DNA of 64,000 bases from Thermosipho japonicus (GTDB lineage: Bacteria; Thermotogota; Thermotogae; Thermotogales; Fervidobacteriaceae). The stretch is from contig NZ_JACHEX010000002.1 of the NCBI RefSeq assembly GCF_014201655.1, positions 186,001 through 250,000 of the forward strand, read 5' to 3'. The notes under the pieces are model-generated. The model saw only the letters and a list, made by a program, of their open reading frames with translations, had not been told where the DNA came from and did not search any database. A program made the position numbers and the translations under genes. Every line of letters begins with the position of its first letter. Positions within the stretch are counted from its first letter, which is position 1. Positions 1 to 64,000 of the stretch are shown here, one piece after another.

Positions 1-170
1 TTAACACTAAAGTCTTTTCCTGCAAAAAAAGCAACCTGACTAAAGAAAATTAAAATAATGTGCATCAAAAGAACTTTTAAATTTTTTTGCTTTCTAGATG
101 CGATAAATTTATTTTGAAGTACATAGTCTCCTACAAGATGTCCAAGAAATAAATGTATAAACCTATCCAT
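1..170 (-). CDS. DUF3307-like membrane protein, partial (3' end outside window)
   Basis: Reading from the ATG at 170 to the window edge gives about 56 residues beginning MDRFIHLFLGHLVGDYVLQN, with a hydrophobic stretch (residues about 34-45) after a basic segment. The H-L-x-G-H-x-x-G-D-Y-x-L-Q pattern is typical of the N-terminus of DUF3307 family membrane proteins, whose function is not known to me. The start overlaps the stop of the upstream gene by 8 bases, so translation is probably coupled. It is the last visible member of the flgM-to-cyclase operon. Family call from recollection of the motif; only the N-terminal part can be seen. Confidence 0.6.
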   Translation of the reverse strand, partial: MDRFIHLFLGHLVGDYVLQNKFIASRKQKNLKVLLMHIILIFFSQVAFFAGKDFSV

Positions 171-1101
171 TCTTTTTCATCCCCTCAATGAGCTTTTCAT
201 CATATTTCCCTTGCAAAGCATCAATTGGAGTTTTGTTTTCAACAACTTCCAAAACTATTCCAATAATTTGGGCTAAAAGGGGAACGTCTTTAACTTTTAA
301 TGGGCCACTTCCATCCTTCTTTTCATGATGATACAAAACTGCTTTTAATATTTGATCAGGAATATCTTCTATCTTACTTAATATTTCATACCCGTATTCC
401 ACATGTTTATTTAAAATTTCTAAATCTTCTTTACTAAGCTCCTTTTTAGAAAATACATAATCAGGTATACCTATTTTCCCTAAATCATAAATCTTACTTG
501 CAATCTTTAATATATCTTTTGGAATATTAAATTTTTCACCGAGGTTTATGATCTTATTTTCTATCTCTTTCTGCAATTTTTCATCTACGTTTATTTTCTT
601 AGTGAGTGCTTTTGATAAAGCCTCTAAAGTACTATATAAAAGTTCAGAAACTCTCATTTTTAATATAAAACCTTCTAGTATTGAAGTTATAGCATCAGAA
701 ATCGCAAGAAAATTTATAATAAACTCAGAATTTAAATTTCCTTTTAAAATAACAGTTCCAAGGCTACCGGCAGTTTTACTATATATTGGAAAGTAAAATG
801 TATTATTACTAAATTCAATTTCAAAATTATTTTCATCATATAATACATCATCAAGATCCCATGCTTTTTTCATAGCATTTAGAACATCATTTAAATTGTT
901 GGAATTTATTATTTTCGAAATTATATTTTCTGAAAATTTTGGATCAAAAATTTCAAAAAAATTTGCAAGAAAATAAAGCGTTTCAGAATCAGGAAGAACA
1001 TCATATATTTCTATAGTATGATTTTTTATGTCAAGTTTTAAAATAACTTTTTTGCCTGCTTTTCCAAAATTGTCTATAACTAAGTTTTTAAATTCAAACA
1101 T
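163..1101 (-). CDS. Degenerate HD-GYP domain protein with GAF-like N-terminus
   Basis: 312 residues. The last 130 or so follow the HD-GYP fold known from cyclic-di-GMP phosphodiesterases (YDLGKIGIPD, then KHVEYG, then YHHEKKDGSG). Key positions are altered: the HD dyad reads YD (about residues 205-206), the YP part of GYP is missing after DGSG, and the later metal-binding Asp of the usual ADVYDA motif is replaced by hydrophobic residues (about 284). The GKIG lysine, the middle His and the HH pair remain. The N-terminal 140 residues look like a GAF-type sensory domain. Start chosen at the ATG at 1101, eight bases after AAAGGG; a GTG at 1110 lies inside that site. It overlaps the cyclase gene by 8 bases. 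I infer a nucleotide-binding or regulatory protein rather than an active phosphodiesterase. Confidence 0.75.
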   Translation of the reverse strand: MFEFKNLVIDNFGKAGKKVILKLDIKNHTIEIYDVLPDSETLYFLANFFEIFDPKFSENIISKIINSNNLNDVLNAMKKAWDLDDVLYDENNFEIEFSNNTFYFPIYSKTAGSLGTVILKGNLNSEFIINFLAISDAITSILEGFILKMRVSELLYSTLEALSKALTKKINVDEKLQKEIENKIINLGEKFNIPKDILKIASKIYDLGKIGIPDYVFSKKELSKEDLEILNKHVEYGYEILSKIEDIPDQILKAVLYHHEKKDGSGPLKVKDVPLLAQIIGIVLEVVENKTPIDALQGKYDEKLIEGMKKNG

Positions 1102-3022
1102 TCTTCTCACCCTTTAATTCATATAATTTTAACGGCATACTTTTTCCTTTAACACGATATTCTCCAAGAAAAATAAATTCAAATTTTTCTTTTGCAAGTT
1201 TATAAACACTTTCAGAAACAATTATATTTGCTGGCAGTTCGCGCGTTAAGTGTTCTATCCTTGAGCAAGTATTAACAGTATCTCCTATGCTCGTATAATC
1301 CATTCTAAAAGGTGCTCCAATGTTACCTACAATTGCTGGGCCGAAATGAATTCCTATACCGCTATCCAAATCTATATTATTCTCACTGTTAAATTTTCTT
1401 AATTCTTGTCGCATCTCAAGTGCACATTTTAAAGCCCTTTCAATATCATCCTCAAAACTAATTGGTGCACCAAAAACAGCCATTATGGCATCTCCAACAA
1501 ATTTATCAATTGTCCCGTTGTATTTATTTTTTATTATGTCACTCATTCTGGTTAAATAACTATTTAACAACTCAACTAATTCTTTTGCATCAAGTTTCTC
1601 AGAAAGGCTTGTAAAGCCCTTTATATCTGAAAAAAGTACAACAATATTTCTTGTCTCTCCACCAAGTGTTAACTTTCCACTTTTTATCAAATAATCAGCT
1701 ACATTATCTGGAACATATCTATATAGATATTCTTTGATTTTCTTTTTTTCTTTATTCTCTTGAATAAGATTCTTTGAAATGTTTGTAGTACTTAAAATAA
1801 TACAGGAAACTACCGGAAAAAAGCTATCTAAATATATCTGATTTAAGAATAACATATATGAAACAAGGAAAATTAATGGTACAGAAAGAAGAGCCAAAAT
1901 GTTTATTTTTATATTTTTTGATCTTGAAAACAAAAGAACATAAATAATTGCTAATGTAGTAAATAATAACCTTAACCAAGTTGATGCTCTAATTAAAGTG
2001 TCACCTAATAGCATATTTTGAATAGCAGTTGCATGAATATAAACTCCAGGCGTATTATTTGAAAATGGAGTTATTCTAAGGTCATACAATCCTTTGGCAG
2101 TTGCAGTATAACCAATAATCACAATTTTATTTTTAAAAATATCTTTATTAAAATTCCCAGTTTCAATATCATAAAAAGAAATTTCTTTAAATATATTATT
2201 TCCATAATAAAAAATCTTAAAAAGACCATTTGAATCAAAAGGAATTTTTAAATCTTTTATTTCAACTATTCTTTTGTCAAAATCAACTATTAAATTTGTC
2301 AAATCTGCATTTTTAAACATTGCAACTGCCAAAACATCCATATGAGGTAAAAATCCTGAAGAAATTCCCATTTCATTGGCCCATAACTCCTTAAAAAACA
2401 AAGGTAAACTTCTTACTACTCCATCTACATCTATTTCACCGATTTCATATGTTGCAGAAGGAACAAGTGATGAAAACTTCAATATAGGAGGGCGAACTTT
2501 GTAAATTTCAATAGGTTGTATGAAATCTAGGCTTTTAAAATTTTTCATTTTGTAGGTATAATTTAGGTAAGTAATATTGTTTTCAAGTTTTTCTTTGATC
2601 TTTTCATTGTACTTTTGATATGTATCTTTTTCATTTATCAGATAGGTACCTAAAATCACATTTTTGTATTTTGAAATAATACTTGCAAAATAATTATCAT
2701 ACATTGGATTTGTTTCATCTTCTTCTGTAAAAGACACATCAAATACAATAACTTTTGCCCCAGCATTAAATAAATTCTTAACAACCTTTCCATAGTGATG
2801 TCTAGACCACGGCCATACATCCTTTTCTGCTTCAAGAGAAGTTAAAGAATACTCATCAATCCCAACAACTACAATGTCAGGAGATATATTAACTGAACCC
2901 CTTATTCGATAAAACAGATCCATAATTTTTAATTCAAAAAAATCTATAAATGGTACTTGAAACAACAAGAATAAACCATAAACAATAATAAAAATCACTG
3001 ACAAATAATATAATATTTTCAT
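1094..3022 (-). CDS. CHASE2-domain adenylate cyclase (class III)
   Basis: 642 residues. An N-terminal signal-anchor helix leads into an extracytoplasmic CHASE2 sensor (about 25-340), then a cluster of membrane helices (about 345-420) and a C-terminal class III cyclase domain (about 450-642). The catalytic set is complete: metal Asp in FSDIKGF (466) and in VGDA (511), adenine-selecting Lys507 and Asp581 (TSIGD), and the transition-state pair Asn584/Arg588 in NTCSR. It should make cAMP from ATP in response to an external signal. There is no clear ribosome binding site before the ATG, but TGTGGTAAAAT ends 6 bases upstream, which suggests a leaderless transcript. It sits behind flagellar genes and before a degenerate HD-GYP gene. 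Confidence 0.9.
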   Translation of the reverse strand: MKILYYLSVIFIIVYGLFLLFQVPFIDFFELKIMDLFYRIRGSVNISPDIVVVGIDEYSLTSLEAEKDVWPWSRHHYGKVVKNLFNAGAKVIVFDVSFTEEDETNPMYDNYFASIISKYKNVILGTYLINEKDTYQKYNEKIKEKLENNITYLNYTYKMKNFKSLDFIQPIEIYKVRPPILKFSSLVPSATYEIGEIDVDGVVRSLPLFFKELWANEMGISSGFLPHMDVLAVAMFKNADLTNLIVDFDKRIVEIKDLKIPFDSNGLFKIFYYGNNIFKEISFYDIETGNFNKDIFKNKIVIIGYTATAKGLYDLRITPFSNNTPGVYIHATAIQNMLLGDTLIRASTWLRLLFTTLAIIYVLLFSRSKNIKINILALLSVPLIFLVSYMLFLNQIYLDSFFPVVSCIILSTTNISKNLIQENKEKKKIKEYLYRYVPDNVADYLIKSGKLTLGGETRNIVVLFSDIKGFTSLSEKLDAKELVELLNSYLTRMSDIIKNKYNGTIDKFVGDAIMAVFGAPISFEDDIERALKCALEMRQELRKFNSENNIDLDSGIGIHFGPAIVGNIGAPFRMDYTSIGDTVNTCSRIEHLTRELPANIIVSESVYKLAKEKFEFIFLGEYRVKGKSMPLKLYELKGEKNV

Positions 3023-3028
3023 ACTACA

Positions 3029-3039
3029 ATTTTACCACA
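3029..3039 (-). promoter_or_regulatory. Candidate extended -10 for a leaderless cyclase mRNA
   Basis: On the minus strand TGTGGTAAAAT ends 6 bases before the cyclase ATG, so transcription would begin at or next to that ATG. The same TGTGG element precedes the -10 of acpP (22491-22501) and of recJ (36553-36563). No good -35 is seen. It lies in the short gap after the methyltransferase gene. Confidence 0.35.
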
Positions 3040-3045
3040 TATTAA

Positions 3046-3696
3046 TCAAAAATATACTGGTACATCAATTTCAAAATGCATTCCCCCATTTTTACGCCCT
3101 CTTATTGCAATTAACTCTGCTTTTTTGCCATATGCGATACACATCTGCTGAGGTGTTAATCTATATTTTAAAAGGATGTTGTTAAACAGAGGAAAAATAT
3201 AAGGTGCAACAACTGTCACAAAAGTTCCTCTATTTCTCAACAAAAAAGAAGCAGATGATATAAAAATTTCTAAAAGTTCTTGATTGGATTTTCTTGAAAT
3301 CTCCCTTATTTTATTTTCAGAGCTAGAAGAAAAATGGTAAGGTGGATTAAAAACTACCATATCAAAACTTTCCGCTGAAAAATGCTTTTTTACATCTTTA
3401 AGATCTAAGTTAAAAAAATCTACATTAGAAACATTATTTAACTCTATAGCCTTTACTGAAGCATTAAAAAGTTCTTTTTGTACTTCAATTCCCGTAACTT
3501 TTAAGTTATAATACTTCGAAAGTCCAAAGCTTACAAACCCAGTTCCGCTACCCAACTCACATACATTCTTAATGTCACTTGTTGGCAGTGAATACCACAA
3601 AAGAAATACCGACGCATGCGTCGGCTTATGTCCATCAATATCAATAGTTTTAATATCCCTTCCAAGATTTTTATCAAATGGTGGTAGTTTAATCAT
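3046..3696 (-). CDS. TrmN6/YfiC-like N6-adenine methyltransferase
   Basis: 216 residues, a compact Rossmann SAM-dependent methyltransferase. ELGSGTG (47-53) is the SAM-binding motif I and NPPY (117-120) is the catalytic motif of amino-methyltransferases that modify adenine N6. Overall pattern, including the N-terminal KPTHAS stretch and the late basic RGRKNGG loop, is that of COG4123, the tRNA1(Val) A37 methyltransferase family. The substrate is inferred from the family. Its ATG overlaps the flgL stop in an ATGA, so it is translated with the flagellar genes although its role is presumably tRNA modification. Confidence 0.75.
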   Translation of the reverse strand: MIKLPPFDKNLGRDIKTIDIDGHKPTHASVFLLWYSLPTSDIKNVCELGSGTGFVSFGLSKYYNLKVTGIEVQKELFNASVKAIELNNVSNVDFFNLDLKDVKKHFSAESFDMVVFNPPYHFSSSSENKIREISRKSNQELLEIFISSASFLLRNRGTFVTVVAPYIFPLFNNILLKYRLTPQQMCIAYGKKAELIAIRGRKNGGMHFEIDVPVYF

Positions 3697-4580
3697 GACA
3701 CAAAATCAACCAAAGTTTTTTGTAATACCTGTGCAGCTGATTTTAAAGCAGCTTGAAGAACGGATTGTTGCATAGAAAGATCCGTTAAAACCTTTGTAAG
3801 ATCTGCATCTTGCTCCTTTGAAAGATATTCAGTCATAAACGTATCAATATCTGTTAACCTTGAACTTACCAACTCTAATGTACGGGAATTTGCACCTATT
3901 TGAGCAAATACTTCCATCGTAGAATTTTCTAATAAATTTACTTCCTTTAAAGTAATATTTGAAAGCTTTAAACTATCTCCTTCTCTTAATGCATTTATTG
4001 CATCATCTATAACTGTAAATGCGTCCTTTCCATTTTCTAGCTTGAAAACATCGTAAACGGTTACTCCATACTCAATTGTAAACCCCATAGCATTTACTTT
4101 TCTTTTTATATTTGCATCAGGAGGAGTTTGAATTTTTCCGTTTTCAACAGGCTTTAAATCACTTCTTGCACCACCAAATATATACTCACCACCAAGTTGC
4201 GTATTTGCAATATCTTCAAGATGTTCTTTTAATTTTTCAAGTTCCGAAGCTATTGCTTCTCTTTCAGCAGCATCATTCGTCCCATTAGCTCCTCTAACAA
4301 TAAGTTCTTTTATTCTATGATACACATTTGTAAGTTCTTGTATGGTAGAATCATATATATTCACAAAGTTTTGGGTATGCTCAACATTCCTCTTAAACTG
4401 TTTTAATTCCCTCATACGACTGGAAATATTAGAAGCTCTTGTAGCAACTACTGCGTCATCACTAGGATAGGAGACTTCCTTTCCTGAAGAAAGCTTATCA
4501 TGTAGCTTTGAAATTCTATACAAACTATGTTGTATATTAAATAATGTTCTTTCATTGATCATTCCATTTGTTATTCTCAT
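3693..4580 (-). CDS. flgL: Flagellar hook-associated protein 3 (hook-filament junction)
   Basis: 295 residues with a flagellin-like layout: an N-terminal helical segment (about 1-135) containing the KLSSGKEVSYPSDD pattern typical of FlgL/flagellin, a central region, and a C-terminal helical segment ending in the hydrophobic tail QKTLVDFVS. FlgL forms the second layer of the junction between hook and filament. It follows flgK by 12 bases in the expected flgM-flgN-flgK-flgL order, with a GGGAGGG ribosome binding site. Length is usual for the family. Confidence 0.95.
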   Translation of the reverse strand: MRITNGMINERTLFNIQHSLYRISKLHDKLSSGKEVSYPSDDAVVATRASNISSRMRELKQFKRNVEHTQNFVNIYDSTIQELTNVYHRIKELIVRGANGTNDAAEREAIASELEKLKEHLEDIANTQLGGEYIFGGARSDLKPVENGKIQTPPDANIKRKVNAMGFTIEYGVTVYDVFKLENGKDAFTVIDDAINALREGDSLKLSNITLKEVNLLENSTMEVFAQIGANSRTLELVSSRLTDIDTFMTEYLSKEQDADLTKVLTDLSMQQSVLQAALKSAAQVLQKTLVDFVS

Positions 4581-4592
4581 TTAAATCCCTCC

Positions 4593-7136
4593 CTATCTTC
4601 CTACAACTCCTAGTCTATCAATAACCCTACCTATCATTTCATCAACAGCAGTCATCACCCTTGCAGAGGCATTAAATGCATGTTGAAACTTTATCATATT
4701 TGCCATTTCTTCATCTAATGAAACACCTTTAACTCTTTCTCTTTCATTGCTTATATCTTTCATTATAATATCCGTATTATCTTTCATCTTCATCGCTGTT
4801 TCACCTTCGACCCCCATTTCGGCAACAATTCCACCTAAATATTCTGCAAAACTCTCTCTTCCATCATTTAAGATCTTTTCAAAACGCATTTTTGAAAGAA
4901 TTTCCATAATTGCTGTATTAGCCTGACCTGTTGGGGTAAATACTTTCGCATCCCAATTTGTGTTATCCTCTATTTTACCATAATCAACTGCAATAGTTTC
5001 AGGATTAACACTCACGGTTGAATTTACATTAAACTTTTCAACAAACCTAAAAGGCTCATTAGGGGTTAACTTATCTATAAAAAGTGTATCAGCTTTTGCA
5101 AATCTCTCTCTTAAAGACTTTGGCTCGTCAAAAGGATTTAAAAATACATAATCCTCATTCCAATCGTTTGTCGGATCAGAATCTGCATCTATAAATCCTA
5201 ATTTTACAAATAATGCCTCTGGTCCTTTTATTGTTTTATCAATTTTAAAATTCATGGACCTTGTCCCTCTAATTACAAATTTATTGTGAGGTGTAACATC
5301 AAACAAAATACCTGTTCCAACCTCATTCAATTTATCTGCAAGTTCTTTTAATGTAGTTTGAGTCGGATCAATCTCAATACTTGTAGCACCTATTGTTATC
5401 TTAAATGGTGAGGTGTGATCTAGAATATTATCCAAAGTTTCTCTGCTCGTATCTAATGCCTTATATGTTTCGACATGAAGATTTGCTTGAGTAAATAGCC
5501 CATTTGAATCTTCTATATTAACTAAATTTCTATCAAAATTATTATTTTTTGTAGGAATTATCAAAAGCTTATTATTATATACAACTGCTTTTACATCGGA
5601 TGAAAAATTGGAATTAATATCGTTTGCAAGGTCATTAATCGTATATCCACTTGTTACATTTATATTAGCCTCAGTGCCGTTAATTTTTATTTTGTAAGTG
5701 CCTTCTTGAATATTAAACTCTGATTGGTTTATCACGTAAATATCAACATCTTTAGTATTAAAACCCATAGTATTGAACATATTTCCATTAAAATCTAATG
5801 CAAGTGTATCTTTCAAATTGTTTGTATTACTTGTCATTCTAAGTAAATAAGTAGAGCTATTGTGAAGCGCTGTTTCAAAGTTAAACCACAGTCCACTTGA
5901 TGAAACAGTATTCATAAAATCCTGGATGGTATCTCCAGCATTCACCGAAATTGCCTGGGCATTGCTTGAACCATCAAAAAATACAATTGCACCCTGATCG
6001 ATAAATTGTTTTGTTGTTATATCGCTCAAATTATCCCTATTTGACATCCCCGAGATATACTTTATAGGTCCACCTTCAACCCTCTTTGATCCTGCTATTC
6101 TAAATAACACAGAATTTTCTATATTATCAGCTGTCATTTCATTAAAGAAATTTAAACCTGTTACACTTCCATCAGAGTTAAATCCATCTTTGTGAATCAA
6201 ATTAAATTTATCAGTTAAGTAAAGAACAAATTCATCAAGTCTATTCATATATTTGACTATTATATTATCCCTTAAATCAATAGCTGCCTTCAAACTTCCA
6301 TCATGTATATCAACCTTTGAATTTCCCACAAAAATTTCTTTAAATCCTTTTCCATATGGTCTTTCTAGAGCTCTTAACTCATTAACATCACTACCTGTCA
6401 ATACAATCTGATCACCTATTCTTAAAGATATTTGACCTGATGCATCTTCAGTATAAAAAATATCAGCAAATTTTGATAAATCATCTAAAATTCTATCTCT
6501 TTCATCCAAAAGATCATTTGGTGTAGATTTCAACGCCATAGAAAGTCTAACCTTCGAATTTATATCAGCAAGTCTTCTTACCATTCCGTTTATTTGCTCA
6601 ACTCTTTGAGATATCTCATAGTCAAGATCCTCTCTTAATTGTTCGAGTCTTGAATACAAATCTTTTACATTTTTAACTAATTCTTCCGCTCTACTTACAA
6701 GCTCCCGCTTTGCTGCACTATTTGTTGGATCAGTAATAATTTCTTCCATACCAGACCACATCGAATCAAAAAGATACCTAATACCTGAATCTCCAGGTTC
6801 AGCAAAAAGCTGCTCGACAAAATGCATATTTGCAGTAATTGAATCCCAATAATTGTATTTGTTATTCACTTGTCTGTATTGAATATCTAAAAACTCATCT
6901 CGTATTCTTTGAATATCTTTTACCTTTGAGCCCGTACCAATCTGTAAAGGAATGGAAGGTTGAGTAAGCGTTGTAGCAGGTATTGGAGGCATTGTCCTAA
7001 TAATTGGAACCTGCCTTGAAAACCCGGGGGTATTGGCATTTGCTATATTATGTGAAACCACATTCATTGCAAGTTTACTAGTATAAACTCCTAATAATCC
7101 TGTATTTAAAGCCCCAAAAAGGCTAATATCTGGCAT
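4593..7136 (-). CDS. flgK: Flagellar hook-associated protein 1
   Basis: 847 residues, far longer than the roughly 550 of enterobacterial FlgK. The conserved ends are present: an N-terminal rod-like segment (ALNTGLLGVYTSKLAMNVVS, then NIANANTPGFSRQ) and a C-terminal segment (GVSLDEEMANMIKFQHAFNA, then ARVMTAVDEM). The extra length is in the exposed middle, about residues 330-720, where several beta-rich repeats resemble the FlgK/FliD insert domains (for example INDLANDINSNFSSDVKAV). It makes the first junction layer on the hook. Ribosome binding site GGAG is upstream; the gene follows flgN. Confidence 0.95.
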   Translation of the reverse strand: MPDISLFGALNTGLLGVYTSKLAMNVVSHNIANANTPGFSRQVPIIRTMPPIPATTLTQPSIPLQIGTGSKVKDIQRIRDEFLDIQYRQVNNKYNYWDSITANMHFVEQLFAEPGDSGIRYLFDSMWSGMEEIITDPTNSAAKRELVSRAEELVKNVKDLYSRLEQLREDLDYEISQRVEQINGMVRRLADINSKVRLSMALKSTPNDLLDERDRILDDLSKFADIFYTEDASGQISLRIGDQIVLTGSDVNELRALERPYGKGFKEIFVGNSKVDIHDGSLKAAIDLRDNIIVKYMNRLDEFVLYLTDKFNLIHKDGFNSDGSVTGLNFFNEMTADNIENSVLFRIAGSKRVEGGPIKYISGMSNRDNLSDITTKQFIDQGAIVFFDGSSNAQAISVNAGDTIQDFMNTVSSSGLWFNFETALHNSSTYLLRMTSNTNNLKDTLALDFNGNMFNTMGFNTKDVDIYVINQSEFNIQEGTYKIKINGTEANINVTSGYTINDLANDINSNFSSDVKAVVYNNKLLIIPTKNNNFDRNLVNIEDSNGLFTQANLHVETYKALDTSRETLDNILDHTSPFKITIGATSIEIDPTQTTLKELADKLNEVGTGILFDVTPHNKFVIRGTRSMNFKIDKTIKGPEALFVKLGFIDADSDPTNDWNEDYVFLNPFDEPKSLRERFAKADTLFIDKLTPNEPFRFVEKFNVNSTVSVNPETIAVDYGKIEDNTNWDAKVFTPTGQANTAIMEILSKMRFEKILNDGRESFAEYLGGIVAEMGVEGETAMKMKDNTDIIMKDISNERERVKGVSLDEEMANMIKFQHAFNASARVMTAVDEMIGRVIDRLGVVGR

Positions 7137-7153
7137 TTAATCACTCCTCTATA

Positions 7154-7588
7154 TTAATATGTTTTATCAATTAATGATTTTTGATCAACTCCATACCCTT
7201 TTTTTGTATAAGTTGAAGTAGTAGAAGTGTTAGAAAACAACGACTTTATAAATTCAAAATATTTGTTTTCAAAATCCACTAAATTTTTAAAATTTGACAT
7301 AACAATAGTTAACTCATTAAGATTTTCGACTAAAGTAGCAAGCAAATATGCTATTTCGCTATCATTAGTCTTTTCAATATATTCTTTTATTGACGTATAG
7401 CCCCTCTTATTTACTTCCTTATTTAGCTCTTCTTCAAGTCTTTCAAAGTTAAAAGAATACTCCTCAACTTTTGAAATATGCCTTGAAAGATTTTGTACAT
7501 CTTTTTCTATTAATGCTCTTTCAGAAAGTTTAAAAGATTCAATAATACTTTTTAACAATTTGATTTGATTTTCCAATAAATCTTTCAT
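7154..7588 (-). CDS. flgN: FlgN-like export chaperone for FlgK/FlgL
   Basis: 144 residues, almost entirely helical and charged, with the FlgN layout: long N-terminal helices (about 1-60), a second helical pair, and a polar tail with TYTKKGYG, like the Y-x-x-x-G tail seen in FlgN proteins. FlgN holds FlgK and FlgL unfolded for type III export. Position between flgM and flgK is the classic one and supports the call more than sequence identity does. Confidence 0.85.
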   Translation of the reverse strand: MKDLLENQIKLLKSIIESFKLSERALIEKDVQNLSRHISKVEEYSFNFERLEEELNKEVNKRGYTSIKEYIEKTNDSEIAYLLATLVENLNELTIVMSNFKNLVDFENKYFEFIKSLFSNTSTTSTYTKKGYGVDQKSLIDKTY

Positions 7589-7591
7589 CTT

Positions 7592-7849
7592 TTAACCTCC
7601 TAGTATTGATCTTGCAATTTTTTCAGGATCAATCTTGAACGTTCCATTCTCAATCGCTTGTTTTAATTCATTTACTAACTTTTCTCTAACCTCAGGAATG
7701 TTTTTTGATTCATAGAAAAGTTTTTTGATTTCAAGCGTTGCTGAAAAATCAACTTTATCTTTACCATTTTTTCCCCTATTTACTTTTTCTGCATTCTTAC
7801 TATTTATTCCTTGAATATACCCATATCCACCTATTTTTTTAATTTCCAT
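7592..7849 (-). CDS. flgM: Anti-sigma-28 factor
   Basis: 85 residues. The first half is polar and probably disordered; the second half (about 35-85) has the FlgM sigma-binding helices, with VDFSATLEIKKLFYES, then VREKLVNELKQAIENGTFKI and DPEKIARSIL. FlgM holds sigma-28 (FliA) until the hook is finished and FlgM is exported. First gene of the operon; strong site GGAGGTGAAA before the ATG and a sigma-28-like promoter just upstream, which would make it autoregulated through its own target. Confidence 0.93.
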   Translation of the reverse strand: MEIKKIGGYGYIQGINSKNAEKVNRGKNGKDKVDFSATLEIKKLFYESKNIPEVREKLVNELKQAIENGTFKIDPEKIARSILGG

Positions 7850-7871
7850 ACATTTTCACCTCCAATATTAC

Positions 7872-7897
7872 TTATCGGAAAAAAGTAAAAAAATTAA
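7872..7897 (-). promoter_or_regulatory. Candidate sigma-28 (FliA) promoter of the flgM operon
   Basis: Minus strand: TTAA at 7894-7897, then 14 bases, then TCCGATAA at 7879-7872. The bacterial flagellar sigma-28 consensus is TAAA - 15 - GCCGATAA. Start of transcription would fall about 15 bases before the flgM ATG, leaving just the ribosome binding site. The -35 part lies in the T-tract of the terminator of the preceding chemoreceptor gene. Confidence 0.55.
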
Positions 7898-7922
7898 AAA
7901 TCCCTCCACAAAAGTGGAGGGA
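7885..7922 (-). terminator. Rho-independent terminator after the chemoreceptor gene
   Basis: Perfect 9-bp stem TCCCTCCAC / GTGGAGGGA (7901-7909 with 7914-7922), loop of four, followed on the minus strand by a T-rich tract down to 7885. It separates the chemoreceptor gene from flgM. Confidence 0.9.
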
Positions 7923-7945
7923 CAATTAAATCTATTCATTCTCAA

Positions 7946-9937
7946 TTAAAATTTAAATTTTTGAACCTCTTCATATAGCTTTTTAGCAATTTCTGATACT
8001 TCATCTCCTGCATTTTTAACTTCAGCTGATCTTTCTTTTTGAAGTTTTGTCGAATCAACAACAGTTTCCATCTTTTCTGCAACACTCATTATATTCCTAC
8101 TTGCAACATCCATAGCACTTGCCATTTCTTCCGCAGCCGCACTTTGCTCTTGTGCAATTGCAGCAAGATTTTCAATCATTCCAGAAATATCTGTTATTTG
8201 GTTCAATATTCCCCTTAAATTATTTGCAATATTTTCACTTTCTTTACTTGCATTAGAAACTATCTCTACCATATCTCCTGTCTCTGTTCTAACATCCTCA
8301 GAACGCTTCTGTATATTCTTCAATATCTGCGTAATTTTATCAGTTGCAGATTTACTTTCTTCTGCTAGCTTTCTTATTTCATCAGCAACAACTGCAAATC
8401 CCTTTCCTGCCTCTCCTGCCCTTGCAGCCTCAATTGCTGCATTCAATGCAAGAAGGTTGGTTTGCTCAGCTATACTTGAAATAGTTTCAACTATTTCTCC
8501 AATGTTGTTAGCATTGCTTGCAAGGTCATCTACCTTCTCAGACATAGACTGTGACTTTGCCTTTATATTTTCAATAATCTGAACAATAGTATCTATAGCT
8601 TTTTCACTATCCTTTGCAGAATTTGATACATCAGTAGCTTTTTCTGTTAGATCTTGGGATGTCTTTGAAACGTTTTGAGCGCTTGCTGCTACTTCTTCCA
8701 CACCACTTGTGGTTTCTTCTATCGCAGATGATGCATTTTGGATTTCATAATTTATCTCTTCTATATTCTTAGTAAACTCTTCTACTTCACTTTCTTGCTC
8801 CTCTGAAAGCATTGTAAGTTTTTCTGAATTTTCTCTAAGCTTTATTGTATTTTGATCAACTTGTGAAATAAGTACAGACAAATTATCAAGTGCTTTATTA
8901 AGTTCTTCTGACATATGACCGACCTCATCTTTTGAATTTATCTCAGCTCTCTGTGTTAAATCACCACTTCCAAGTTTTTCAATTATTTCAACAAGTGTTC
9001 TAATTGGTTTTACAATAGAGTTTCCTGTAATTGTTCCAAAAACAAAAGAAAGTGCAATAGCAATTACTGAAATAATAATAAGAGTTATCATAACCTCAGT
9101 TGCTCTCTTATTAACATCTTTTGAAAGAGCAGCAGTGACAAAAATCCATCCATTATCCATTTTTGAAAAACCTGCTATCCTTTTTATACCATCATATTCA
9201 TATTCTATAATTCCTGAGTTATCCTTGCTATTAACAATTTGCTTAAACCAATCCATGTCGGCAACAGATTTACCAATTTTTTTCTCATCTTTATGCAATA
9301 AAGTTTTTCCGTCAGACGATAAAAGATAGGAATATCCACTTTCACCAAATTTTGCAGAAAGTAGTGAATTTGCAAGCTCAGATGCTTTAAAATCAAGCGC
9401 TACAACTCCCAATATTTTTCCATCCTTTTCCACTGTCTTTGCAACAGTTATAACTATATCCTTTGATGATGCATCAATATATGGATCTGTTATAATAACT
9501 TTACCTCTATTATTAATTGCATCAATATACCATGGCCTTTTTGTTGGATCATAACCCTCCGGCATTTCAACATCTGGATAAATATAAAATTTCTTGTCAG
9601 CTGTTCCAAGGTAAACATATAAGGCATCTTTGTACTTGTTTTTTATATTTTTAAAAGTCTTCATCATCCATGTTACTTCATCATATTTATTTTCCTTTGC
9701 ACCAACAACATTTGCATCCGTAGAAAGAAAATCTATTACATTCACATAACCCTCAAGAAAATTTTCCAAATTTTCTGTCCCCGCTGTTGCAATTGATAAA
9801 AGAGAATTTGTTCCCAACTCTCTTCCAACTTGGTATGAATTGACAATAGCTACGATAGAAACTATAACCAATGGTAAAACCGCAGAAAGAATCAAAAGTA
9901 GCCAGAGTTTTCCCTTAATAGTCATGTTTTTTAACAT
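7946..9937 (-). CDS. Methyl-accepting chemotaxis protein with dCache sensor
   Basis: 663 residues: TM1 (about 10-31), periplasmic double-Cache sensor (about 40-275), TM2 (about 279-300), HAMP (about 301-355) and a long coiled-coil signalling domain with the conserved hairpin tip ([19 protein letters not shown]). In the sensor, YDPTKRPWY followed by [11 protein letters not shown] and GVVALDF matches the amine/carboxylate-binding layout of amino-acid dCache receptors, so an amino-acid ligand is plausible but inferred. The ATG at 9937 follows GGAGGTGATATC. It stands alone between a 387-base gap and a terminator. Confidence 0.95.
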
Positions 9938-10324
9938 GATATCACCTCCATAAAAAGTTTGTTATCCAAAAAATAACATTATAATCTCCTTAACCAAAAG
10001 TTCACATTTTTATTCCGACATTTACAGTACATAAATATTCTACCATAAAAAAATATCAAAATAACTTTTAAAAAAATTTTTCCAACACTAAAAAAAAATG
10101 GACCCAAAAGTTCAAAAATGACTTATTAAAAAAACACCAACGAATGAATTACATACACTCTAAAGAATAGCCAATACAACATTTGAATGTTACAATAATA
10201 TAACCAAAGAGATGGAGAAAAGTAAAATCATAGGCAGCAACTAATAGGCAATTGCAATTTGGTGGGAATTTGTATTTAATATTTTTAAAAATTTTTATTT
10301 GAAAAATCTGAAATGTGTTTATCC
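9938..10324. other. Intergenic region of 387 bases
   Basis: The longest gene-free stretch in the window. It holds the leader of the chemoreceptor gene (minus strand), with a possible -10 TAGAAT at 10042-10037 preceded by TATGG and no convincing -35. The rest is AT-rich, with short dyads such as ACATTTGAATGT near 10180. I see no open reading frame with a ribosome binding site, no tRNA and no GC-rich terminator after mscS. Confidence 0.6.
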
Positions 10325-11122
10325 TCACTTTGAATTTTGATAATTGACATGAACATCAATTTGGGTAAATGGTATTTCAATATTGTTTTCATCAAATATT
10401 TTCTTTATTCTAAATGCAAGTGAATTAACAGCATCAAAATAAGTACTTCTTTCCACCCAAAAATAAACAGTAAAATCTATTGAACTTGCTCCAAATTGTT
10501 TAAAAGCAATAAAATTACTAACACCTTCTTTTACAACAAGTGGTTCTTCTTCAATTGCTTTTTGAAGTAATTTAAATGCCGTTTCTAAATCAGTGCTATA
10601 TGAAACTCCAACATCCATTGTCACTCTTCTTACAGGATCGGGCCAAAATTTTGTAACTATTCCACTCCAAACAGATTTATTTGGAATTAAAATTAATTTT
10701 CCATCAAAACTTCTAATATAACTGTGATTAATCTTTATCTCATCAACAATACCTGTAATTCCATTTATGTCTACAACTTCACCTTCAAACAACTTTCTAG
10801 TAGACATAACTAAAATACCTGAAACAAAATTAGTTAACGGTTCTTGTAGAGCAAGACCTACAATTATACCCGATATACCAAGCCCAGTTATATATGGTAC
10901 AAGATTTACTTTCCAAATACTCAACAAGGCAAGTATTACAAAAACAGAAATAATAACACCAACAAAAAACCTTACAGTTTTTGGAGCTTTTAACTCTTTG
11001 CCAAAAGCTTCTAAGGATTTTTGAATAATCTTAGTTAAATACTTATAAACTACATAACCAACTAAAACAGAGATGATTGACAATAGTACCTCATCCCAGA
11101 AATTTTGAAATATATCTTTCAT
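10325..11122 (-). CDS. MscS-family mechanosensitive channel
   Basis: 265 residues. Two to three membrane helices (about 12-35, 50-72 and a pore helix around 78-112 rich in Gly/Ala: GLGISGIIVGLALQEPLTN) are followed by the beta domain (FEGEVVDINGITGIVDEI, IPNKSVWSG) and the alpha/beta C-terminal domain of MscS channels. It would open on hypo-osmotic shock to release solutes. Slightly shorter than E. coli MscS (286). It starts 4 bases after the trpS stop and closes the minus-strand operon. Confidence 0.92.
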   Translation of the reverse strand: MKDIFQNFWDEVLLSIISVLVGYVVYKYLTKIIQKSLEAFGKELKAPKTVRFFVGVIISVFVILALLSIWKVNLVPYITGLGISGIIVGLALQEPLTNFVSGILVMSTRKLFEGEVVDINGITGIVDEIKINHSYIRSFDGKLILIPNKSVWSGIVTKFWPDPVRRVTMDVGVSYSTDLETAFKLLQKAIEEEPLVVKEGVSNFIAFKQFGASSIDFTVYFWVERSTYFDAVNSLAFRIKKIFDENNIEIPFTQIDVHVNYQNSK

Positions 11123-11126
11123 TTTT

Positions 11127-12122
11127 TCACTTCCTCAAAAAATTATAATCCAATTGCATTGCATCTCTTACCATTTCCATCGTTTCTTTTGCAACTTGTC
11201 TTGCTCTTTTATTTCCCTCGACTATTACATCTTTTACATAATCATCTGTCAAACTGTTATACCTTTCCCAAATAGGCTCTAACCTTTTCTTCATATTTTC
11301 TAACAACAACTTTTTACAATCCACGCAACCAATTTTTGCATTTGTACATCCATCTTTTACCCATTCAGCATCTTTTTCAGAAATGCCAAAGGCTTTGTGA
11401 TAATCCCATACAGGGCATTTTTCAGGATTTCCAGGATCAGTTCTCCTTTGCCTTGCAGGATCTGTAATCATTGGCATAACCTTTTTCCTCAAATTTTCAT
11501 CATCTATTACTAATGGTATTGTGTTACCATAACTCTTACTCATTTTTCTACCATCTGTTCCCAAAAGTTTTGGAACCTTTGATAATATTGGTTCTGGCTC
11601 AGGAAATACTTCTTTGTATAAGTAATTAAACCTTCTTGCAATTTCCCTTGTAAGTTCTATATGATAGACTTGATCTTCACCAACTGGAACACCAGTTGCC
11701 CTGTAAATTAAAATATCAGCAGCCTGAAGAACCGGATAAATTAAAAAACCAGCATTTGAAAGATCTTTATCGGAAAGTTGCTGTTTTATTTCTTTGTAAG
11801 TTGGAACTCTCTCAAGCCTTGAAACTGAAACAAACATTGAAAACAATAGTGTTAATTCTGCATGTTCTTTAATTTCAGATTGAATAAAAATTGTAGATTT
11901 ATTTGGATCAATTCCAACTGCAAGGTAAGATTTGACAAGCTCTATTGAATTATTTACAATTTCTTTGGTGTCATTGTAATGGGTAGTTAGTGCATGCCAA
12001 TCAGCCACAAAATAAAAACAGTCATGGCCTTGTTCTTGAAGTTCTACCCAAGATGAAAGTGCACCAAAAAGATGTCCGATATGTAATTTTCCTGTTGGTC
12101 TCATTCCACTAAGCACTCTCAT
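11127..12122 (-). CDS. trpS: Tryptophanyl-tRNA synthetase with predicted Fe-S cluster site
   Basis: 331 residues, class I synthetase with HIGH (14-17) and KMSKS (193-197). It charges tRNA-Trp. Cysteines 236, 259, 266 and 269 follow C-x22-C-x6-C-x2-C, the pattern that binds a [4Fe-4S] cluster in Thermotoga maritima TrpRS, so a cluster is expected here. The ATG at 12122 shares its first base with the end of the upstream protease gene stop region, indicating translational coupling. Confidence 0.97.
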   Translation of the reverse strand: MRVLSGMRPTGKLHIGHLFGALSSWVELQEQGHDCFYFVADWHALTTHYNDTKEIVNNSIELVKSYLAVGIDPNKSTIFIQSEIKEHAELTLLFSMFVSVSRLERVPTYKEIKQQLSDKDLSNAGFLIYPVLQAADILIYRATGVPVGEDQVYHIELTREIARRFNYLYKEVFPEPEPILSKVPKLLGTDGRKMSKSYGNTIPLVIDDENLRKKVMPMITDPARQRRTDPGNPEKCPVWDYHKAFGISEKDAEWVKDGCTNAKIGCVDCKKLLLENMKKRLEPIWERYNSLTDDYVKDVIVEGNKRARQVAKETMEMVRDAMQLDYNFLRK

Positions 12123-14482
12123 TATTTTGACCTCCTACTTTTGGTTTTCCCTTCCAGCTTTTCATATATACTTTTTAATCTTTCCTCAACGATATAATTT
12201 ACAGTGCCGCGAGGATATTTACCTTTTGAATTTAATTTACCTGCCGTTTTTTCCATCAAAATTTCAATTGCTTCATCTACAGTTTTAACAGCCCATATAT
12301 TGAATAACCCTTTTTTAATATCATTTAAAATTTCATCTTTTAATACTAAATTTTTGACATTTGATTCTGGAATAATAACACCATGAGATCCATCTAATCC
12401 CCTGTGCTTGCATAATCTATAAAATCCTTCCACTTTTTCAATTGCTCCACCAATAGGTTGAACTACTCCATGTTGGTTTATAGATCCCGTAACAGCAATT
12501 GACTGTTTAATCGGAATATTTGAGATAGCAGAAATTATTGCAATTGTTTCTGCAAGAGATGCACTGTCCCCTTCCACCATACCATAGACCTGTTCAAAGC
12601 TAATCGATACTCCTATTGAAATTGGAAATTCTCTTGCATATTTACTTCCCAAATAACCCATTAATGTTAACACGGCTTTCCCATGAATGTTTCCACTTAA
12701 ATCAGATTCCCTTTGTATATCAATAATCCCTGCATTCCCAACATAAGTTTTTGCAGTTATTTTTACTGGCATTCCAAAAGAAAAATCACCAAATTGACTT
12801 ACAGTTAAACCATTAATCTGACCTACAACCTTTCCATGAGTTTCTATCATTATCTCGTATTTTTTCAATGCTTCATCGTATTTATCCATTATAAGTTTTG
12901 TTCTATTTTCACGAGCTACTATAGCTTTTTCAACATCTTGTTTTGAAATGGTCTCAGAATTTCTTAATTTTGAATAATAATCAGACTCTATAACTAAATC
13001 GGCTATATTCCCCATCTTCATCGATATTTTTTCTTTACTTTCTGACAGTCTCATAGAATACCAGATTATTTTCTTTAAAGCAGAAGAATCAAGAGGATTC
13101 AATTCATTTGCTTCTACAACATTTGACAAAAATGAATAATATTGCTTAATGTTATCCTTTGTAGCATCCATTTCCCAATCAAATTCAACTTTTACCTTAA
13201 AAAGCTTTTTAAAATCCTCATCGTGCTCGTATAAAATATAATACAAATCCGGTGTTCCTATTAAAATTACCTTTAAATTTAAATCAATAGGTTCAGGTTT
13301 TAAAGTAATTGTTGGACTAACTCCGTAAGCACTATCCAGATTTTCAATCTGAATTTTCTTAGACATTAAAGTTTTCTTTAATTTATCCCAAACATAAGGA
13401 AATTTTAGCAAATCCTCCGCATTGAGTATAAGGTACCCTCCATTTGCTCTATGTATTGATCCCCCTCGTATCATTGAAAAATCTGTGTATAAAACACCAG
13501 ATTTTGAAATGTATTCAACTTTTCCAAAAAGATTGGGATATGTAGGATTATTTTCATAAACCACAGGAGCACTATTTTCCTGTGAATTATCAACGATTAA
13601 ATTAATAGTTAGAATATGTTTAATGTAATTCTTCCAATCATCGGATTTTTTTATTCGACCTATATGCTTTACAATGTGGTTTTTAAGCTTTTCAAAATGA
13701 TTCACAAGTTTTTCGCTGTATCTAAACTCGTCTTTCAATTCTTCAAATAAAGATTCTATTGAAAATAGTGTAGCATATTTATCTAAATCATTAAATTTTT
13801 CCTTGTATTCTAAATCAAGCTTTCTAAGCTGGTGCAGTGCACCAGATATAAGATGTTCTACTTTTTTGGAATTCTCTTCAAATGTCTGTTTTACTTCTTC
13901 TGAAAGCTTTTCAAATTCTTCAGGAGTCAATGCCCTTCCGTCAATCTGAGGTATATAAATTATTCCTGTTGGAGCAAGTTTTATTAAAAAACCCAATCTT
14001 AAAGCTTTTTTAGAAAGTTCTTTAATAATACTTTCACGTTTTTCGTTATATTCCTCTTCAAGTTCTTTTCTTTTTTCTTCATATTCTTCACTTTCAAATG
14101 TCTTTTGAATATTTGTAAAAATTTCCTCAGCTGAATTTTCAAGCTTTTCTTTTAATCTTCGTCCCTGCCCAGAAGGAAGCATAATTGCTTTTGCAGAATA
14201 CGGATCATCAAGATCAATTGTATAAACAAGATCATAATAATTTTTCTTTGATTTTGCAAATTTCTTTGTAACAGAAAGTGCAAATGACTTTCTTCCTGTT
14301 CCACTGGGACCTACAATAAATACGTTGTAGCCTAGTTTGTCCATTGAAAGCCCAAAATTCATAGAATCAAAAGCATTGTCACGACCAATAAATGTATCAC
14401 AAGGACTTACATTTTTTGAAGTAGTAACTTTTGGAAACAATTTATTATCTATTTTTAAATCATTATAACTTAGTTTCTTCAT
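12122..14482 (-). CDS. Lon-family ATP-dependent protease (AAA_32/LonB-like)
   Basis: 786 residues from the ATG at 14482, which follows AGGGGGG by six bases; a longer frame upstream lacks such a site. The N-terminal AAA part has the P-loop GPSGTGRKS (58-66), with Arg where the usual Lys falls and Lys next to it. A long helical insert (about 110-300) is typical of this Lon branch. The C-terminal Lon protease domain has catalytic Ser640 (GDSAS) and Lys683 (GAIEKVEGF), 43 residues apart as in Lon. It degrades unfolded or regulatory proteins in the cytoplasm. It overlaps the end of ispE by 20 bases. Confidence 0.93.
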   Translation of the reverse strand: MKKLSYNDLKIDNKLFPKVTTSKNVSPCDTFIGRDNAFDSMNFGLSMDKLGYNVFIVGPSGTGRKSFALSVTKKFAKSKKNYYDLVYTIDLDDPYSAKAIMLPSGQGRRLKEKLENSAEEIFTNIQKTFESEEYEEKRKELEEEYNEKRESIIKELSKKALRLGFLIKLAPTGIIYIPQIDGRALTPEEFEKLSEEVKQTFEENSKKVEHLISGALHQLRKLDLEYKEKFNDLDKYATLFSIESLFEELKDEFRYSEKLVNHFEKLKNHIVKHIGRIKKSDDWKNYIKHILTINLIVDNSQENSAPVVYENNPTYPNLFGKVEYISKSGVLYTDFSMIRGGSIHRANGGYLILNAEDLLKFPYVWDKLKKTLMSKKIQIENLDSAYGVSPTITLKPEPIDLNLKVILIGTPDLYYILYEHDEDFKKLFKVKVEFDWEMDATKDNIKQYYSFLSNVVEANELNPLDSSALKKIIWYSMRLSESKEKISMKMGNIADLVIESDYYSKLRNSETISKQDVEKAIVARENRTKLIMDKYDEALKKYEIMIETHGKVVGQINGLTVSQFGDFSFGMPVKITAKTYVGNAGIIDIQRESDLSGNIHGKAVLTLMGYLGSKYAREFPISIGVSISFEQVYGMVEGDSASLAETIAIISAISNIPIKQSIAVTGSINQHGVVQPIGGAIEKVEGFYRLCKHRGLDGSHGVIIPESNVKNLVLKDEILNDIKKGLFNIWAVKTVDEAIEILMEKTAGKLNSKGKYPRGTVNYIVEERLKSIYEKLEGKTKSRRSK

Positions 14483-15290
14483 ATTCAACCCCCCTTGAAA
14501 CGAATTTATACTTACCATCTCTAAATGAAACACCAAAAACAGCACTTCCACTTCCTGTTAAAGCTGCTGTTATATGAGTCCTTCTCAACCTTTTTATATT
14601 CGCCATAATTTCTTTATAGTTATTTGCAACCACCTTTTCAAAAATATTATAAGTACATCTTTTAATTTCCCCCGCATTTCTATTTTTATATGCTTCGTAT
14701 AAAACATACGGAGAACATGGCGCTCTGTTAAACAAAGAAGGATTCAAAAGACTATACGCTTCTTTTGTAGATATACCATTTTCACTAGTCAAAAGGTCTA
14801 CATAATAGCCTTTAAGAGCTGGAAGTGGTTCAATTTTTTCTCCTTTTCCCTTTACTATTGCAGTACCTCCTATTAGAAAAAAAGGAACATCGCTACCAAT
14901 TTTTATTGCTAAATTCAAAAGTTCAGAAGTGGAAATTTTAAAAGTTTTTCCAAGAAAAAATAATAAAGCTGCAGCATCGGCACTTCCTCCACCTAGTCCC
15001 GCTTCCATTGGAATGTTTTTTTCAAGAACTATCCTAAAACCAAATTCTGGTTCTTTGTATCTTTCACAAAACAAGTCCCATACTTTATAAAGTATATTAT
15101 TCTCAATTTCAACATTTGATTTAATTTCAAGTCCTCTATCTATCTTTACAATCGACAATCTATCATAAAGAGATATATTTTGAAATAATGAAGTAATTTC
15201 ATGATAACCATCGTCTCTTTTTTTTACCACATCCAAAGAAAGATTTATTTTTGCATAAGCTCTAACGACTGTACTACCGTTTTGCTCCAT
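14463..15290 (-). CDS. ispE: 4-diphosphocytidyl-2-C-methyl-D-erythritol kinase
   Basis: 275 residues, GHMP kinase of the non-mevalonate isoprenoid pathway; phosphorylates CDP-methylerythritol. Seen: RAYAKINLSLDVV near the N-terminus, the ATP loop PMEAGLGGGSADAA (about 93-106), and a late glycine motif AALTGSGSAVFG. Start ATG at 15290 has GAGGAG eight bases before it. The first 46 bases overlap the end of the Nudix gene in another frame, an unusually long overlap that is nevertheless needed to include the conserved N-terminus. Confidence 0.95.
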   Translation of the reverse strand: MEQNGSTVVRAYAKINLSLDVVKKRDDGYHEITSLFQNISLYDRLSIVKIDRGLEIKSNVEIENNILYKVWDLFCERYKEPEFGFRIVLEKNIPMEAGLGGGSADAAALLFFLGKTFKISTSELLNLAIKIGSDVPFFLIGGTAIVKGKGEKIEPLPALKGYYVDLLTSENGISTKEAYSLLNPSLFNRAPCSPYVLYEAYKNRNAGEIKRCTYNIFEKVVANNYKEIMANIKRLRRTHITAALTGSGSAVFGVSFRDGKYKFVSRGVEYEETKL

Positions 15291-15832
15291 CCTTCCATCT
15301 CCTCAAAATATTCCCTCGGATTTTCAGTGAACAATTCTATAAATTTGTCTTTTTCTTTCAACCCCTTGTATTTTACATCTGCAACGTAACATATACCTAC
15401 ATGAACTCTACTTACAGGGGTATCCACAACATTAATAACTCCGACATAGTTTAACGATTTTATATCAACGTCAACTTCTTCGTTTATTTCCCTTATAAGC
15501 CCATTTTTAAATGCCTTCAATGGTTCTAATGAATCATCTGTATTAATATGTCCTCCAACACCTATCGTTATTTGATTATGTAATCTTTTTTCACCCTGTT
15601 TACTTGTTCTTTTAAAAAGCAAAAATTTATTTTCTTCTCTTAATACAATATACGGTATAACTTGTCTTATACTTTCATCATTTTCTGCAGAATTTCTATC
15701 AACAAAAAAACCTTTATTTTCTATTAACGAAATTATATCATACTCATTAACAAAAATTAATCCGTGCCTTTTATTACAAAGTCTTTCCACATCTTCTGTC
15801 GGTACAACCAAAACTTTTTCATTCTCGTACAT
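15245..15832 (-). CDS. Nudix hydrolase (COG4112-like)
   Basis: 195 residues. A Nudix box is visible as GGHIN, a longer than usual linker, then REINEEVDVD, which supplies the Mg2+-binding REUxEE core. An N-terminal extension of about 70 residues precedes the fold. It resembles the group of predicted phosphoesterases in COG4112. The substrate cannot be told from sequence. It starts 3 bases after the GlmL-like gene and its end overlaps ispE. Confidence 0.82.
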   Translation of the reverse strand: MYENEKVLVVPTEDVERLCNKRHGLIFVNEYDIISLIENKGFFVDRNSAENDESIRQVIPYIVLREENKFLLFKRTSKQGEKRLHNQITIGVGGHINTDDSLEPLKAFKNGLIREINEEVDVDIKSLNYVGVINVVDTPVSRVHVGICYVADVKYKGLKEKDKFIELFTENPREYFEEMEGWSKTVVQSLELMQK

Positions 15833-15835
15833 TTT

Positions 15836-17203
15836 TTAACCTCCCAATTCTTCTAAGTCTTCTAATAATATCTTTTTTGCTATTTCTTTATCAATTTCAC
15901 TAGCAATTACACCTATTGCAGCAAAAATGTAATATTTATCTCTAAATATTTTAACTTCATTTTGTGGTAAAAGTTCCATCGGATGTAATTTGGACAGATT
16001 ATTCACAGTTTTCAAAACATCTTTTGCATACTTGGAACGACTTAAAAAACCTCCCGTTCCAAAAAGATATCTAACAGCAGTTAAATCTTTCCCTTCCGCT
16101 ATTAATTTTCTTCCCAACGCAGTATATATATGCTTTTTTTTACCAACATGTCTTCTTATTCCTTGCTGAAAACAATATAAAGCAAGTTTTGATATAAAAT
16201 ATTCATCCTGGCCTGTTTTTGGATAAGGTGAAATTCTTTCTATCAACTCATCTAAATTTTCAAATTCGTGCTTTAAATTTTCTTTACCAATTAAATCAAT
16301 AACATTGTGAGCATTAACAAACAAACCAAGATCACCTTCAACAGTACGCTTTGCAACAGGTTCTGGAGAAATTGTAATCTCTTGAATTTCATTACTTCCC
16401 TCTGTTACTGAATCTACATCTGTTGTAGCTCCACCAATATCAACTGTTAACACATCTCCATAAATTTCAGATAAAAGTTGCGTCGCCTTCATTACAGCAC
16501 CCGGGGTTGTATGAATTTCATAATCAACAACATTATAAATCTTCTCCATACCAGGTGCTTTAGTAATATGTTTTGCAAAAACTTCTTTTATTATGTTTCG
16601 AGTAGGTTCAACATTTAATTGGTCTATTTTTGGATAAACATTTTCAGTTACAAAAACAGTTTTTCCAGAGTTTTTTAAAATAAATTCGACCTGTTCAGCT
16701 GCGGCAATATTACCTGCATAAATAATAGGAACATCCAAATCAAGCTTTGACAGTAATTTTGCATTATGAATTACTGTCTCTTTTTCTCCATAGTCAACTC
16801 CACCGGCAAGAAGTATTAATTTTGGTGAAATCTGCTTTATCTTGTGAAGATGAAATTCATCCATCTTTCCTGCCGTAATATATTTTATTACAGCACCCGC
16901 ACCAAGTGCAGCTTCTTTTGCAGCTCGAACAGTCATATCATATACTAGACCATGTACTGTCATTTTTAGCCCACCGGCTGCACTACTTGAAGCAGCAAAT
17001 TTATCCCATGAAAAATTAGAAACTCCCAGTTTTTCTTTTAAATTTTCAATTGCTCTCTCTATACCAATTGTTACGTCCCCTTCATTTACAGTTGTCCAGT
17101 GTTCTCCCTGAGCTAAAATTTTTACTTTTCCATCCAAATTATGAAAGGCTGTTACCACAGTTGTAGTTGAACCAATTTCTGCAAAAACTAAATCAATCTT
17201 CAA
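15836..17203 (-). CDS. GlmL/MutL-family protein (possible B12-mutase reactivase)
   Basis: 455 residues from a TTG at 17203, preceded by GGGGGTG with six bases of spacing. The protein opens with an actin/ASKHA-type phosphate loop (FAEIGSTTTVVTAF) and has a second one (LTVDIGGATTDVDSV). This is the GlmL/MutL family, found with adenosylcobalamin-dependent mutases such as glutamate and ornithine mutase and thought to help reactivate them. No mutase gene lies nearby, so the partner must be elsewhere or the role has changed. It probably heads the operon that runs to mscS. Confidence 0.85.
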   Translation of the reverse strand: MKIDLVFAEIGSTTTVVTAFHNLDGKVKILAQGEHWTTVNEGDVTIGIERAIENLKEKLGVSNFSWDKFAASSSAAGGLKMTVHGLVYDMTVRAAKEAALGAGAVIKYITAGKMDEFHLHKIKQISPKLILLAGGVDYGEKETVIHNAKLLSKLDLDVPIIYAGNIAAAEQVEFILKNSGKTVFVTENVYPKIDQLNVEPTRNIIKEVFAKHITKAPGMEKIYNVVDYEIHTTPGAVMKATQLLSEIYGDVLTVDIGGATTDVDSVTEGSNEIQEITISPEPVAKRTVEGDLGLFVNAHNVIDLIGKENLKHEFENLDELIERISPYPKTGQDEYFISKLALYCFQQGIRRHVGKKKHIYTALGRKLIAEGKDLTAVRYLFGTGGFLSRSKYAKDVLKTVNNLSKLHPMELLPQNEVKIFRDKYYIFAAIGVIASEIDKEIAKKILLEDLEELGG

Positions 17204-17223
17204 TTTATTCACCCCCTTTTTAA

Positions 17224-17232
17224 ATTTTAACA
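17224..17232 (-). promoter_or_regulatory. Weak candidate extended -10 for the GlmL-to-mscS operon
   Basis: Minus strand TGTTAAAAT (TG-n-TAAAAT) lies 20 bases before the TTG start. No -35 at the right distance; the palindromic TTGCAA at 17252-17257 is 22 bases away. Confidence 0.3.
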
Positions 17233-17251
17233 TGAAAGTTGAAAAAATATA

Positions 17252-17281
17252 TTGCAAGTTATATAAGTTATAGAGTATAAT
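17252..17281 (+). promoter_or_regulatory. Promoter for the UPF0173-to-TPR operon
   Basis: TTGCAA (17252-17257), 18 bases, TATAAT (17276-17281), then GGGAGGTG and the ATG at 17316. It is divergent from the GlmL-like gene. Confidence 0.55.
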
Positions 17282-17315
17282 TTAGTTGTAAAAAATGGAT
17301 AGGGAGGTGTAAAAT

Positions 17316-17987
17316 ATGAAAATTACATTTTTAGGGCATGCTGTTTTTCTTATTGAAACAAACAAAAAGATATTAATTGATCCATTTATAACTGGAAATC
17401 CTGCATTTCCAAAAGATTTTTCTTTTGATAAAATTGATTACATACTAGTAACCCATGGCCATGGAGATCACATTGGAGATACTGTGGAGCTTTCTAAAAA
17501 ATATAATGCGACTGTTGTTTCAAATTTTGAAATATGTAATTATCTTCAAAAGAAAGGTGTTAATAAAGTTCATCCAATGCATATTGGTGGCTCTTTCAAT
17601 TTTGAATTTGGCAAATTAAAAATGACGCCTGCTTTACATGGATCAGGCATAATTGAAGGTGATAATATAATATACGGAGGTAATCCTGGTGGATTTGTTA
17701 TTTATTCTGAAAAATCTGTATATCATGCAGGAGATACAGGCCTTACAAAAGATATGGAACTTTTACGTGGTGTTGATGTTGCAATATTACCAATTGGTGG
17801 AAATTTTGTAATGGATGTTGAGGATGCCTTAAAAGCTGTTGAAATGATTAAACCTAAGGTAGTAATTCCTATGCACTATAACACATGGGACATTATAAAC
17901 GCTGATGAAGAAAAATTTAAAAAGGGTGCTGAACAATTAGGAATTAAGTGCATTATTCTAAACCCTGGCGAAAGTGTGGAGGTATAA
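17316..17987 (+). CDS. UPF0173 metal-dependent hydrolase (metallo-beta-lactamase fold)
   Basis: 223 residues. The metal motif [10 protein letters not shown] (about 46-55) plus HAGDTGLT and IPMHYNTW later give the full set of metallo-beta-lactamase ligands. The start [11 protein letters not shown] is typical of UPF0173. The physiological substrate is unknown. Ribosome binding site GGGAGGTG and a promoter precede it; it is the first gene of the plus-strand group leading to purA. Confidence 0.92.
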
Positions 17988-17988
17988 A

Positions 17989-19251
17989 GTGAAAAAAATT
18001 ATTGTAATTTTCCTAGTACTTTTTTCTTTAATAATTTTTTCTTTCAGTATTCCACGGTACATCGGAAGTAACGATGTTGAAATTGAATTTGAAAATCTAG
18101 AAGGATATTTTAATGGAGTTGCTATAAAAGATAAAAAAATAAACGGGCTTGATTTTGAAGAAGGAGTTCATTCTTTAAGATTGGTAGGAAGTTACCAGGA
18201 ATTTTTGTTTAAAGTTATTATAGACACTATTCCACCAACTTCCACCATATTTACCACAAGGGATCCAAATCTTGTTATTTTAGAAAATGAAGTTTTAAAA
18301 ATTAATTACGAAAATAGAATAAGTTTCTTTGGTGAAAAAATTACCGGAAGTTTTAAAAGAGATGAAAAAGCCCCCTTCTTATTTTGTAATATGGATGAAG
18401 CAAAAAATATGGGAGGCTTTTCCATCGTTCCACCAAGCATAAGCAATATAACGCCACTTGACTCTAAAACTCCTATATCAGGAATAAATAATAAGAATAT
18501 TTTACTTAGCTCAAAATCTCCATACAAAATTGTTGGACGTGTTGTAATTCCTGAGAAAGCAGTACTCTTTTTTGAACCTGGTGTTGAATTAAAGAGTATA
18601 GGAAAAAGTGGGATAACAGTAAAAGGAACAGTTTATATTCCAGAAAATGTTTCGTTTCCTGGATATATTAGTTTTGACGTTTCAGAAAATGGAAAATTTG
18701 TCTCAAAAACAAAAAATTTTGATGGTGAAATTTCCTCAGATGGGGGACAACTTGTCTATATAGAAAATGCACATCTTGAAAATGTAAATGTTTCAAAAAC
18801 TAACGTTGTTGTAATAAAAAATTCTGTTATTTCTAACATAAACGCTAAACACATTGCTTTTTTAGTTTTGGAAAACTCAACAATAACGAATTTAAATATT
18901 TCAAATACAAGGGAAGTTATATTAAATAATATTGACTCTACTAATTCAAGAGTGGAAGGTCTAACAAATATTAATATATATAATCTTAGATCCAAGTCTT
19001 TAGCAGTTAGTGATTTTTCAAATATTGTAATTAGATTTTCTCAAGTAGAAAAAGTTACATTTGAAAGAGGAGTATACTTTCATGGAAAAGATGTTAAGTT
19101 TGGAAATTTAAAATTAAATACATTTTGTGTTGGAAAATTTTATAAAGCAAAAATAGAAAAAGTTGAAGCATTAAAATCAAAATTGTTGAAAAGATTGGTA
19201 GAAATAGAAAATATTGTTAGTGATAAAAAATCAATTATTGAAGATTATTAA
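17989..19251 (+). CDS. Exported protein with a beta-helix-like C-terminal part
   Basis: 420 residues from a GTG at 17989, one base after the stop of the previous gene, with GGAGGT before it. A basic start and a hydrophobic core (VKKIIVIFLVLFSLIIFSFS) form a signal peptide. Residues about 180-210 (YKIVGRVVIPEKAVLFFEPG) have the entry pattern of a right-handed parallel beta-helix, and the next 190 residues show regular short Asn-rich beta rungs (ENAHLENVNVSKTNVVVIKN). No catalytic motif of a polysaccharide lyase is recognised. I do not know its function; an envelope or outer-sheath role is a guess. Confidence 0.7.
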   Translation: MKKIIVIFLVLFSLIIFSFSIPRYIGSNDVEIEFENLEGYFNGVAIKDKKINGLDFEEGVHSLRLVGSYQEFLFKVIIDTIPPTSTIFTTRDPNLVILENEVLKINYENRISFFGEKITGSFKRDEKAPFLFCNMDEAKNMGGFSIVPPSISNITPLDSKTPISGINNKNILLSSKSPYKIVGRVVIPEKAVLFFEPGVELKSIGKSGITVKGTVYIPENVSFPGYISFDVSENGKFVSKTKNFDGEISSDGGQLVYIENAHLENVNVSKTNVVVIKNSVISNINAKHIAFLVLENSTITNLNISNTREVILNNIDSTNSRVEGLTNINIYNLRSKSLAVSDFSNIVIRFSQVEKVTFERGVYFHGKDVKFGNLKLNTFCVGKFYKAKIEKVEALKSKLLKRLVEIENIVSDKKSIIEDY

Positions 19252-19266
19252 GAGAGGTGAATTTTC

Positions 19267-20472
19267 TTGAGAAGTGTTATTTTTGGATTACAGTGGGGGG
19301 ACGAAGGAAAAGGTAAAGTAACAACTTATTTCTCAAAGGATTATGATTATGTGGTAAGATACAGTGGTGGTAGCAACGCTGGACACACAGTTGAATATAC
19401 TGATTTTAAATTAATTCATCACCTACTACCTTCATTTTACGTAAAAAAAAATGTTGGTGCCATTATTTCTAACGGAGTTGTTTTGGATTTAGAACAATTA
19501 GTCGAAGAAATTGAAGAATTTAAAACTAAAACAGGTACATATCCTAAACTTTACATTTCAGAGCTTGCACATGTCGTCTTGCCACATCACAAGAAGTTAG
19601 ATGAAAAGTTAGAACAAATTAAAGGAAAAAATGCTGTTGGAACCACAAAACGTGGAATAGGTCCAGCTTACGCTGATAAAGTACACAGAATAGGAATAAG
19701 ACTTAGTGATTTTAAAAATAAAGATAAATTCTATGAAAAAATAAAGAACATTTCAAAACTCTACAAAAATCTATATAATATTGAAGTCGAAAGTGTTGAA
19801 AATGTTTTAAACTCATACGAAAAACTAAAAAGCCATATAATTCCTCACGGAGAGATTATTAACCTAATAAGCAAAAACAAAGTATTATTCGAAAGCACAC
19901 AAGGTGTACTATTGGATATAGATGTTGGAACCTATCCGTACGTAACTGGAACAAATTGTAATACAACTGGAATCCAAAATGGTGTTGGCTTTCCTGTAAA
20001 AACTGAGAATTATATAGGCGTTTTCAAAGCTTATTTAACAAGAGTTGGAAATGGACCATTTCCAACAGAAGCATTCGAAGAAGAAGGGGAAGAAATAAGA
20101 AAAAGAGGTCACGAATTTGGAGCGACAACGGGACGCCCTAGAAGATGTGGTTGGCTTGATCTTCCTCTTTTAAAGTATGCAATTACCGTATCTGGAGCTA
20201 CAGAACTTATAATGACTAAAGGAGATATACTAAACGGCATGAAGAAAATAAAAGTTTGTGTAGCATACAAAATTGATGGTAATATTGTAGATAGAATTAA
20301 CTCAATAGATGACTTGGAAAAAGCAGAACCAATATATGAAACTCTTGATGGCTGGGAAAATCACACTTCAAAAGAATTCAATGAATACTTGCGTTTTATT
20401 GAATCTCACGTAAAAAGAAAAATAACACATATTTCTATAGGTCCAAAAGTTGAAGAAATAATAAAATTGTAG
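19267..20472 (+). CDS. purA: Adenylosuccinate synthetase
   Basis: 401 residues, starting at a TTG 10 bases after GAGAGGTG. The GTP loop [11 protein letters not shown] is at the N-terminus, followed by [25 protein letters not shown] and [10 protein letters not shown], all PurA landmarks. It makes adenylosuccinate from IMP, Asp and GTP in AMP synthesis. Somewhat shorter than E. coli PurA (432), with a brief C-terminus. Confidence 0.97.
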
Positions 20473-20483
20473 GGAGGGAAAAC

Positions 20484-20819
20484 ATGGAAAATTGTGTGTT
20501 TTGTAAAATAATAAACAATGAAATACCATCTGAAAAGTTATACGAAGATGAAGATTTTATAGTTATCAAAGACATTAATCCTGTTGCTCCAATACATCTT
20601 TTAGTAATTTATAAAAAACACGTTCCTGTAATACACGAATTATCAGAAGACGATCAAAGAAGATTTTGGAAAGTATTTAATATAATTAAAAAATTATCAG
20701 AAGAACTAAATTTTAAAGAATATAGAATTGTTCAAAACAATGGAAAACAAGCAGGACAAGAAATCCCACATATTCATTTCCATGTAATTGCCGGAAGAAA
20801 ATTAGGGAAAATTGGCTAA
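20484..20819 (+). CDS. HIT-family nucleotide hydrolase (HinT-like)
   Basis: 111 residues with the N-terminal CVFCKII pattern and the histidine triad HIHFH (96-100) preceded by QEIP, as in HinT proteins, which hydrolyse purine nucleoside phosphoramidates and adenylylated lysine. Cys4 and Cys7 are kept. It follows purA by 11 bases with site GGGAGGG. Confidence 0.93.
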   Translation: MENCVFCKIINNEIPSEKLYEDEDFIVIKDINPVAPIHLLVIYKKHVPVIHELSEDDQRRFWKVFNIIKKLSEELNFKEYRIVQNNGKQAGQEIPHIHFHVIAGRKLGKIG

Positions 20820-20839
20820 AAAATAGGAGGAGTGATAAG

Positions 20840-22402
20840 ATCAAGGCTATTGTATATTTACCAATAAAACCTGAAATCGCTAAAAAACAGAATTTACCAG
20901 TCAAACTACCTGTTTTAGTTGAGGATATGCCGCTTATTACTGAAATGGATAGAATACCTTTAGATGTCATAGTAAGAGGACTTGAAGCCCAATATTCTGT
21001 TGAAAAAACAGATTATTGGGCAACTTACCTTGTTTACTTTTACTATGAAAAGTTTAAAAAACTACTTAATGAACAAAGATATGAAGAAGCAAGAAAAATA
21101 CTCGAAAAAGCAAAAAATGTATTATACGATTACAGATATCATTTTTACTATGGATTATTATTTGCTAAACTAGGTGATTATGATAACGCGGAAATTGAGT
21201 TAAAACAAGCAGTATCATTAAATCCTAATTTCTATATTGGATACTATGAACTAGGGAACGTCCTTTATTTAAAAAAAGATTATGATGAAGCGATAGAAAT
21301 GTACATGAAGGCATTTGAATTAAATAAAGAATTTTCATTACCTCTTTTAAAAATTGGAGATACATACTTTGAAAATGGTCAATTTAAAGATGCAGAAATT
21401 GCATATAAATCTGCTTTAAAAATTGAAAAACTACCTCAGGTATATTTGAGATTAGGAGTCCTATATAATGAACTTCAAAAATTTGATAAGGCTGAAAAAG
21501 TTTTTAGAGATGGATTATCTGTGGAGTACAAACCTGAAATTGCATACAACCTTTCATATACGTTAATTAGACTTGGAAAACATTTTCAAGCTTTGCAGAT
21601 CCTAAAGGAATTGGCAAATAATTACCCAACTCCAGAAGTATATAATGAACTTGGATTACTACAAAAAAATTTAGGTTTGTATGAAGATGCAGAGGAAAAC
21701 CTAAAACTTGCAGGAGAAGAGTATGAAGAAAATTATTTAAAAATTTTGCTCTATACTAAAGGATACGATAATAAAATCCTTGATAAATTAACAAAATATG
21801 ATCCTGAATATGTTGAGTTCCTGAAAAAAGTACTCTTTAAATTAAAAGATGAACTAGAAGAAAAACTTTCCAATATAAACTTTCAATTTGATGAGCTAGA
21901 AAAAGTATTTGATCTAACGGATGAAAAAGGAGAAATTATCCTAGATGAATTTTCAAAAATAGAAGTTAGAAATTTTAATCAAAAACTTTCATATATAATT
22001 TCAAGTGCCTACATTGCCGGTGCAGATCCAATATTAATTGAAAAAAACCTTGTAAAAGCTTCCATGGTTTTATTTAAAATTGATAAAGTAATTAGTTTTT
22101 ATAAAGTCATTCAAATAATATACTTTGGAAGGCTCTTTGAAAAATTAAACTTCGAAGATTTAATAGATAAATCTTTAGAAGTACTTTCAGACTATGATTT
22201 TCCTTTAATGAAAAAAGCCCAGCACATGCTTGAAATTGAAAGAACTTCCTTAGAGGATTTTTGGGAAAATTATACCGAACCAAATGATTTAGAAGAATTT
22301 ATCTTAAAAATTTTGGAACTATTAAGTTATGAACCAACCCAGTACGAATTAGATGAAAGTACTTTCCTTGGAAAATTAATGAAATTTATATTAAACATAT
22401 AG
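20840..22402 (+). CDS. TPR-repeat protein, apparently starting at ATC
   Basis: 520 residues if read from ATC at 20840. The good site AGGAGG (20825-20830) has nine bases to ATC and nothing better; the first ATG (20927) has no site, and the 29 codons before it read as normal protein (KAIVYLPIKPEIAKK, then LPVKLPVLVED). The body holds about six tetratricopeptide repeats (about 80-290; for example YGLLFAKLGDYDNAEIELKQ) and a helical C-terminal region (about 310-520) I do not recognise. No signal peptide, so probably a cytoplasmic scaffold. The nearby GTG at 20832 opens a short frame that stops after 11 codons. A base error is an alternative explanation. Confidence 0.8.
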   Translation: MKAIVYLPIKPEIAKKQNLPVKLPVLVEDMPLITEMDRIPLDVIVRGLEAQYSVEKTDYWATYLVYFYYEKFKKLLNEQRYEEARKILEKAKNVLYDYRYHFYYGLLFAKLGDYDNAEIELKQAVSLNPNFYIGYYELGNVLYLKKDYDEAIEMYMKAFELNKEFSLPLLKIGDTYFENGQFKDAEIAYKSALKIEKLPQVYLRLGVLYNELQKFDKAEKVFRDGLSVEYKPEIAYNLSYTLIRLGKHFQALQILKELANNYPTPEVYNELGLLQKNLGLYEDAEENLKLAGEEYEENYLKILLYTKGYDNKILDKLTKYDPEYVEFLKKVLFKLKDELEEKLSNINFQFDELEKVFDLTDEKGEIILDEFSKIEVRNFNQKLSYIISSAYIAGADPILIEKNLVKASMVLFKIDKVISFYKVIQIIYFGRLFEKLNFEDLIDKSLEVLSDYDFPLMKKAQHMLEIERTSLEDFWENYTEPNDLEEFILKILELLSYEPTQYELDESTFLGKLMKFILNI

Positions 22403-22408
22403 GTATAA

Positions 22409-22444
22409 TAAATCCCGCATTCTTGCGGGATTTATTTTTGTTTT
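22409..22444 (+). terminator. Rho-independent terminator after the TPR gene
   Basis: Stem AATCCCGCA / TGCGGGATT (22411-22419 with 22424-22432), loop TTCT, then TATTTTTGTTTT. Confidence 0.9.
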
Positions 22445-22472
22445 AAAAATTAATTTACATTAACTTTTTTAC

Positions 22473-22501
22473 TTGACACTAACTTTTCTCTGTGGTATCA
22501 T
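22473..22501 (+). promoter_or_regulatory. Strong promoter of acpP
   Basis: TTGACA (22473-22478), 17 bases, TATCAT (22496-22501), with TGTGG directly before the -10. Start would be near 22508, giving a leader of under 20 bases that contains AGGAGGTG. Confidence 0.82.
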
Positions 22502-22525
22502 TTCCTATGACAGGAGGTGATTAAA

Positions 22526-22756
22526 ATGGAAAAAATTCAAAAAATAAGGGAAATTATTGCTGATCAGCTTGGTGTGGATATTGAAGAAGTTACGGATGAA
22601 AAGAGTTTAACAGAGGATTTAGGTGCTGATTCATTAGATATGGTGGATTTAGTAATGGCTTTTGAAGATGAATTTGGAGTAAAAGTGGAAGATTCCGATC
22701 TTTCAAAAATTAACACAGTAAAAGATGTTATTGATTTAATTAGCGCAAGAGTTTAA
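22526..22756 (+). CDS. acpP: Acyl carrier protein
   Basis: 76 residues, acidic, with the phosphopantetheine attachment Ser36 in GADSLDMVDL. It carries acyl chains in fatty-acid synthesis. The start is the ATG at 22526; the GTG at 22517 is part of the ribosome binding site AGGAGGTG. A single-gene unit between its own promoter and a terminator, away from other fab genes. Confidence 0.97.
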   Translation: MEKIQKIREIIADQLGVDIEEVTDEKSLTEDLGADSLDMVDLVMAFEDEFGVKVEDSDLSKINTVKDVIDLISARV

Positions 22757-22775
22757 TTTTTACTAGACAAATTAA

Positions 22776-22813
22776 AAGCCCCCTTCACAAATTTGAAGGG
22801 GGCTTGATTTTTT
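22776..22813. terminator. Bidirectional terminator between acpP and gdhA
   Basis: Twelve-bp stem (22776-22787 with 22794-22805, core AGCCCCCTTCA), loop of six, then GATTTTTTA on the plus strand and TTTTAATTT on the minus strand. It serves both convergent genes. Confidence 0.9.
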
Positions 22814-22823
22814 ATAGATCTTC

Positions 22824-24107
22824 TTACATTGGGAAATATCCTCTTTTTTTAACTGCTTCTGCTACCCTTGAAATTGCGACAATGTATGCAGCTGTTCTCA
22901 TATCTGTGTTGTATTTTTCTTTTGTTGCATATACTTCACCGAAAGATTTTGTCATTATCCTGTGCAATTTCTTTCTAATATCATCTATATCCCAGAAGAA
23001 GCTTTGTAAGTCTTGTACCCATTCAAAGTATGATACTGTAACTCCTCCAGCATTTGCTAGAATATCAGGTACAATAAGAACATCTTTTTCGATTAATATT
23101 TTTTCTGCTTCTTCTGTTGTTGGGCCGTTCGCACCTTCAACTATAATCTTTGCTCTAACATCTTTTGCGATCTCTCCAGTAATTGCATTTTCAAGTGCTG
23201 CTGGAACTAAGATATCAACATCTAATGTGAGTAATTCCTCGTTTGATATTGATTTACCTTTTGGATATCCTTTGATAACTCCACCATTTTCATCTCTGTA
23301 TCTAATAAGATCATTTACATCGAAACCTTCTTCACTGTATAAACCACCACTTACGTCACTTACTGCAACAATTTTTGCACCATATTCTTCATGTAAAATT
23401 TTTGCTGCGTAAGAACCTACGTTTCCAAAACCTTGAACTGCAACTGTTGCTTTTGAAATATCCATTCCTTTTGCCTTACATGCTTCGGATGCAACAATTG
23501 AAACACCACGACCAGTTGCTTCTGGTCTTCCTTCTGATCCACCAAGGTCTAATGGTTTTCCGGTAACTACACCAAGCGTAGTATTTCCAGAATTCATGCT
23601 GTATGTGTCCATAAACCATGCCATAATTTTTGCATTTGTATTTACGTCTGGTGCTGGAATATCTTTTGTTGGTCCTACCATCATTTGAATTTCAGAGAAG
23701 AATCTTCTGCTGAGTTTTTCTAATTCTTTTTCTGACAACTTTTTAGGATCAACTCTAACGCCACCTTTACCGCCACCGTATGGAAGGTTAACAACAGCAC
23801 ATTTCCAAGTCATCCAGAATGCAAGTGAAGAAACTTCATCTAAATTTGTTTCTGGGTGATACCTTATACCACCTTTTGCAGGACCTCTTGCTGTATTATG
23901 TTGAACTCTATATCCTTCAAATATTTCAACTCTTCCATCATCCATTACTACTGGAAAATGAACAATTAGTGATTTTTGTGGCCAAAGTAAAAAGTTACCA
24001 ATGTTTGGATCCAAATCCATGAGTTTTGCAGCTCTTAAAAATTGGTGTTGAGCCATTTTATAAAGTGGTCCAGGAGCTTCTAATCTACCAAGTTCACTTA
24101 ATCTCAT
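22824..24107 (-). CDS. gdhA: Glutamate dehydrogenase
   Basis: 427 residues from the ATG at 24107, which has GGGAGGT seven bases upstream; a longer frame upstream reads through the promoter. Landmarks: PYGGGKGGVRV around the catalytic Lys, GPTKDIPAPDVNT, and the Rossmann GFGNVGS. The 420-residue class is the hexameric bacterial/archaeal type, which interconverts glutamate with 2-oxoglutarate and ammonia using NAD(P). Cofactor preference cannot be read safely. Confidence 0.95.
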   Translation of the reverse strand: MRLSELGRLEAPGPLYKMAQHQFLRAAKLMDLDPNIGNFLLWPQKSLIVHFPVVMDDGRVEIFEGYRVQHNTARGPAKGGIRYHPETNLDEVSSLAFWMTWKCAVVNLPYGGGKGGVRVDPKKLSEKELEKLSRRFFSEIQMMVGPTKDIPAPDVNTNAKIMAWFMDTYSMNSGNTTLGVVTGKPLDLGGSEGRPEATGRGVSIVASEACKAKGMDISKATVAVQGFGNVGSYAAKILHEEYGAKIVAVSDVSGGLYSEEGFDVNDLIRYRDENGGVIKGYPKGKSISNEELLTLDVDILVPAALENAITGEIAKDVRAKIIVEGANGPTTEEAEKILIEKDVLIVPDILANAGGVTVSYFEWVQDLQSFFWDIDDIRKKLHRIMTKSFGEVYATKEKYNTDMRTAAYIVAISRVAEAVKKRGYFPM

Positions 24108-24143
24108 TTTCAATACCTCCCTATGTTGTTGTAATACACTTAA

Positions 24144-24172
24144 ATTATCACTTATATTAGCATATTTATCAA
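24144..24172 (-). promoter_or_regulatory. Promoter of gdhA
   Basis: Minus strand TTGATA (24172-24167), 17 bases, GATAAT (24149-24144), about 37 bases before the ATG. Confidence 0.6.
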
Positions 24173-24312
24173 ACTTTATATTTTGTGAAAATCCTAACAT
24201 AAAACTGAATTATTGAAGAATATAACATAATTCTTTAATATACTAATCAAAGCTTTTAATAGGATACATTTATTTTTTCAAAAATTGTGATAAAATACTC
24301 TACGAAATACTA

Positions 24313-24346
24313 CAATAAAATAAGTAGGGCGCAAAAGTGCACCCTA
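24313..24346 (-). terminator. Terminator after the exported 189-residue protein gene
   Basis: Stem TAGGGTGC / GCGCCCTA (24346-24339 with 24332-24325, one G-T pair), loop of six, followed on the minus strand by CTTATTTTATT. On the plus strand it is followed by TTTTCTATTT, so it may work both ways. Confidence 0.7.
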
Positions 24347-24350
24347 TTTT

Positions 24351-24920
24351 CTATTTCCATCTATTTCGTGGCCTACTCATTGGAGGATAACCATTCTCAT
24401 AAGGACTCCCATAGTGTGGCATCATCGATCCAAATGATTGCTCTGGTCTTCTTTGAAATCTTGGGACCACATTATTTTGAAATTTGAGCCTTTTTAAATT
24501 TGCAATTCTTTCTTTTATCATTTGTTTGTAAGGGATTTCTACTGTAATACCGTCACTTGTAAGTTTGTATGCTAAATAAAATGATGAATCTTTGCTAAAG
24601 TTAATTTTTACTACTTCAAGTTCTACTTTTTCTCCAGGTTTAAATTCAAAAAATCTCCACATAGGTCCAACAAATATCTCAACATCGCTTCCTTCATCTG
24701 TTTCAAGTATAATTTTTGACTTTGAAAAACCTGGATTTACTACTATGTAAACTTCTTTTATTGTACCTGTGTATGTTGCAGGTTCACTTACTTCTACATT
24801 TTTTAACTTCTCCCATACATTTTTATAATCTGCTGACTTGGCTGTTTGATAATTATAAGGGAAAGCAAATAATGCACTTATAAATACAATTGAAACAAGT
24901 AAAAATACCAATTTTCTCAT
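24351..24920 (-). CDS. Exported protein of unknown function, Pro/Arg-rich tail
   Basis: 189 residues from the ATG at 24920 (AGGAGGTG six bases before; the GTG at 24929 lies in that site). A signal peptide (about 1-22) is clear. Residues about 40-130 form a small beta-rich domain (TYTGTIKEVYIVVN, then SKIILETDEGSDVEIFVGP) that looks like an OB-type fold. The tail is rich in Arg, Pro, Tyr and Met. I do not recognise a family. It is paired with the SHOCT protein gene 12 bases upstream. Confidence 0.7.
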   Translation of the reverse strand: MRKLVFLLVSIVFISALFAFPYNYQTAKSADYKNVWEKLKNVEVSEPATYTGTIKEVYIVVNPGFSKSKIILETDEGSDVEIFVGPMWRFFEFKPGEKVELEVVKINFSKDSSFYLAYKLTSDGITVEIPYKQMIKERIANLKRLKFQNNVVPRFQRRPEQSFGSMMPHYGSPYENGYPPMSRPRNRWK

Positions 24921-24932
24921 AACTTCCACCTC

Positions 24933-25190
24933 CTATTTAAGAATTAGATTTTTAAATCTTTTATATTCTTCCTCACTAATTTTTCCTCTGGCAAATCTCT
25001 CGTTTAAAATTTTCAAACTCTCATCATTTGAAAAATTGTACGACGAAGACCTTTTTTCATTAAAATCTTTTATTAAACTTTTTAATATTCTATAAAACAA
25101 GAACACTACTAAGATAAATAAAGCAAGACCAATTATTGGAATAATCCATCCATAAAAGCTGTGGTGCCATACTGGAAAGAACCAATGCAT
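24933..25190 (-). CDS. Small membrane protein with C-terminal SHOCT domain
   Basis: 85 residues from the ATG at 25190, behind AAGGAGGTG. One membrane helix (about 15-38, WIIPIIGLALFILVVFLFY), then a basic linker and the short helical SHOCT motif (LKILNERFARGKISEEEYKR). SHOCT tails are common in small membrane proteins and are thought to mediate oligomerisation. Likely co-transcribed with the exported protein downstream. Confidence 0.8.
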   Translation of the reverse strand: MHWFFPVWHHSFYGWIIPIIGLALFILVVFLFYRILKSLIKDFNEKRSSSYNFSNDESLKILNERFARGKISEEEYKRFKNLILK

Positions 25191-25260
25191 TTTCTCACCT
25201 CCTTGCACTTTACATCTTCATTATATATATTTAACCTTAAAAAATCCTTAGAAACTCTAA

Positions 25261-25269
25261 TGATATAAT
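25261..25269 (+). promoter_or_regulatory. Extended -10 promoter of the helicase gene
   Basis: TGATATAAT (TG-n-TATAAT) 22 bases before the TTG start at 25292; no clear -35. The identical TGATATAAT precedes ribF. Confidence 0.5.
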
Positions 25270-25291
25270 AAAAAAGGTGAGGTGATCAAAA

Positions 25292-27220
25292 TTGAAAAAA
25301 TACATTGAAAAATTAATTAAACTTGTTCAATTAGAAAGAAATGAAGAAATAAGAAAAATGGAGTGGGAAATAAAAAATTTATCTGGCTTTGAGCGAGAAA
25401 AAAAAGGAAGAGCAATATTAAATTTAAAACCAAAAGTAATCGGAGAAGAACTTGGATTATATCTTATTAAATTTGGAAGAAGTAAAATAATTGAAACAGA
25501 AATTAATGTTGGTGATGAAGTATTAATAAATAAAAATGAAGGAAAAGTTAGAGATGATTTTAAAGGTGTTGTAGTTGAAAAAGGTTCAAGATTTATAGTA
25601 GTTTCGTTAGATAAACTCCTTCCAAAAAGTTTTAAAGAAGTTAGAATTGATCTCTACGCAAGTGACGTAACATATAAAAGACAAATTGATAATTTAAAAA
25701 ACTTATCTGAAAATGGCAAAAAAGTTCTTCTTTACATTCTAAAAGATGTCAAATTTGATGATATTAAAAAAATTGATTTTAAACCTTTTGATGAAAATCT
25801 TAATTATTCTCAAAAACTTTCTATTTCTAAAGCACTTTCAAGCAAAAATTTTTTTCTTATTCACGGCCCTTTTGGAACCGGAAAAACAAGAACACTTGTT
25901 GAATATATTTTACAGGAAGTAAGGAAAGGAAAAAAAGTTCTTGTCTCGGCAGATAGCAATATGGCTGTTGATAATCTTGTTGAAAGACTCTCCGAAAAAG
26001 TTTCTCACGTTAGAATTGGTCATCCTTCAAGAGTATCAAAAAAACTTTTATCCTCTACTCTTTTGTTCAAAATACAAAAACATGAAAGATATAAAGAACT
26101 CAATAAATTAAAAGAAAAGTTTTCAAATTTAACAGAAGAAAGAGAGAAATTCCAAAAGCCTATACAAAAGTGGAGACGTGGACTTTCGGATGAACAAATT
26201 CTGAAGCTTTCAAAGGAAGGTAAAACAACACGAGGAATACCATTAAAAATGATAAATACCATGGCAGAGTGGATAACTTTAAACAATAAAATAGAGAAAA
26301 TCAAAGAAGAAATGGAAAAATTTGAGGAAGAGATTTCAAAAGATATAATTGAAAACTCAAGTGTTGTATTTTCAACAAACTCATCCTCATATTCAGAAAT
26401 TTTAAAAGGAGTTGAATTTGATATTGTCGTTATAGATGAAGCAGCACAAACTACTATACCTAGTGTTTTAATTCCACTTTCAAAAGGCAAAAAATTCGTG
26501 TTAGCTGGAGATCATAAACAGCTTCCACCAACTATTATCTCTGAAAAAGCAAAAGAACTTTCTATAACGCTATTTGAAATACTCGTTGATAAATATCCAC
26601 ACACGAAAGAACTTCTCAACATTCAATATAGAATGAATGAAAAGATAATGGAATTTCCAAATAAAGAATTTTACAATGGAAAACTCAAATCAGGCGTTGG
26701 AAATATAACTTTAAAAGATCTTGGATTTGAAGGGAATGATAAAATCACAAAACCTGAAAATACAATTATTTTCATTGATACAAAAAATAGAAAAGATAAG
26801 ACAGAAGGCCAAAAAAAGGATTCAAATTCATATTTTAATGAGCTTGAAGCAAATATTGTAAAAGATATTGTTAAAAGATTTCTAAAACTTGGATTAAATA
26901 GAGAATTTATTGGTGTTATAACACCTTACGATGACCAAGTCGATTTAATTAAATCTTTCAATCTTGGAGTAGAAGTTAATACAGTTGATGGATTTCAAGG
27001 AAGAGAAAAGGAAGTTATAATTATTTCATTTGTTAGATCAAATCAGAGAAAAGAATTAGGATTCTTAACGGATTTGAGACGTTTAAATGTATCACTTACA
27101 CGTGCAAAAAGAAAATTAATTTGTATTGGTGATTCATCAACCCTTGTAAACCATCAAACTTACAAAAAATTTATTGAGTTTGTAAAAAATAAAGGAATTT
27201 TACTTGATTTTACTATCTAA
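25292..27220 (+). CDS. SF1B DNA/RNA helicase (Upf1/SMUBP2-like, COG1112)
   Basis: 642 residues from a TTG behind AGGTGAGGTG. All superfamily 1 motifs are visible: Walker A HGPFGTGKT (about 191-199), Walker B IVVIDEAAQ, GDHKQLPPT, QYRMNEK, VDGFQGREKEV and LTRAKRK near the C-terminus. The N-terminal 170 residues, with a beta-rich insert, match the Upf1/IGHMBP2-like arrangement. It unwinds nucleic acid with ATP; the process it serves is unknown. A single-gene unit. Confidence 0.92.
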   Translation: MKKYIEKLIKLVQLERNEEIRKMEWEIKNLSGFEREKKGRAILNLKPKVIGEELGLYLIKFGRSKIIETEINVGDEVLINKNEGKVRDDFKGVVVEKGSRFIVVSLDKLLPKSFKEVRIDLYASDVTYKRQIDNLKNLSENGKKVLLYILKDVKFDDIKKIDFKPFDENLNYSQKLSISKALSSKNFFLIHGPFGTGKTRTLVEYILQEVRKGKKVLVSADSNMAVDNLVERLSEKVSHVRIGHPSRVSKKLLSSTLLFKIQKHERYKELNKLKEKFSNLTEEREKFQKPIQKWRRGLSDEQILKLSKEGKTTRGIPLKMINTMAEWITLNNKIEKIKEEMEKFEEEISKDIIENSSVVFSTNSSSYSEILKGVEFDIVVIDEAAQTTIPSVLIPLSKGKKFVLAGDHKQLPPTIISEKAKELSITLFEILVDKYPHTKELLNIQYRMNEKIMEFPNKEFYNGKLKSGVGNITLKDLGFEGNDKITKPENTIIFIDTKNRKDKTEGQKKDSNSYFNELEANIVKDIVKRFLKLGLNREFIGVITPYDDQVDLIKSFNLGVEVNTVDGFQGREKEVIIISFVRSNQRKELGFLTDLRRLNVSLTRAKRKLICIGDSSTLVNHQTYKKFIEFVKNKGILLDFTI

Positions 27221-27254
27221 AAAATATTGCCCCAGACATTGGGGGCAATATTTT
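27221..27254. terminator. Bidirectional terminator, helicase / phosphoesterase
   Basis: Thirteen-bp stem with core TATTGCCCC / GGGGCAATA (27225-27233 with 27242-27250) and A/T flanks on both sides, loop of eight. Confidence 0.88.
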
Positions 27255-27262
27255 GGTTGAGT

Positions 27263-29155
27263 TTATTTTCTTGGAGTAACTATAAATTCATCTAAAATTT
27301 GGTTTACTTTTTTCAACTTGTTATTCTCTTGCTTTCCAACCGCTTTTACTATAAATTGTATATGATCATCTTCTATATTCCCAATTATATAGTGTAAATA
27401 ACCTGCATATGCTGCCTTTGAAAATGGAAGGAAAGAAACATCACTTGAGTATAGACCAAAACCAAGTGGAGCACCTCCACCACCAGTTGTAACATACATA
27501 ATACCATCTTTGTAAAATCTCTCATAATGATGTATGTGTCCATTAAATACCACGGAAACTTTATATTTTACAAATAAATCATGCCAGGTTGGTCTAAATT
27601 GTTGCCCTCTGTTTTTCACATTTGAGAAAAATGGATGATGAAACAAAACAACTATGTAAGGTTTATTTGTATTTTTTAGATCATTTTCTAACCACTCAGT
27701 CTGGATTGAATCTTCGACGGTATTTTGTTCTACGTCACTATCAAGAAAAATGTAATGAACAGGTCCAATATCAAAAGAATACCACTGCTTATGGAAATCT
27801 CCTCCACCTTCGGCTGTCATAAATGCTTGATAGTACAATATAGAATTGTGTTCATGATTTCCAAGAGTTGGGAAAAGTGGAGTTGTTGAATAAAGATCAT
27901 GTACAGCATCAAAGAACCTATCCCAATCAATTGGAACAATTCCACTTTCCACAAGATCACCTGTGTGAAGAACAAACAATGCATTCTCTTTTGCCATTTC
28001 ATCACAAACTACTTTATGCCAATCATTATTTGTTCTTGTATCACCATATACTAGAAATTTATATCTCTCTTGACCAGCTGTTTTAAAATATACATTATCA
28101 ATTAATGAATTTCCCACAATTACAGTTGCTGCATAAGTAGTCATAGGTTTAAGGTTGTCAAGTTTAATCATATGGAAAGTATCGTACAAGTTATCAATTA
28201 CTTTGCTATGATCAAATAAAACTAATGCGGTAGAAGGTTTGTTTGTTCTAAAGGCAACATAAACACTATTAGTTGAGAGATCCGTAAGATACGGTTTCCA
28301 TTTAAAACCAAGATTTTCAGGAAGGTTTATTATAATCTTTCCATCTTCAACATCCTTAATTTCTAAATCAAGATTTAAAATTTGATATTTATAATTTCCT
28401 TGTGGTAGTGAAAAGACAAGTTCACCATCTTTTGATGTAGTTGAAACATCCAAAGGAATATAATTATTCAAAGCAACTACTTTTAAATCATTTATTGGAC
28501 GTCCCCTTTCATCAACAACTTTCATATTAAAAGTATCTTTTACCAGTTCAAGATCTTTTTTTAAGCTAAATACATCTTTATCAACAAGTATATCAAATTC
28601 AAAAGAAAATTTTCCATTGTCTATTTTTGGAGTTCTATTTAGTATCATAAGTGCCCCAATTCTGTACATAGACATTGAATTTGGAAATGAAATTGCATAT
28701 GCAACATGGCTACCTTGAACAAAATGATAATTTTTGCCTTTAAAAATTACAGGATTAACGTCACTGTCTTTGAAAAATACTCTTAATTCTTGTGAAGTAG
28801 AGTCAGTTGTGATTTTTACATGTAGCCCGTTTGAAATAAGTGAATATTCAGCTTTGACACTTTTATCCCCATTAGTACCAAAAGCAATTAACTTATCATT
28901 AAGTATTTGTGAGTTGTTAAAATACACTCTTTTTTTATCTAGTGCATAATATAAATTATCAATCGCATCATACATTACATCCTTTTGTGCAAGATTTTCA
29001 AGCACACCTTCTTTAGTAAAACTTGCTACAATTTTATTATTTGAAAGAATGTAATCACTATTACCCAAAAATGGTGTGATCCCTTTAAATGTTACACTGG
29101 TAAAAGAAATTACAGATACAAACATTAAAATTAGAATAAAAAGTTTCTTTTTCAT
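27263..29155 (-). CDS. Exported purple-acid-phosphatase-like metallophosphoesterase
   Basis: 630 residues from the ATG at 29155 (AAGGAGGG five bases upstream). Signal peptide (1-20), then an N-terminal beta domain with a carboxypeptidase-regulatory-like stretch (VVDERGRPINDLKVVAL, about 205-275), a fibronectin-like domain typical of purple acid phosphatases (about 295-375) and the catalytic domain. Metal ligands are visible: YGDTR, HTGDLVE, GNHEHN, LFHHPFF and GHIHHYE. It should hydrolyse phosphate esters outside the membrane. Native substrate unknown. No partner gene follows. Confidence 0.9.
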   Translation of the reverse strand: MKKKLFILILMFVSVISFTSVTFKGITPFLGNSDYILSNNKIVASFTKEGVLENLAQKDVMYDAIDNLYYALDKKRVYFNNSQILNDKLIAFGTNGDKSVKAEYSLISNGLHVKITTDSTSQELRVFFKDSDVNPVIFKGKNYHFVQGSHVAYAISFPNSMSMYRIGALMILNRTPKIDNGKFSFEFDILVDKDVFSLKKDLELVKDTFNMKVVDERGRPINDLKVVALNNYIPLDVSTTSKDGELVFSLPQGNYKYQILNLDLEIKDVEDGKIIINLPENLGFKWKPYLTDLSTNSVYVAFRTNKPSTALVLFDHSKVIDNLYDTFHMIKLDNLKPMTTYAATVIVGNSLIDNVYFKTAGQERYKFLVYGDTRTNNDWHKVVCDEMAKENALFVLHTGDLVESGIVPIDWDRFFDAVHDLYSTTPLFPTLGNHEHNSILYYQAFMTAEGGGDFHKQWYSFDIGPVHYIFLDSDVEQNTVEDSIQTEWLENDLKNTNKPYIVVLFHHPFFSNVKNRGQQFRPTWHDLFVKYKVSVVFNGHIHHYERFYKDGIMYVTTGGGGAPLGFGLYSSDVSFLPFSKAAYAGYLHYIIGNIEDDHIQFIVKAVGKQENNKLKKVNQILDEFIVTPRK

Positions 29156-29256
29156 ATAAACCCTCCTTTTCAAAAAATATTATTAAGTTTTTTCCATTTT
29201 TTAAATATCATTCAATTATACAATACAATAACAATAAATTCAAAGATAATAATTTT

Positions 29257-29285
29257 TTAAAACAGACCAGTATATATGATAAAAT
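29257..29285 (+). promoter_or_regulatory. Promoter of the corrinoid-GGDEF operon
   Basis: TTAAAA (29257-29262), 17 bases, TAAAAT (29280-29285), with an extended TG at 29277. It is 32 bases before the first ATG. Confidence 0.5.
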
Positions 29286-29317
29286 AATTTTTGAAAATAA
29301 TAGTTTGGAGGAATGTG

Positions 29318-29974
29318 ATGAACAATATTTCTGAAAAACTCTTAGAATATATGCTTGAAGGAAATAAAGTAATGACTGAAAAATTGTTCAAAGATATTTT
29401 TAATAAAAAAGATGCTCTTGTCTTCACTGAAAAAATCCTTACTGAAGTCATGGACAAGGTCGGTATAATGTGGGAAGCAGGTGAAATTTCTCTTGCACAG
29501 TATTATCTGATTGGTATTATTGCAGAAGAAATGGTAAATAAATGTTGCAAAAATAATTGTGAATCAAATGATGAAAAAAAACAAAATAATTTAAATATCG
29601 CAATCGTTACTTTGGAAGATTACCACGGACTTGGTAGAAAAATAGTTCTATCATTTTTGAATTCAGCAGGTTTTGTAGTTAAAGATTATGGTATTGGAAG
29701 AAAGGTTGATGAAGTTGTCAATCTTTCAGTTAAAGATAAAGTTGATATCTTGCTGGTATCTACATTAATGTTACCCGCTGCTTTGAAAGTAAAAGATCTA
29801 ACCGAAAAATTAAAAGAAAAAAATCCAGAAATAAAAATAGTTGTTGGAGGTGCACCTTTTAAAATTGACAAAAGTTTGTGGAAAGAGGTAAAAGCAAATG
29901 AATTTGGTGAAACAGCAACTGATGCAGTAAAAATCGTAAAAAGGATGGTAGAAAATGAAAAATATAACATCTAG
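29318..29974 (+). CDS. Corrinoid (B12)-binding protein, MtbC/MtaC-like
   Basis: 218 residues from the ATG at 29318, six bases after GGAGG. Residues 1-80 form the helical cap found in methyltransferase corrinoid proteins (LTEVMDKVGIMWEAGEISLAQ). Residues about 92-215 are the B12-binding Rossmann domain with the base-off motif D101-x-H103-x-x-G106 (DYHGLG), then LLVSTLMLPAA and VVGGAP. The His should ligate cobalt from below, as in methanol and methylamine corrinoid proteins. First gene of a three-gene operon; its end overlaps the next gene by 20 bases. Confidence 0.93.
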   Translation: MNNISEKLLEYMLEGNKVMTEKLFKDIFNKKDALVFTEKILTEVMDKVGIMWEAGEISLAQYYLIGIIAEEMVNKCCKNNCESNDEKKQNNLNIAIVTLEDYHGLGRKIVLSFLNSAGFVVKDYGIGRKVDEVVNLSVKDKVDILLVSTLMLPAALKVKDLTEKLKEKNPEIKIVVGGAPFKIDKSLWKEVKANEFGETATDAVKIVKRMVENEKYNI

Positions 29975-30983
29975 AGAAAGAACATTAAAAGCATTGTCAT
30001 ATAAAGAGCCAGATAAAGTACCACTCTTTTTAGCCTTCACATTTTATGGCGCAAAAGAGCTTGGTATAACAATAAAAGAATACTTTTCAAAGTCAGAAAA
30101 TGTTGTATATGCCCAAAGAAAATTAAGAGAAAAATATAATCATGATTTTTATTATGTATTTTTCTATGCTTCTCTTGAAATAGAAGCATTTGGAGGAGAA
30201 AGTATATTTATTGACAATGGCCCTCCAAATGCAGGAGAACCTATTATTAAAAAACTTTCAGATATTGATAACTTAAAAATCCCAGATGTAAGAAATTCTT
30301 TTGTCTTGAAGAAGGTTTTTGAGACTGAAAATGCATTAAAAAACACCGATATCCCTGTTATAGGGGTTATAATTTCTCCATTTTCACTTCCAATAATGCA
30401 AATGGGATTTGATAAATATATAGAATTAATATATTTTCAAAGAGATTATTTCTGGAAATTAATGAGAAAAAACATGGACTTTTCATCAAATTTTGCAAAC
30501 ACACAATTAAAAGCTGGTGCTGATATAATTGTATATTTTGATCCTCTTCTATCAACAGAAATGATGCCCAAAAAAGTTCTTAAAGAAACTGGTTTTTTAG
30601 TTGCAAAAGAAATGTTTAAAAAGATTGCAGGCCCTATTGCCATACATATGGCATCTGCTAGAGTATCAGATTCTGTAGAAGATATTATTGATCCAAAAGT
30701 AAGGGTAGTGAGTTTTGGAACAGACGATGATATAGAAAAACTAAAAGAAACTTTTAAAGGAAAAATTGCATTCGTTGGAAATCTTGATGGCATATCAATG
30801 AAACATTGGACAGTTAAAGAAGCTAAAGAAAAGGTTAAAAAATTAATACTAAAAGGTGCAAAAGGAGGAGGATTTATAATAGGTGATACTCATGGTGAAA
30901 TTCCATGGTATGTGAGTGAAGAGGTATTACTTTCAATTTCTGAGTCAGTACAAAAATATGGGACATATCCAATAAGAGGGTGA
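29955..30983 (+). CDS. MtaA/URO-D-fold corrinoid methyltransferase-like protein
   Basis: 342 residues with the uroporphyrinogen-decarboxylase fold (start SRERTLKALSYKEPDKVP, then VIGVIISPFSLPIMQMGFD and FVGNLDG). Next to a corrinoid protein this fold usually acts as a methylcobamide:acceptor methyltransferase (MtaA/MtbA/CmuA). In those enzymes zinc is held by H-x-C and a later Cys. Here the first site reads HMAS (His231, Ala233) and the later one GDTHGE (no Cys), so the usual zinc-thiolate site is absent. It may use another metal site, bind a ligand only, or act on a non-thiol acceptor. Function is inferred from fold and neighbours. Confidence 0.85.
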   Translation: MKNITSRERTLKALSYKEPDKVPLFLAFTFYGAKELGITIKEYFSKSENVVYAQRKLREKYNHDFYYVFFYASLEIEAFGGESIFIDNGPPNAGEPIIKKLSDIDNLKIPDVRNSFVLKKVFETENALKNTDIPVIGVIISPFSLPIMQMGFDKYIELIYFQRDYFWKLMRKNMDFSSNFANTQLKAGADIIVYFDPLLSTEMMPKKVLKETGFLVAKEMFKKIAGPIAIHMASARVSDSVEDIIDPKVRVVSFGTDDDIEKLKETFKGKIAFVGNLDGISMKHWTVKEAKEKVKKLILKGAKGGGFIIGDTHGEIPWYVSEEVLLSISESVQKYGTYPIRG

Positions 30984-30988
30984 AATAA

Positions 30989-32425
30989 TTGGAAAGAATT
31001 ACTTTCCTTATCTGTGAAAATTTTAGAAAAGAGTTTGAAACAGTATCTAAAAAGCTAAATGAAAAAATTGATATTATCACTTTCCCTTCTTTTTGTACTT
31101 TAAAAAAGGAAAATAGAAATTATAAAATAAAAGAGAAACTTTTAGAAAGCAAGAATTTAGTTATTTTTTGTTGTAAGTTTTGTGATATCTTAAAAAAGAT
31201 ACCAGAAAAATATTTAAATCAAATAAAGCTATACAAATTTGAAAACTGCTTTTACATGTTTGGAAAAACAAATATAGATAAATATCTTAGTAAAGGTGCA
31301 TATCTTGTAACTCCAGGATGGCTTGTTAGGTGGAAAGAAAATTTATCCTCATATGGTTTTGATAAAGAAACTGCACAAAGCTTTTTTAAAGAAATCACAA
31401 ATAAAATAGTCTTATTAAATACAAAAGTTGAAAAGAATATCGAAACTATATTAAAAGATTTTTCAAATTTTCTTGAATTGCCTTACACTATAGAAGACAT
31501 AGGACTTGATTATTTTGAACTTTTAATAAATAAAATTTTGGCAGAAATAAAAGCTGAAAAGAAAATAAAAGAACTTACTATAGAAAAAAGTAATTACATG
31601 GCAGCTTTCAATATTTTATCGAGAATATCAAGTTCAAAAATTGAGAAAGAAGATGAACTAATAAGTATAATAGTTGATCAAATTAAAATATTACTTTCTC
31701 CAGAAATAATAGAATATTTCCCATTTGAAGGAAATGATATTCTAAAAGGAGATGAATATAAAATAAACAATAACATTGAAATAATCGTAAAAATCAAATA
31801 CAACAATGAAATATATGGATTTTTAAAAGTTGGAAAATTTTTGTTCCATCAGTATTTTGATTCATACGTAAACTTTTTGGTAACTATCAAAGATGTCCTC
31901 GGACTTGCCATTTCAAATGTAAGAAAGATTGAAAAAATTCTAAACTTGGCAATTACTGATGCACTAACAGGTATATACAACAAAAACTATTTTGAATTAA
32001 AACTTTCAGAGGAAATAAATAGGTGTAAAAGGGAAGGAAAAACTTTTTCACTAATAATGTTTGATCTTGACAACTTTAAAGGAATTAACGATAAATATGG
32101 TCACCACTTTGGTGATAAAGTTTTAATTAAGGTAGCAGAAAAAGTCCAAAAAAGACTTAGAAAAACTGACTTCTTTTTTAGATGGGGTGGTGACGAATTT
32201 CTAATCATATTGCCAAACACTAATTTAGAAAATGCTGAAAAACTATCTAAAGAGCTTAAAAAAATTATTAATGAAATAAAAATTAAAAATGAAAAACTAA
32301 AAGCTAGCTTTGGAGTTGTAAGCTATAATGGCAAAGATGATCCTGAAGCAACCTTTAAAAAAGTTGATGAAGTTTTATATAAGGCAAAACAATCAGGAAA
32401 AGATAGAATTTGTGTTTACAAATAA
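30989..32425 (+). CDS. Diguanylate cyclase with DUF1638-like and GAF domains
   Basis: 478 residues from a TTG. Residues 1-165 resemble DUF1638, a cysteine-containing domain found beside corrinoid methyltransferase genes (ENCFYMFG, then KGAYLVTPGWLVRWKENL). Residues about 185-320 are GAF-like. The C-terminal GGDEF domain is complete: LTGIYNKNYFE, FDLDNFKGINDKYGH, and GGDEF at 400-404. The inhibitory site RKTD (391-394) lies exactly five residues before GGDEF, so product feedback is likely. It should make cyclic-di-GMP from GTP under control of the N-terminal domains. Five bases separate it from the methyltransferase gene, so one operon. Confidence 0.88.
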   Translation: MERITFLICENFRKEFETVSKKLNEKIDIITFPSFCTLKKENRNYKIKEKLLESKNLVIFCCKFCDILKKIPEKYLNQIKLYKFENCFYMFGKTNIDKYLSKGAYLVTPGWLVRWKENLSSYGFDKETAQSFFKEITNKIVLLNTKVEKNIETILKDFSNFLELPYTIEDIGLDYFELLINKILAEIKAEKKIKELTIEKSNYMAAFNILSRISSSKIEKEDELISIIVDQIKILLSPEIIEYFPFEGNDILKGDEYKINNNIEIIVKIKYNNEIYGFLKVGKFLFHQYFDSYVNFLVTIKDVLGLAISNVRKIEKILNLAITDALTGIYNKNYFELKLSEEINRCKREGKTFSLIMFDLDNFKGINDKYGHHFGDKVLIKVAEKVQKRLRKTDFFFRWGGDEFLIILPNTNLENAEKLSKELKKIINEIKIKNEKLKASFGVVSYNGKDDPEATFKKVDEVLYKAKQSGKDRICVYK

Positions 32426-32453
32426 ACAGCTCCCGATCGGGAGCTGTTTATTT
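32420..32453. terminator. Bidirectional terminator overlapping two stop codons
   Basis: Near-perfect palindrome of about 34 bases centred on 32436/32437 with core CAGCTCCC / GGGAGCTG. It includes the stop codon of the GGDEF gene (32423-32425) and reaches the first base of the fhs stop (32453-32455). Confidence 0.88.
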
Positions 32454-34108
32454 TATGATAGCCCGATTATATTTCCTTCTTCATCAATGTCTATATTAAC
32501 CGCATTTGGAATTTTTGAAAGCCCTGGCATTCTCATAATGTCACCGGCAAGTGCTACTATAAATCCTGCACCAGCTGAAAGTTCAAAGTCTCTTATTGTA
32601 AAAGTATAACCAGATGGTGCATTAATCTTTTTTGGATCATCAGAAATACTTGATTGTGTTTTTGCAACAATTACCGGTAGTGTATCATATCCATGCTTTC
32701 TTAAGAACTTCAATTTACTTTTTGCTTTATCGGTATAAATCACGTTCCCTGCCCTGTAAATTTCTTTTGCAAGTGTTTCAATTTTCTCCTCAAGACTCAT
32801 TTCAGAAGTTATTAAAGGTTTATACTGAGCTTCTTTTATGTTTTCAAGAACAAGATTTGCTAAATCAATAGCACCTTCTCCGCCCTTTTCAAAGGCATAA
32901 ACAAGTGCATGAGGAATTTCACAATTCTTTGAAAATTCATCTAATTCTCTTTGTGTATCACTTCCAAACACATTAAGAGCCACTACAACTGGAACGTTAT
33001 ATTTTTTCAAATTTTCAACATGAACTCTAAGATTTTCCATACCTTTTAACATAGCTTCAACATTTTCTTTGTCAAGCTCATCTTTCTTTACACCACCATG
33101 GTATTTTAAAGCTTTTATTGTAGCAACTACAACAACTGCATTTACATCGTAACCTGCTGTTGGTGAAACAAAATCAAGAAACTTTTCCGCACCTAAATCT
33201 GCTGCAAATCCTGCTTCTGTTACTACATAATCAGAAAGCTTTAATGCTAATTTTGTTGCAATTATACTATTTGTTCCATGGGCAATATTTGCAAATGGCC
33301 CTCCGTGTACAAATGCAGGTGTATTTTCAATTGTTTGAACAAGATTAGGTTTAATGGCATCTTTCAATAAAACTGCAAGTGCTCCTTCAATTTTTAAATC
33401 TTTTACTTTAATAAGCTTTTTGTCATAACTTTGAGCTACAACTATATTTGAAAGTCTTTCTTTTAGATCCTTAAGATCTTTAGCAAGACACAAAATAGCC
33501 ATAATTTCAGATGCAGCAGTAATTATAAATCCATCTTCACGTGGTTGTCCATTTGCACTTCCTCCAAGACCTACAACTATATTTCTAAGAGCCCTATCAT
33601 TCATATCCATGGTTCTTTTCCAATATATACGAGTGGGATCAATTCCAAGCTCATTTCCAAACTTTATATGTGCGTCTATTACTGCTGATATCAAATTATG
33701 AGCCGCTGAAACTGCGTGTATATCGCCGGTAAAATGAAGATTTATATTCTCCATCGGGAGAACTTGAGAATAGCCACCCCCAGCAGCCCCTCCTTTAATT
33801 CCAAATACCGGACCAAGTGATGGCTCTCTAAGTGTTACTATTGATTTTTTTCCGAGTCTATTTAACGCCATAGAAAGTCCTATACTTGTTGTTGTTTTAC
33901 CTTCTCCGGCTGGGGTTGGTGTCATTGCAGTTACCAAAATTAACTTTCCATCTTTGTTATTTTTAACTTTTTCCCATATTTTTAAATCAACTTTTGCTAT
34001 GTACTTTCCATATGGCTCTACATATTCTTCTGGTATGTCTATTTTTTCTGCTATTTTTGTTATTTTCTCCAATTTTGCTTCTCTTGCAATTACAATATCA
34101 GTTTTCAT
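32453..34108 (-). CDS. fhs: Formate-tetrahydrofolate ligase
   Basis: 551 residues from the ATG at 34108 (AAAGGAGTG six bases before). P-loop [10 protein letters not shown] (about 67-76), [22 protein letters not shown] and FTGDIHAV are family landmarks. It makes 10-formyl-THF from formate, THF and ATP, feeding purine and fMet synthesis. Its start overlaps the histidine kinase end by 11 bases, in the operon that begins at 36379. Confidence 0.97.
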
Positions 34109-35294
34109 CTTTTTCACTCCTTTCAACTACAAATGTGGTATATTTATCATCCTTAATGTAAATATTAAGCCCCATTTGATCACAAAGTTTCTTTACTATA
34201 TATAGTCCTAATCCATGACCTTTAGATTTTCTCGACTTATGAAATTTCTCAAATATCCTTTCTTTTAAATCATTGCTTATACCTTCTCCATGATCTGTTA
34301 CTTCTATTCTGCCTTGGTACAATTTTATCTCAATAGGTGCTTTCCCATGATATATAGCATTCTCAACTAAATTTTTAATTACAATCTCTAAAGCTTCTTT
34401 ATTGGCCAAAATTGTTCCATCTCCGATTATTTTAATTTTACTATCTTTATATCCTACTACTATCCCTTCAACTAGTGTTCTCAAATTAATTTGTTCCATA
34501 TCAAGTTCCAGATTTTTTGAAAGTAATATCATATTTTCAACCAAGTCTTTCATCTGTTTGGAAGTTTGAGAAATAGAATCTATAGCCTCTTTTAAAATTT
34601 GTTCATCTTTGTGACCCCATCTTTCAAGCATTTTCGAATAACCTATTAAGTTCGCTATCGGGGTTTTTAATTCATGAGATACATTTGAAACAAATTCTTC
34701 TTGAAGTTTGTAATTTTTTTCAACACGATCCATGAGTTCGTTAAATTTTTCAACAAGCTCATCTACCTCATCATGAGTATTTGGTTTTATAAATCTATAA
34801 CTTAAATTATCGCCTTTGATTTTTGAAAGCTCGCTGACAAAATTTCTTAAATGTTTTGTTGACTTCTTTGTTATAAAATATGTTAGAAAACTAATAAGTG
34901 ACAATGAAATAACAAAAATATACACAAAAATTTTCTTTATGTTATTTAAGTAATTTACTATAGGAGTAATATCTTTTCCAACTATCAAATTTTCTGCTTT
35001 TAAAAAAATGTAAGTTCTACCATTAATTTCAAACTTTCCTATTTTATTTATTGGCCCAATTTTGTAAGGATCAACAATAACAACCCCATCTTTTGAAATA
35101 TAAATATCATTTTTGGGATTGTGCATCCTTCCCATGGGTGTAATAAGCCATGGTCTAACACTTTCAATTAGATCTTTTTTAGTCGACTGATAGATCATTA
35201 ACCGAATACTTGAGTATAAAAGAATTAAAACTATTGCCATTGTAATAGCTGTAATAACAGTAGTTATATAAGTTACTTTAGATGAAATACTCAT
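34098..35294 (-). CDS. Membrane sensor histidine kinase, no adjacent regulator
   Basis: 398 residues: TM1 (about 9-33), extracytoplasmic loop (about 34-118), TM2 (about 120-142), HAMP (about 143-195), dimerisation helix with phospho-acceptor His207 (VSHELKTP), and an ATPase domain with N box [16 protein letters not shown] and GHGLGLYIV. All catalytic motifs are kept. No response regulator is in the window; the partner must lie elsewhere. ATGA overlap with hslO. Confidence 0.93.
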
Positions 35295-36154
35295 TTTTCT
35301 TCTTTTTCCTCCAAAATCTTTTCGATATCCTCTTTTTCAATATAATATTTTGTACTACACCATTTACACTCAACTTCAGCTTTTCCTTCATTTAACATTT
35401 CTTTCAGCTCATCTACTTTTAAAAGCTTTAATGACTCAACAGCCTTTTGATATGAACAATTACATTTGAATTCTACTTTTCTTTCTTCAATTTTTTCAAT
35501 TTTATCCCCAAATATATGTTTTACAGCATCTTCAACAGTATTATTCTCTAAAAACTTCGATATTGGAGTAACTTCTTTAAATTTTTTCTCAATTTCTAGT
35601 ATATCACTTTCAGGTAAATTTTTATCCAAAATTTGAATAACTATTCCACCGGCTTTTTTAATACCATTTTTGTCAACTAAAACTCCAAGTGCTATAGCAG
35701 TTGGGAGCTGCTCTGAAACAGCAAAATAATGTGCAAGATCCTCTGCTATTTCTCCGCTTACTAACTCAACTGGTGTAACATATGGAGTTTTTAAATTTAG
35801 ATCTCTTACTACCTTTAATGTACCTCTTCCTATAGCCTTTTTTAAATCAAATTTTCCAAGTTCGTTTGTCATTGTTTCAACTATCTTTGGGATAACGTAG
35901 CCTCTTACAGTACCATCACTTTTTGCTTGAGAAGCTATGTACTTTATTTGATTTGAACCTTCTATAATATAGGTTAATGTTTCTTTTTCAGAAAGCCAAG
36001 GAATCATTAATGCAGCTCCAGTCAACAATCTTCCTAATGCTACCGCAGAAATTGGAGAAAGTCCATGTTTTTCTGTTGCAGTCCTAACAATTTGTGTACT
36101 ATCTATAACTGAAAACCTAACAAGAGCCTTGTAAACAATACCATTTTTCAACAT
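35291..36154 (-). CDS. hslO: Hsp33 redox-regulated chaperone
   Basis: 287 residues. Hsp33 fold pattern (GRLLTGAALM, then SDGTVRGYV) with the redox zinc centre at the C-terminus: C231-x-C233 and C263-x-x-C266. Oxidation releases zinc and switches on holdase activity. Good site AAGGGTGG before the ATG; 15 bases after the small upstream gene. In an anaerobe it would protect during oxygen exposure. Confidence 0.96.
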   Translation of the reverse strand: MLKNGIVYKALVRFSVIDSTQIVRTATEKHGLSPISAVALGRLLTGAALMIPWLSEKETLTYIIEGSNQIKYIASQAKSDGTVRGYVIPKIVETMTNELGKFDLKKAIGRGTLKVVRDLNLKTPYVTPVELVSGEIAEDLAHYFAVSEQLPTAIALGVLVDKNGIKKAGGIVIQILDKNLPESDILEIEKKFKEVTPISKFLENNTVEDAVKHIFGDKIEKIEERKVEFKCNCSYQKAVESLKLLKVDELKEMLNEGKAEVECKWCSTKYYIEKEDIEKILEEKEEK

Positions 36155-36169
36155 ATAAAACCACCCTTC

Positions 36170-36379
36170 TTAATTAAGATATTTTTCAGTAACCCTCTTA
36201 ACTGCTTCAAAATTATCTGAAAACATTACCCTTTTGACTTCAAAATCAATAAGTTTGTTTTTGTAAATCGTTTCAAGAATGTTATCGACATGAGATTGAG
36301 ATGGGACAAAAAGTATTGGTAAAATATGGTACTCTTTTTCTCCAAGAAGAACTAGCCAATAGTAAGGGGTGTTCCTCAT
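36170..36379 (-). CDS. Small protein of unknown function
   Basis: 69 residues from the ATG at 36379 (AGGAGGTGG, four bases). Begins MRNTPYYWLVLLGEKEYHIL and is soluble, with a short beta hairpin pattern then helices. I do not recognise a family. It leads the hslO-kinase-fhs operon and has a structured leader of about 115 bases. The frame continues upstream but without a site. Confidence 0.65.
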   Translation of the reverse strand: MRNTPYYWLVLLGEKEYHILPILFVPSQSHVDNILETIYKNKLIDFEVKRVMFSDNFEAVKRVTEKYLN

Positions 36380-36400
36380 AATTCCACCTCCTATGAAGTT

Positions 36401-36447
36401 TTTTGGTAAAGCTTGTTTCCGTTTACAAAATGTTGCTGGTGGAACAT
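36401..36447 (-). promoter_or_regulatory. Structured mRNA leader of the hslO operon
   Basis: Two hairpins on the minus-strand transcript: ATGTT / AACAT (36447-36443 with 36434-36430, loop of eight), and directly after it TTTTGTAAA pairing with TTTAC-C-AAAA (36430-36422 with 36410-36401, one bulged C; the first A/T base can be shared). They end about ten bases before the AGGAGG site. Possibly a translation switch; no known riboswitch class recognised. Confidence 0.4.
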
Positions 36448-36496
36448 GGGACACAATAAGAAAAAATAAAAAGATGGAGAGAAAATTAGAAATGCA

Positions 36497-36507
36497 ATTA
36501 TATTATA
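36497..36507 (-). promoter_or_regulatory. Promoter of the hslO operon
   Basis: Minus strand TATAATATAAT gives two overlapping -10 boxes; TTAGTT lies 17 bases upstream of the first. Leader of about 115 bases. Confidence 0.45.
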
Positions 36508-36552
36508 CAACATTTTTTTAAAAAAACTAAATTCTTTTAATTAAATTTTAGT

Positions 36553-36563
36553 TGTGGTAAAAT
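36553..36563 (+). promoter_or_regulatory. Candidate promoter of the recJ-to-hpf run
   Basis: TGTGGTAAAAT, the same -10 with TGTGG as at the cyclase gene. No clear -35. It lies 40 bases before the recJ GTG. Confidence 0.4.
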
Positions 36564-36602
36564 AATTACAAAAGAAAAAATAAAAAAGAAAGGAGTAGGA
36601 TA

Positions 36603-39530
36603 GTGAAATGGGAATTAAAAAAATTTAATAAGGAGCTTGCTCAGAAGATCTCTGAGGAGTTAAATCTTCCTTTTTTAACTTCTCAGTTATTGGTAACAAG
36701 AGGCTATACAGATTTTGAAGAAATTGAAAAATTCCTATACCCATCTAAAAAACACCTTCGCTCTCCATTTTTGCTAAAAGACATGGATAAGGCTGTTAAG
36801 TATTTATTGGAAGCAAGAGAAAAAAAGCTTCCAGTGTTTGTTTATGGTGATTACGATGTAGATGGTATCACCGGTGTGGCCACCCTAGTAACTTTCCTCT
36901 CAAAATATGGTTGGAAAGTTGATTATTACATTCCAAACCGTCTTGATGAGGGTTATGGTATACAACCACAAGTTGTAGAAGAATATTTTAAAAAAGGCTA
37001 CAGAGTTCTCCTGAGCGTTGATTGCGGAATAACAAGTTTTGAAGCAGTTGAAAAAGCAAGAGAACTAGGGATGTACGTCATTATAACCGATCATCATACG
37101 ATCAAAGATAAAATTCCTGAAGCTCACGCTGTGGTTGATCCAAAAAGAGAAGATGAAACATACCCTTTCAGGGACTTTGCAGGAGTTGGAGTAGCATATA
37201 AATTAATTTCAGCAGTCGCACAAGAACTTGGAATTCCAGATGATGAAGTTGATGAAGTATTAGATATTGTTGCATTAGGAACAATAGCTGATATGGTGGA
37301 TTTGGTAGATGAAAATCGATATATAGTAAAAGAAGGTTTAAAGAAACTTAATGCAACTCACAGAATTGGTCTTTTACAACTTATGAAAAAATTAAATATT
37401 ACAAATATATCAAGTCAAGATATAGGATACAGACTTGCACCAAAATTGAATGCAGCGGGAAGACTTTATTCAGCAGAAGATGCCTATAAACTAATAATGA
37501 CTGATAATATTTCTTCTGCAGAACAACTTGCTGAAATGTTAATGGGATACAACTTTACTAGACAAGAGATTGAAAACAAAATCTTCAAAGAAGCAATAGA
37601 AAAAATTGAACATTCTAAAATTAAAGATCTGCCAATTTTAATTGTGAGCGGTGACAACTGGCATGCAGGTGTTTTAGGAATTGTGGCTACAAAATTAGTT
37701 CAAAAATATAACAAACCTTCTTTAGTTGTATCTTTGGAAAACGGAATTGGAAGAGGTTCAGGTAGAAGTGTGGACAGTGTAAATATTTTAGAAGTTTTAT
37801 CAGACTTTGCAAGTTATTTCGAAGAATTTGGTGGCCATCCAATGGCAATCGGATTCAGCATAAAGGACGAGAAAATACCAGAATTAATTGAAGCAATATC
37901 AGAAAAATTTGGAAATACATTTTTCGAAGTAGACTCAAAAATTGAGATAGATTCTATTTTAGAAGTCGATGATATAAATGATGAAATTATAGATTCCCTC
38001 AGGTATTTGGAACCATTTGGCCATGGAAATCCTGAACCTGTTTTCTTAATTAAAGATAGTATTGTTGATAGAATACGATTCTTTGGAAACACCAACTCCA
38101 ACGTAAGGATGATCCTTAAAGGTAAAAACAAACAAACTGTGGAAGGCATCGGATTTGGTCTTAGAAAGAATTATTATGATATACCTGCAATTCAAGCTTT
38201 TCTTACATCATTAGATGTTGTTGCAAATATAAGAAAAAATGGAGTTGGACCTATTTTAAATATTTTAGATTTTAAAATTTCTTCCGTCCATGAAGAAGAT
38301 TACAACGATAAATACTTTATATATTCATTTACAAATGACTGGAAATCACAAAAACAAGAAGAATTCAAACATTTTGGAGTTTTTGATGAGCTTTCTCAAA
38401 GGTATGAAAAAGTTGAAAAGTATCTTCATATCCAAAGGCCTTTTGTTTTACAAATGGATCCAATGACAAGAAATGCCTTTTTAATGCTTTTAATGCAAAA
38501 AGGAAAAACTTTAATAGTAAATCCAAATAACATTGAGGCACTTCATGTATATGAAAGCCTCTCAAGGCACTCACCTAAGGACCTTTCATTTGTAAATTCT
38601 TTAAATAGAAAAATTTCAAACCATGTCATTACAAATGCGGTTATGATAGTTGAAGAACAAATTCCAGTTGATGATTTCGACTTTATCGTATTTAATGAAA
38701 TGCATATTTTGTCAGCTCTATCAACTGAAATGTATGAAAAACTTCTAGAGAAATTAAAAAAAGAAAAATTGATAATTACTAGTCTATATAAATTTGATAC
38801 CAACATTCCTTTATACAGCGAAGAAAGAAAACTAAATTTTGGCCTTGAAGATAGAAGAAATTCAAAAAAGACTATTGACTATGAAGTTGATTCTATTGCA
38901 TTCTTGTTTTCAAACTATAATTACGTAACAAAATTCTATGAAAAATTAATTACCAAAGGATACAAATTTAAAGATCTGGTATTCTACAGCCCTATTTTAG
39001 AGGATTTCCAAAAAAAGGCTATAAGTACACTTATTAAAAAAGGAAGAATAAAAAAATTGGTATCATCAACAAATTCAGATGGACTTCCTTCGATGCTTCC
39101 TAATGGTTCAGAAATAAGACTTTTTGATTTTCCACTTTCAGTTAAAGAATTGATAGATGCAGTTTCAGGTGATTCATATACCATTTTGCAACTCTATTTC
39201 GACGAAGAAGACGCCAAAAAAAGAATGGAACATCTAAAAAAACTATTTCCAGAAAACCTAGAAAATGTAGTAAAAGAATTCTTTGAAAATAATATAAAAA
39301 ACAAAGAAGAATTTTTAAATTTCTCTAAAAGCGCATCAATTTCTCCGAAAATATTAAATCAAGCGATAAAGGATTACAAAGAAAGAAAAAAGATACTTAG
39401 AAATATTGAACGTGAATTTGAACTTAGATACTTTGAAAGATATACTATGTTTTTGCTAAATAACTCGATAAAGGATATTTATAAAATAATAGAAGAAAGA
39501 GATATGTATGATACATATCTTGAGATATAG
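36603..39530 (+). CDS. recJ: Single-stranded-DNA exonuclease RecJ, long form
   Basis: 975 residues from a GTG behind AAAGGAG. The N-terminal 560 or so are canonical RecJ: YGDYDVDGITG (motif I), SVDCGI, TDHH, the DHHA1 part with GGHPMAIGFSI, and the OB part (LEPFGHGNPEP). It degrades ssDNA 5' to 3' in repair with Mn2+. The remaining 400 residues form an extra helicase-like or RecA-like region with no intact Walker motif that I can see; long RecJ proteins with such tails occur in Firmicutes and Thermotogota. Confidence 0.95.
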   Translation: MKWELKKFNKELAQKISEELNLPFLTSQLLVTRGYTDFEEIEKFLYPSKKHLRSPFLLKDMDKAVKYLLEAREKKLPVFVYGDYDVDGITGVATLVTFLSKYGWKVDYYIPNRLDEGYGIQPQVVEEYFKKGYRVLLSVDCGITSFEAVEKARELGMYVIITDHHTIKDKIPEAHAVVDPKREDETYPFRDFAGVGVAYKLISAVAQELGIPDDEVDEVLDIVALGTIADMVDLVDENRYIVKEGLKKLNATHRIGLLQLMKKLNITNISSQDIGYRLAPKLNAAGRLYSAEDAYKLIMTDNISSAEQLAEMLMGYNFTRQEIENKIFKEAIEKIEHSKIKDLPILIVSGDNWHAGVLGIVATKLVQKYNKPSLVVSLENGIGRGSGRSVDSVNILEVLSDFASYFEEFGGHPMAIGFSIKDEKIPELIEAISEKFGNTFFEVDSKIEIDSILEVDDINDEIIDSLRYLEPFGHGNPEPVFLIKDSIVDRIRFFGNTNSNVRMILKGKNKQTVEGIGFGLRKNYYDIPAIQAFLTSLDVVANIRKNGVGPILNILDFKISSVHEEDYNDKYFIYSFTNDWKSQKQEEFKHFGVFDELSQRYEKVEKYLHIQRPFVLQMDPMTRNAFLMLLMQKGKTLIVNPNNIEALHVYESLSRHSPKDLSFVNSLNRKISNHVITNAVMIVEEQIPVDDFDFIVFNEMHILSALSTEMYEKLLEKLKKEKLIITSLYKFDTNIPLYSEERKLNFGLEDRRNSKKTIDYEVDSIAFLFSNYNYVTKFYEKLITKGYKFKDLVFYSPILEDFQKKAISTLIKKGRIKKLVSSTNSDGLPSMLPNGSEIRLFDFPLSVKELIDAVSGDSYTILQLYFDEEDAKKRMEHLKKLFPENLENVVKEFFENNIKNKEEFLNFSKSASISPKILNQAIKDYKERKKILRNIEREFELRYFERYTMFLLNNSIKDIYKIIEERDMYDTYLEI

Positions 39531-39539
39531 AGGTGTACA

Positions 39540-40148
39540 ATGATAATAGCAATAGACTATGGAAATAACAAATGCGGATACGCAATAGGAAACAACTTTA
39601 TTTCAAAAAGTGGCACTGTAAAAACTAAAGATATTATGAAAATTATCTCAAATACCAAAAAAATCGTCATGGGCATACCATTGTCGATGAGTGGAAATTA
39701 CTCAACACAGAGCCTTAAAGTTCTAACATTTGCAAATAAATTAGTAGAAAAAGGATACGATGTTTTTTTAATAGATGAACGGCTAACTACAAAAATGGCA
39801 AGCTCCTTTGGTATTAAAGATGATGACGCCTTTAGCGCAAGACAAATCTTTATGGATTTTGTACAAAATCCAAGTGTTGCTCAAAAATTTAGAAAAGAAA
39901 AATTTTTAAATTTAGATCTAAGGGAAGAAAACGTATTATTTTATGAAGTTCCACCTTCAAAAAAGATTAAAGCTGACGCACTAACCAAAGATTATTCAAT
40001 AGCCTTTTTGCACTTAAGTATTGGAAATTTTACATATTCAAATCCCGATACACTTGACAAAAAATATAATATAGTCATTACAAAAAAAGAATTTGAAAAA
40101 AATGGGAAGAATTTTTTGAAAAGTGGTGGTAAAATTATATTAGTTTAG
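39540..40148 (+). CDS. YqgF/RuvX-like RNase H-fold protein with C-terminal extension
   Basis: 202 residues. The first 135 follow YqgF: AIDYGNNKCGYAIG, VMGIPLSMSG, IDERLTT, and an acidic DDDAFSAR near the usual last Asp. The three expected carboxylates are present, so it may act as nuclease in pre-16S rRNA processing or on Holliday junctions. The Arg normally in the first motif is Cys here. A 65-residue C-terminal extension is unusual. Nine bases after recJ. Confidence 0.75.
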   Translation: MIIAIDYGNNKCGYAIGNNFISKSGTVKTKDIMKIISNTKKIVMGIPLSMSGNYSTQSLKVLTFANKLVEKGYDVFLIDERLTTKMASSFGIKDDDAFSARQIFMDFVQNPSVAQKFRKEKFLNLDLREENVLFYEVPPSKKIKADALTKDYSIAFLHLSIGNFTYSNPDTLDKKYNIVITKKEFEKNGKNFLKSGGKIILV

Positions 40149-40152
40149 GTAA

Positions 40153-40229
40153 GTGCCTGTAGCTCAATTGGATAGAGCCCTGGACTCCGGATCCAGAGGT
40201 TGCGGGTTCAAATCCCGCCAGGCACACCA
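40153..40229 (+). tRNA. tRNA-Arg (anticodon CCG)
   Basis: 77 bases with all arms: acceptor GTGCCTG / CAGGCAC, D stem GCTC / GAGC, anticodon stem CTGGA / TCCAG with loop CTCCGGA (anticodon CCG, reads CGG), T stem GCGGG / CCCGC with loop TTCAAAT, discriminator A and encoded CCA. It lies 4 bases after the YqgF-like gene and 25 before the peptidase gene, inside a co-directional gene run, so it is probably cut from a longer transcript. Confidence 0.97.
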
Positions 40230-40254
40230 AGTGAAAAATGAAAGGGGGAAAATG

Positions 40255-41325
40255 ATGAATTTAGTAAATTTACTAAACGAAAAAGGATTAGATACTTTAT
40301 TAGTTCTTAATTTTGAAGGCTCTAACAAACCAACTACAAGATTTATTTCTGGTTTTAGTGGAAGCTTTTCTGGTATAATATTTTCAAAAGATAAAAGGAT
40401 AATTGCAACTGATTCAAGATATTGGGAACAAGTAAAATTGGAATCAGAATTTGATCTTGTAAAGTTCAAAGGTGATAAAAAATTTTTAGATCTTATAGTT
40501 GAACTCCTAAAAGATATTAAAGCAAAAAACGTTGGAATTGAAAAAGATAAAACGTCAGCAAAAGTTATGGAATATTTAATCAATAAGCTTGATGGTGTTG
40601 AATTTATAGATGTCTCACAAGAGCTTTTAAGGCTTAGAGCGGTTAAAACAGATGAGGAAATTGAATTAATAAGGAAGGCAATTTATATTGCAGAAGAAGC
40701 TTTCAAAAAAACTCTGGAAATCGTTAAAGTTGGTATGACTGAAAAAGAATTTGCAGCTTACCTTGAATACCAAATTAAAATGCTTGGTGGAGATAAATTT
40801 TCATTTGATACAATCGTTGCGTCCGGATGGCGTGGTTCCCTTCCACACGGAATAGCAAGTGAAAAAACCATAGAAAAAGGCGAGCCTGTTGTTGTTGACT
40901 GGGGAGCATTTTACAAAGGATACGCAAGTGATTTAACTAGAGTATTCTGTATCGGTGAGCCTTCTGAAGAAGTCAAAAAAGTTCACAATGTTGTATACAA
41001 AGCTCAAGAAAAAGCTATAGAAATTGCTAGAGCATCTTTAACAGGTGCTGAAATTGACCTTGCTGCTAGAGAACACATTAAAGATGAAGGATACGGAGAG
41101 TATTTTGGACACTCATTAGGGCATGGTATAGGATTAGAAGTACATGAAGAACCAAGATTAAGTTATTTAAACAATGAAAAATTACCAGCAAATTCCGTTG
41201 TAACTGTAGAACCAGGAATTTATTTACCAAACAAGTTTGGTATTAGAATCGAGGACGATATTCTGCTCACTGAAAGCGGCTGTGAAGTTTTAAGTAGTCT
41301 TCCAAGAGATATTTTTATAGTATGA
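40255..41325 (+). CDS. M24B aminopeptidase P / proline dipeptidase-like
   Basis: 356 residues from the second of two tandem ATGs (40255), six bases after GGGGG; the first ATG at 40252 is possible. Pita-bread fold with five metal ligands: Asp in VVDWGAFY and SDLTRVF, His in GHSLGHGIGLEVHEEP, Glu in VEPGIYLP and RIEDDI. The N-terminal 120 residues are the creatinase-type domain. It removes N-terminal residues before proline. ATGA overlap with the next gene. Confidence 0.93.
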   Translation: MNLVNLLNEKGLDTLLVLNFEGSNKPTTRFISGFSGSFSGIIFSKDKRIIATDSRYWEQVKLESEFDLVKFKGDKKFLDLIVELLKDIKAKNVGIEKDKTSAKVMEYLINKLDGVEFIDVSQELLRLRAVKTDEEIELIRKAIYIAEEAFKKTLEIVKVGMTEKEFAAYLEYQIKMLGGDKFSFDTIVASGWRGSLPHGIASEKTIEKGEPVVVDWGAFYKGYASDLTRVFCIGEPSEEVKKVHNVVYKAQEKAIEIARASLTGAEIDLAAREHIKDEGYGEYFGHSLGHGIGLEVHEEPRLSYLNNEKLPANSVVTVEPGIYLPNKFGIRIEDDILLTESGCEVLSSLPRDIFIV

Positions 41326-41573
41326 AAAAGGACAATGTCATAAAAGAATTAAACAAATTAAACCTTTTAACTCTTTTTGGAGCAACGGTAATAGGTAATA
41401 TCGTAGTAGGCTATTTTATTGGAAAATGGCTTGATAAAATTTTTGAAAAAGACAAATTATTCGTAATTATTTTTCTGTTTTTCGGTGCTATATCTGGTAT
41501 TTATAACGCTATACGGCAACTACTGAAAGAAGTTGAAAAGGTTGATAAAAATGAAAGACGAAAAAATAGTTAA
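41322..41573 (+). CDS. atpZ: AtpZ-like ATP synthase accessory membrane protein
   Basis: 83 residues with two membrane helices (about 17-34 and 44-63) and the pattern GNIVVGYFIGKWLDK of AtpZ (ATPase gene 1 family). Such proteins precede atpI/atpB and assist Fo assembly or ion supply. Overlaps the peptidase stop by ATGA. Confidence 0.8.
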   Translation: MKKDNVIKELNKLNLLTLFGATVIGNIVVGYFIGKWLDKIFEKDKLFVIIFLFFGAISGIYNAIRQLLKEVEKVDKNERRKNS

Positions 41574-41931
41574 ACAATTTATTTATGTTATAATATTTAT
41601 AGCTTTAATTGTAATAACTATTGGTAGTATTATTACAAAAAACAAAACGACGTTTATAGTAAGTTACATTTTAGGTACACTTGGCGCAATTTTATACATA
41701 ATTTCGCTATATCACGATATAATTAGTCTGAATTTGAAAAGAAAAATCAGCAAAAAAGGATATTACATTCGTTACATTTTTTCAGCCAGTATTTTTCTTT
41801 TAGTGGGAGTCATTTTTGAAGAAAAACTCACAGCAATTATTAGTGCTTTTTTAGGATTGATAAATGTAAAAATTTCTGCGTATCTAGTGGGCTTTTTATT
41901 TGGAGGTGGCTGGCATGAAAAAAAAGATTAG
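41551..41931 (+). CDS. AtpI-like membrane protein
   Basis: 126 residues from the ATG at 41551, inside the end of atpZ. Four predicted membrane helices and a position directly before atpB match AtpI, which helps assemble the c ring. Sequence conservation is low, so the call rests on size, topology and place. A TTG at 41533 is an alternative start with no site. Confidence 0.65.
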   Translation: MKDEKIVKQFIYVIIFIALIVITIGSIITKNKTTFIVSYILGTLGAILYIISLYHDIISLNLKRKISKKGYYIRYIFSASIFLLVGVIFEEKLTAIISAFLGLINVKISAYLVGFLFGGGWHEKKD

Positions 41932-42757
41932 CACAGGTCTTTTAATATTTTTAATAATTTATACTGTAGTTGGAATTATCAATGCCATCTACTTTGTACC
42001 GAAAGACACTGCTGAGGTAACAAAAGGACTTGCCAACAGATGGATAGTACAATTTTCTGATACAAAAGCTTGGTACACACGAATTAATCCTCTAACTCTA
42101 ATAATGAGTTGGGCTATAATTATAGGCCTTATTATTTTCGCAGTACGCGTTGGAAAAAATTTTAAAGTTATTCCAGATAGAAAGCAAGCTCTATCTGAAT
42201 CTGTAATGGACTTTATGTATGAAGTTGTAGAAAGTGTTATTGATGATCCAAAGTTTGTAAAGCCTACCTTTATGATTGCAACCACCTTGTTTATCTACAT
42301 ATCGATCGCTAACATAATTGGTGGTGCAATTCCAGGTATAAATGTAAGTGTGATAGATGGTCACGTTAAATTTACTCTCTTCCAGGATACTTGGTTTTCA
42401 CCAACCGCTGATCTGAATACAAATCTAACTTATGCATTAATGGTCTTTGTAATAAGCCATGCGTTTGCAATTAAAGCAAAGGGATTTGGTGGATGGCTTA
42501 AATCATGGATGGAACCAACACCAATAATGCTTCCGATGAATATCATTGGTGAACTTGCAAAACCAATCTCTCACTCTTTAAGGCTTTTTGGAAACATTGG
42601 TGGAGGTGCAATTTTAACATTTATGCTCTCGTATCTAGTTAAGTATCTATTTATGCCTGTTGTATTTTGGGGTTACTTTGGTATGTTTGTCGGTTTGGTT
42701 CAAGCACTTGTGTTTTCAATGTTAGCAGTTGCATATATTTCAGAAAAAATATCATAA
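41915..42757 (+). CDS. atpB: ATP synthase subunit a
   Basis: 280 residues from the ATG at 41915, five bases after GGAGGTGGC and inside the end of the AtpI-like gene. Membrane protein with the essential Arg in ISHSLRLFGN, which separates ion entry and exit at the c ring. Six or so helices, usual length. Confidence 0.95.
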   Translation: MKKKISTGLLIFLIIYTVVGIINAIYFVPKDTAEVTKGLANRWIVQFSDTKAWYTRINPLTLIMSWAIIIGLIIFAVRVGKNFKVIPDRKQALSESVMDFMYEVVESVIDDPKFVKPTFMIATTLFIYISIANIIGGAIPGINVSVIDGHVKFTLFQDTWFSPTADLNTNLTYALMVFVISHAFAIKAKGFGGWLKSWMEPTPIMLPMNIIGELAKPISHSLRLFGNIGGGAILTFMLSYLVKYLFMPVVFWGYFGMFVGLVQALVFSMLAVAYISEKIS

Positions 42758-43033
<276 letters not shown>

Positions 43034-43047
43034 TGTGAGGCGATATT

Positions 43048-43533
43048 ATGGATATGTTTGAAATTAATTTGACATCAGTTGTGCAACTGATGAGTTTTTT
43101 GTTACTTTTATACTTCTTAAAGAAATTCCTCTACGATAAATATTTTGAGGTTATGGACGCAAGAAAAGAAAAGATAGAAGGAGAAATAGCAAAAGCTGAA
43201 CAATTAAGGAAAGAAGCTGAAAAGCTTAAAAATGAAGCAACAGAAGAACTAAGGAAAATTAGAAGCGAAGCTGATTCAATAATTAAAAAGGCAAAAGACG
43301 AAGCTGAAAATATTATAAGCGATGCCAAGAAAAAAGCTGAAGATGAAGCTTCTAAAATCATAGCTGCAGCAAAAGATGAAATTGAAAGGCAACGTGCAGA
43401 AATGATAAAGGAAGTGGAACAAAGGGTTGGAGAAATCGCGGTTGCTCTTGCAATGAAAGTTCTCAAAGGCACATTGGACGAAAAGGCAAAGAGGGAATAT
43501 CTTGTGAAAGTTTTAAAGGGGTCTGAAAAATGA
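43048..43533 (+). CDS. atpF: ATP synthase subunit b
   Basis: 161 residues: one N-terminal membrane helix (about 8-28) and a long charged Ala/Lys/Glu coiled coil, the peripheral stalk. Overlaps atpH by ATGA. Confidence 0.95.
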   Translation: MDMFEINLTSVVQLMSFLLLLYFLKKFLYDKYFEVMDARKEKIEGEIAKAEQLRKEAEKLKNEATEELRKIRSEADSIIKKAKDEAENIISDAKKKAEDEASKIIAAAKDEIERQRAEMIKEVEQRVGEIAVALAMKVLKGTLDEKAKREYLVKVLKGSEK

Positions 43534-44081
43534 GATATTCTGTTATAGCCAGCAAATATGTTAAAGCGTTATTGATTGTCGGGCAAAAATTAAATAAAAT
43601 TGAAAAATATGGTGAATTTCTATCTTTTGTAAAGGATATTTATGGAAGTTTTGCAACATTTTTCAACAATCCAATTGTAAAACCAGAACAAAAGGTTCTT
43701 GTAATAAAACAAGCATTTGAGGAAATTTTTAAAGAAAGCCCAGATGAAGCTTTCTTAAACTTTATCAATATTGTTTTTGAAAACAAAAGAGAAAAATTTA
43801 TTCCTCAAATGCAAGCACTTTATAAATATGCTGCTATTGATATTGAAAATAAGATATTGGTTAATGTTAAAACTGCTGTAAAGTTATCAGACCAAGAGAT
43901 AAAAGTTATAAATGATTTTGTAGAAAAATATGTCGGTAAAACCCCTGTAATTGAAGAAACAATTGACGAATCTTTAATTGCAGGAGCAGTTATAGAATTT
44001 GCTGGAAAAATGATAGATGTGTCAATAAAGGGAAGAATGGACAAGATTGCTAAGGAAGTTTTTTTCTTAAGAAAGGGGTGA
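43530..44081 (+). CDS. atpH: ATP synthase subunit delta
   Basis: 183 residues. N-terminal helical bundle ([17 protein letters not shown]) and C-terminal domain ([20 protein letters not shown]) that joins stalk b to the alpha subunits. Confidence 0.94.
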
Positions 44082-44085
44082 AATC

Positions 44086-45609
44086 TTGAGAATAAATCCC
44101 GGAGAAATTGTAAAAGTACTTGAATCAAAAATTGAAGGATTTAAAGAAGAAATTAATTTAGAAGATGTTGGTAAGGTTATACAAGTCGGTGATGGAATTG
44201 CAAGAGCATACGGCTTAAATAACGTTATGGCCAATGAAATGGTTGAGTTTGTTGAAACCGGGACAATAGGTGTTGCATTTAACTTAGAAGAAGATAATGT
44301 AGGTATAATAATTCTAGGTGATTATAAAGGAATTAAAGAAGGACATACTGTAAGAAGATTAAAGAAAATAATGCAAGTTCCTGTTGGTGAAGCACTCCTT
44401 GGTAGAGTTGTAAACCCACTTGGTGAACCTGTAGATGGCCTTGGACCAATTGAAGCAAAAGAGTTTAGAGATGTTGAAGTAAAAGCACCTGGTGTTATTT
44501 ACAGAAAACCAGTTGATACACCTCTTCAAACAGGTATAAAAATAATTGATGCTTTGATTCCAATTGGAAGAGGTCAAAGGGAATTAATAATTGGTGATAG
44601 GCAAACAGGTAAAACTGCAATAGCAATTGACACAATAATAAACCAAAAAGGAAAAGGTGTATATTGTGTATATGTTGCAATAGGTCAAAAAGCATCTGCT
44701 GTTGCAAGATTAGTTAGTAAACTAAAAGAAGCAGGAGCAATGGAATACACCACAGTTGTTGTTGCAAGTGCTGCAGATAATGCCGCATTGCAATACATTG
44801 CTCCATACGCAGGCTGTGCAATGGGGGAATACTTCCTCTATAATGGAAAAGATGCATTAGTTATTTATGATGACCTTTCAAAGCATGCTGTTGCATACAG
44901 ACAACTTTCTCTTTTACTTAGAAGGCCACCTGGACGTGAAGCTTATCCAGGAGATGTTTTCTATTTACACTCTAGACTTCTTGAAAGAGCAGCAAGATTA
45001 GATGAAAAATACGGTGGAGGCTCTTTAACCGCTCTACCAATTATTGAAACTCAAGCAAATGACATATCCGCATATATTCCAACAAATGTTATTTCAATAA
45101 CTGATGGACAAATTTATCTTGAACCATCTCTATTCTATGCAGGGCAAAGACCTGCTGTAAATATAGGACTTTCTGTTTCCCGTGTTGGTGGAGCTGCACA
45201 AATCAAAGCCATGAAAAAGGTTGCAGGTTCATTAAAACTCGACCTTGCACAATACCAAGAACTTGAAACATTTGCTCAGTTTGCTACAGAACTTGATCCA
45301 GCAACTCAAGCACAAATTACTAGAGGTCAAAGATTAATGGAACTAATGAAACAAGAACAATACGCTCCTATGGAAGTTGAAGAACAAGTTGCTGTTCTAT
45401 ATGCAGGTATAAACGGCTATCTGGATGATCTTGAAGTGGAAAAAGTAAGACTCTTTGAAAAAAAATTAATAGAATTTCTAAAAGATAAAAAGTCAGAAAT
45501 TTTAAACAAAATTAGAGAGGAGAAAGATCTTTCAGAAGAAACTGAAAAAATGCTAAAAGAAGCAATTGAAGAATTCAAAAGTGAATTTGTCAAAGTATAT
45601 GGGAAGTGA
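44086..45609 (+). CDS. atpA: ATP synthase subunit alpha
   Basis: 507 residues from a TTG at 44086 after AAAGGGGTG. P-loop GDRQTGKT (about 169-176), the alpha signature [13 protein letters not shown] near 360-380, and the catalytic-interface Arg within it. Regulatory nucleotide-binding subunit of F1. Confidence 0.98.
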
Positions 45610-45615
45610 TGCTAA

Positions 45616-46437
45616 ATGAGTAGAGGAAAGTTACTTTCAATTAAAAAGAGAGTTCAATCAACCGAATCACTAAAAAAAATCACCAAGGCAATGGAAATGG
45701 TTGCTACTGCCAGAGTAAAGAAAGTAGAAAAAAATTTGGAAGGTGTTAGAGAATTTTTAAATGAAACAAAGCGAATTCTTGAAAATATAGAGTTTGTAGG
45801 TAATCATCCATTTATAACCGGTGAAGGGAAAAAAGCTCTAGTCGTTATTTCAACCGATATGGGTTTGTGTGGTGCTTTTCCAACTGAGATAGGAAGAGCC
45901 GCATTGAATTTTGTTGAAAAAGAAGGTATTGATTACGTTTATGCGATAGGAAATAAAACAATTCCCTTCTTTAAAAAGCATAAAAGTACCAGGAGAATTT
46001 ATGAAAGAATTTATGATGTTCCTACATTTGATTTTGCCAAAACATTAACAAATGATTTAGTAAATGATGGGGTTGGAAAAATTTTTGTAGTATACGGAAA
46101 ATTTAAAAATAGACTTATGCAAAAACCTGAAATTGTACAACTTACCCCAATTGAAATTGAAAACACCAAATCTTCAAGATATGAATACGAACCTGAACTA
46201 GAAAATCTAGTAGATTCAGCTCTGGTATTTTATGTAGCAACAAGTATATACTCTTACGCATATGAAACAAAAGTTAGTGAATTATACTCACGACAAAATG
46301 CTATGAGAAATGCTACAGAAAACGCTGATGAAGTGATTAGAGAACTTACTCTTGAGTTTAATAAAGAAAGACAAGCTTCAATAACCCAGGAGCTTATTGA
46401 AATAGTTTCTGGCGCTCAAGCACTGCAAGAGGAATAA
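45616..46437 (+). CDS. atpG: ATP synthase subunit gamma
   Basis: 273 residues. Conserved N-terminal helix (IKKRVQSTESLKKITKAMEM) and C-terminal helix (NAMRNATENADEVI) form the rotor shaft; the central Rossmann part has DMGLCGAF. Confidence 0.96.
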   Translation: MSRGKLLSIKKRVQSTESLKKITKAMEMVATARVKKVEKNLEGVREFLNETKRILENIEFVGNHPFITGEGKKALVVISTDMGLCGAFPTEIGRAALNFVEKEGIDYVYAIGNKTIPFFKKHKSTRRIYERIYDVPTFDFAKTLTNDLVNDGVGKIFVVYGKFKNRLMQKPEIVQLTPIEIENTKSSRYEYEPELENLVDSALVFYVATSIYSYAYETKVSELYSRQNAMRNATENADEVIRELTLEFNKERQASITQELIEIVSGAQALQEE

Positions 46438-46453
46438 TTTTAAAGGAGCGTGA

Positions 46454-47871
<1,418 letters not shown>

Positions 47872-47872
<1 letters not shown>

Positions 47873-47899
47873 TGCGTGGGCAAGTTGCTCACGCATTTT
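47872..47899 (+). terminator. Hairpin with short T-run between atpD and atpC (attenuator?)
   Basis: ATGCGTG / CACGCAT (47872-47878 with 47890-47896) extended by a G-T and two G-C pairs, loop AAGTT, then TTTTAT. GC-rich for this genome. It could reduce readthrough to atpC or be an RNA processing site. Confidence 0.5.
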
Positions 47900-47916
47900 A
47901 TCTGGGAGGGATCATT

Positions 47917-48192
47917 TTGAAGCTAAAAATTTATTCACCAAACGGTTTAATGTTTGAAAAGGATGTTACCGTGGTAACTGTTAGAACTGTTGAAGGGGAA
48001 ATGGGATTACTTGAAAGGCGTGCTCCAATAATTGCTAAACTAAAAGTTGACAAAGTTGTTGCAAAAGATAACACACAAACATACGAATACGTTATTGATG
48101 ACGGTTTTTTACATTGTGATGGCGAAAATGTTATAATAGTAACAGAGGATATAAAAAAAGAAATAGATCCACATAAGTATTTGGGAGGATAG
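47917..48192 (+). CDS. atpC: ATP synthase subunit epsilon, short form
   Basis: 91 residues from a TTG at 47917 behind GGGAGGG. Only the N-terminal beta-sandwich domain (LKIYSPNGLMFEKDV, then TVEGEMGLLERRAPI) is present; the C-terminal helical hairpin that inhibits ATP hydrolysis in E. coli and Bacillus (total about 130 residues) is missing. The frame ends DPHKYLGG with no sign of truncation by mutation. Confidence 0.92.
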   Translation: MKLKIYSPNGLMFEKDVTVVTVRTVEGEMGLLERRAPIIAKLKVDKVVAKDNTQTYEYVIDDGFLHCDGENVIIVTEDIKKEIDPHKYLGG

Positions 48193-48196
48193 TTAT

Positions 48197-49015
48197 ATGA
48201 TTGCATTTATAGCTGATTCTTCCTTTGATATGCCAAATGTTAAAACAAAATATCCAATACTCTTTGCCCCACTAAGGGTTATAATTGACGGTAAAGAGTT
48301 TGTAGACAAAGTTAATTTAACAGTTGATCAATTTTACGAGATGCTTAAAGATGCAGAAAATTTTTCAACTTCTTTGCCTAACCCTAAAGAAACTGAAGAA
48401 CTAATTAAAAAGTTGTACGATGAATATGACAAAATATACATGCTTTCATTATCAAGTAAATTAAGTGGAACATTTAATATGTTCCAAATGATAAGTCAGA
48501 ATTTTAAAGACAAAGTAAAGGTATTAGACTTAAAAACCACAAGTATAGAATCATACGCAATTTTTAGAAAACTAGTTGAATATGCAGAAAAAGATATAGA
48601 AATCACACAAGATATAGTTGATAAGATAAGAAAAAATTTAAAAATGTACTTTGCCGTTATGGATTTAAAATACCTTGAAAAAGGCGGACGAATTGGAAAA
48701 GCAAAGGCTTTACTTGGAAAGATGTTAAAAATAAAACCAATTTTGAGTGTTGATGAAACGGGTGCCGTAGAATCAATTGCAATGGAAAGAAAACTTTCTT
48801 CACTTGTAAATAAGCTTATTGAGCTTGGTGAAAGCTTCTTAAAAGAACATCAAATAAGCGATCCGTATTTTTTAGCAGCCTATGGTAGTAAAGAATATAA
48901 GAAATATATAGATAGATTAGTGCAACATTTCAATATAAAGGATATTACTCAAATAAGCGCAGCAGTCGGAATCCATACTGGTCCAGAAGTCTTTGGATTT
49001 GTTGTCAGTAGTTAA
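48197..49015 (+). CDS. DegV-family fatty-acid-binding protein
   Basis: 272 residues. DegV pattern: IADSSFDMP at the start, a STSLPNP loop that contacts the carboxylate, LSSKLSGTF, LKYLEKGGRIGKAKA and a late IHTGPEVFG. DegV/FakB proteins hold fatty acids, in some bacteria for a kinase (FakA) not seen here. ATG 4 bases after the atpC stop. Confidence 0.9.
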   Translation: MIAFIADSSFDMPNVKTKYPILFAPLRVIIDGKEFVDKVNLTVDQFYEMLKDAENFSTSLPNPKETEELIKKLYDEYDKIYMLSLSSKLSGTFNMFQMISQNFKDKVKVLDLKTTSIESYAIFRKLVEYAEKDIEITQDIVDKIRKNLKMYFAVMDLKYLEKGGRIGKAKALLGKMLKIKPILSVDETGAVESIAMERKLSSLVNKLIELGESFLKEHQISDPYFLAAYGSKEYKKYIDRLVQHFNIKDITQISAAVGIHTGPEVFGFVVSS

Positions 49016-49024
49016 TATTTGAAA

Positions 49025-49057
49025 GGGGGGAATGGAGGAATTAGCCTCCACATTATG
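49025..49057 (+). promoter_or_regulatory. Hairpin between ribosome binding site and start codon
   Basis: GGGGGG (49025-49030), two bases, hairpin TGGAGG / CCTCCA (49033-49038 with 49045-49050), then CATT and ATG (49055). Folding brings GGGGGG to about six bases from the ATG; unfolded it is 24 away. A similar looped-out arrangement is known in phage T4 gene 38. Confidence 0.45.
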
Positions 49058-49525
49058 GAAAAAAACCTTTCTAAGTTATTTTCAGCCAGCCTTCCTGGTG
49101 ATGACCTCGTAGCTTTTGTATCTGTATTTTTCTCACTAGGCTTTGCTGCAAATTTCTTTTTCAGTTTCACAAATAAAAGTATTTATATATCTAATACGAT
49201 ATTCTTGGTAGGGATCCTTGGCTATCTTTTAATAGCATATAAATGGTGCTCAAGTTTACCAGAATTTCTTAAAAATAATGTTTTAATTTTCTATAACTAC
49301 GTTATTTTATCTATTTTGTTTTGTTTTTTATCATATTTCTTTCCCTTGTTATTTCTTATTTCCGGCTCACTTGTGATATCATTAATAATAGCGATAGATA
49401 AAAAGATACATCAAAGTAATATATTTTTAAAAATTATGTTCATATTATTAACGTTAACTTTTTATTTGCTAGAATTAGCACCAGATGTAAACTTTAGACT
49501 TAGAAATCTGAAAGAAGAACTTTAG
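49055..49525 (+). CDS. Membrane protein of unknown function
   Basis: 156 residues with four predicted membrane helices (about 18-38, 44-62, 75-95, 98-115) and a fifth weak one near 125-140. Begins MEKNLSKLFSASLPGDD. No family recognised. The start is uncertain: ATG at 49055 is favoured by the hairpin-spaced GGGGGG; an in-frame TTG at 49019 has no site. It sits between degV and hpf. Confidence 0.65.
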   Translation: MEKNLSKLFSASLPGDDLVAFVSVFFSLGFAANFFFSFTNKSIYISNTIFLVGILGYLLIAYKWCSSLPEFLKNNVLIFYNYVILSILFCFLSYFFPLLFLISGSLVISLIIAIDKKIHQSNIFLKIMFILLTLTFYLLELAPDVNFRLRNLKEEL

Positions 49526-49536
49526 GAGGTGGTTTT

Positions 49537-50067
49537 ATGGATTACAGAGTATCTGCAAAAGGATTTGATTTAACAAATGCTGTAAAAAATTATATTGAAA
49601 AAAGATTTCAAAAGGTTGATAGGGTTTTAGAAGACGAAGTCCATCTTGATATTAAATTAGAAAAAGATGCTACTAGTTTTATTGGAAAAGCAATGATGCA
49701 TTATCTCGGCAAAGATCTTGTAGTTACAGAAACTTCCGATGATATTTACAACTTAATTGATATCCTATCAGATGCATTCGAAAAAAAATTAAAAAGGGAA
49801 AGAGAATATGCAAGAACTAGAAATAAATCAAATTTGAAGGGTCTTGGTGAGGTCTTTACAGACGAAATGCCTGTAGAAGAGTCTAAAGAAAAGATATCAT
49901 CAGTTAAAAGAGTAAATCTAATGATAACAAGTGTTGAAGAAGCAATCGCGCAAATGGAAGTTATGAATCATGAATTCTTCGTTTTTAGAAATATGGAAAC
50001 AGATGAAATCAATATGTTAATTAAGGGAAAAGATGGTAATTTCGTTTTATATGAATTTCAGGAATAA
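49537..50067 (+). CDS. hpf: Long-form ribosome hibernation promoting factor
   Basis: 176 residues. N-terminal ribosome-binding domain (about 1-100, MDYRVSAKGFDLTNAVKNYI) and C-terminal dimerisation domain (about 118-175, VKRVNLMITSVEEAIAQMEV, then FFVFRN). The long form pairs 70S ribosomes into inactive 100S particles. Site AGGAGGTGG. Last gene of the recJ-to-hpf run. Confidence 0.95.
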   Translation: MDYRVSAKGFDLTNAVKNYIEKRFQKVDRVLEDEVHLDIKLEKDATSFIGKAMMHYLGKDLVVTETSDDIYNLIDILSDAFEKKLKREREYARTRNKSNLKGLGEVFTDEMPVEESKEKISSVKRVNLMITSVEEAIAQMEVMNHEFFVFRNMETDEINMLIKGKDGNFVLYEFQE

Positions 50068-50090
50068 TTAAAATCTAATACAAAATTTCT

Positions 50091-50128
50091 AATGGCTTCG
50101 GACTCTTCCGAAGCCATTTTATTTTTTT
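50091..50128 (+). terminator. Terminator after hpf
   Basis: Stem AATGGCTTCGG / CCGAAGCCATT (50091-50101 with 50108-50118), loop of six, then TTTATTTTTTT. Confidence 0.93.
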
Positions 50129-50144
50129 AATAGGTTATATTTTA

Positions 50145-50153
50145 TGTTAAAAT
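50145..50153 (+). promoter_or_regulatory. Weak candidate promoter of the multi-GAF kinase operon
   Basis: TGTTAAAAT (TG-n-TAAAAT) 18 bases before the ATG at 50172. No -35 seen. Confidence 0.3.
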
Positions 50154-50171
50154 TAGATTGGGGTGATTTTA

Positions 50172-52799
50172 ATGATAGAATATTCATTAATATATGAGGC
50201 TGTAAATAACTTGTTTGAAAAAGGATATCCAAATGAAAGTTTGGAAAAGTTAGTTGATTCATTAAAAAAACATCTTAAAGTCAATGAATTAAGTTTAGCA
50301 ATCTTTGAAGAAAGAAAAAATATTTTCAGGATAGTTGCTGGTATCAATGCTGGAAAAAAAATAAAAGCTAATGATGAAAATTTCAACAAACAGATTATAC
50401 CTTTAGAATTTGAAGGTAGAAAAATAGGCGCAATAATAGTAGGAGGAAAATTTGAAAAAGATCAAATTTTTATAGATGAATTTTCAAAGTTTTTTGCGTT
50501 AGTTTATGATCTTTTCTTAATTAATAGAAGAAAAGAAAAATTAGAAAAGATACTACAACTTACAGACATATTTGAAAAAAGTGATAGTCTAGGAGAGCTC
50601 AAAAAAAATTTTGTAGGAAAACTTTATAAGTACATTCCAAGTGAATTTGTGTTTTTAGCCAAAAAAGCAGGAGAAGATTATTTTATTGAATATTCCTATC
50701 CAGTTGAACCTTCTGAAAGTTTAATACCAGGTTTTTCTGATTTTTCAATAAATGTATTTAAAAGTGAACCGCAAATTTTGAGAAGCATCAATATAGATTT
50801 TAAAAATTTTAATGTAAAAATAAAGTCGGTAATGAGTATACCTTTAAACGGCACAGAAGATGGGTGGTTGATTTTCATAAACAAACTACACGGTGAAGGA
50901 TACATCCCGGAAAAAAGTTATGAAGATTTTGATCTAGAACTTGTGGTTGCCTCAGTAAAAAGATTCCAACTTGCAATCTCAAGACTTGTGTATTATAAAA
51001 AGCTCCAAAATGAAATTGACAAACTAAATGAACTAAAAAAAGAACACGAAAGGTTAATAGAAGAGCAAAAAGAGCAACTGCGAAAAATGAGCATAGTTCA
51101 CTATATCAGTCAGGCAATGCGAAGTAGTAGTGATCCAAAAAATGTCTTGAAGATATTATTAATAGGTCTTACATCCGGAAGAACCCTTGGATTTAATCGA
51201 GCACTTTTACTTTTAAAAGATTTTGAAAAAAATTCTCTTATCGGTAAAGCATGGATTGGACCTGCAAATGAAGAGGAAGTAGAAACAATATGGAAAAAAG
51301 CAAATCAACGTGCTATGAGATATGCAGATGTGGTTCAATACCTCCGTGAAGAATCATTGGGCTTAGATCTCGAGGGAGAATTAACTAAGCAAATTAAAGA
51401 TAAGATTATTCCATATGGTGCTAGTAGATTTCTTGAAAGGGCTGTTCTAAGAAGAAAAATTGTTCATGTTAACAAAAAAATTTTAGACGGATTAGAAGAA
51501 GTAGATTTTCTAGTACCGCTTCTTGGAGTAGATGAATTTGTAATTGTACCTTTAATAGGTAAGAATGACACAATCGGGGTTGTAATATTAGACAATAAAT
51601 TTTCAAAGCATGAAATTGATAGTGTAGATATAGAAATCTTAAGACTTATCTCGGATAGTGCAGGGCTTGCAATTGAAAATTCAATAAATTACCAAGAGTT
51701 AAAAGAAAAAACATTGAATCTTGAAAAACAAAAAAATCTTGTAGAGTATTTAAAGGAATTTTCGGATCTTATTTTACAAAATCTTTCAGCAGCTGTTGTT
51801 GTCTTAGGAAAAGATGGTAAAATAACCGAATGGAATGAAAGAGCAGAATATTACTTTGGTAGAACAAAAGAACAAATGTTAGAAAAAAGATTAGCCTTTT
51901 TAGGTGGGGAATTTGAAGATATAGAAAGTATGGCTCTTGAAGTGTTAAAATTAAAAGAAGAGATTAAACTTTCAAATTACCTAATACCAGTAATGGGACA
52001 GGAAAAATACTTTGATGTATCTTTTTCTCCACTATGGGACTCTGAAAGAATAATTCTTAAAGGTGTAATTGTAACTTTTGAAGATGTCTCGGAAAGAGTT
52101 ATTTTAGAAAAAGAAAGAAAGAAGCAAGAAAAATTAGCTGCACTTGGTGAAATGGCTGCAAGAGTTGTTCATGAATTAAGAAATCCAATTTCTGTTCTCG
52201 GAGGATTTGTAAAGCGACTTGAAAAATACGCAAATGATGAAAATAAAAGATCAAAATATTTAAAAATAATATCCGACGAAATTGTAAGGCTTGAAAGTAT
52301 TGTTTCAGAAATTCTTGAGTTTAGTAGAGATAAAAAAATTATAGAATTTTCAGAATTCAATTTAAACGAATTGATTTCTGAAGTCTACATTCTACACGAA
52401 GATAGGATTAAGGAAAAAAACATACTCTTTGAATTTAAGACAGATCAGGAAAATATAGAAATTTATGCGGATAAATCTAGAATCAAGCAAGTTTTAATAA
52501 ACTTAATTCAAAATGCTATTGATGAGACACCTATTGGTGGTAAAATAATAATAGAGGTTAAAAAGTTATTAAAAACTGTACAAGTAAAAATATGGAATGA
52601 AGGAAAACCTATATCAAGAGATATTCTTGAAAAATTATTTACCCCATTTTTTACTACAAAGGTACACGGTACAGGTTTAGGTTTACCGATCTGTAAGAAA
52701 ATAATTGAAGATGAACATAATGGAAAAATTTGGGTTGAACCCGATGAAAATGGGAATGGATTTATATTCGAATTACCTTTAGAAAACAAGGAGGATTAG
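50172..52799 (+). CDS. Soluble multi-GAF/PAS sensor histidine kinase
   Basis: 875 residues from the ATG at 50172 (GGGGTG five bases before). No membrane helix or signal peptide. In order: GAF-like (about 1-120), a second GAF (about 130-275), coiled coil (about 275-310), a third GAF (about 315-510), PAS (about 535-650, VVVLGKDGKITEWNERAEYY), His dimerisation (VVHELRNP) and ATPase with NLIQNAIDE and GTGLGLPI. All kinase motifs intact. No response regulator adjacent. Ligand unknown. One base separates its stop from panD. Confidence 0.92.
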   Translation: MIEYSLIYEAVNNLFEKGYPNESLEKLVDSLKKHLKVNELSLAIFEERKNIFRIVAGINAGKKIKANDENFNKQIIPLEFEGRKIGAIIVGGKFEKDQIFIDEFSKFFALVYDLFLINRRKEKLEKILQLTDIFEKSDSLGELKKNFVGKLYKYIPSEFVFLAKKAGEDYFIEYSYPVEPSESLIPGFSDFSINVFKSEPQILRSINIDFKNFNVKIKSVMSIPLNGTEDGWLIFINKLHGEGYIPEKSYEDFDLELVVASVKRFQLAISRLVYYKKLQNEIDKLNELKKEHERLIEEQKEQLRKMSIVHYISQAMRSSSDPKNVLKILLIGLTSGRTLGFNRALLLLKDFEKNSLIGKAWIGPANEEEVETIWKKANQRAMRYADVVQYLREESLGLDLEGELTKQIKDKIIPYGASRFLERAVLRRKIVHVNKKILDGLEEVDFLVPLLGVDEFVIVPLIGKNDTIGVVILDNKFSKHEIDSVDIEILRLISDSAGLAIENSINYQELKEKTLNLEKQKNLVEYLKEFSDLILQNLSAAVVVLGKDGKITEWNERAEYYFGRTKEQMLEKRLAFLGGEFEDIESMALEVLKLKEEIKLSNYLIPVMGQEKYFDVSFSPLWDSERIILKGVIVTFEDVSERVILEKERKKQEKLAALGEMAARVVHELRNPISVLGGFVKRLEKYANDENKRSKYLKIISDEIVRLESIVSEILEFSRDKKIIEFSEFNLNELISEVYILHEDRIKEKNILFEFKTDQENIEIYADKSRIKQVLINLIQNAIDETPIGGKIIIEVKKLLKTVQVKIWNEGKPISRDILEKLFTPFFTTKVHGTGLGLPICKKIIEDEHNGKIWVEPDENGNGFIFELPLENKED

Positions 52800-52800
52800 T

Positions 52801-53163
52801 ATGCAAGAGATAATGTTAAAATCTAAAATTCATATGGCCAAAGTAACAGACAAAAGCATTAATTACATGGGAAGTATAGGAATTGATACGGAGTTGTTAG
52901 AAAAGGCCGGCTTGAAACCTTATGAATTAGTTTTAGTTGCCGATGTAAATAATGGTCAAAGATTTGCAACTTACATTATTCCCGAAGAAAAGGGAAGTAA
53001 AAAGATAGTGGTAAATGGTGCTGCAGCAAGATTAGTAGAGCAAGGAGACAGAGTAATTATAATGGCGTTTGCTATGTATGATAGCAATGAATATAAAGGC
53101 CCAAAAGTGATTATAATGAATGAAAAAAACGAAATAGTTGAAATTAAGCAAGAGGGAGTTTAA
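52801..53163 (+). CDS. panD: Aspartate 1-decarboxylase
   Basis: 120 residues; AGGAGG six bases before the ATG. Self-cleavage pair Gly24-Ser25 (YMGSIGID) makes the pyruvoyl group; NGAAARL is also conserved. It makes beta-alanine for pantothenate and CoA. No other pan gene is nearby. Confidence 0.95.
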   Translation: MQEIMLKSKIHMAKVTDKSINYMGSIGIDTELLEKAGLKPYELVLVADVNNGQRFATYIIPEEKGSKKIVVNGAAARLVEQGDRVIIMAFAMYDSNEYKGPKVIIMNEKNEIVEIKQEGV

Positions 53164-53170
53164 AAGAAAA

Positions 53171-53965
53171 ATGGTATATTTCGGCCCCGAAAAGTTAAGT
53201 TATATTGGTAAAAAGTTGGAAAATATACTATCCAGCGACAAAGAAAAACTCTTAGATTTTCTAAATAGTTATAAAGAAAAATTGGATGTTTTTCACAAAC
53301 ATCTAATATTGGTTTCTGTTTCAAGCGATAATGATTTTGCATTAAGTGCTGGCTTTACCCCTGATGGTAAGTTTTTTTATGGTATTTCAATCACAAGTCC
53401 GTTTTTAAAATCTCCATCGTTGTACAAAATAAAAGATTATGTCAACGAAGAATTTGAAGCATTATACAACGCTATTTTTAATAAAAGCACAATTTCTAAG
53501 GTTCAAGCTGGAATTATAAGGTTTCCACTTCAAACTCATTTTCTTGCTGTTGGTGGTGAAAAATCACTGGTATCAAAAGAAATGTTTTCAGAAGAAATTA
53601 CCGGAAAGCCTTGGCTTAATTTTGCAAAAATAATTGACAATGAAGCTTATGAAAAAATTATGAATATAAATGGTAAAAAAATAGGATTTCTAAAAATGTC
53701 ATTAACTGATGATGGTATATATTTCTTCGGAATCATTAATGATCCACATAAAAATCTATATGCCGAATTCTTCAGATTTTTAAAGGAAAAATATAAACTG
53801 CCTTCTGGGAAATACTATCCTGTTATGGAAATTAAAGACAAAGTTGTTGGAACGTTTAAGCTTGAATTAGAAGAAATTTTTTCCGAAGAAAAGTGGAAAA
53901 TTTTGGAAAAATTTATAGACGATTTTGAAAAATTTAGGAGGTTCGTTGCTCAAATGGGGGGATAG
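53171..53965 (+). CDS. Protein of unknown function
   Basis: 265 residues from the ATG at 53171, 12 bases after GAGGGAG; an in-frame TTG at 53138 lacks a site. Soluble mixed alpha/beta, with two similar beta-hairpin regions (FALSAGFTPDGKFFYGISI and KMSLTDDGIYFFGIINDP) that suggest an internal duplication. No signal peptide, no catalytic motif recognised. Between panD and another unknown gene. Confidence 0.65.
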   Translation: MVYFGPEKLSYIGKKLENILSSDKEKLLDFLNSYKEKLDVFHKHLILVSVSSDNDFALSAGFTPDGKFFYGISITSPFLKSPSLYKIKDYVNEEFEALYNAIFNKSTISKVQAGIIRFPLQTHFLAVGGEKSLVSKEMFSEEITGKPWLNFAKIIDNEAYEKIMNINGKKIGFLKMSLTDDGIYFFGIINDPHKNLYAEFFRFLKEKYKLPSGKYYPVMEIKDKVVGTFKLELEEIFSEEKWKILEKFIDDFEKFRRFVAQMGG

Positions 53966-53968
53966 CTT

Positions 53969-54568
53969 ATGATTAATGTTTCAAACATCGAGGAAGTATT
54001 AACTAAGATTCCTGGAATTCAGGCTGCAAAAGCTGTTGTTGAAGATGAAGAAATTGTTGAACTTCATGTAGTTGCAGATGATGAAAAACTTCCAAAGCAA
54101 ATTGTCCGAGATATAGAGACAGTTTTATTTGCAAGCCTTGGTATTAAAATTGACAGAAAAGTTATAAGTATAGCACAACTAAATTCCAAAATTGAAACTT
54201 CTAAAGTCTTACCTTACAGACTTGAAAAATTAGACGTAAAAAACGAAGGTAAAAATATTAAAGTTTCTGTTGAAATCGTACATGGGCAGGAAAAAATGTC
54301 CGGTGAATTTTCCGGTCCTAAAACAAGTAGAAATATACCTATTGTAATTGGAAATGCTGTTTTAAATGCTCTTGAAAACATACACGATTTTGTAATATCC
54401 GTTGATGATATAGCTGAAGTTTCTTTAGCCGGAAAAAACTTTTTAATAACTCACCTTACCAAAGAATATAAAAATGTAGAAGAAAGTATTATAGGAGCTG
54501 CTCCAATAGAAAAGGATAAAAATACAGCAATTGCTGAAAGTGTCTTAGATGCATTTAGGAGGTTGTAA
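53969..54568 (+). CDS. Conserved protein of unknown function
   Basis: 199 residues; GGGGGG before the ATG. The first 70 residues (KIPGIQAAKAVVEDEEIVEL, then LPKQIVRDIETVLFASLGI) match an uncharacterised domain I recall from many Gram-positive bacteria, alpha/beta with a possible ligand groove. The second half is a beta-alpha domain. Function unknown. It ends where the octanoyltransferase-like gene begins. Confidence 0.65.
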   Translation: MINVSNIEEVLTKIPGIQAAKAVVEDEEIVELHVVADDEKLPKQIVRDIETVLFASLGIKIDRKVISIAQLNSKIETSKVLPYRLEKLDVKNEGKNIKVSVEIVHGQEKMSGEFSGPKTSRNIPIVIGNAVLNALENIHDFVISVDDIAEVSLAGKNFLITHLTKEYKNVEESIIGAAPIEKDKNTAIAESVLDAFRRL

Positions 54569-55285
54569 ATGTTTTACATAGAGACTTGGAAAATACCTGG
54601 AGATTTGAATATGGCAATTGATTATGTTTTGGGCAAAAGCCAAAGCTCTTACTTTAGACTATATACTTGGAAAAATCCTACTTTATCCCTTGGTAAAAAT
54701 CAATCAGTTGAAGTAGTAAATACTACATATTTGAAAGAAAATGGGATCGATTGTGTTAAAAGACCTACAGGTGGAAGAGCTGTTTTACATAGTGAAGAGT
54801 TAACATACAGCTTTATTATTCCAAATACCGACCCATTGTATAGACTCTCTGTTTTAAAGCTTTATAAAGAAATTTCTACTATTATTGTTGAGGCATTAAA
54901 TAATATAGGTATCCCCGCTGAGATTGTTTCTCACTCTAGTAGGGGAAATACTCAGTTATGCTTTGATGCTCCATCATGGTATGAAATAGTACTTAATGAG
55001 AAAAAAATTATAGGAAGTGCACAAATGAGAACAAAAAGTTTTGTATTGCAGCATGGTTCAATAGTACTTAAAACAACTACAGGAATTGAAAAATGTTTTA
55101 AAGATGGAAATGAGCCTATAACCCAATATGGATTGGATCTTGCAAAAGAAATTGATATAGAAGAATTAAAGAATTCTCTCTACAAATCGTTTAGTAAAAG
55201 ATTTCAACTTAAAAGATTCGAAAAAATAAATGAAATAATTTCCCTAGCTGAAAATGAAAGGATGAAGTTTAAATGCTATATTTAA
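54569..55285 (+). CDS. LplA/LipM-family lipoyl or octanoyl transferase
   Basis: 238 residues, biotin/lipoate ligase fold: KRPTGGRAVLH, the GSAQMRTK lysine motif and LQHGSI. A cysteine in QLCFDAPSWYE matches the nucleophile of the octanoyltransferase LipM, which favours octanoyl transfer over ATP-dependent lipoate ligation. Overlaps rsmI by 13 bases. Confidence 0.85.
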   Translation: MFYIETWKIPGDLNMAIDYVLGKSQSSYFRLYTWKNPTLSLGKNQSVEVVNTTYLKENGIDCVKRPTGGRAVLHSEELTYSFIIPNTDPLYRLSVLKLYKEISTIIVEALNNIGIPAEIVSHSSRGNTQLCFDAPSWYEIVLNEKKIIGSAQMRTKSFVLQHGSIVLKTTTGIEKCFKDGNEPITQYGLDLAKEIDIEELKNSLYKSFSKRFQLKRFEKINEIISLAENERMKFKCYI

Positions 55286-55971
55286 TTGGAACACCCATTG
55301 GAAATTTGGAAGATATTACATTGAGAGCGCTGAGAATACTCCGAGAAGAGATAGATTATATTTTTGCTGAAGATACAAGAAGAGCTTTAAAGCTCTTAAA
55401 TTTTTTTGATATAAAAAAGCCTGTGGATTCATTTAATGAACATTCATCAATAAAAAAGAAAAACAAAATTTTAGAATTACTAAAAGATAATAAAAACGTA
55501 GCATATATCTCTGACGCTGGAATGCCTGTTATATCTGATCCAGGTACAGAACTAGTAAATATATGCCTTGAAAATAATATTCCCTGGGATGTTATCCCTG
55601 GCCCCAGTGCACCCATTACAGCATTAAGTGCGAGCGGATTCTATGGAAATAGATTTTTATTCCTGGGGTTTATGCCTCGTGATAAAAAAAGAAGAAGACT
55701 TTTAAGAATGATTAAAGAAGAAAATCTTGCAGAAGTTTTCGTGTTTTTTGAAAGTCCAGAAAGGTTATTAAAAACTCTAAAAGATATTTTTGAAATAATT
55801 GGAGATGTTGAAATATTTATTGCAAGAGAACTTACAAAAATATATCAAGAATACTTTAAAGGAGCAATTTCAGAGGCTATTGAACACTTTTCATCAGGTG
55901 TAAAAGGAGAAATTACTGTTGTTTTTAAAAACAAGTTGTTGACAAAAAATAATAATGGGTGTATACTCTAA
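55273..55971 (+). CDS. rsmI: 16S rRNA (cytidine1402-2'-O)-methyltransferase
   Basis: 232 residues, tetrapyrrole-methylase fold: [14 protein letters not shown] at the start, [26 protein letters not shown] and [12 protein letters not shown]. It 2'-O-methylates C1402 in the ribosomal P site. The promoter of the cold-shock gene lies in its last 33 bases. Confidence 0.95.
55939..55967 (+). promoter_or_regulatory. Strong promoter of the cold-shock gene
   Basis: TTGACA (55939-55944), 17 bases, TATACT (55962-55967), wholly within the end of rsmI. Confidence 0.8.
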
Positions 55972-55975
55972 TCAA

Positions 55976-56010
55976 CCCCGGAAGGAAACGGGGAATGTAA
56001 AAAGATTTAC
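55976..56010 (+). promoter_or_regulatory. Two-hairpin leader of the cold-shock mRNA
   Basis: CCCCG / CGGGG (55976-55980 with 55989-55993) then GTAAA / TTTAC (55997-56001 with 56006-56010), the second touching the GAGGAGG site. Cold-shock mRNAs often have leaders that refold with temperature; here the leader is only about 53 bases. Confidence 0.5.
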
Positions 56011-56026
56011 GAGGAGGCGTTTTTTT

Positions 56027-56224
56027 ATGAAAGGTACAGTAAAGTGGTTTGATGCAAAAAAAGGTTATGGATTCATTACTAAGGAGGACGGAGAAGATAT
56101 CTTCGTACACTGGAGTGCAATCCAAACAGATGGTTTCAAAACATTAAAAGAAGGTCAAGAAGTTGAATTTGACGTTCAAGATGGACAAAAAGGTCCACAA
56201 GCAGCAAATGTAAAACCTCTTTAA
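56027..56224 (+). CDS. CspA-type cold-shock protein
   Basis: 65 residues, ATG at 56027 after GAGGAGG. RNA-binding motifs KGYGFI and DIFVHW are intact. Binds single-stranded nucleic acid as RNA chaperone. Own promoter and terminator. Confidence 0.97.
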
Positions 56225-56252
56225 TTTGTAAAGTTAAAGTAGGATAATAATC

Positions 56253-56285
56253 AGCCCCCATTTAATGGGGGCTTTTAATTTATTT
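56253..56285 (+). terminator. Terminator after the cold-shock gene
   Basis: AGCCCCCA / TGGGGGCT (56253-56260 with 56266-56273), loop of five, then TTTAATTTATTTT. Runs into the convergent fmdB-like gene. Confidence 0.9.
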
Positions 56286-56495
56286 TGAAGAACTATCACT
56301 TGAAGAAGTTGAAGAAGATTTTCTACTATCTGTAATATAAAAACCACTGCCTTTAAAAACTATACCAACTCTTCCAATTGCTCTTTCCATTTTTGAACCA
56401 CAAACATCACAGGTGATATCAGGATTATCGTTAATAGAATGAAGTTCTACTTTTTCGTGACCACAACTCTTACATACATACCTATACATTGGCAT
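56280..56495 (-). CDS. FmdB-family zinc ribbon protein
   Basis: 71 residues: MPMYRYVCKSCGHEKVE, a second CDVCG pair and a Ser-rich tail, as in the CxxC-CxxC-SSSS family of putative regulators. Four Cys should bind one zinc. Function unknown. AGGAGGTGAG before the ATG. Confidence 0.9.
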   Translation of the reverse strand: MPMYRYVCKSCGHEKVELHSINDNPDITCDVCGSKMERAIGRVGIVFKGSGFYITDSRKSSSTSSSDSSSK

Positions 56496-56618
56496 ATTCT
56501 CACCTCCTGTCTTATTTTCAGTAACTTTATATTTTCATTTTATATTATCTAATATCATTTATCATTCGTCAAGTATAAATGTTAAATTTTAAGGAAAATA
56601 GTTTTCTTATCTTAGTTA

Positions 56619-56627
56619 TGATAAAAT
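56619..56627 (+). promoter_or_regulatory. Candidate promoter of the envelope cluster
   Basis: TGATAAAAT (TG-n-TAAAAT) 50 bases before the ATG at 56677. TTAAATTTTAAGGA occurs at 56582-56595 and again around 56657-56670, where it includes the ribosome binding site. Confidence 0.35.
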
Positions 56628-56676
56628 ATCATATGTAAATACATCCTTTATATCTTAAATTTTAAGGAGGTTTTAT

Positions 56677-57609
56677 ATGCTCTATGTATTCGTTGGTTCT
56701 TTTATTCTGACACTTATTTTAATACCTTTTTTGAGAAAAATAGCTTTTAAATTTGGTATAGTTGACAAACCAGATAACAAACTTAAAAACCACGAGAAAT
56801 CAACTCCTTATTTAGGTGGTGCAGCGTTTGTTTTCTCATTTCTGATTTTTACGCCATTTAGCCTATTTAGAAAACTGTATATTGTAGTTCTTAGTTTAAT
56901 GGGACTTTATGACGATCTAAAATCAATAAACCCTTGGTTAAGATTAACTATAGAATTTATAATAGGATTTCTTGTATCTACAAGATTTTTAACAAATCCT
57001 ATTGAATTAATTATTGCCACAATTTTTTACGCTTTTTTGATTAACTCTGTAAATATGATGGATGGAATGGATGGAGTTTGTGCAATAACTTCAACCATAG
57101 CTGCATTTGGACTTATATGGACCGTCACATTTCCAAATGATAAATATTATTTAATATCACTTATTGGATCATTACTTGCTTACCTTTTATTCAACTTTCC
57201 ACCTGCAAAAATTTTCATGGGTGATATGGGAAGTTACACAATCGGAGCAATTTTAGGAGTTTCCGTTATTTCATCTTTTTCCAAGAGTTTATCACACACT
57301 ATAGCAGCTTTAATAATTTTAAGTCCTTTTTTCCTGGACACATTTACAAGTATGACTAGAAGAGTTCTTGCTGGAAAATCACCTTTTGAAGGTGACAGAG
57401 ATCACATTTATGATAAACTTTACAAAAGATTAAAAGATAAAAGAAAAACGTTTTTCACAATGGCTTTGATAAGTTCTATTTTTTGTCTACTAGGTATTTT
57501 ATACATAAAATACGATAAACTTTCACTTTTTCTTACAGGATTTATGCTGACTATTTTAACAATTAAACTGTCTCTTTTAAAATATGATAATAAAGAGTTT
57601 GAAAACTAA
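56677..57609 (+). CDS. WecA/TagO/MraY-type polyprenyl-phosphate sugar-phosphate transferase
   Basis: 310 residues, about ten membrane helices. All catalytic motifs are visible: DKPDNKLKNH near 30, Asp79-Asp80 (GLYDDLKS), NMMDGMDG (126-133), FMGD (Asp183) and GDRDHIYDK (240-247). It should transfer a HexNAc-1-phosphate (or similar) to undecaprenyl phosphate, starting an envelope polymer. It is not likely the cell-wall MraY, judged by motif details. First of a four-gene cluster. Confidence 0.88.
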   Translation: MLYVFVGSFILTLILIPFLRKIAFKFGIVDKPDNKLKNHEKSTPYLGGAAFVFSFLIFTPFSLFRKLYIVVLSLMGLYDDLKSINPWLRLTIEFIIGFLVSTRFLTNPIELIIATIFYAFLINSVNMMDGMDGVCAITSTIAAFGLIWTVTFPNDKYYLISLIGSLLAYLLFNFPPAKIFMGDMGSYTIGAILGVSVISSFSKSLSHTIAALIILSPFFLDTFTSMTRRVLAGKSPFEGDRDHIYDKLYKRLKDKRKTFFTMALISSIFCLLGILYIKYDKLSLFLTGFMLTILTIKLSLLKYDNKEFEN

Positions 57610-57627
57610 AAAGAAAGGGTGTTCTAT

Positions 57628-58218
57628 TTGTCATTAAAAAATAAAAATCTTTTGATAATGGTATTGGCAGTTGCTCTATCAATAATTACATATTTCTTAT
57701 TCAGAGAAATGTATTATTCTAATTCCGACTTTCCCTATTCCCAAGAAATTCTTGCCGCTCTTATAGGAACCGTCATAACTATACTAATTACATCACTTCT
57801 TTTAAACAAACAAACTGAAGTAGAAATGCTTAAAGAAGAAAATTTAAAAATTCTTGAATTAAAAGCAAGCATTTATAATGAGTTATTTAGCTATTTAGAA
57901 AAAGTGTTTTTAAAGCAAGAGGTGACAAAAAGTGATATTATAAAGCTCAAACTCATAAACCAAAAGCTTTCAACAATAGCATCTATTGATGTTTTAAAAA
58001 TATTTGAAAAATTTATTGAAGAATTTAACCTCGCTACCAAAGATAAAAAGATTTTAGGTGACGACATTGATGATTTGCTTGAAATATTATCATCGCTTTC
58101 CAATGCTATCAGATACGATTTACTTGAAGGAAAACACGTTGAAAAAGCATCAGAAAAATCGGAAATTTTCAACCAAATTTTAAAGAATACGGAAAAATTA
58201 GAAAAAAACGAAGTATAG
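57628..58218 (+). CDS. Two-TM coiled-coil protein of unknown function
   Basis: 196 residues from a TTG at 57628, six bases after AAAGGGTG. Two membrane helices (about 8-24 and 43-60), then a long cytoplasmic helical part (TEVEMLKEENLKILELKASI, then LKLINQKLSTIASIDVLKIF). The LLNKQTEVE junction recalls a widespread bacterial family of unknown function. It lies between the active transferase and its dead paralogue. Confidence 0.65.
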   Translation: MSLKNKNLLIMVLAVALSIITYFLFREMYYSNSDFPYSQEILAALIGTVITILITSLLLNKQTEVEMLKEENLKILELKASIYNELFSYLEKVFLKQEVTKSDIIKLKLINQKLSTIASIDVLKIFEKFIEEFNLATKDKKILGDDIDDLLEILSSLSNAIRYDLLEGKHVEKASEKSEIFNQILKNTEKLEKNEV

Positions 58219-58227
58219 GAGGAAAAA

Positions 58228-59130
58228 ATGCTCTGGTCTTTTATTCTTTCGTTTTTATTATCACTTATATCACTTCCTATAATAAGAAAAATATCTATTA
58301 AATACAATATTATTGATAAAAAAAGTTCCATACCATATTTTGATGGATTATCTATTATTTTTTCACTATTACTTTGTACACCGTTTAATATTTTTCAAAA
58401 ATTTTATATTATTATATTTGGATTTTTAGGTATTTACCTTGACTTAAAAACAATAAATTATTTAATAAAGCTTTTAATAGAAGCATTATTAGGGTACCTT
58501 GCAACAAGTCAATATTTATCAAATCCAGTTGATTTAATAATAGCTATTTTGTTCTTTATATTTATAGTTAACTCAATACAAAATAAAGAGGAAAAAAGAA
58601 AGCCTCTTTCTATTGTATTTTTAATCTCCTCACTTTTTTTAGTTTTAACTATCTCAGTTCCATTCAATAAATACTTTCTACTTTCCATTTCTGGCTCTTT
58701 AATCGCGTATGTAGTTTATAATTTCTCAATAAGGAAAGTTTTCCTAGGAAATACTGGGAAGTATGCTATTGGAAGTATTTTTGGAATTTCAGTAATTTCT
58801 TCCCTTTCAAAAGGATATATATACTTTTTTGCTTCTATCATAGTTCTTTTACCATATTTATTAGATACAACTGTGGTTATGTTTAGAAAAATAATCTACA
58901 AAAAGCACTTGGTAGAAGATGACAAAAACAATATCTTTGATAAAGTGTTTAAAAAGGTAAAAGATAGGAGAAAAGCTGAATTTCTTTTTCTAATAATATA
59001 TTTGATCTTTTCACTAAATGGATTTTATTTCCTCTATTATCCATATATTTCTTTAGTTATTTCTGTTTTATTTTCAATTTTTATAATATACAAATTAGAA
59101 CTTTTTAAATATGACGGTGATAATAAATGA
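58228..59130 (+). CDS. Catalytically dead paralogue of the sugar-phosphate transferase
   Basis: 300 residues that align end to end with the protein of 56677-57609 (ISLPIIRK, TPFNIFQKFYII, SGSLIAYVVYNF, FGISVISSLSK, FKKVKDRRK). Every catalytic motif is lost: YDD reads YLD (71-72), NMMDGMDG is replaced by IQNKEEKR, FMGD reads FLGN (Asn175), and DRDH reads DKNN. The first cytoplasmic loop is six residues shorter. The frame is intact and the topology kept, so it is a pseudoenzyme, not a decayed gene. Overlaps the vanZ-like gene by ATGA. Confidence 0.85.
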   Translation: MLWSFILSFLLSLISLPIIRKISIKYNIIDKKSSIPYFDGLSIIFSLLLCTPFNIFQKFYIIIFGFLGIYLDLKTINYLIKLLIEALLGYLATSQYLSNPVDLIIAILFFIFIVNSIQNKEEKRKPLSIVFLISSLFLVLTISVPFNKYFLLSISGSLIAYVVYNFSIRKVFLGNTGKYAIGSIFGISVISSLSKGYIYFFASIIVLLPYLLDTTVVMFRKIIYKKHLVEDDKNNIFDKVFKKVKDRRKAEFLFLIIYLIFSLNGFYFLYYPYISLVISVLFSIFIIYKLELFKYDGDNK

Positions 59131-59663
59131 AGAAAAAAGCAATCTTTATTTTCATAATAATCATACTTTGGATCTTACTAATATTTTATTTTTCCTCACG
59201 TAATCCTCTTTATTCATCACAACAATCATCTTTTGTCACTAGGGTATTAAGAAAAATAGACCAGATAATAGACTTTTCAGATACCACGTTGTTTAAAAAG
59301 ATGGAAATATTTTTAAAGAAGCTATGGTTTAAAACCCAATACGTTCCTGCGGAAATGTTAGTAAGAAAAACCGCACATTTTGGCCTATATTTTATACTAG
59401 GCTTTTTTAGCTTTTTTGGTTTTCATTTGCTTATTAAAAAATTTTTTTCGATTCTACTTGCTATAACCTTCCCAAATCTTATAGCAGTTTTAGATGAATA
59501 TACCCAGCAGTATTACAATCGTGGTTCCTCATTAAACGATGTAATTATTGACCTATCAGGCATTATATTTGGTGTTACTTTTGCAGTTATTGTATATTAT
59601 ACTTTTAAATTAATAAGGAAAATTTTTAAGAAAAAAGGAAATTCTGAAAATTTACAAAACTAA
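59127..59663 (+). CDS. VanZ-family membrane protein
   Basis: 178 residues, four membrane helices. VanZ landmarks: RKTAHFGLYFILG (about 85-97), LDEYTQQYYNRGSSLNDVIID. Role of VanZ proteins is unclear; some give teicoplanin tolerance. Last gene of the envelope cluster. Confidence 0.88.
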   Translation: MKKKAIFIFIIIILWILLIFYFSSRNPLYSSQQSSFVTRVLRKIDQIIDFSDTTLFKKMEIFLKKLWFKTQYVPAEMLVRKTAHFGLYFILGFFSFFGFHLLIKKFFSILLAITFPNLIAVLDEYTQQYYNRGSSLNDVIIDLSGIIFGVTFAVIVYYTFKLIRKIFKKKGNSENLQN

Positions 59664-59704
59664 AGAAAGTGTAATAATTACTATATTATCGTGTAAAATG
59701 AGAA

Positions 59705-59713
59705 TGATATAAT
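59705..59713 (+). promoter_or_regulatory. Extended -10 promoter of ribF
   Basis: TGATATAAT 17 bases before the ATG, identical to that of the helicase gene. A perfect dyad GTAATAATTAC lies at 59671-59681, a possible operator. Confidence 0.45.
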
Positions 59714-59730
59714 CAATTTGAGGTGGTTAT

Positions 59731-60600
59731 ATGCGCGTAGTAACGGTAGGTGTATTTGATGGAGTACATAGAGGTCATCAAGAAATTCTAAACTCTCTAA
59801 AAAATCTTTCAAAGGAATATAATGCATCACCTGAAATATATACAATAGTTTTTCCAATGGAATATTATACAGGAAATTTTGATGGTCTCTTAATTTCACT
59901 TGAAGATAGAATTACCCTACTTGAAATGTACGGCAACGTTTATACGTTAAATCTCCATGAAATAAAAGATCTTTCGCCTTACGATTTTTTTGATTTTATT
60001 TCAAAAGACACCAAAGCAATAGTAGTTGGTCAAGATTTTAGATTTGGAAAAAATGCTGCAGGAAATATTAAATTACTTGAAAAACTTTCAAAAGAAAAAA
60101 ATATTAATCTCAATGTAGTCAATGATCTAATCATAGATGGTAAGAGAGTAAGTAGTACTTTAATAAGAAAGCTATTGAAAGAAGGCAATATTAAAAAGGT
60201 AAATTATCTTCTTGGAAGAAATTATCCTATTTATGGAAAAGTATACAAAGACAAACAACTTGGACGCAAATTAGGCTTTCCAACAGCAAATATTAGAAGA
60301 TCTAAAGAGTTAATTACTCCAAAATTTGGAGTTTATCTTTGTAAAGTCTACACACCAAAATTACATTTTGGATTAATGAATATCGGACTAAGGCCAACTG
60401 TTGAAAAAACAAAAAGCGTTAAATACGAAGTTTACATTCTTGATTTTAATGAAGAATTATATGGAAAAGAAATTAGAGTTGAACTTCTTGAATATTTAAG
60501 AGATGAAACAACATTTGATAGTATCGATGCTTTAATTGAGCAAATGAAAAATGATGAAAAAACGGCAAGAAAGTTGTTGGAGGAAAAATATGGAAATTGA
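59731..60600 (+). CDS. ribF: Riboflavin kinase / FAD synthetase
   Basis: 289 residues. N-terminal FMN adenylyltransferase domain (GVFDGVHRGHQEIL; STLIRKLL) and C-terminal flavokinase domain (GKVYKDKQLGRKLGFPTANI, about 170-185; GLMNIGLRPTV). Makes FMN and FAD. No FMN riboswitch upstream. Overlaps nth by 11 bases. Confidence 0.96.
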   Translation: MRVVTVGVFDGVHRGHQEILNSLKNLSKEYNASPEIYTIVFPMEYYTGNFDGLLISLEDRITLLEMYGNVYTLNLHEIKDLSPYDFFDFISKDTKAIVVGQDFRFGKNAAGNIKLLEKLSKEKNINLNVVNDLIIDGKRVSSTLIRKLLKEGNIKKVNYLLGRNYPIYGKVYKDKQLGRKLGFPTANIRRSKELITPKFGVYLCKVYTPKLHFGLMNIGLRPTVEKTKSVKYEVYILDFNEELYGKEIRVELLEYLRDETTFDSIDALIEQMKNDEKTARKLLEEKYGN

Positions 60601-61201
60601 AAAAGTTGCAAAGTTAATAATTAAGAATTTTCCAAGGGATCATAAAGAAAAAGATCCCTTTAAGGTTTTAATTACAACAGTTCTAAGTCAAAGAAGCAAA
60701 GATGAAAACACCGAAATTGCCGCTGAAAATCTTTTTAATAAATATAAAACACCGTTTGAACTTTCAAAAGCAAAAGAAAAAGATATATATGAATTAATAA
60801 AACCTGCAGGCTTATACAGGCAAAAAGCAAAAAGAATCATAGAAATTTCAAAAATAATAGTTGAAAAATACTCTGGAATAGTACCAGATAGTTTAGAAGA
60901 ACTCTTAAAACTTCCAGGTGTTGGTAGAAAAACAGCAAATATAGTTTTATACGTTTCTTTTTCAAAACCGGCATTAGCAGTTGACACTCACGTTCATAGG
61001 ATCTCAAACAGACTTGGGTGGGTAAATACAAAAACTCCAGAAGAAACTGAATTCAAACTCATGGAAATACTTCCTAAAAATCTTTGGGGGCCTATCAATG
61101 GGTCTATGGTGGAGTTTGGAAAAAAAGTGTGCAAACCTGTATCTCCAAATTGTAAAATATGCCCGATTTCAAAATACTGCAAGTGGGAGGGGAAAAGATG
61201 A
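60590..61201 (+). CDS. nth: Endonuclease III
   Basis: 203 residues from the ATG at 60590 after GGAGG. Helix-hairpin-helix with catalytic Lys (LPGVGRKTA), catalytic Asp (AVDTHVHR), and C-terminal [4Fe-4S] cysteines C-x6-C-x2-C-x5-C. Removes oxidised pyrimidines and cuts abasic sites. ATGA overlap with the next gene. Confidence 0.96.
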   Translation: MEIEKVAKLIIKNFPRDHKEKDPFKVLITTVLSQRSKDENTEIAAENLFNKYKTPFELSKAKEKDIYELIKPAGLYRQKAKRIIEISKIIVEKYSGIVPDSLEELLKLPGVGRKTANIVLYVSFSKPALAVDTHVHRISNRLGWVNTKTPEETEFKLMEILPKNLWGPINGSMVEFGKKVCKPVSPNCKICPISKYCKWEGKR

Positions 61202-62340
61202 TACCTTTATTTGATATTACAAGACAATACTCAAAAATAAAATCAGAAATAATTGAAGCAATTGATAATGTTATTTCAAAAGGAAGGGTCATTCTAGGAC
61301 AAGAAGTCGAAAAATTAGAACAAAATATTGCAAATTTTATTGGTGTTAAATTTGGAATAGGTGTTGCAAATGGGAGTGATGCGCTTGTTATCGCACTAAA
61401 GGCAATGGGAATTAAAGAAGGTGAAAAAGTAATAACAACTCCATATACATTTTTTGCTACAGCTTCGGCAATAGTTAGAAATGGTGGTATCCCTATATTT
61501 GTAGATGTTGACAGCAAAACCTATAACATTGATCTAAATCAGGTTGAAGACATACTAAAAAAGGAAAAGGTATTTGGTATAATCCCTGTTCATCTTTTTG
61601 GCCAAACCGTTGATCTTGAAGGGCTATATTATCTAAAAGAAAAGTATGGCATAAAAATTCTTGAGGATTGTGCTCAATCAATAGGCTCAGAAGGGATTTT
61701 AAACGGTCAAGTCAAGAAAAGTGGAAGCATAGGAGATGCTGCTATTTTTTCATTTTTTCCAACCAAAAATTTAGGTGCATACGGTGATGGTGGAATGATC
61801 GTAACAAATGATGAAACAATATATGAAAAGTCAAAAATGCTTAGAGTACATGGTGCAAAAAAGAAATATTTTCATGAAGAAATAGGTTTTAATTCAAGAT
61901 TAGATGAAATTCAGGCTGCAATTTTAAATGTTAAATTTAAATATCTAAATTCATGGACTGAAAATAGAATTAAAATTGCGAAAAAATACAAAGAAGAATT
62001 TGAAAAACACAAATTAGAAGTAATATATCCGAAAATTCTTAATAAACCTTACAAATACCACGTATTCCACCAATATGTAGTAAAATTCAAAAGTAATAAA
62101 ATAAGAGAAAAGGTTAGAGAATATATATCTGAAAATAAAATAGGAACAAGCCTTTATTATCCGGTTCCACTTCATCTTCAAAAATGTTTCACTTATTTAG
62201 GATATAAAGAAGGAAGTCTCCCTGTTTCAGAAGAACTTTCCAAAACAACTCTTGCTCTACCAATATTCCCAGAATTAGAAGAAAAAGAAATTGGAATAAT
62301 TGTTCAAAAAATAAAAGAGGCTATAGAGGAGGTAGAATAA
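61198..62340 (+). CDS. DegT/DnrJ/EryC1-family PLP aminotransferase
   Basis: 380 residues from the ATG at 61198 (GGGAGGGG before). PLP motifs: NGSDALVIAL, EDCAQSIGSE and the Schiff-base Lys in FFPTKNLGAYGDGG. This family makes amino sugars on nucleotide sugars. With the transferase cluster nearby, a glycan role is plausible. Sugar substrate unknown. Confidence 0.92.
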   Translation: MIPLFDITRQYSKIKSEIIEAIDNVISKGRVILGQEVEKLEQNIANFIGVKFGIGVANGSDALVIALKAMGIKEGEKVITTPYTFFATASAIVRNGGIPIFVDVDSKTYNIDLNQVEDILKKEKVFGIIPVHLFGQTVDLEGLYYLKEKYGIKILEDCAQSIGSEGILNGQVKKSGSIGDAAIFSFFPTKNLGAYGDGGMIVTNDETIYEKSKMLRVHGAKKKYFHEEIGFNSRLDEIQAAILNVKFKYLNSWTENRIKIAKKYKEEFEKHKLEVIYPKILNKPYKYHVFHQYVVKFKSNKIREKVREYISENKIGTSLYYPVPLHLQKCFTYLGYKEGSLPVSEELSKTTLALPIFPELEEKEIGIIVQKIKEAIEEVE

Positions 62341-62341
62341 A

Positions 62342-62536
62342 ATGGAAAACAACACACTCGAAGAATTAGTCAGGAGATATTTAAAGGTAAAAGAAACAAT
62401 AAAGGAATTAAACAGAGAAAAAAAGGAATTAGAAGAAATGATCGTAGAATTTGTTGAGCATATGGACATAGATAACATCATAGTGGATGGGGTTATGGTA
62501 GAATTTACTAGAAAAACAAAAATCCAAATAAAATAA
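62342..62536 (+). CDS. Small coiled-coil protein of unknown function
   Basis: 64 residues, ATG one base after the aminotransferase stop, with GAGGAGG. A helix (about 5-42, rich in Glu/Lys/Leu) followed by a beta hairpin (IIVDGVMVEFTRK). The shape resembles small Gp157-like or siphovirus helix-hairpin proteins, but I do not recognise it. Confidence 0.65.
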   Translation: MENNTLEELVRRYLKVKETIKELNREKKELEEMIVEFVEHMDIDNIIVDGVMVEFTRKTKIQIK

Positions 62537-62577
62537 AGCTTTTTTCTATCTTTATTTCTCAAGGGGGAGGAGAGAGT

Positions 62578-63918
62578 ATGGAAAAATTTTTTAAGTTGAA
62601 AGAAAGTGGCAGCTCTGTCAAAACTGAGATTATTGCAGGTATAACTACATTTTTAACTATGGCTTACATCATATTTGTGAACCCAAACATCTTGATCAAC
62701 GTAATTCCCGGTGCAACTCCTGATAGTCCTCTTTATGCACAGTTTTTTGGTGCATTCATGGTTGCAACTATATTAGGTGCCGCAACTGCAACTTTAATTA
62801 TGGGACTTTGGGCAAATTATCCATTTGCACTTGCACCTGGAATGGGACTTAACGCATATTTTGCATTTACTGTTTGTGGAAAACTTGGAATTGATTGGAG
62901 AGTTGCACTTGCTGCAGTATTTGTAGAGGGTATATTATTCATTCTACTTGCAGTTAGCGGTGTTAGAGGATTTGTAGTTAAAGCAATTCCAAATTCAATT
63001 AAACTTGCAACAAGTGCCGGTATAGGACTTTTCATTGCATTTATAGGACTCAAAAGTGCTGGTATCGTAATTGCTGATGGTGCAACTTACGTAACACTAG
63101 GTGATTTAACTTCCCCAACTGCTTTAGTAACAATAATCGGATTTTTCATTATTGCTATTTTATTTGCACTTAGAGTCCCTGGTTCAATTTTAATAGGTAT
63201 TCTAGCATCAACATTTATAGGGATGATACCTGCTTTTAATGTAACAAACTTCCAAGGAATAGTAGGAAAAATACCAGATATCTCTCCTACATTTTTCAAA
63301 TTATTTGAAAAATTCTCATGGGCCGATCTTGCAAGTGGAACATTCTGGATAGTCGTATTTACTTTCTTCTTTGTTGACTTTTTCGATACTCTTGGAACAT
63401 TAACAGGACTTGCCGAAAGTGCAGGATTTATTAAAAATGGCGAATTCCCAAGGGCTAACAGAGCTTATCTTTCTGACGCGGTTGGAACAACTGTAGGTGC
63501 ATTATTTGGAACTTCTACAGTTACTACATATATCGAAAGTAGTACAGGTATAGCAGAAGGCGGAAGAACTGGACTCACTGCAGTAGTTGTTGCAATTTTA
63601 ATGCTTTTAATGCTGTTTTTTGCACCTCTTGGAATGAGCATTCCAGCTGCAGCTACCGCACCTGCTCTTATATTTGTTGGCGCGTTAATGCTTAAAGGTC
63701 TCAAAGGTGTTAACTGGGATGATATAACAGAAGCACTACCTGCCTTCATCACAATGATAATAATGCCTCTTACATATTCAATTGCAAATGGTATTGCACT
63801 CGGTTTAATTGTCTATCCAATCGTAAAAACATTCAGCGGTAAAACAAAAGATGTTCACTGGCTCAATTGGATTCTTGCATTCTTGTTTGTACTATACTTA
63901 ATTTATTTAAGAGGATAA
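62578..63918 (+). CDS. AzgA/PbuG-type purine permease (NCS2)
   Basis: 446 residues, 12-14 membrane helices. Signature elements: TFLTMAYIIFVNP, PFALAPGMGLNAYF, FFVDFFDTLGTLTG and ESSTGIAEGGRTGL. Takes up adenine, guanine or hypoxanthine with protons (or Na+). AGGGGGAGGAG before the ATG; terminator follows. Confidence 0.93.
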   Translation: MEKFFKLKESGSSVKTEIIAGITTFLTMAYIIFVNPNILINVIPGATPDSPLYAQFFGAFMVATILGAATATLIMGLWANYPFALAPGMGLNAYFAFTVCGKLGIDWRVALAAVFVEGILFILLAVSGVRGFVVKAIPNSIKLATSAGIGLFIAFIGLKSAGIVIADGATYVTLGDLTSPTALVTIIGFFIIAILFALRVPGSILIGILASTFIGMIPAFNVTNFQGIVGKIPDISPTFFKLFEKFSWADLASGTFWIVVFTFFFVDFFDTLGTLTGLAESAGFIKNGEFPRANRAYLSDAVGTTVGALFGTSTVTTYIESSTGIAEGGRTGLTAVVVAILMLLMLFFAPLGMSIPAAATAPALIFVGALMLKGLKGVNWDDITEALPAFITMIIMPLTYSIANGIALGLIVYPIVKTFSGKTKDVHWLNWILAFLFVLYLIYLRG

Positions 63919-63937
63919 ATATATCTATAGCAAAATA

Positions 63938-63972
63938 AAAAGCAGCCGCACATGCGGCTGCTTTTGTTGTAA
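63938..63972 (+). terminator. Terminator after the purine permease gene
   Basis: AAAAGCAGCCGC / GCGGCTGCTTTT (63938-63949 with 63954-63965), loop ACAT, then GTTGT. Confidence 0.93.
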
Positions 63973-63989
63973 TTTTTAATACCAATCAT

Positions 63990-63995
63990 TTGACA
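63990..63995 (+). promoter_or_regulatory. TTGACA at the window edge (possible -35)
   Basis: A perfect -35 hexamer after the terminator; any -10 lies beyond the window. Confidence 0.3.
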
Positions 63996-64000
63996 TTTAT

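Follow-up and report, generated by a model that had tools for sequence, protein, structure and literature searches.

Corrinoid-dependent methyltransferases have been described in metabolic roles, and B12 acts as a signal in riboswitches and light sensors. The role proposed for DUF1638 proteins in the reactivation of MetH and of methyltransferases is to dock the corrinoid protein (CP). In the MtaABC, MttBC, MtgBC and Cdm systems, a CP with a DxHxxG motif adjoins a partner of the URO-D/MtaA superfamily, and the literature ties DUF1638 genes to these systems. The mec cassette of dichloromethane fermenters, compared here by its published description, likewise juxtaposes a kinase (MecA HK), a CP (MecB) and a URO-D protein (MecC), together with a receiver (MecD); that description gives MecA a PocR domain that is possibly substrate-binding. 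In CarH and the photocobilins, a B12 domain governs the output, diguanylate cyclases included. In the reactivation of MetH in Phaeobacter, which involves RamA-like and DUF1638 proteins, DUF1638 works with a separate CP; DUF1638 mutants were rescued by methionine and, in the accessible part of that report, its authors gave no specific functional proposal (PMC5764234). How Acetobacterium dehalogenans regulates the conversion of methylated compounds was described in 2026 as largely unexplored, according to the excerpt available (PMC13222342).

Here we analyse a three-gene locus of Thermosipho japonicus within a window of 64,000 nucleotides (the whole stretch of DNA studied). A sequence-only reading had proposed that a corrinoid module provides the input of a signalling protein, an idea now well supported by linkage and conserved gene order, and knew of no described system of such composition; none was found in the open-licence PMC literature either, as far as its retrieved text goes. 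Searches of the window genome (G000) found neither MTTB nor RACo. The absence of MTTB, together with an acceptor methyltransferase that was not recognised, the loss of the zinc cysteines and a constant signalling gene, sets the locus apart from MtaABC, MttBC, MtgBC and Cdm, and the absence of RACo from RACo-reactivated catabolic systems. The mec cassette differs in having MecE and MecF, which are proposed to be catalytic with MecB as their CP, and the roles of MecC and MecI are called unclear in the published text available. In CarH and the photocobilins, unlike here, the B12 domain is fused to the output, uses adenosylcobalamin and light and has no methyltransferase partner; their EH element is lacking in our cassette. 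Finally, the Phaeobacter DUF1638 is a stand-alone protein in methionine synthesis, whereas that of the cassette is fused to a GGDEF domain or an HK.

Results

Operon layout in Thermosipho japonicus

The locus is one operon of three tight genes on the + strand, encoding a CP, an MtaA/URO-D-like protein and a DUF1638-(GAF-like)-GGDEF protein:

29318..29974, + strand: CP, a stand-alone corrinoid (B12) protein of 218 aa with cap and Rossmann domain (Pfam B12-binding, B12-binding_2)
29618..29635, + strand: DxHxxG motif (DYHGLG) in the CP (alignment)
29955..30983, + strand: URO-D superfamily protein, MtaA/CmuA-like, without zinc cysteines (HMAS, DTHGEIP; Pfam URO-D, 4ay7 alignment, 28-row comparison)
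30989..32425, + strand: output protein DUF1638 - GAF-like - GGDEF, 478 aa, TTG start (ORF, Pfam)
30989..31543, + strand: DUF1638 sensor half, residues ~1-185 (Pfam match at residues 78-178; conserved C9, C36, C87, W111, W115)
31577..31942, + strand: GAF-like region, residues 197-318 (hhalign against Pfam-recognised GAFs of cassette proteins)
31949..32407, + strand: predicted GGDEF diguanylate cyclase domain (Pfam; WGGDEF and RxxD inhibitory site kept)
32420..32453, no strand assigned: symmetrical intrinsic terminator shared with a convergent formate-tetrahydrofolate ligase gene (z -8.2; ligase by Pfam)

The ORFs confirmed the tight arrangement that had been read from the sequence, with an overlap of 20 bases between CP and URO-D and a gap of 5 bases between URO-D and the GGDEF gene. 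The terminator was borne out as well, as a strong one (15-pair stem at 32420-32453, -22.9 kcal/mol, z -8.2) and serves the convergent ligase gene equally; it was missing from the consensus-scan list, probably because its T-run pairs inside the stem. The claimed promoter was no better than chance, since the scan gave 25 sites in the whole stretch versus 25.3 expected in shuffles. Rfam at gathering threshold returned only tRNA in the window, thus no known riboswitch.

Distribution of the cassette

The URO-D protein belongs to a distinct subfamily of 25 loci plus one divergent member (G026), hosted by Thermotogota, a Chloroflexota-like class, other bacteria and one Azoarcus megaplasmid. A same-strand signalling gene lay downstream of URO-D in 26/26 loci (GGDEF 17, HK 8, HD-GYP 1, each confirmed by Pfam), loci which share descent and are not independent events. 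The CP gene was directly upstream of URO-D in 24/26, and CP and output were separate genes in all 25 CP-bearing loci. Kinases or HD-GYP thus hold the output position in 9/26 loci, and c-di-GMP synthesis, the output inferred earlier for this operon, is not the general one. Signalling genes made up 9/259 ORFs in the flanking background. For comparison, 37 more remotely related URO-D loci scoring 61-166 bits were taken, 35 being the full set of distant matches from one search and the other two coming from one further search each. With the GGDEF, HK and HD profiles, which do not cover other types of regulator, none of them showed an adjacent signalling gene. Eleven of these 37 controls carried a CP-like gene or domain, still without an adjacent signalling gene, and in two a kinase occurred near the URO-D gene, at ~1.8 kb (L165) and ~3.8 kb (L095).

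With a subfamily profile built from 18 URO-D members, G026 excluded, the 25 loci scored 305-609 bits, G026 225, a truncated relic in G084 231 and the 37 controls 61-166, the boundary being chosen after the scores were known. G026 joins the subfamily on a well-supported tree branch. A profile made from Thermotogota only gave 267-510 bits for the non-Thermotogota cassette loci and at most 152 for the controls, with G026, itself Thermotogota, at 208.

Synteny was also conserved as anticipated: CP and URO-D precede the DUF1638-GGDEF gene in the same order in 8/8 Thermotogota loci, and the pair occurs mostly without catabolic methyltransferases (MTTB in only 2/25 cassette genomes searched, a set that excludes Azoarcus). 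A weak ninth Thermotogota match (G034; E 2e-4, internal stops) was dropped after phmmer found no CP, URO-D or output gene in 12 kb. The genome-contig search gave one locus, in a Thermosipho MAG. The Azoarcus copy sits among fae, fhc, methanol dehydrogenase, formate dehydrogenase, H4MPT and RuBisCO genes and is within a methylotrophy/Calvin-cycle island, the one locus with a C1 genomic context.

Corrinoid protein

The CP scored above the Pfam cut-offs for B12-binding (59.7 bits; cut-off 32.1) and B12-binding_2 (38.9; cut-off 23) and stayed below the NCBIfam cut-offs for MtaC, MtbC, MtgC and the corrinoid subfamily; its kin are MttC, MtmC, MtaC and the B12 domains of MetH. As claimed from the sequence, the DxHxxG motif is kept (DYHGLG in the alignment), and its histidine is the lower-axial ligand of base-off/His-on cobalamin. 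D-x-H-x-x-G is found in 24/25 CP-bearing cassette loci and E-x-H-x-x-G in the remaining one (G481). MetH and the CP are the only B12-binding_2 proteins of the window genome.

A zinc-less URO-D protein

The comparison with MtaA held for the fold (Pfam URO-D 150.2 bits; cut-off 23.9). The protein falls under the NCBIfam MtaA cut-offs (91.3 of 235.4 for TIGR01463; 64.9 of 400 for MtaA_Meth), and of the MtaA zinc ligands, which we take to be HxC ... C, both cysteines are missing. The HIC of 4ay7 aligns to h-l-a; the first cysteine is missing in 26/26 cassette rows and the second in 25/25 rows covering the site, and the distant URO-D protein G680 retains HIC and GC in the 28-row comparison. An MtaA-type thiol methyltransferase, and with it a plain MtaA identity, was rejected on these motifs. 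The protein may itself be a substrate-specific methyltransferase or receptor, so that an outside methyltransferase need not be invoked. Identity across phyla is 40-51%, 61 positions are invariant among 18 sequences, and H231, a candidate catalytic residue, is missing in 6/26 cassette loci. CdmB, a zinc-free URO-D enzyme, methylates its CP from chloromethane, as stated in the accessible part of PMC13222342.

Output protein

The suspected N-terminal DUF1638 was recognised by Pfam (PF07796, 36.6 bits, gathering 27, residues 78-178). Among 21 aligned sequences of this half, C9, C87 and W115 are kept in 21/21, W111 in 20/21 and C36 in 18/21, and C65 is kept in 10/10 of a smaller alignment. DUF1638 falls below the Pfam cut-off in the relatives from Azoarcus, G007, G023 and G027 and is missing from 4/26 cassette loci (G428, G509, G481, G639), and therefore cannot be a universal reader. 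The GAF domain of the sequence-only reading had no Pfam match; a GAF-like region was supported by hhalign against GAFs (probability 89.9%, E 1.7e-6, 50 columns). Control alignments reached 0.1% for each of HK, GGDEF and CP, and 11.7% for DUF1638, whose alignment has 9 residues in common with the region. The DUF1638 and GAF-like half is common to the GGDEF and HK versions. The GGDEF domain (Pfam 161.4 bits; cut-off 23.8) keeps the WGGDEF motif and the inhibitory site (RKTD), both claimed earlier, and is predicted from these motifs to be a diguanylate cyclase. GG(D/E)EF occurs in 16/17 cassette GGDEF proteins (SGDEF in G006) and RxxD in 14/17. AlphaFold models of the window and L024 sequences were poor (mean pLDDT 46 and 48), and when PDB sequences were searched with the DUF1638-GAF half, the sole matches were viral hemagglutinin chains (best E 0.013), rejected as chance. 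The stand-alone DUF1638 of G026 had no matches in plasmids when used as a query.

Proposed mechanism and alternative explanations

Judged from gene content and motifs, the three genes probably form a self-contained corrinoid-based signal-transduction cassette, with the zinc-less URO-D protein as methyltransferase or receptor and DUF1638 reading the state of the CP. The CP would hold the cobalamin, and the URO-D protein would transfer methyl groups, or other C1/alkyl groups, between a small donor and the CP cobalt. The DUF1638 part of the output protein could then dock the CP and read methyl-Co(III), Co(II) or Co(I), and via the GAF-like domain this state would set the fused output, a diguanylate cyclase here and an HK or HD-GYP elsewhere. 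We favour as input a methyl or C1 donor that loads the corrinoid, to be read by DUF1638; methylation state would thus be the signal, with redox state or corrinoid loading as alternative candidates, and both the direction of control and the sensed signal are inferred. Whether this extends to a general class of chemoreceptors, in which alkylation of a dedicated B12 protein by a small methyl/C1 donor sets a cobalt state that DUF1638 or GAF readers translate into freely swapped outputs (c-di-GMP, phosphorylation or c-di-GMP breakdown), is in our view evenly balanced. That unrelated bacteria combine the same CP/URO-D pair with exchangeable signalling proteins suggests that bacteria may use B12 chemistry for sensing small carbon compounds. 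If so, methyl-transfer chemistry would be a new type of input for second-messenger and two-component signalling and a testable explanation for the detection of methyl compounds by methylotrophs and anaerobes, and DUF1638 action would become measurable through an enzymatic output.

That the cassette instead senses the corrinoid itself (B12 availability or loading), or redox via Co(I)/Co(II), with URO-D as a scaffold, we regard as unlikely. The lost zinc cysteines would fit such a role, the invariant DUF1638 cysteines could be redox-active, and no CobS match was obtained in 6/8 Thermotogota carrying the GGDEF cassette, which are presumably corrinoid importers; however, CobS is present in 11/12 cassette genomes of the Chloroflexota-like class, the Azoarcus setting is one of C1 metabolism, and the conservation of URO-D given above goes beyond what a scaffold would be expected to require. 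It is quite improbable that CP and URO-D work as a metabolic methyltransferase, in catabolism or methionine synthesis, with a signalling gene merely co-expressed or acting as local regulator, because linkage to signalling genes is complete (26/26), DUF1638 is mostly fused into the signalling protein and no folate or thiol acceptor methyltransferase was recognised beside the pair in neighbour lists inspected by eye. Both proteins do resemble catabolic types, and the dichloromethane mec cassette, in the published text available, combines HK, CP, URO-D and catalytic methyltransferases (PMC9768040). RACo cuts both ways, being found in 13/25 cassette genomes, where wider corrinoid chemistry is possible, and missing in the other 12.

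A cobalamin photoreceptor like CarH or the photocobilins that would control GGDEF or kinase proteins in trans is highly improbable and was rejected by motif: at what we take to be the position of the EH element within the CP cap, 27/27 CPs have [ASTP]Q instead, and EH occurs elsewhere within residues 45-80 in 1/27. A methyltransferase partner has no evident role in light sensing. The CP profile does match the solved GGDEF entry 8j2y, and photocobilins link B12 domains with diguanylate cyclases, but the EH element is part of the light signature of the B12 cap, as far as the accessible text of PMC11796333 goes, and relatives of the host inhabit vents and oil reservoirs according to the excerpt of PMC6211235.

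Evolution of the cassette

Along the URO-D tree, outputs switch type at least 2-3 times with a constant input, and this retention of CP/URO-D while the output is swapped makes a dedicated corrinoid signalling cassette likely. Identities for CP/URO-D/output were 72/78/61% between G081 and G040, a member of another family, versus 52/62/45% between G081 and its genus-mate G082; these parallel values indicate that the three cassette genes share one history. The cassette is missing in three same-genus genomes, and its output gene in G081 contains an in-frame TAA and its copy in G084 is disrupted, which shows that it is dispensable.

A three-gene operon in the window

The genes lie on one strand of the 1.9 Mb window genome (G000):

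29318-32425, + strand: corrinoid protein (CP, 218 aa), URO-D superfamily protein (MtaA/CmuA-like, 342 aa) and DUF1638/GGDEF protein (478 aa), assigned by Pfam domains

The three open reading frames overlapped or abutted and a 15-pair terminator followed them, as the sequence-only reading had described. The promoter that it had also placed there could not be upheld, because a scan of the whole stretch gave 25 sites against 25.3 expected, so that no promoter can be claimed. The motifs that it had reported were present, namely DYHGLG (DxHxxG) in the CP and WGGDEF and RKTD (the RxxD site) in the GGDEF protein. Two genes, for a histidine kinase and for formate-tetrahydrofolate ligase, run convergent to the cassette both in the window (32453-35294) and in genome G082 of the same family (L015, 5510-8424).

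Conservation within Thermotogota

Conserved synteny of the trio had been proposed as a check. Of 103 Thermotogota genomes queried with the part of the window's output protein outside GGDEF, nine gave a match, from which a spurious one in G034 was dropped; in all eight genuine genomes, spanning four families, CP, URO-D and DUF1638-GGDEF genes kept identical order and strand. The cassette is nevertheless patchy and dispensable. It was absent from three other genomes of the window's genus, and in G084 (L050, 294-2121) an intact CP gene was followed by a URO-D gene interrupted inside the protein (the match stops between residues 148 and 188) and joined to PEP-utiliser sequence, with no cyclase found on the contig; this resembles either a cassette that has been disrupted or a joint made in assembly. 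In G081 the output gene (L016, 10238-11731) carried one in-frame TAA between its DUF1638 and GGDEF parts, either a broken gene or a sequence error. Identities of the three proteins were higher between G081 and G040, from different families (72, 78 and 61%), than between G081 and its genus-mate G082 (52, 62 and 45%), so that the trio has a single history, separate from that of its hosts.

Related cassettes with other outputs

Among plasmids, tblastn with the DUF1638-GAF half matched one record, the megaplasmid of Azoarcus sp. KH32C, on which CP and URO-D genes (URO-D 46.5% identical) are followed by a kinase with a DUF1638 half and then a hybrid kinase; this half stayed under the cut-off (22.5 bits against 27), yet its alignment spanned residues 3-310 (E 7e-16). 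Within the window's phylum, G026 carries a more divergent CP/URO-D pair, followed in the operon by a free-standing DUF1638 and an HD-GYP protein (L049, 119-4082), apparently coupling the same kind of input to c-di-GMP breakdown. URO-D alignments used as queries also found members in other phyla. One class, guessed from its gene content to be Chloroflexota, had the URO-D subfamily in 12 of 158 genomes, with DUF1638-GAF-GGDEF outputs in nine and hybrid kinases in three (DUF1638 fused in two, a separate frame in one). In four further genomes the CP/URO-D genes adjoined histidine kinases that have GAF or PAS but no DUF1638; because DUF1638 is missing from these four loci, their reader may be the GAF or PAS part. 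In G428 a second CP gene lay between the URO-D and kinase genes (L136, 1930-5840), giving this cassette two CPs.

Association with signalling genes

Subfamily membership was scored with an 18-member URO-D profile that left out G026. Twenty-five cassette loci reached at least 305 bits, and G026, at 225 bits, grouped with them at a supported branch of the URO-D tree. A same-strand signalling gene, Pfam-confirmed in each case, lay downstream in 26/26 loci, which are related by descent and are not 26 independent events. The link to cyclic-di-GMP synthesis proposed by the sequence-only reading does not extend to all loci: the output was GGDEF in 17, a kinase in eight and HD-GYP in one. A DUF1638 frame (L049, L111) or the second CP (L136) intervened in three. 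The CP gene was directly upstream in 24 of the 26; none was found at L111, and at L119 it was on the opposite strand. Among 37 distant URO-D loci used as controls (61-166 bits), none had an adjacent GGDEF, kinase or HD gene, and 11 held a CP-like gene or domain. Signalling genes made up 9 of 259 other ORFs around the cassette loci and 1 of 191 ORFs around the first 15 controls. The trio is very probably a dedicated corrinoid signalling cassette. The G084 relic is the one subfamily member found that lacks a signalling neighbour.

Three changes of the GGDEF label were needed on the URO-D tree, at least two of which well-supported branches require; for the kinase label four were needed, at least three of them required in this way. 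As read from this tree the output is swapped while the corrinoid input is kept, a pattern expected of a sensor module, unlike an accessory of a methyl-transfer pathway.

The URO-D protein and the DUF1638 domain

The description of the middle protein as MtaA-like held in part: its family profile matched MtaA (4ay7) at E 1e-20, but it fell below the NCBIfam MtaA cut-offs. Two sites correspond to the zinc-ligand cysteines of MtaA. An alanine aligned to the first and a histidine lay near the second, and in contrast to MtaA neither cysteine occurred in any cassette row covering the site, so that an MtaA-like methyl transfer to a thiol is unlikely; the non-signalling relative G680 keeps both. In an 18-sequence URO-D core A233 and H313 were invariant and H231 nearly so, H231 being lost in 6 of 26 cassette rows. 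Loss of zinc does not equal loss of activity, since CdmB, a metal-free URO-D homologue, is reported to methylate a CP from chloromethane (PMC13222342). The URO-D protein may itself be the substrate-specific methyltransferase that the sequence-only reading noted as missing.

In an alignment of DUF1638 domains C9, C87 and W115 were invariant (21/21) and C36 was present in 18/21, residues that would be in keeping with a site for metal binding or redox chemistry. According to PMC5764234, Phaeobacter DUF1638 mutants are rescued by methionine and the domain co-occurs with a RamA-like reactivase across alphaproteobacteria, its finders offering no specific function there; PMC12478193 groups the R. pomeroyi protein with reductive recharging of cobalamin. 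No RACo was found in the window genome. Fused to a kinase or cyclase, a CP partner of this kind would link the state of the cobalt directly to the output. On comparative evidence, we moderately favour an account in which the CP is loaded via the URO-D protein, DUF1638 reads it and the fused output responds; on whether what is read is an alkylation state that a small donor sets via the URO-D protein, we are evenly divided.

Alternative roles and possible signals

A purely metabolic role of the CP/URO-D pair is counted against in the window genome, where the only B12-binding_2 proteins are MetH and the cassette CP and no MTTB is present. Its MetH (L023, G000:C7, 6814-9684; 773 aa) has homocysteine, pterin and B12 domains (Pfam) and no activation domain, and the adjoining 181 aa protein resembles one (23.9 bits, cut-off 25); together they are, judging by their domains, a split methionine synthase. 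Presence of the cassette did not go with B12 synthesis, since CobS was present in G000 and its three cassette-less genus-mates and was not found in six of eight Thermotogota with GGDEF cassettes. A second alternative, a light-sensing B12 protein, is disfavoured by the cap motif. The published light signature includes an EH element (PMC11796333); at the presumed place of EH in the cap, 27/27 CPs have [ASTP]Q.

As claimed before, the composition appears new: none of the papers listed by searches of open-licence PMC describes it. The nearest published arrangement found, by gene description, is the mec cassette, with kinase MecA, CP MecB, URO-D MecC and receiver MecD followed by MecE and MecF, proposed to be catalytic; PMC9768040 and PMC10344839 term the roles of MecC and MecI unclear or unexplained. 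One possibility is that MecA-D forms a sensor of this type, with its enzyme next to it.

Possible c-di-GMP receivers in G000 are one PilZ match above and one just below the cut-off; none was found in five cassette genomes of the phylum (G081, G082, G023, G027, G026). The Azoarcus cassette has formylmethanofuran and formaldehyde-activating enzyme genes to one side of it and a PQQ methanol dehydrogenase to the other, and genes for formate dehydrogenase, RuBisCO and H4MPT lie at a greater distance; this methylotrophy neighbourhood, at one locus, points to a C1 compound as the signal. The region (L058/L153/L154, NC_020548 235000-305000) is a plasmid-borne island for methylotrophy and the Calvin cycle; the corrinoid-kinase cassette sits in its middle, adjoined by a free-standing HD-domain gene.

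Follow-up and report, generated by a model that had tools for sequence, protein, structure and literature searches.

The third gene of a four-gene cluster in Thermosipho japonicus encodes P0002, a full-length membrane protein of the WecA/MraY type that has lost its active site and is under purifying selection. P0002 probably has a function at the protein level other than polyprenyl-phosphate HexNAc-1-phosphate transferase (PNPT) catalysis. Our best explanation as a whole, to which we give a probability of roughly 0.4, is that it is a displaced resident enzyme that kept its scaffold and became a non-catalytic partner to the active transferase encoded in the same cluster. Dead PNPT copies recur in Fervidobacteriaceae, and this recurrence is a more interesting result than the original observation at the locus.

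Organization of the cluster

In the window (the whole stretch of 64,000 nucleotides that was analysed), positions 56677-59663 hold four intact open reading frames, all on the plus strand, in the order P0001, P0003, P0002 and P0004. The features of the region are as follows.

56253..56273, plus strand: terminator-like hairpin (consensus scan), 3' of the upstream cold-shock gene
56677..57609, plus strand: P0001, active WecA-type PNPT
57619..58218, plus strand: P0003, 199 residues, GTG start, two N-terminal hydrophobic helices
58228..59130, plus strand: P0002, full-length PNPT pseudoenzyme with a shortened loop A
59127..59663, plus strand: P0004, VanZ-family protein

From 5' to 3', the genes are separated by 9 bases, by 9 bases, and by an ATGA overlap of the P0002 stop with the vanZ start. 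Since a terminator-like hairpin lies upstream and the same consensus scan found none inside the cluster, the four genes are likely to form one transcript. A small divergent open reading frame (56280-56495 of the window, minus strand), zinc-ribbon-like and FmdB-like by eye, lies between the cold-shock gene and the cluster.

Four genes of the source genome (G000) belong to PF00953: mraY, a WecA-like gene directly behind it, P0001 and P0002. The WecA-like gene behind mraY (L001:2174-3019, plus strand) has FMGE for FMGD at the position expected to provide a Mg2+ ligand, whereas the WecA-like gene next to mraY in Fervidobacterium relatives has FMGD.

P0001 is an intact member of the WecA/TagO-type PNPTs (PF00953; TIGR02380 is E. 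coli WecA): it matches the Pfam profile Glycos_transf_4 (PF00953) with 91.8 bits, and its motifs LYDD, NMMDGMDG, FMGD and DRDHIYD are all present and invariant among the active members of the family. P0001 and P0002 are 39% identical over 288 columns (E 4e-69), far beyond chance. P0004 matches PF04892 (E 1e-12) and NF037970 (above cut-off), and its sequences RKTAH and DVIID fit, by eye, the published VanZ-2 motifs RKxxH and DxxxD (PMC12419801). The original prediction of two homologous membrane proteins followed by VanZ was therefore correct.

The remainder of P0003 is helical and presumably cytoplasmic. Two transmembrane segments, as originally predicted, are plausible for this protein, whereas the predicted coiled coil did not emerge from its structure model, which is of low confidence (pLDDT 58; two long helices at the N-terminus plus several shorter) and too weak to use. 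Searches gave no significant Pfam or NCBIfam match, no match in PADLOC and no plasmid match.

Loss of the active site of P0002

P0002 and its orthologue from the sister species (G001) were aligned with 18 active members of the family. LYDD has become IYLD in P0002, with the first Asp gone and the second retained; the G001 orthologue is likewise without the first Asp. In both species, loop C (NxxDGxDG) has changed from NMMDGMDG to QNKEEKRK, FMGD has become FLGN with loss of the Mg2+-ligand Asp, and loop E (DRxH) has changed from DRDH to DKNN with loss of the Arg and the His. These alignments bear out the earlier claim that all four catalytic motifs are lost; its reading of loop C (IQNKEEKR) was shifted by one residue, and it had missed the deletion of most of KPDxxLKxHEK in loop A. 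The G001 orthologue carries an additional in-frame deletion of 7 residues. Loops C and D correspond to MraY motifs in a profile match to solved MraY. In MraY, the Mg2+ ligand and the residues that bind the nucleotide lie in these two loops. The loss of the P0002 catalytic residues is well supported.

Many structural residues in or beside the membrane helices are kept (for example P17, P44, Y45, G48, P60, K66, G76, G164, N173, F174, G182, G185, Y187, G190, S199 and R256). Of the conserved columns, P0002 retains 2 of 11 catalytic ones versus 31 of 70 others; an excess of loss at catalytic columns is thus a trend only (Fisher p 0.09), many non-catalytic conserved columns having changed as well. 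P0002 scores 23.7 bits against Glycos_transf_4, below the cut-off of 27; it has no NCBIfam match, and its match to DUF7649 is under the cut-off of that family. P0002 therefore shares with WecA/TagO-type PNPTs full-length homology and the same predicted membrane fold, and differs from them in being without the defining catalytic residues and below the PF00953 cut-off.

An AlphaFold2 model of P0002, built on a 38-sequence alignment, has a pLDDT of 91 and a pTM of 0.91. Foldseek matched it over the full length to MraY (E down to 6e-7) and DPAGT1, both solved PNPT structures, with TM-scores to the query of 0.66-0.74; the model differs from them in its 14-17% identity and in having no active site. 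As the alignment includes active relatives, the model indicates that the P0002 sequence is compatible with the MraY/DPAGT1 fold and is no proof of it. The intact open reading frame and this predicted fold agree with the full-length protein originally described.

P0002 might still catalyse the transfer through an atypical active site, given its intact predicted fold and the retention of the second DD Asp. We consider this very improbable: the expected Mg2+ ligand (the Asp of FMGD), the loop-C motif and the loop-E His were lost together, and such loops are found in no other PNPT of the set.

Selection on P0002

The P0002 genes of G000 and G001 are 91% identical, with a dN/dS of 0.276 (2dlnL 18.2 against neutrality) for this one species pair. 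A neutral simulation at the same divergence predicted about 5 stop codons and 84 replacements, versus 0 and 26 observed, and gave a probability of 0.007 for the complete lack of stops. A neutral pseudogene is incompatible with the dN/dS and with the simulation, and purifying selection on the P0002 protein is well supported, in one species pair; the ratio of silent to replacement changes, proposed as a check, thus came out in favour of a retained protein.

Between the same two species, dN/dS is 0.076 for P0001, 0.14 for P0003 (partial gene), 0.23 for VanZ and 0.03-0.09 for five flanking genes. The constraint on P0002 is real yet relaxed compared with the active copy, selection being about four times weaker than on P0001.

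A dN/dS about 3.6-fold that of P0001, the additional deletion in G001 and the ATGA overlap with vanZ would all suit a displaced remnant that decays slowly, with selection relaxed and the frame preserved mainly by the overlap of its stop with the vanZ start, translation through P0002 being needed for VanZ. Such coupling constrains the frame and not the amino acids, yet only 26 replacements are seen where 84 are expected under neutrality, and dN/dS is significantly below 1. Slow decay is, on balance, an unlikely account of P0002.

Distribution and gene order in relatives

The source genome belongs to the Thermosipho genus group g1 (four species including G000 to G003). A second Thermosipho-group genus, g4, comprises four species (G010, G012, G014 and G006), and g3 is Fervidobacterium (including G011 and G018). 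Among 103 Thermotogota genomes, an orthologue of P0002 was found beyond G000 only in G001, with an intact frame; none was found in the two other species of the genus, G002 and G003, which have the active enzyme and VanZ without P0002. Maintenance in close relatives thus applies to the closest one and not to these two, whose lack of P0002 would suit a decaying remnant. A search of a genome collection with P0002 gave no matches; with the active copies, matches were mostly to distant phyla.

The four-gene order was sought in relatives, as originally proposed. In G001 the P0003 gene straddles a contig break, and we infer the order from two contig ends that were not read through; no other of the 103 genomes contains a P0002 orthologue. 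P0003 occurs in G000, G001 and three g4 genomes (5 of 103 Thermotogota); these g4 genomes have the order PNPT-VanZ-P0003. P0003 represents an orphan family 80-86% identical between genera, better conserved than the accompanying transferase. Its recent transfer is ruled out, as synonymous sites are saturated between genera. VanZ is found as one copy in nearly all related genomes.

In G002, G003 and most g4 genomes, PNPT-VanZ lies downstream of a 2-oxoacid oxidoreductase operon. The four-gene cluster has changed place, since neither PNPT nor VanZ is found behind this operon in G000 and G001, and relatives have other genes, not the cluster, upstream of ribF. In related genera (L045:3641-9843, plus strand), a PNPT gene lies between a gene for a protein of about 700 residues with no family match and one for a Wzy_C protein of about 1050 residues; the former looks worth a study of its own.

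Origin of P0002

The active gene of G000 is 80% identical to that of G010 (g4) and 66% to that of G003, of its own genus, whereas ribF of G000 shows the reverse trend (69% and 75%, respectively). Rejection of genus monophyly for the active gene is borderline (p 0.050 and 0.046). From these comparisons the active copy looks horizontally acquired.

P0002 groups with P0001 in no tree and lies outside a supported clade of P0001 with the G010, G012 and G011 enzymes; its placement rests on a long branch. Constraining P0002 with G002/G003 costs 0.8-2.0 log-likelihood units (p 0.17-0.28), and constraining it with P0001 costs 6.8-8.9 units (p 0.06-0.12, not rejected). Because the active copy looks horizontally acquired and P0002 falls outside the P0001 clade, P0002 is somewhat more likely to be a displaced older resident copy than a fresh duplicate, a conclusion with moderate support. 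Of the earlier idea that P0002 is a duplicated subunit that was kept, the keeping is upheld by purifying selection, whereas its being a duplicate of its neighbour is doubtful, as no tree joins the two.

Tandem duplication of a PNPT-VanZ-P0003 unit, in the g4 order, would explain the present gene order by a single duplication followed by loss of the first VanZ and of the second P0003, the second PNPT then having lost its active site. It concerns the origin of P0002, not its role. Trees that join P0002 to P0001 are not rejected (p 0.12 and 0.058), yet they are costlier than those that join it to G002/G003, and P0002 stays outside the P0001/G010/G012/G011 clade. The VanZ tree, which might have served as a witness for the origin, is unresolved and so silent on this point, and the contact of P0002 with VanZ, which matches the PNPT-VanZ pairing in relatives, is predicted by displacement and by duplication alike. 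We regard duplication as possible and the less probable origin.

Dead PNPT copies recur in the family

PF00953 genes were surveyed across the order, including 20 genomes of the family. An extra divergent copy was present in 7 of these 20 (G000, G001, all four g4 species and G011), and in 7 of 7 the active site is dead, with the loop-C Asn, the FMGD Asp and the loop-E His all lost. All genomes with dead copies also have a 'Thermosipho-type' active enzyme. For G016, five PF00953 matches are listed, as the mraY pair appears twice, near both ends of a single contig. The genes outside the G000/G001 pair are as follows.

L047:5160-6017 (minus strand), L064:5457-6347 (plus strand) and open reading frames in L065 and L066 (G010, G012, G014 and G006): second PNPT-like gene of g4, dead, intact, at a separate locus
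L048:5242-6168 (minus strand) and L043:6157-7089 (plus strand): the two PNPTs of G011, a dead native copy in a Wzy_C operon and a foreign, Thermosipho-type active enzyme elsewhere

The g4 dead copies have E-D for DD, keep D-(N/H)-F-D-G in loop C, and have E, K or R for the FMGD Asp. In the G011 dead copy DD is kept, K replaces the loop-C Asn, S replaces the Asp of FMGD, and DRDH is missing. The loop replacements are not conserved among the three dead lineages. In G010, the dead PNPT-like gene adjoins a glycoside hydrolase 57 gene.

In the tree, the g4 dead copies are placed with the G007 active enzyme, the G011 copy with Fervidobacterium enzymes, and P0002 with Thermosipho-type enzymes. AU tests rejected a single origin of P0002 and the g4 copies (p 7e-5) and a single origin of all (p 1.6e-6), and with them one ancient pseudoenzyme common to all lineages. 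Since a single origin is rejected, dead PNPT copies arose at least three times.

G011 is a clear case of a resident PNPT displaced by a foreign relative, because its active enzyme groups with Thermosipho (grouping with Fervidobacterium is rejected, p 2.7e-15) and its dead copy stands in native gene order, adjoining a Wzy_C-type protein as in relatives. The g4 dead copy may instead be an old paralogue. The g4 copies are maintained as well, since all four species have kept them intact despite amino-acid differences of 28-45%; synonymous sites are saturated at this distance, so that dN/dS is qualitative only. Intact in four diverged species and with no VanZ behind them, they are left unexplained by slow decay of a remnant coupled to vanZ. 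The repeated loss suggests that the dead version still has a job.

Discussion

The explanation that we favour starts from a related enzyme, P0001, which would have arrived horizontally, together with P0003, from another Thermosipho lineage and taken over catalysis. The resident copy, P0002, would then have lost its active site and retained its scaffold, that of a WecA/MraY-type membrane protein. In the membrane, it would be a non-catalytic partner of P0001, in a heterodimer or in a complex shared with P0003 and VanZ. PNPT-fold enzymes form dimers (PMC6218659); by joining or competing for the PNPT dimer, P0002 may set the rate of lipid-carrier use and so tune the amount of undecaprenyl phosphate primed with sugar phosphate.

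That P0002 is a partner or modulator of P0001 is a tentative proposal. In its favour, the P0002 gene is tightly clustered with those for P0001, VanZ and the strongly conserved P0003; a function of some kind is further indicated by the two other independent dead lineages, one of them kept in four species. Against it, G002 and G003 manage with no more than the active enzyme and VanZ, the genes for the dead copies of g4 and G011 lie away from the active gene, and P0002 is under weaker selection than P0001.

A proposed role of VanZ proteins is to act on the head groups of polyisoprenoids (PMC12419801), which would fit a cluster concerned with the lipid carrier. P0002 could have a new function as a carrier binder, keeping the undecaprenyl phosphate groove and, without involvement of P0001, holding, buffering or passing on the carrier, with VanZ as a possible recipient. 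The adjoining VanZ gene and the preservation of the predicted fold and of membrane-helix residues while the catalytic loops were lost would suit this function; the lack of conservation of the loop replacements among the three dead lineages speaks against it, and we think it improbable.

No catalytically dead PNPT was found described in open-access papers. EpsZ/EpsW of Myxococcus offers a works-like analogy (PMC12802240): a priming transferase of an unrelated class has a non-catalytic partner which is proposed to favour its dimerization and, through the dimer, controls how glycan assembly begins. This system differs in consisting of a monotopic PGT and a response regulator, of unrelated folds, the partner not being a dead paralogue. 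VanZ-1 with its duplicated inactive domain VanZ-i likewise pairs a live lipid-head-group membrane protein with a dead second copy (PMC12419801), but the fold is unrelated and the domains are fused, whereas P0001 and P0002 are separate genes. Xenologous gene displacement resembles the situation of G011, with a foreign relative alongside a dead native copy; here, however, the displaced copies have not vanished: their reading frames are kept, and where testable they are under selection.

PNPT pseudoenzymes might even be a recurrent functional class in Fervidobacteriaceae, in which a mobile Thermosipho-type enzyme takes over and another PNPT copy of the cell loses its catalytic residues, each time the Asn of loop C, the Asp of FMGD and the His of loop E, and stays as a non-catalytic subunit that docks to or regulates the live enzyme; we hold this generalization to be rather unlikely. 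WecA-type transferases, which initiate the assembly of surface sugars, help to set how the scarce lipid carrier is shared out among the surface glycans, and only a few proteins are known to control them. Should the dead copies prove to be partners, the family would offer three natural experiments, independent of one another, on priming transferases with two subunits and on the way in which a displaced enzyme can turn into a regulator.
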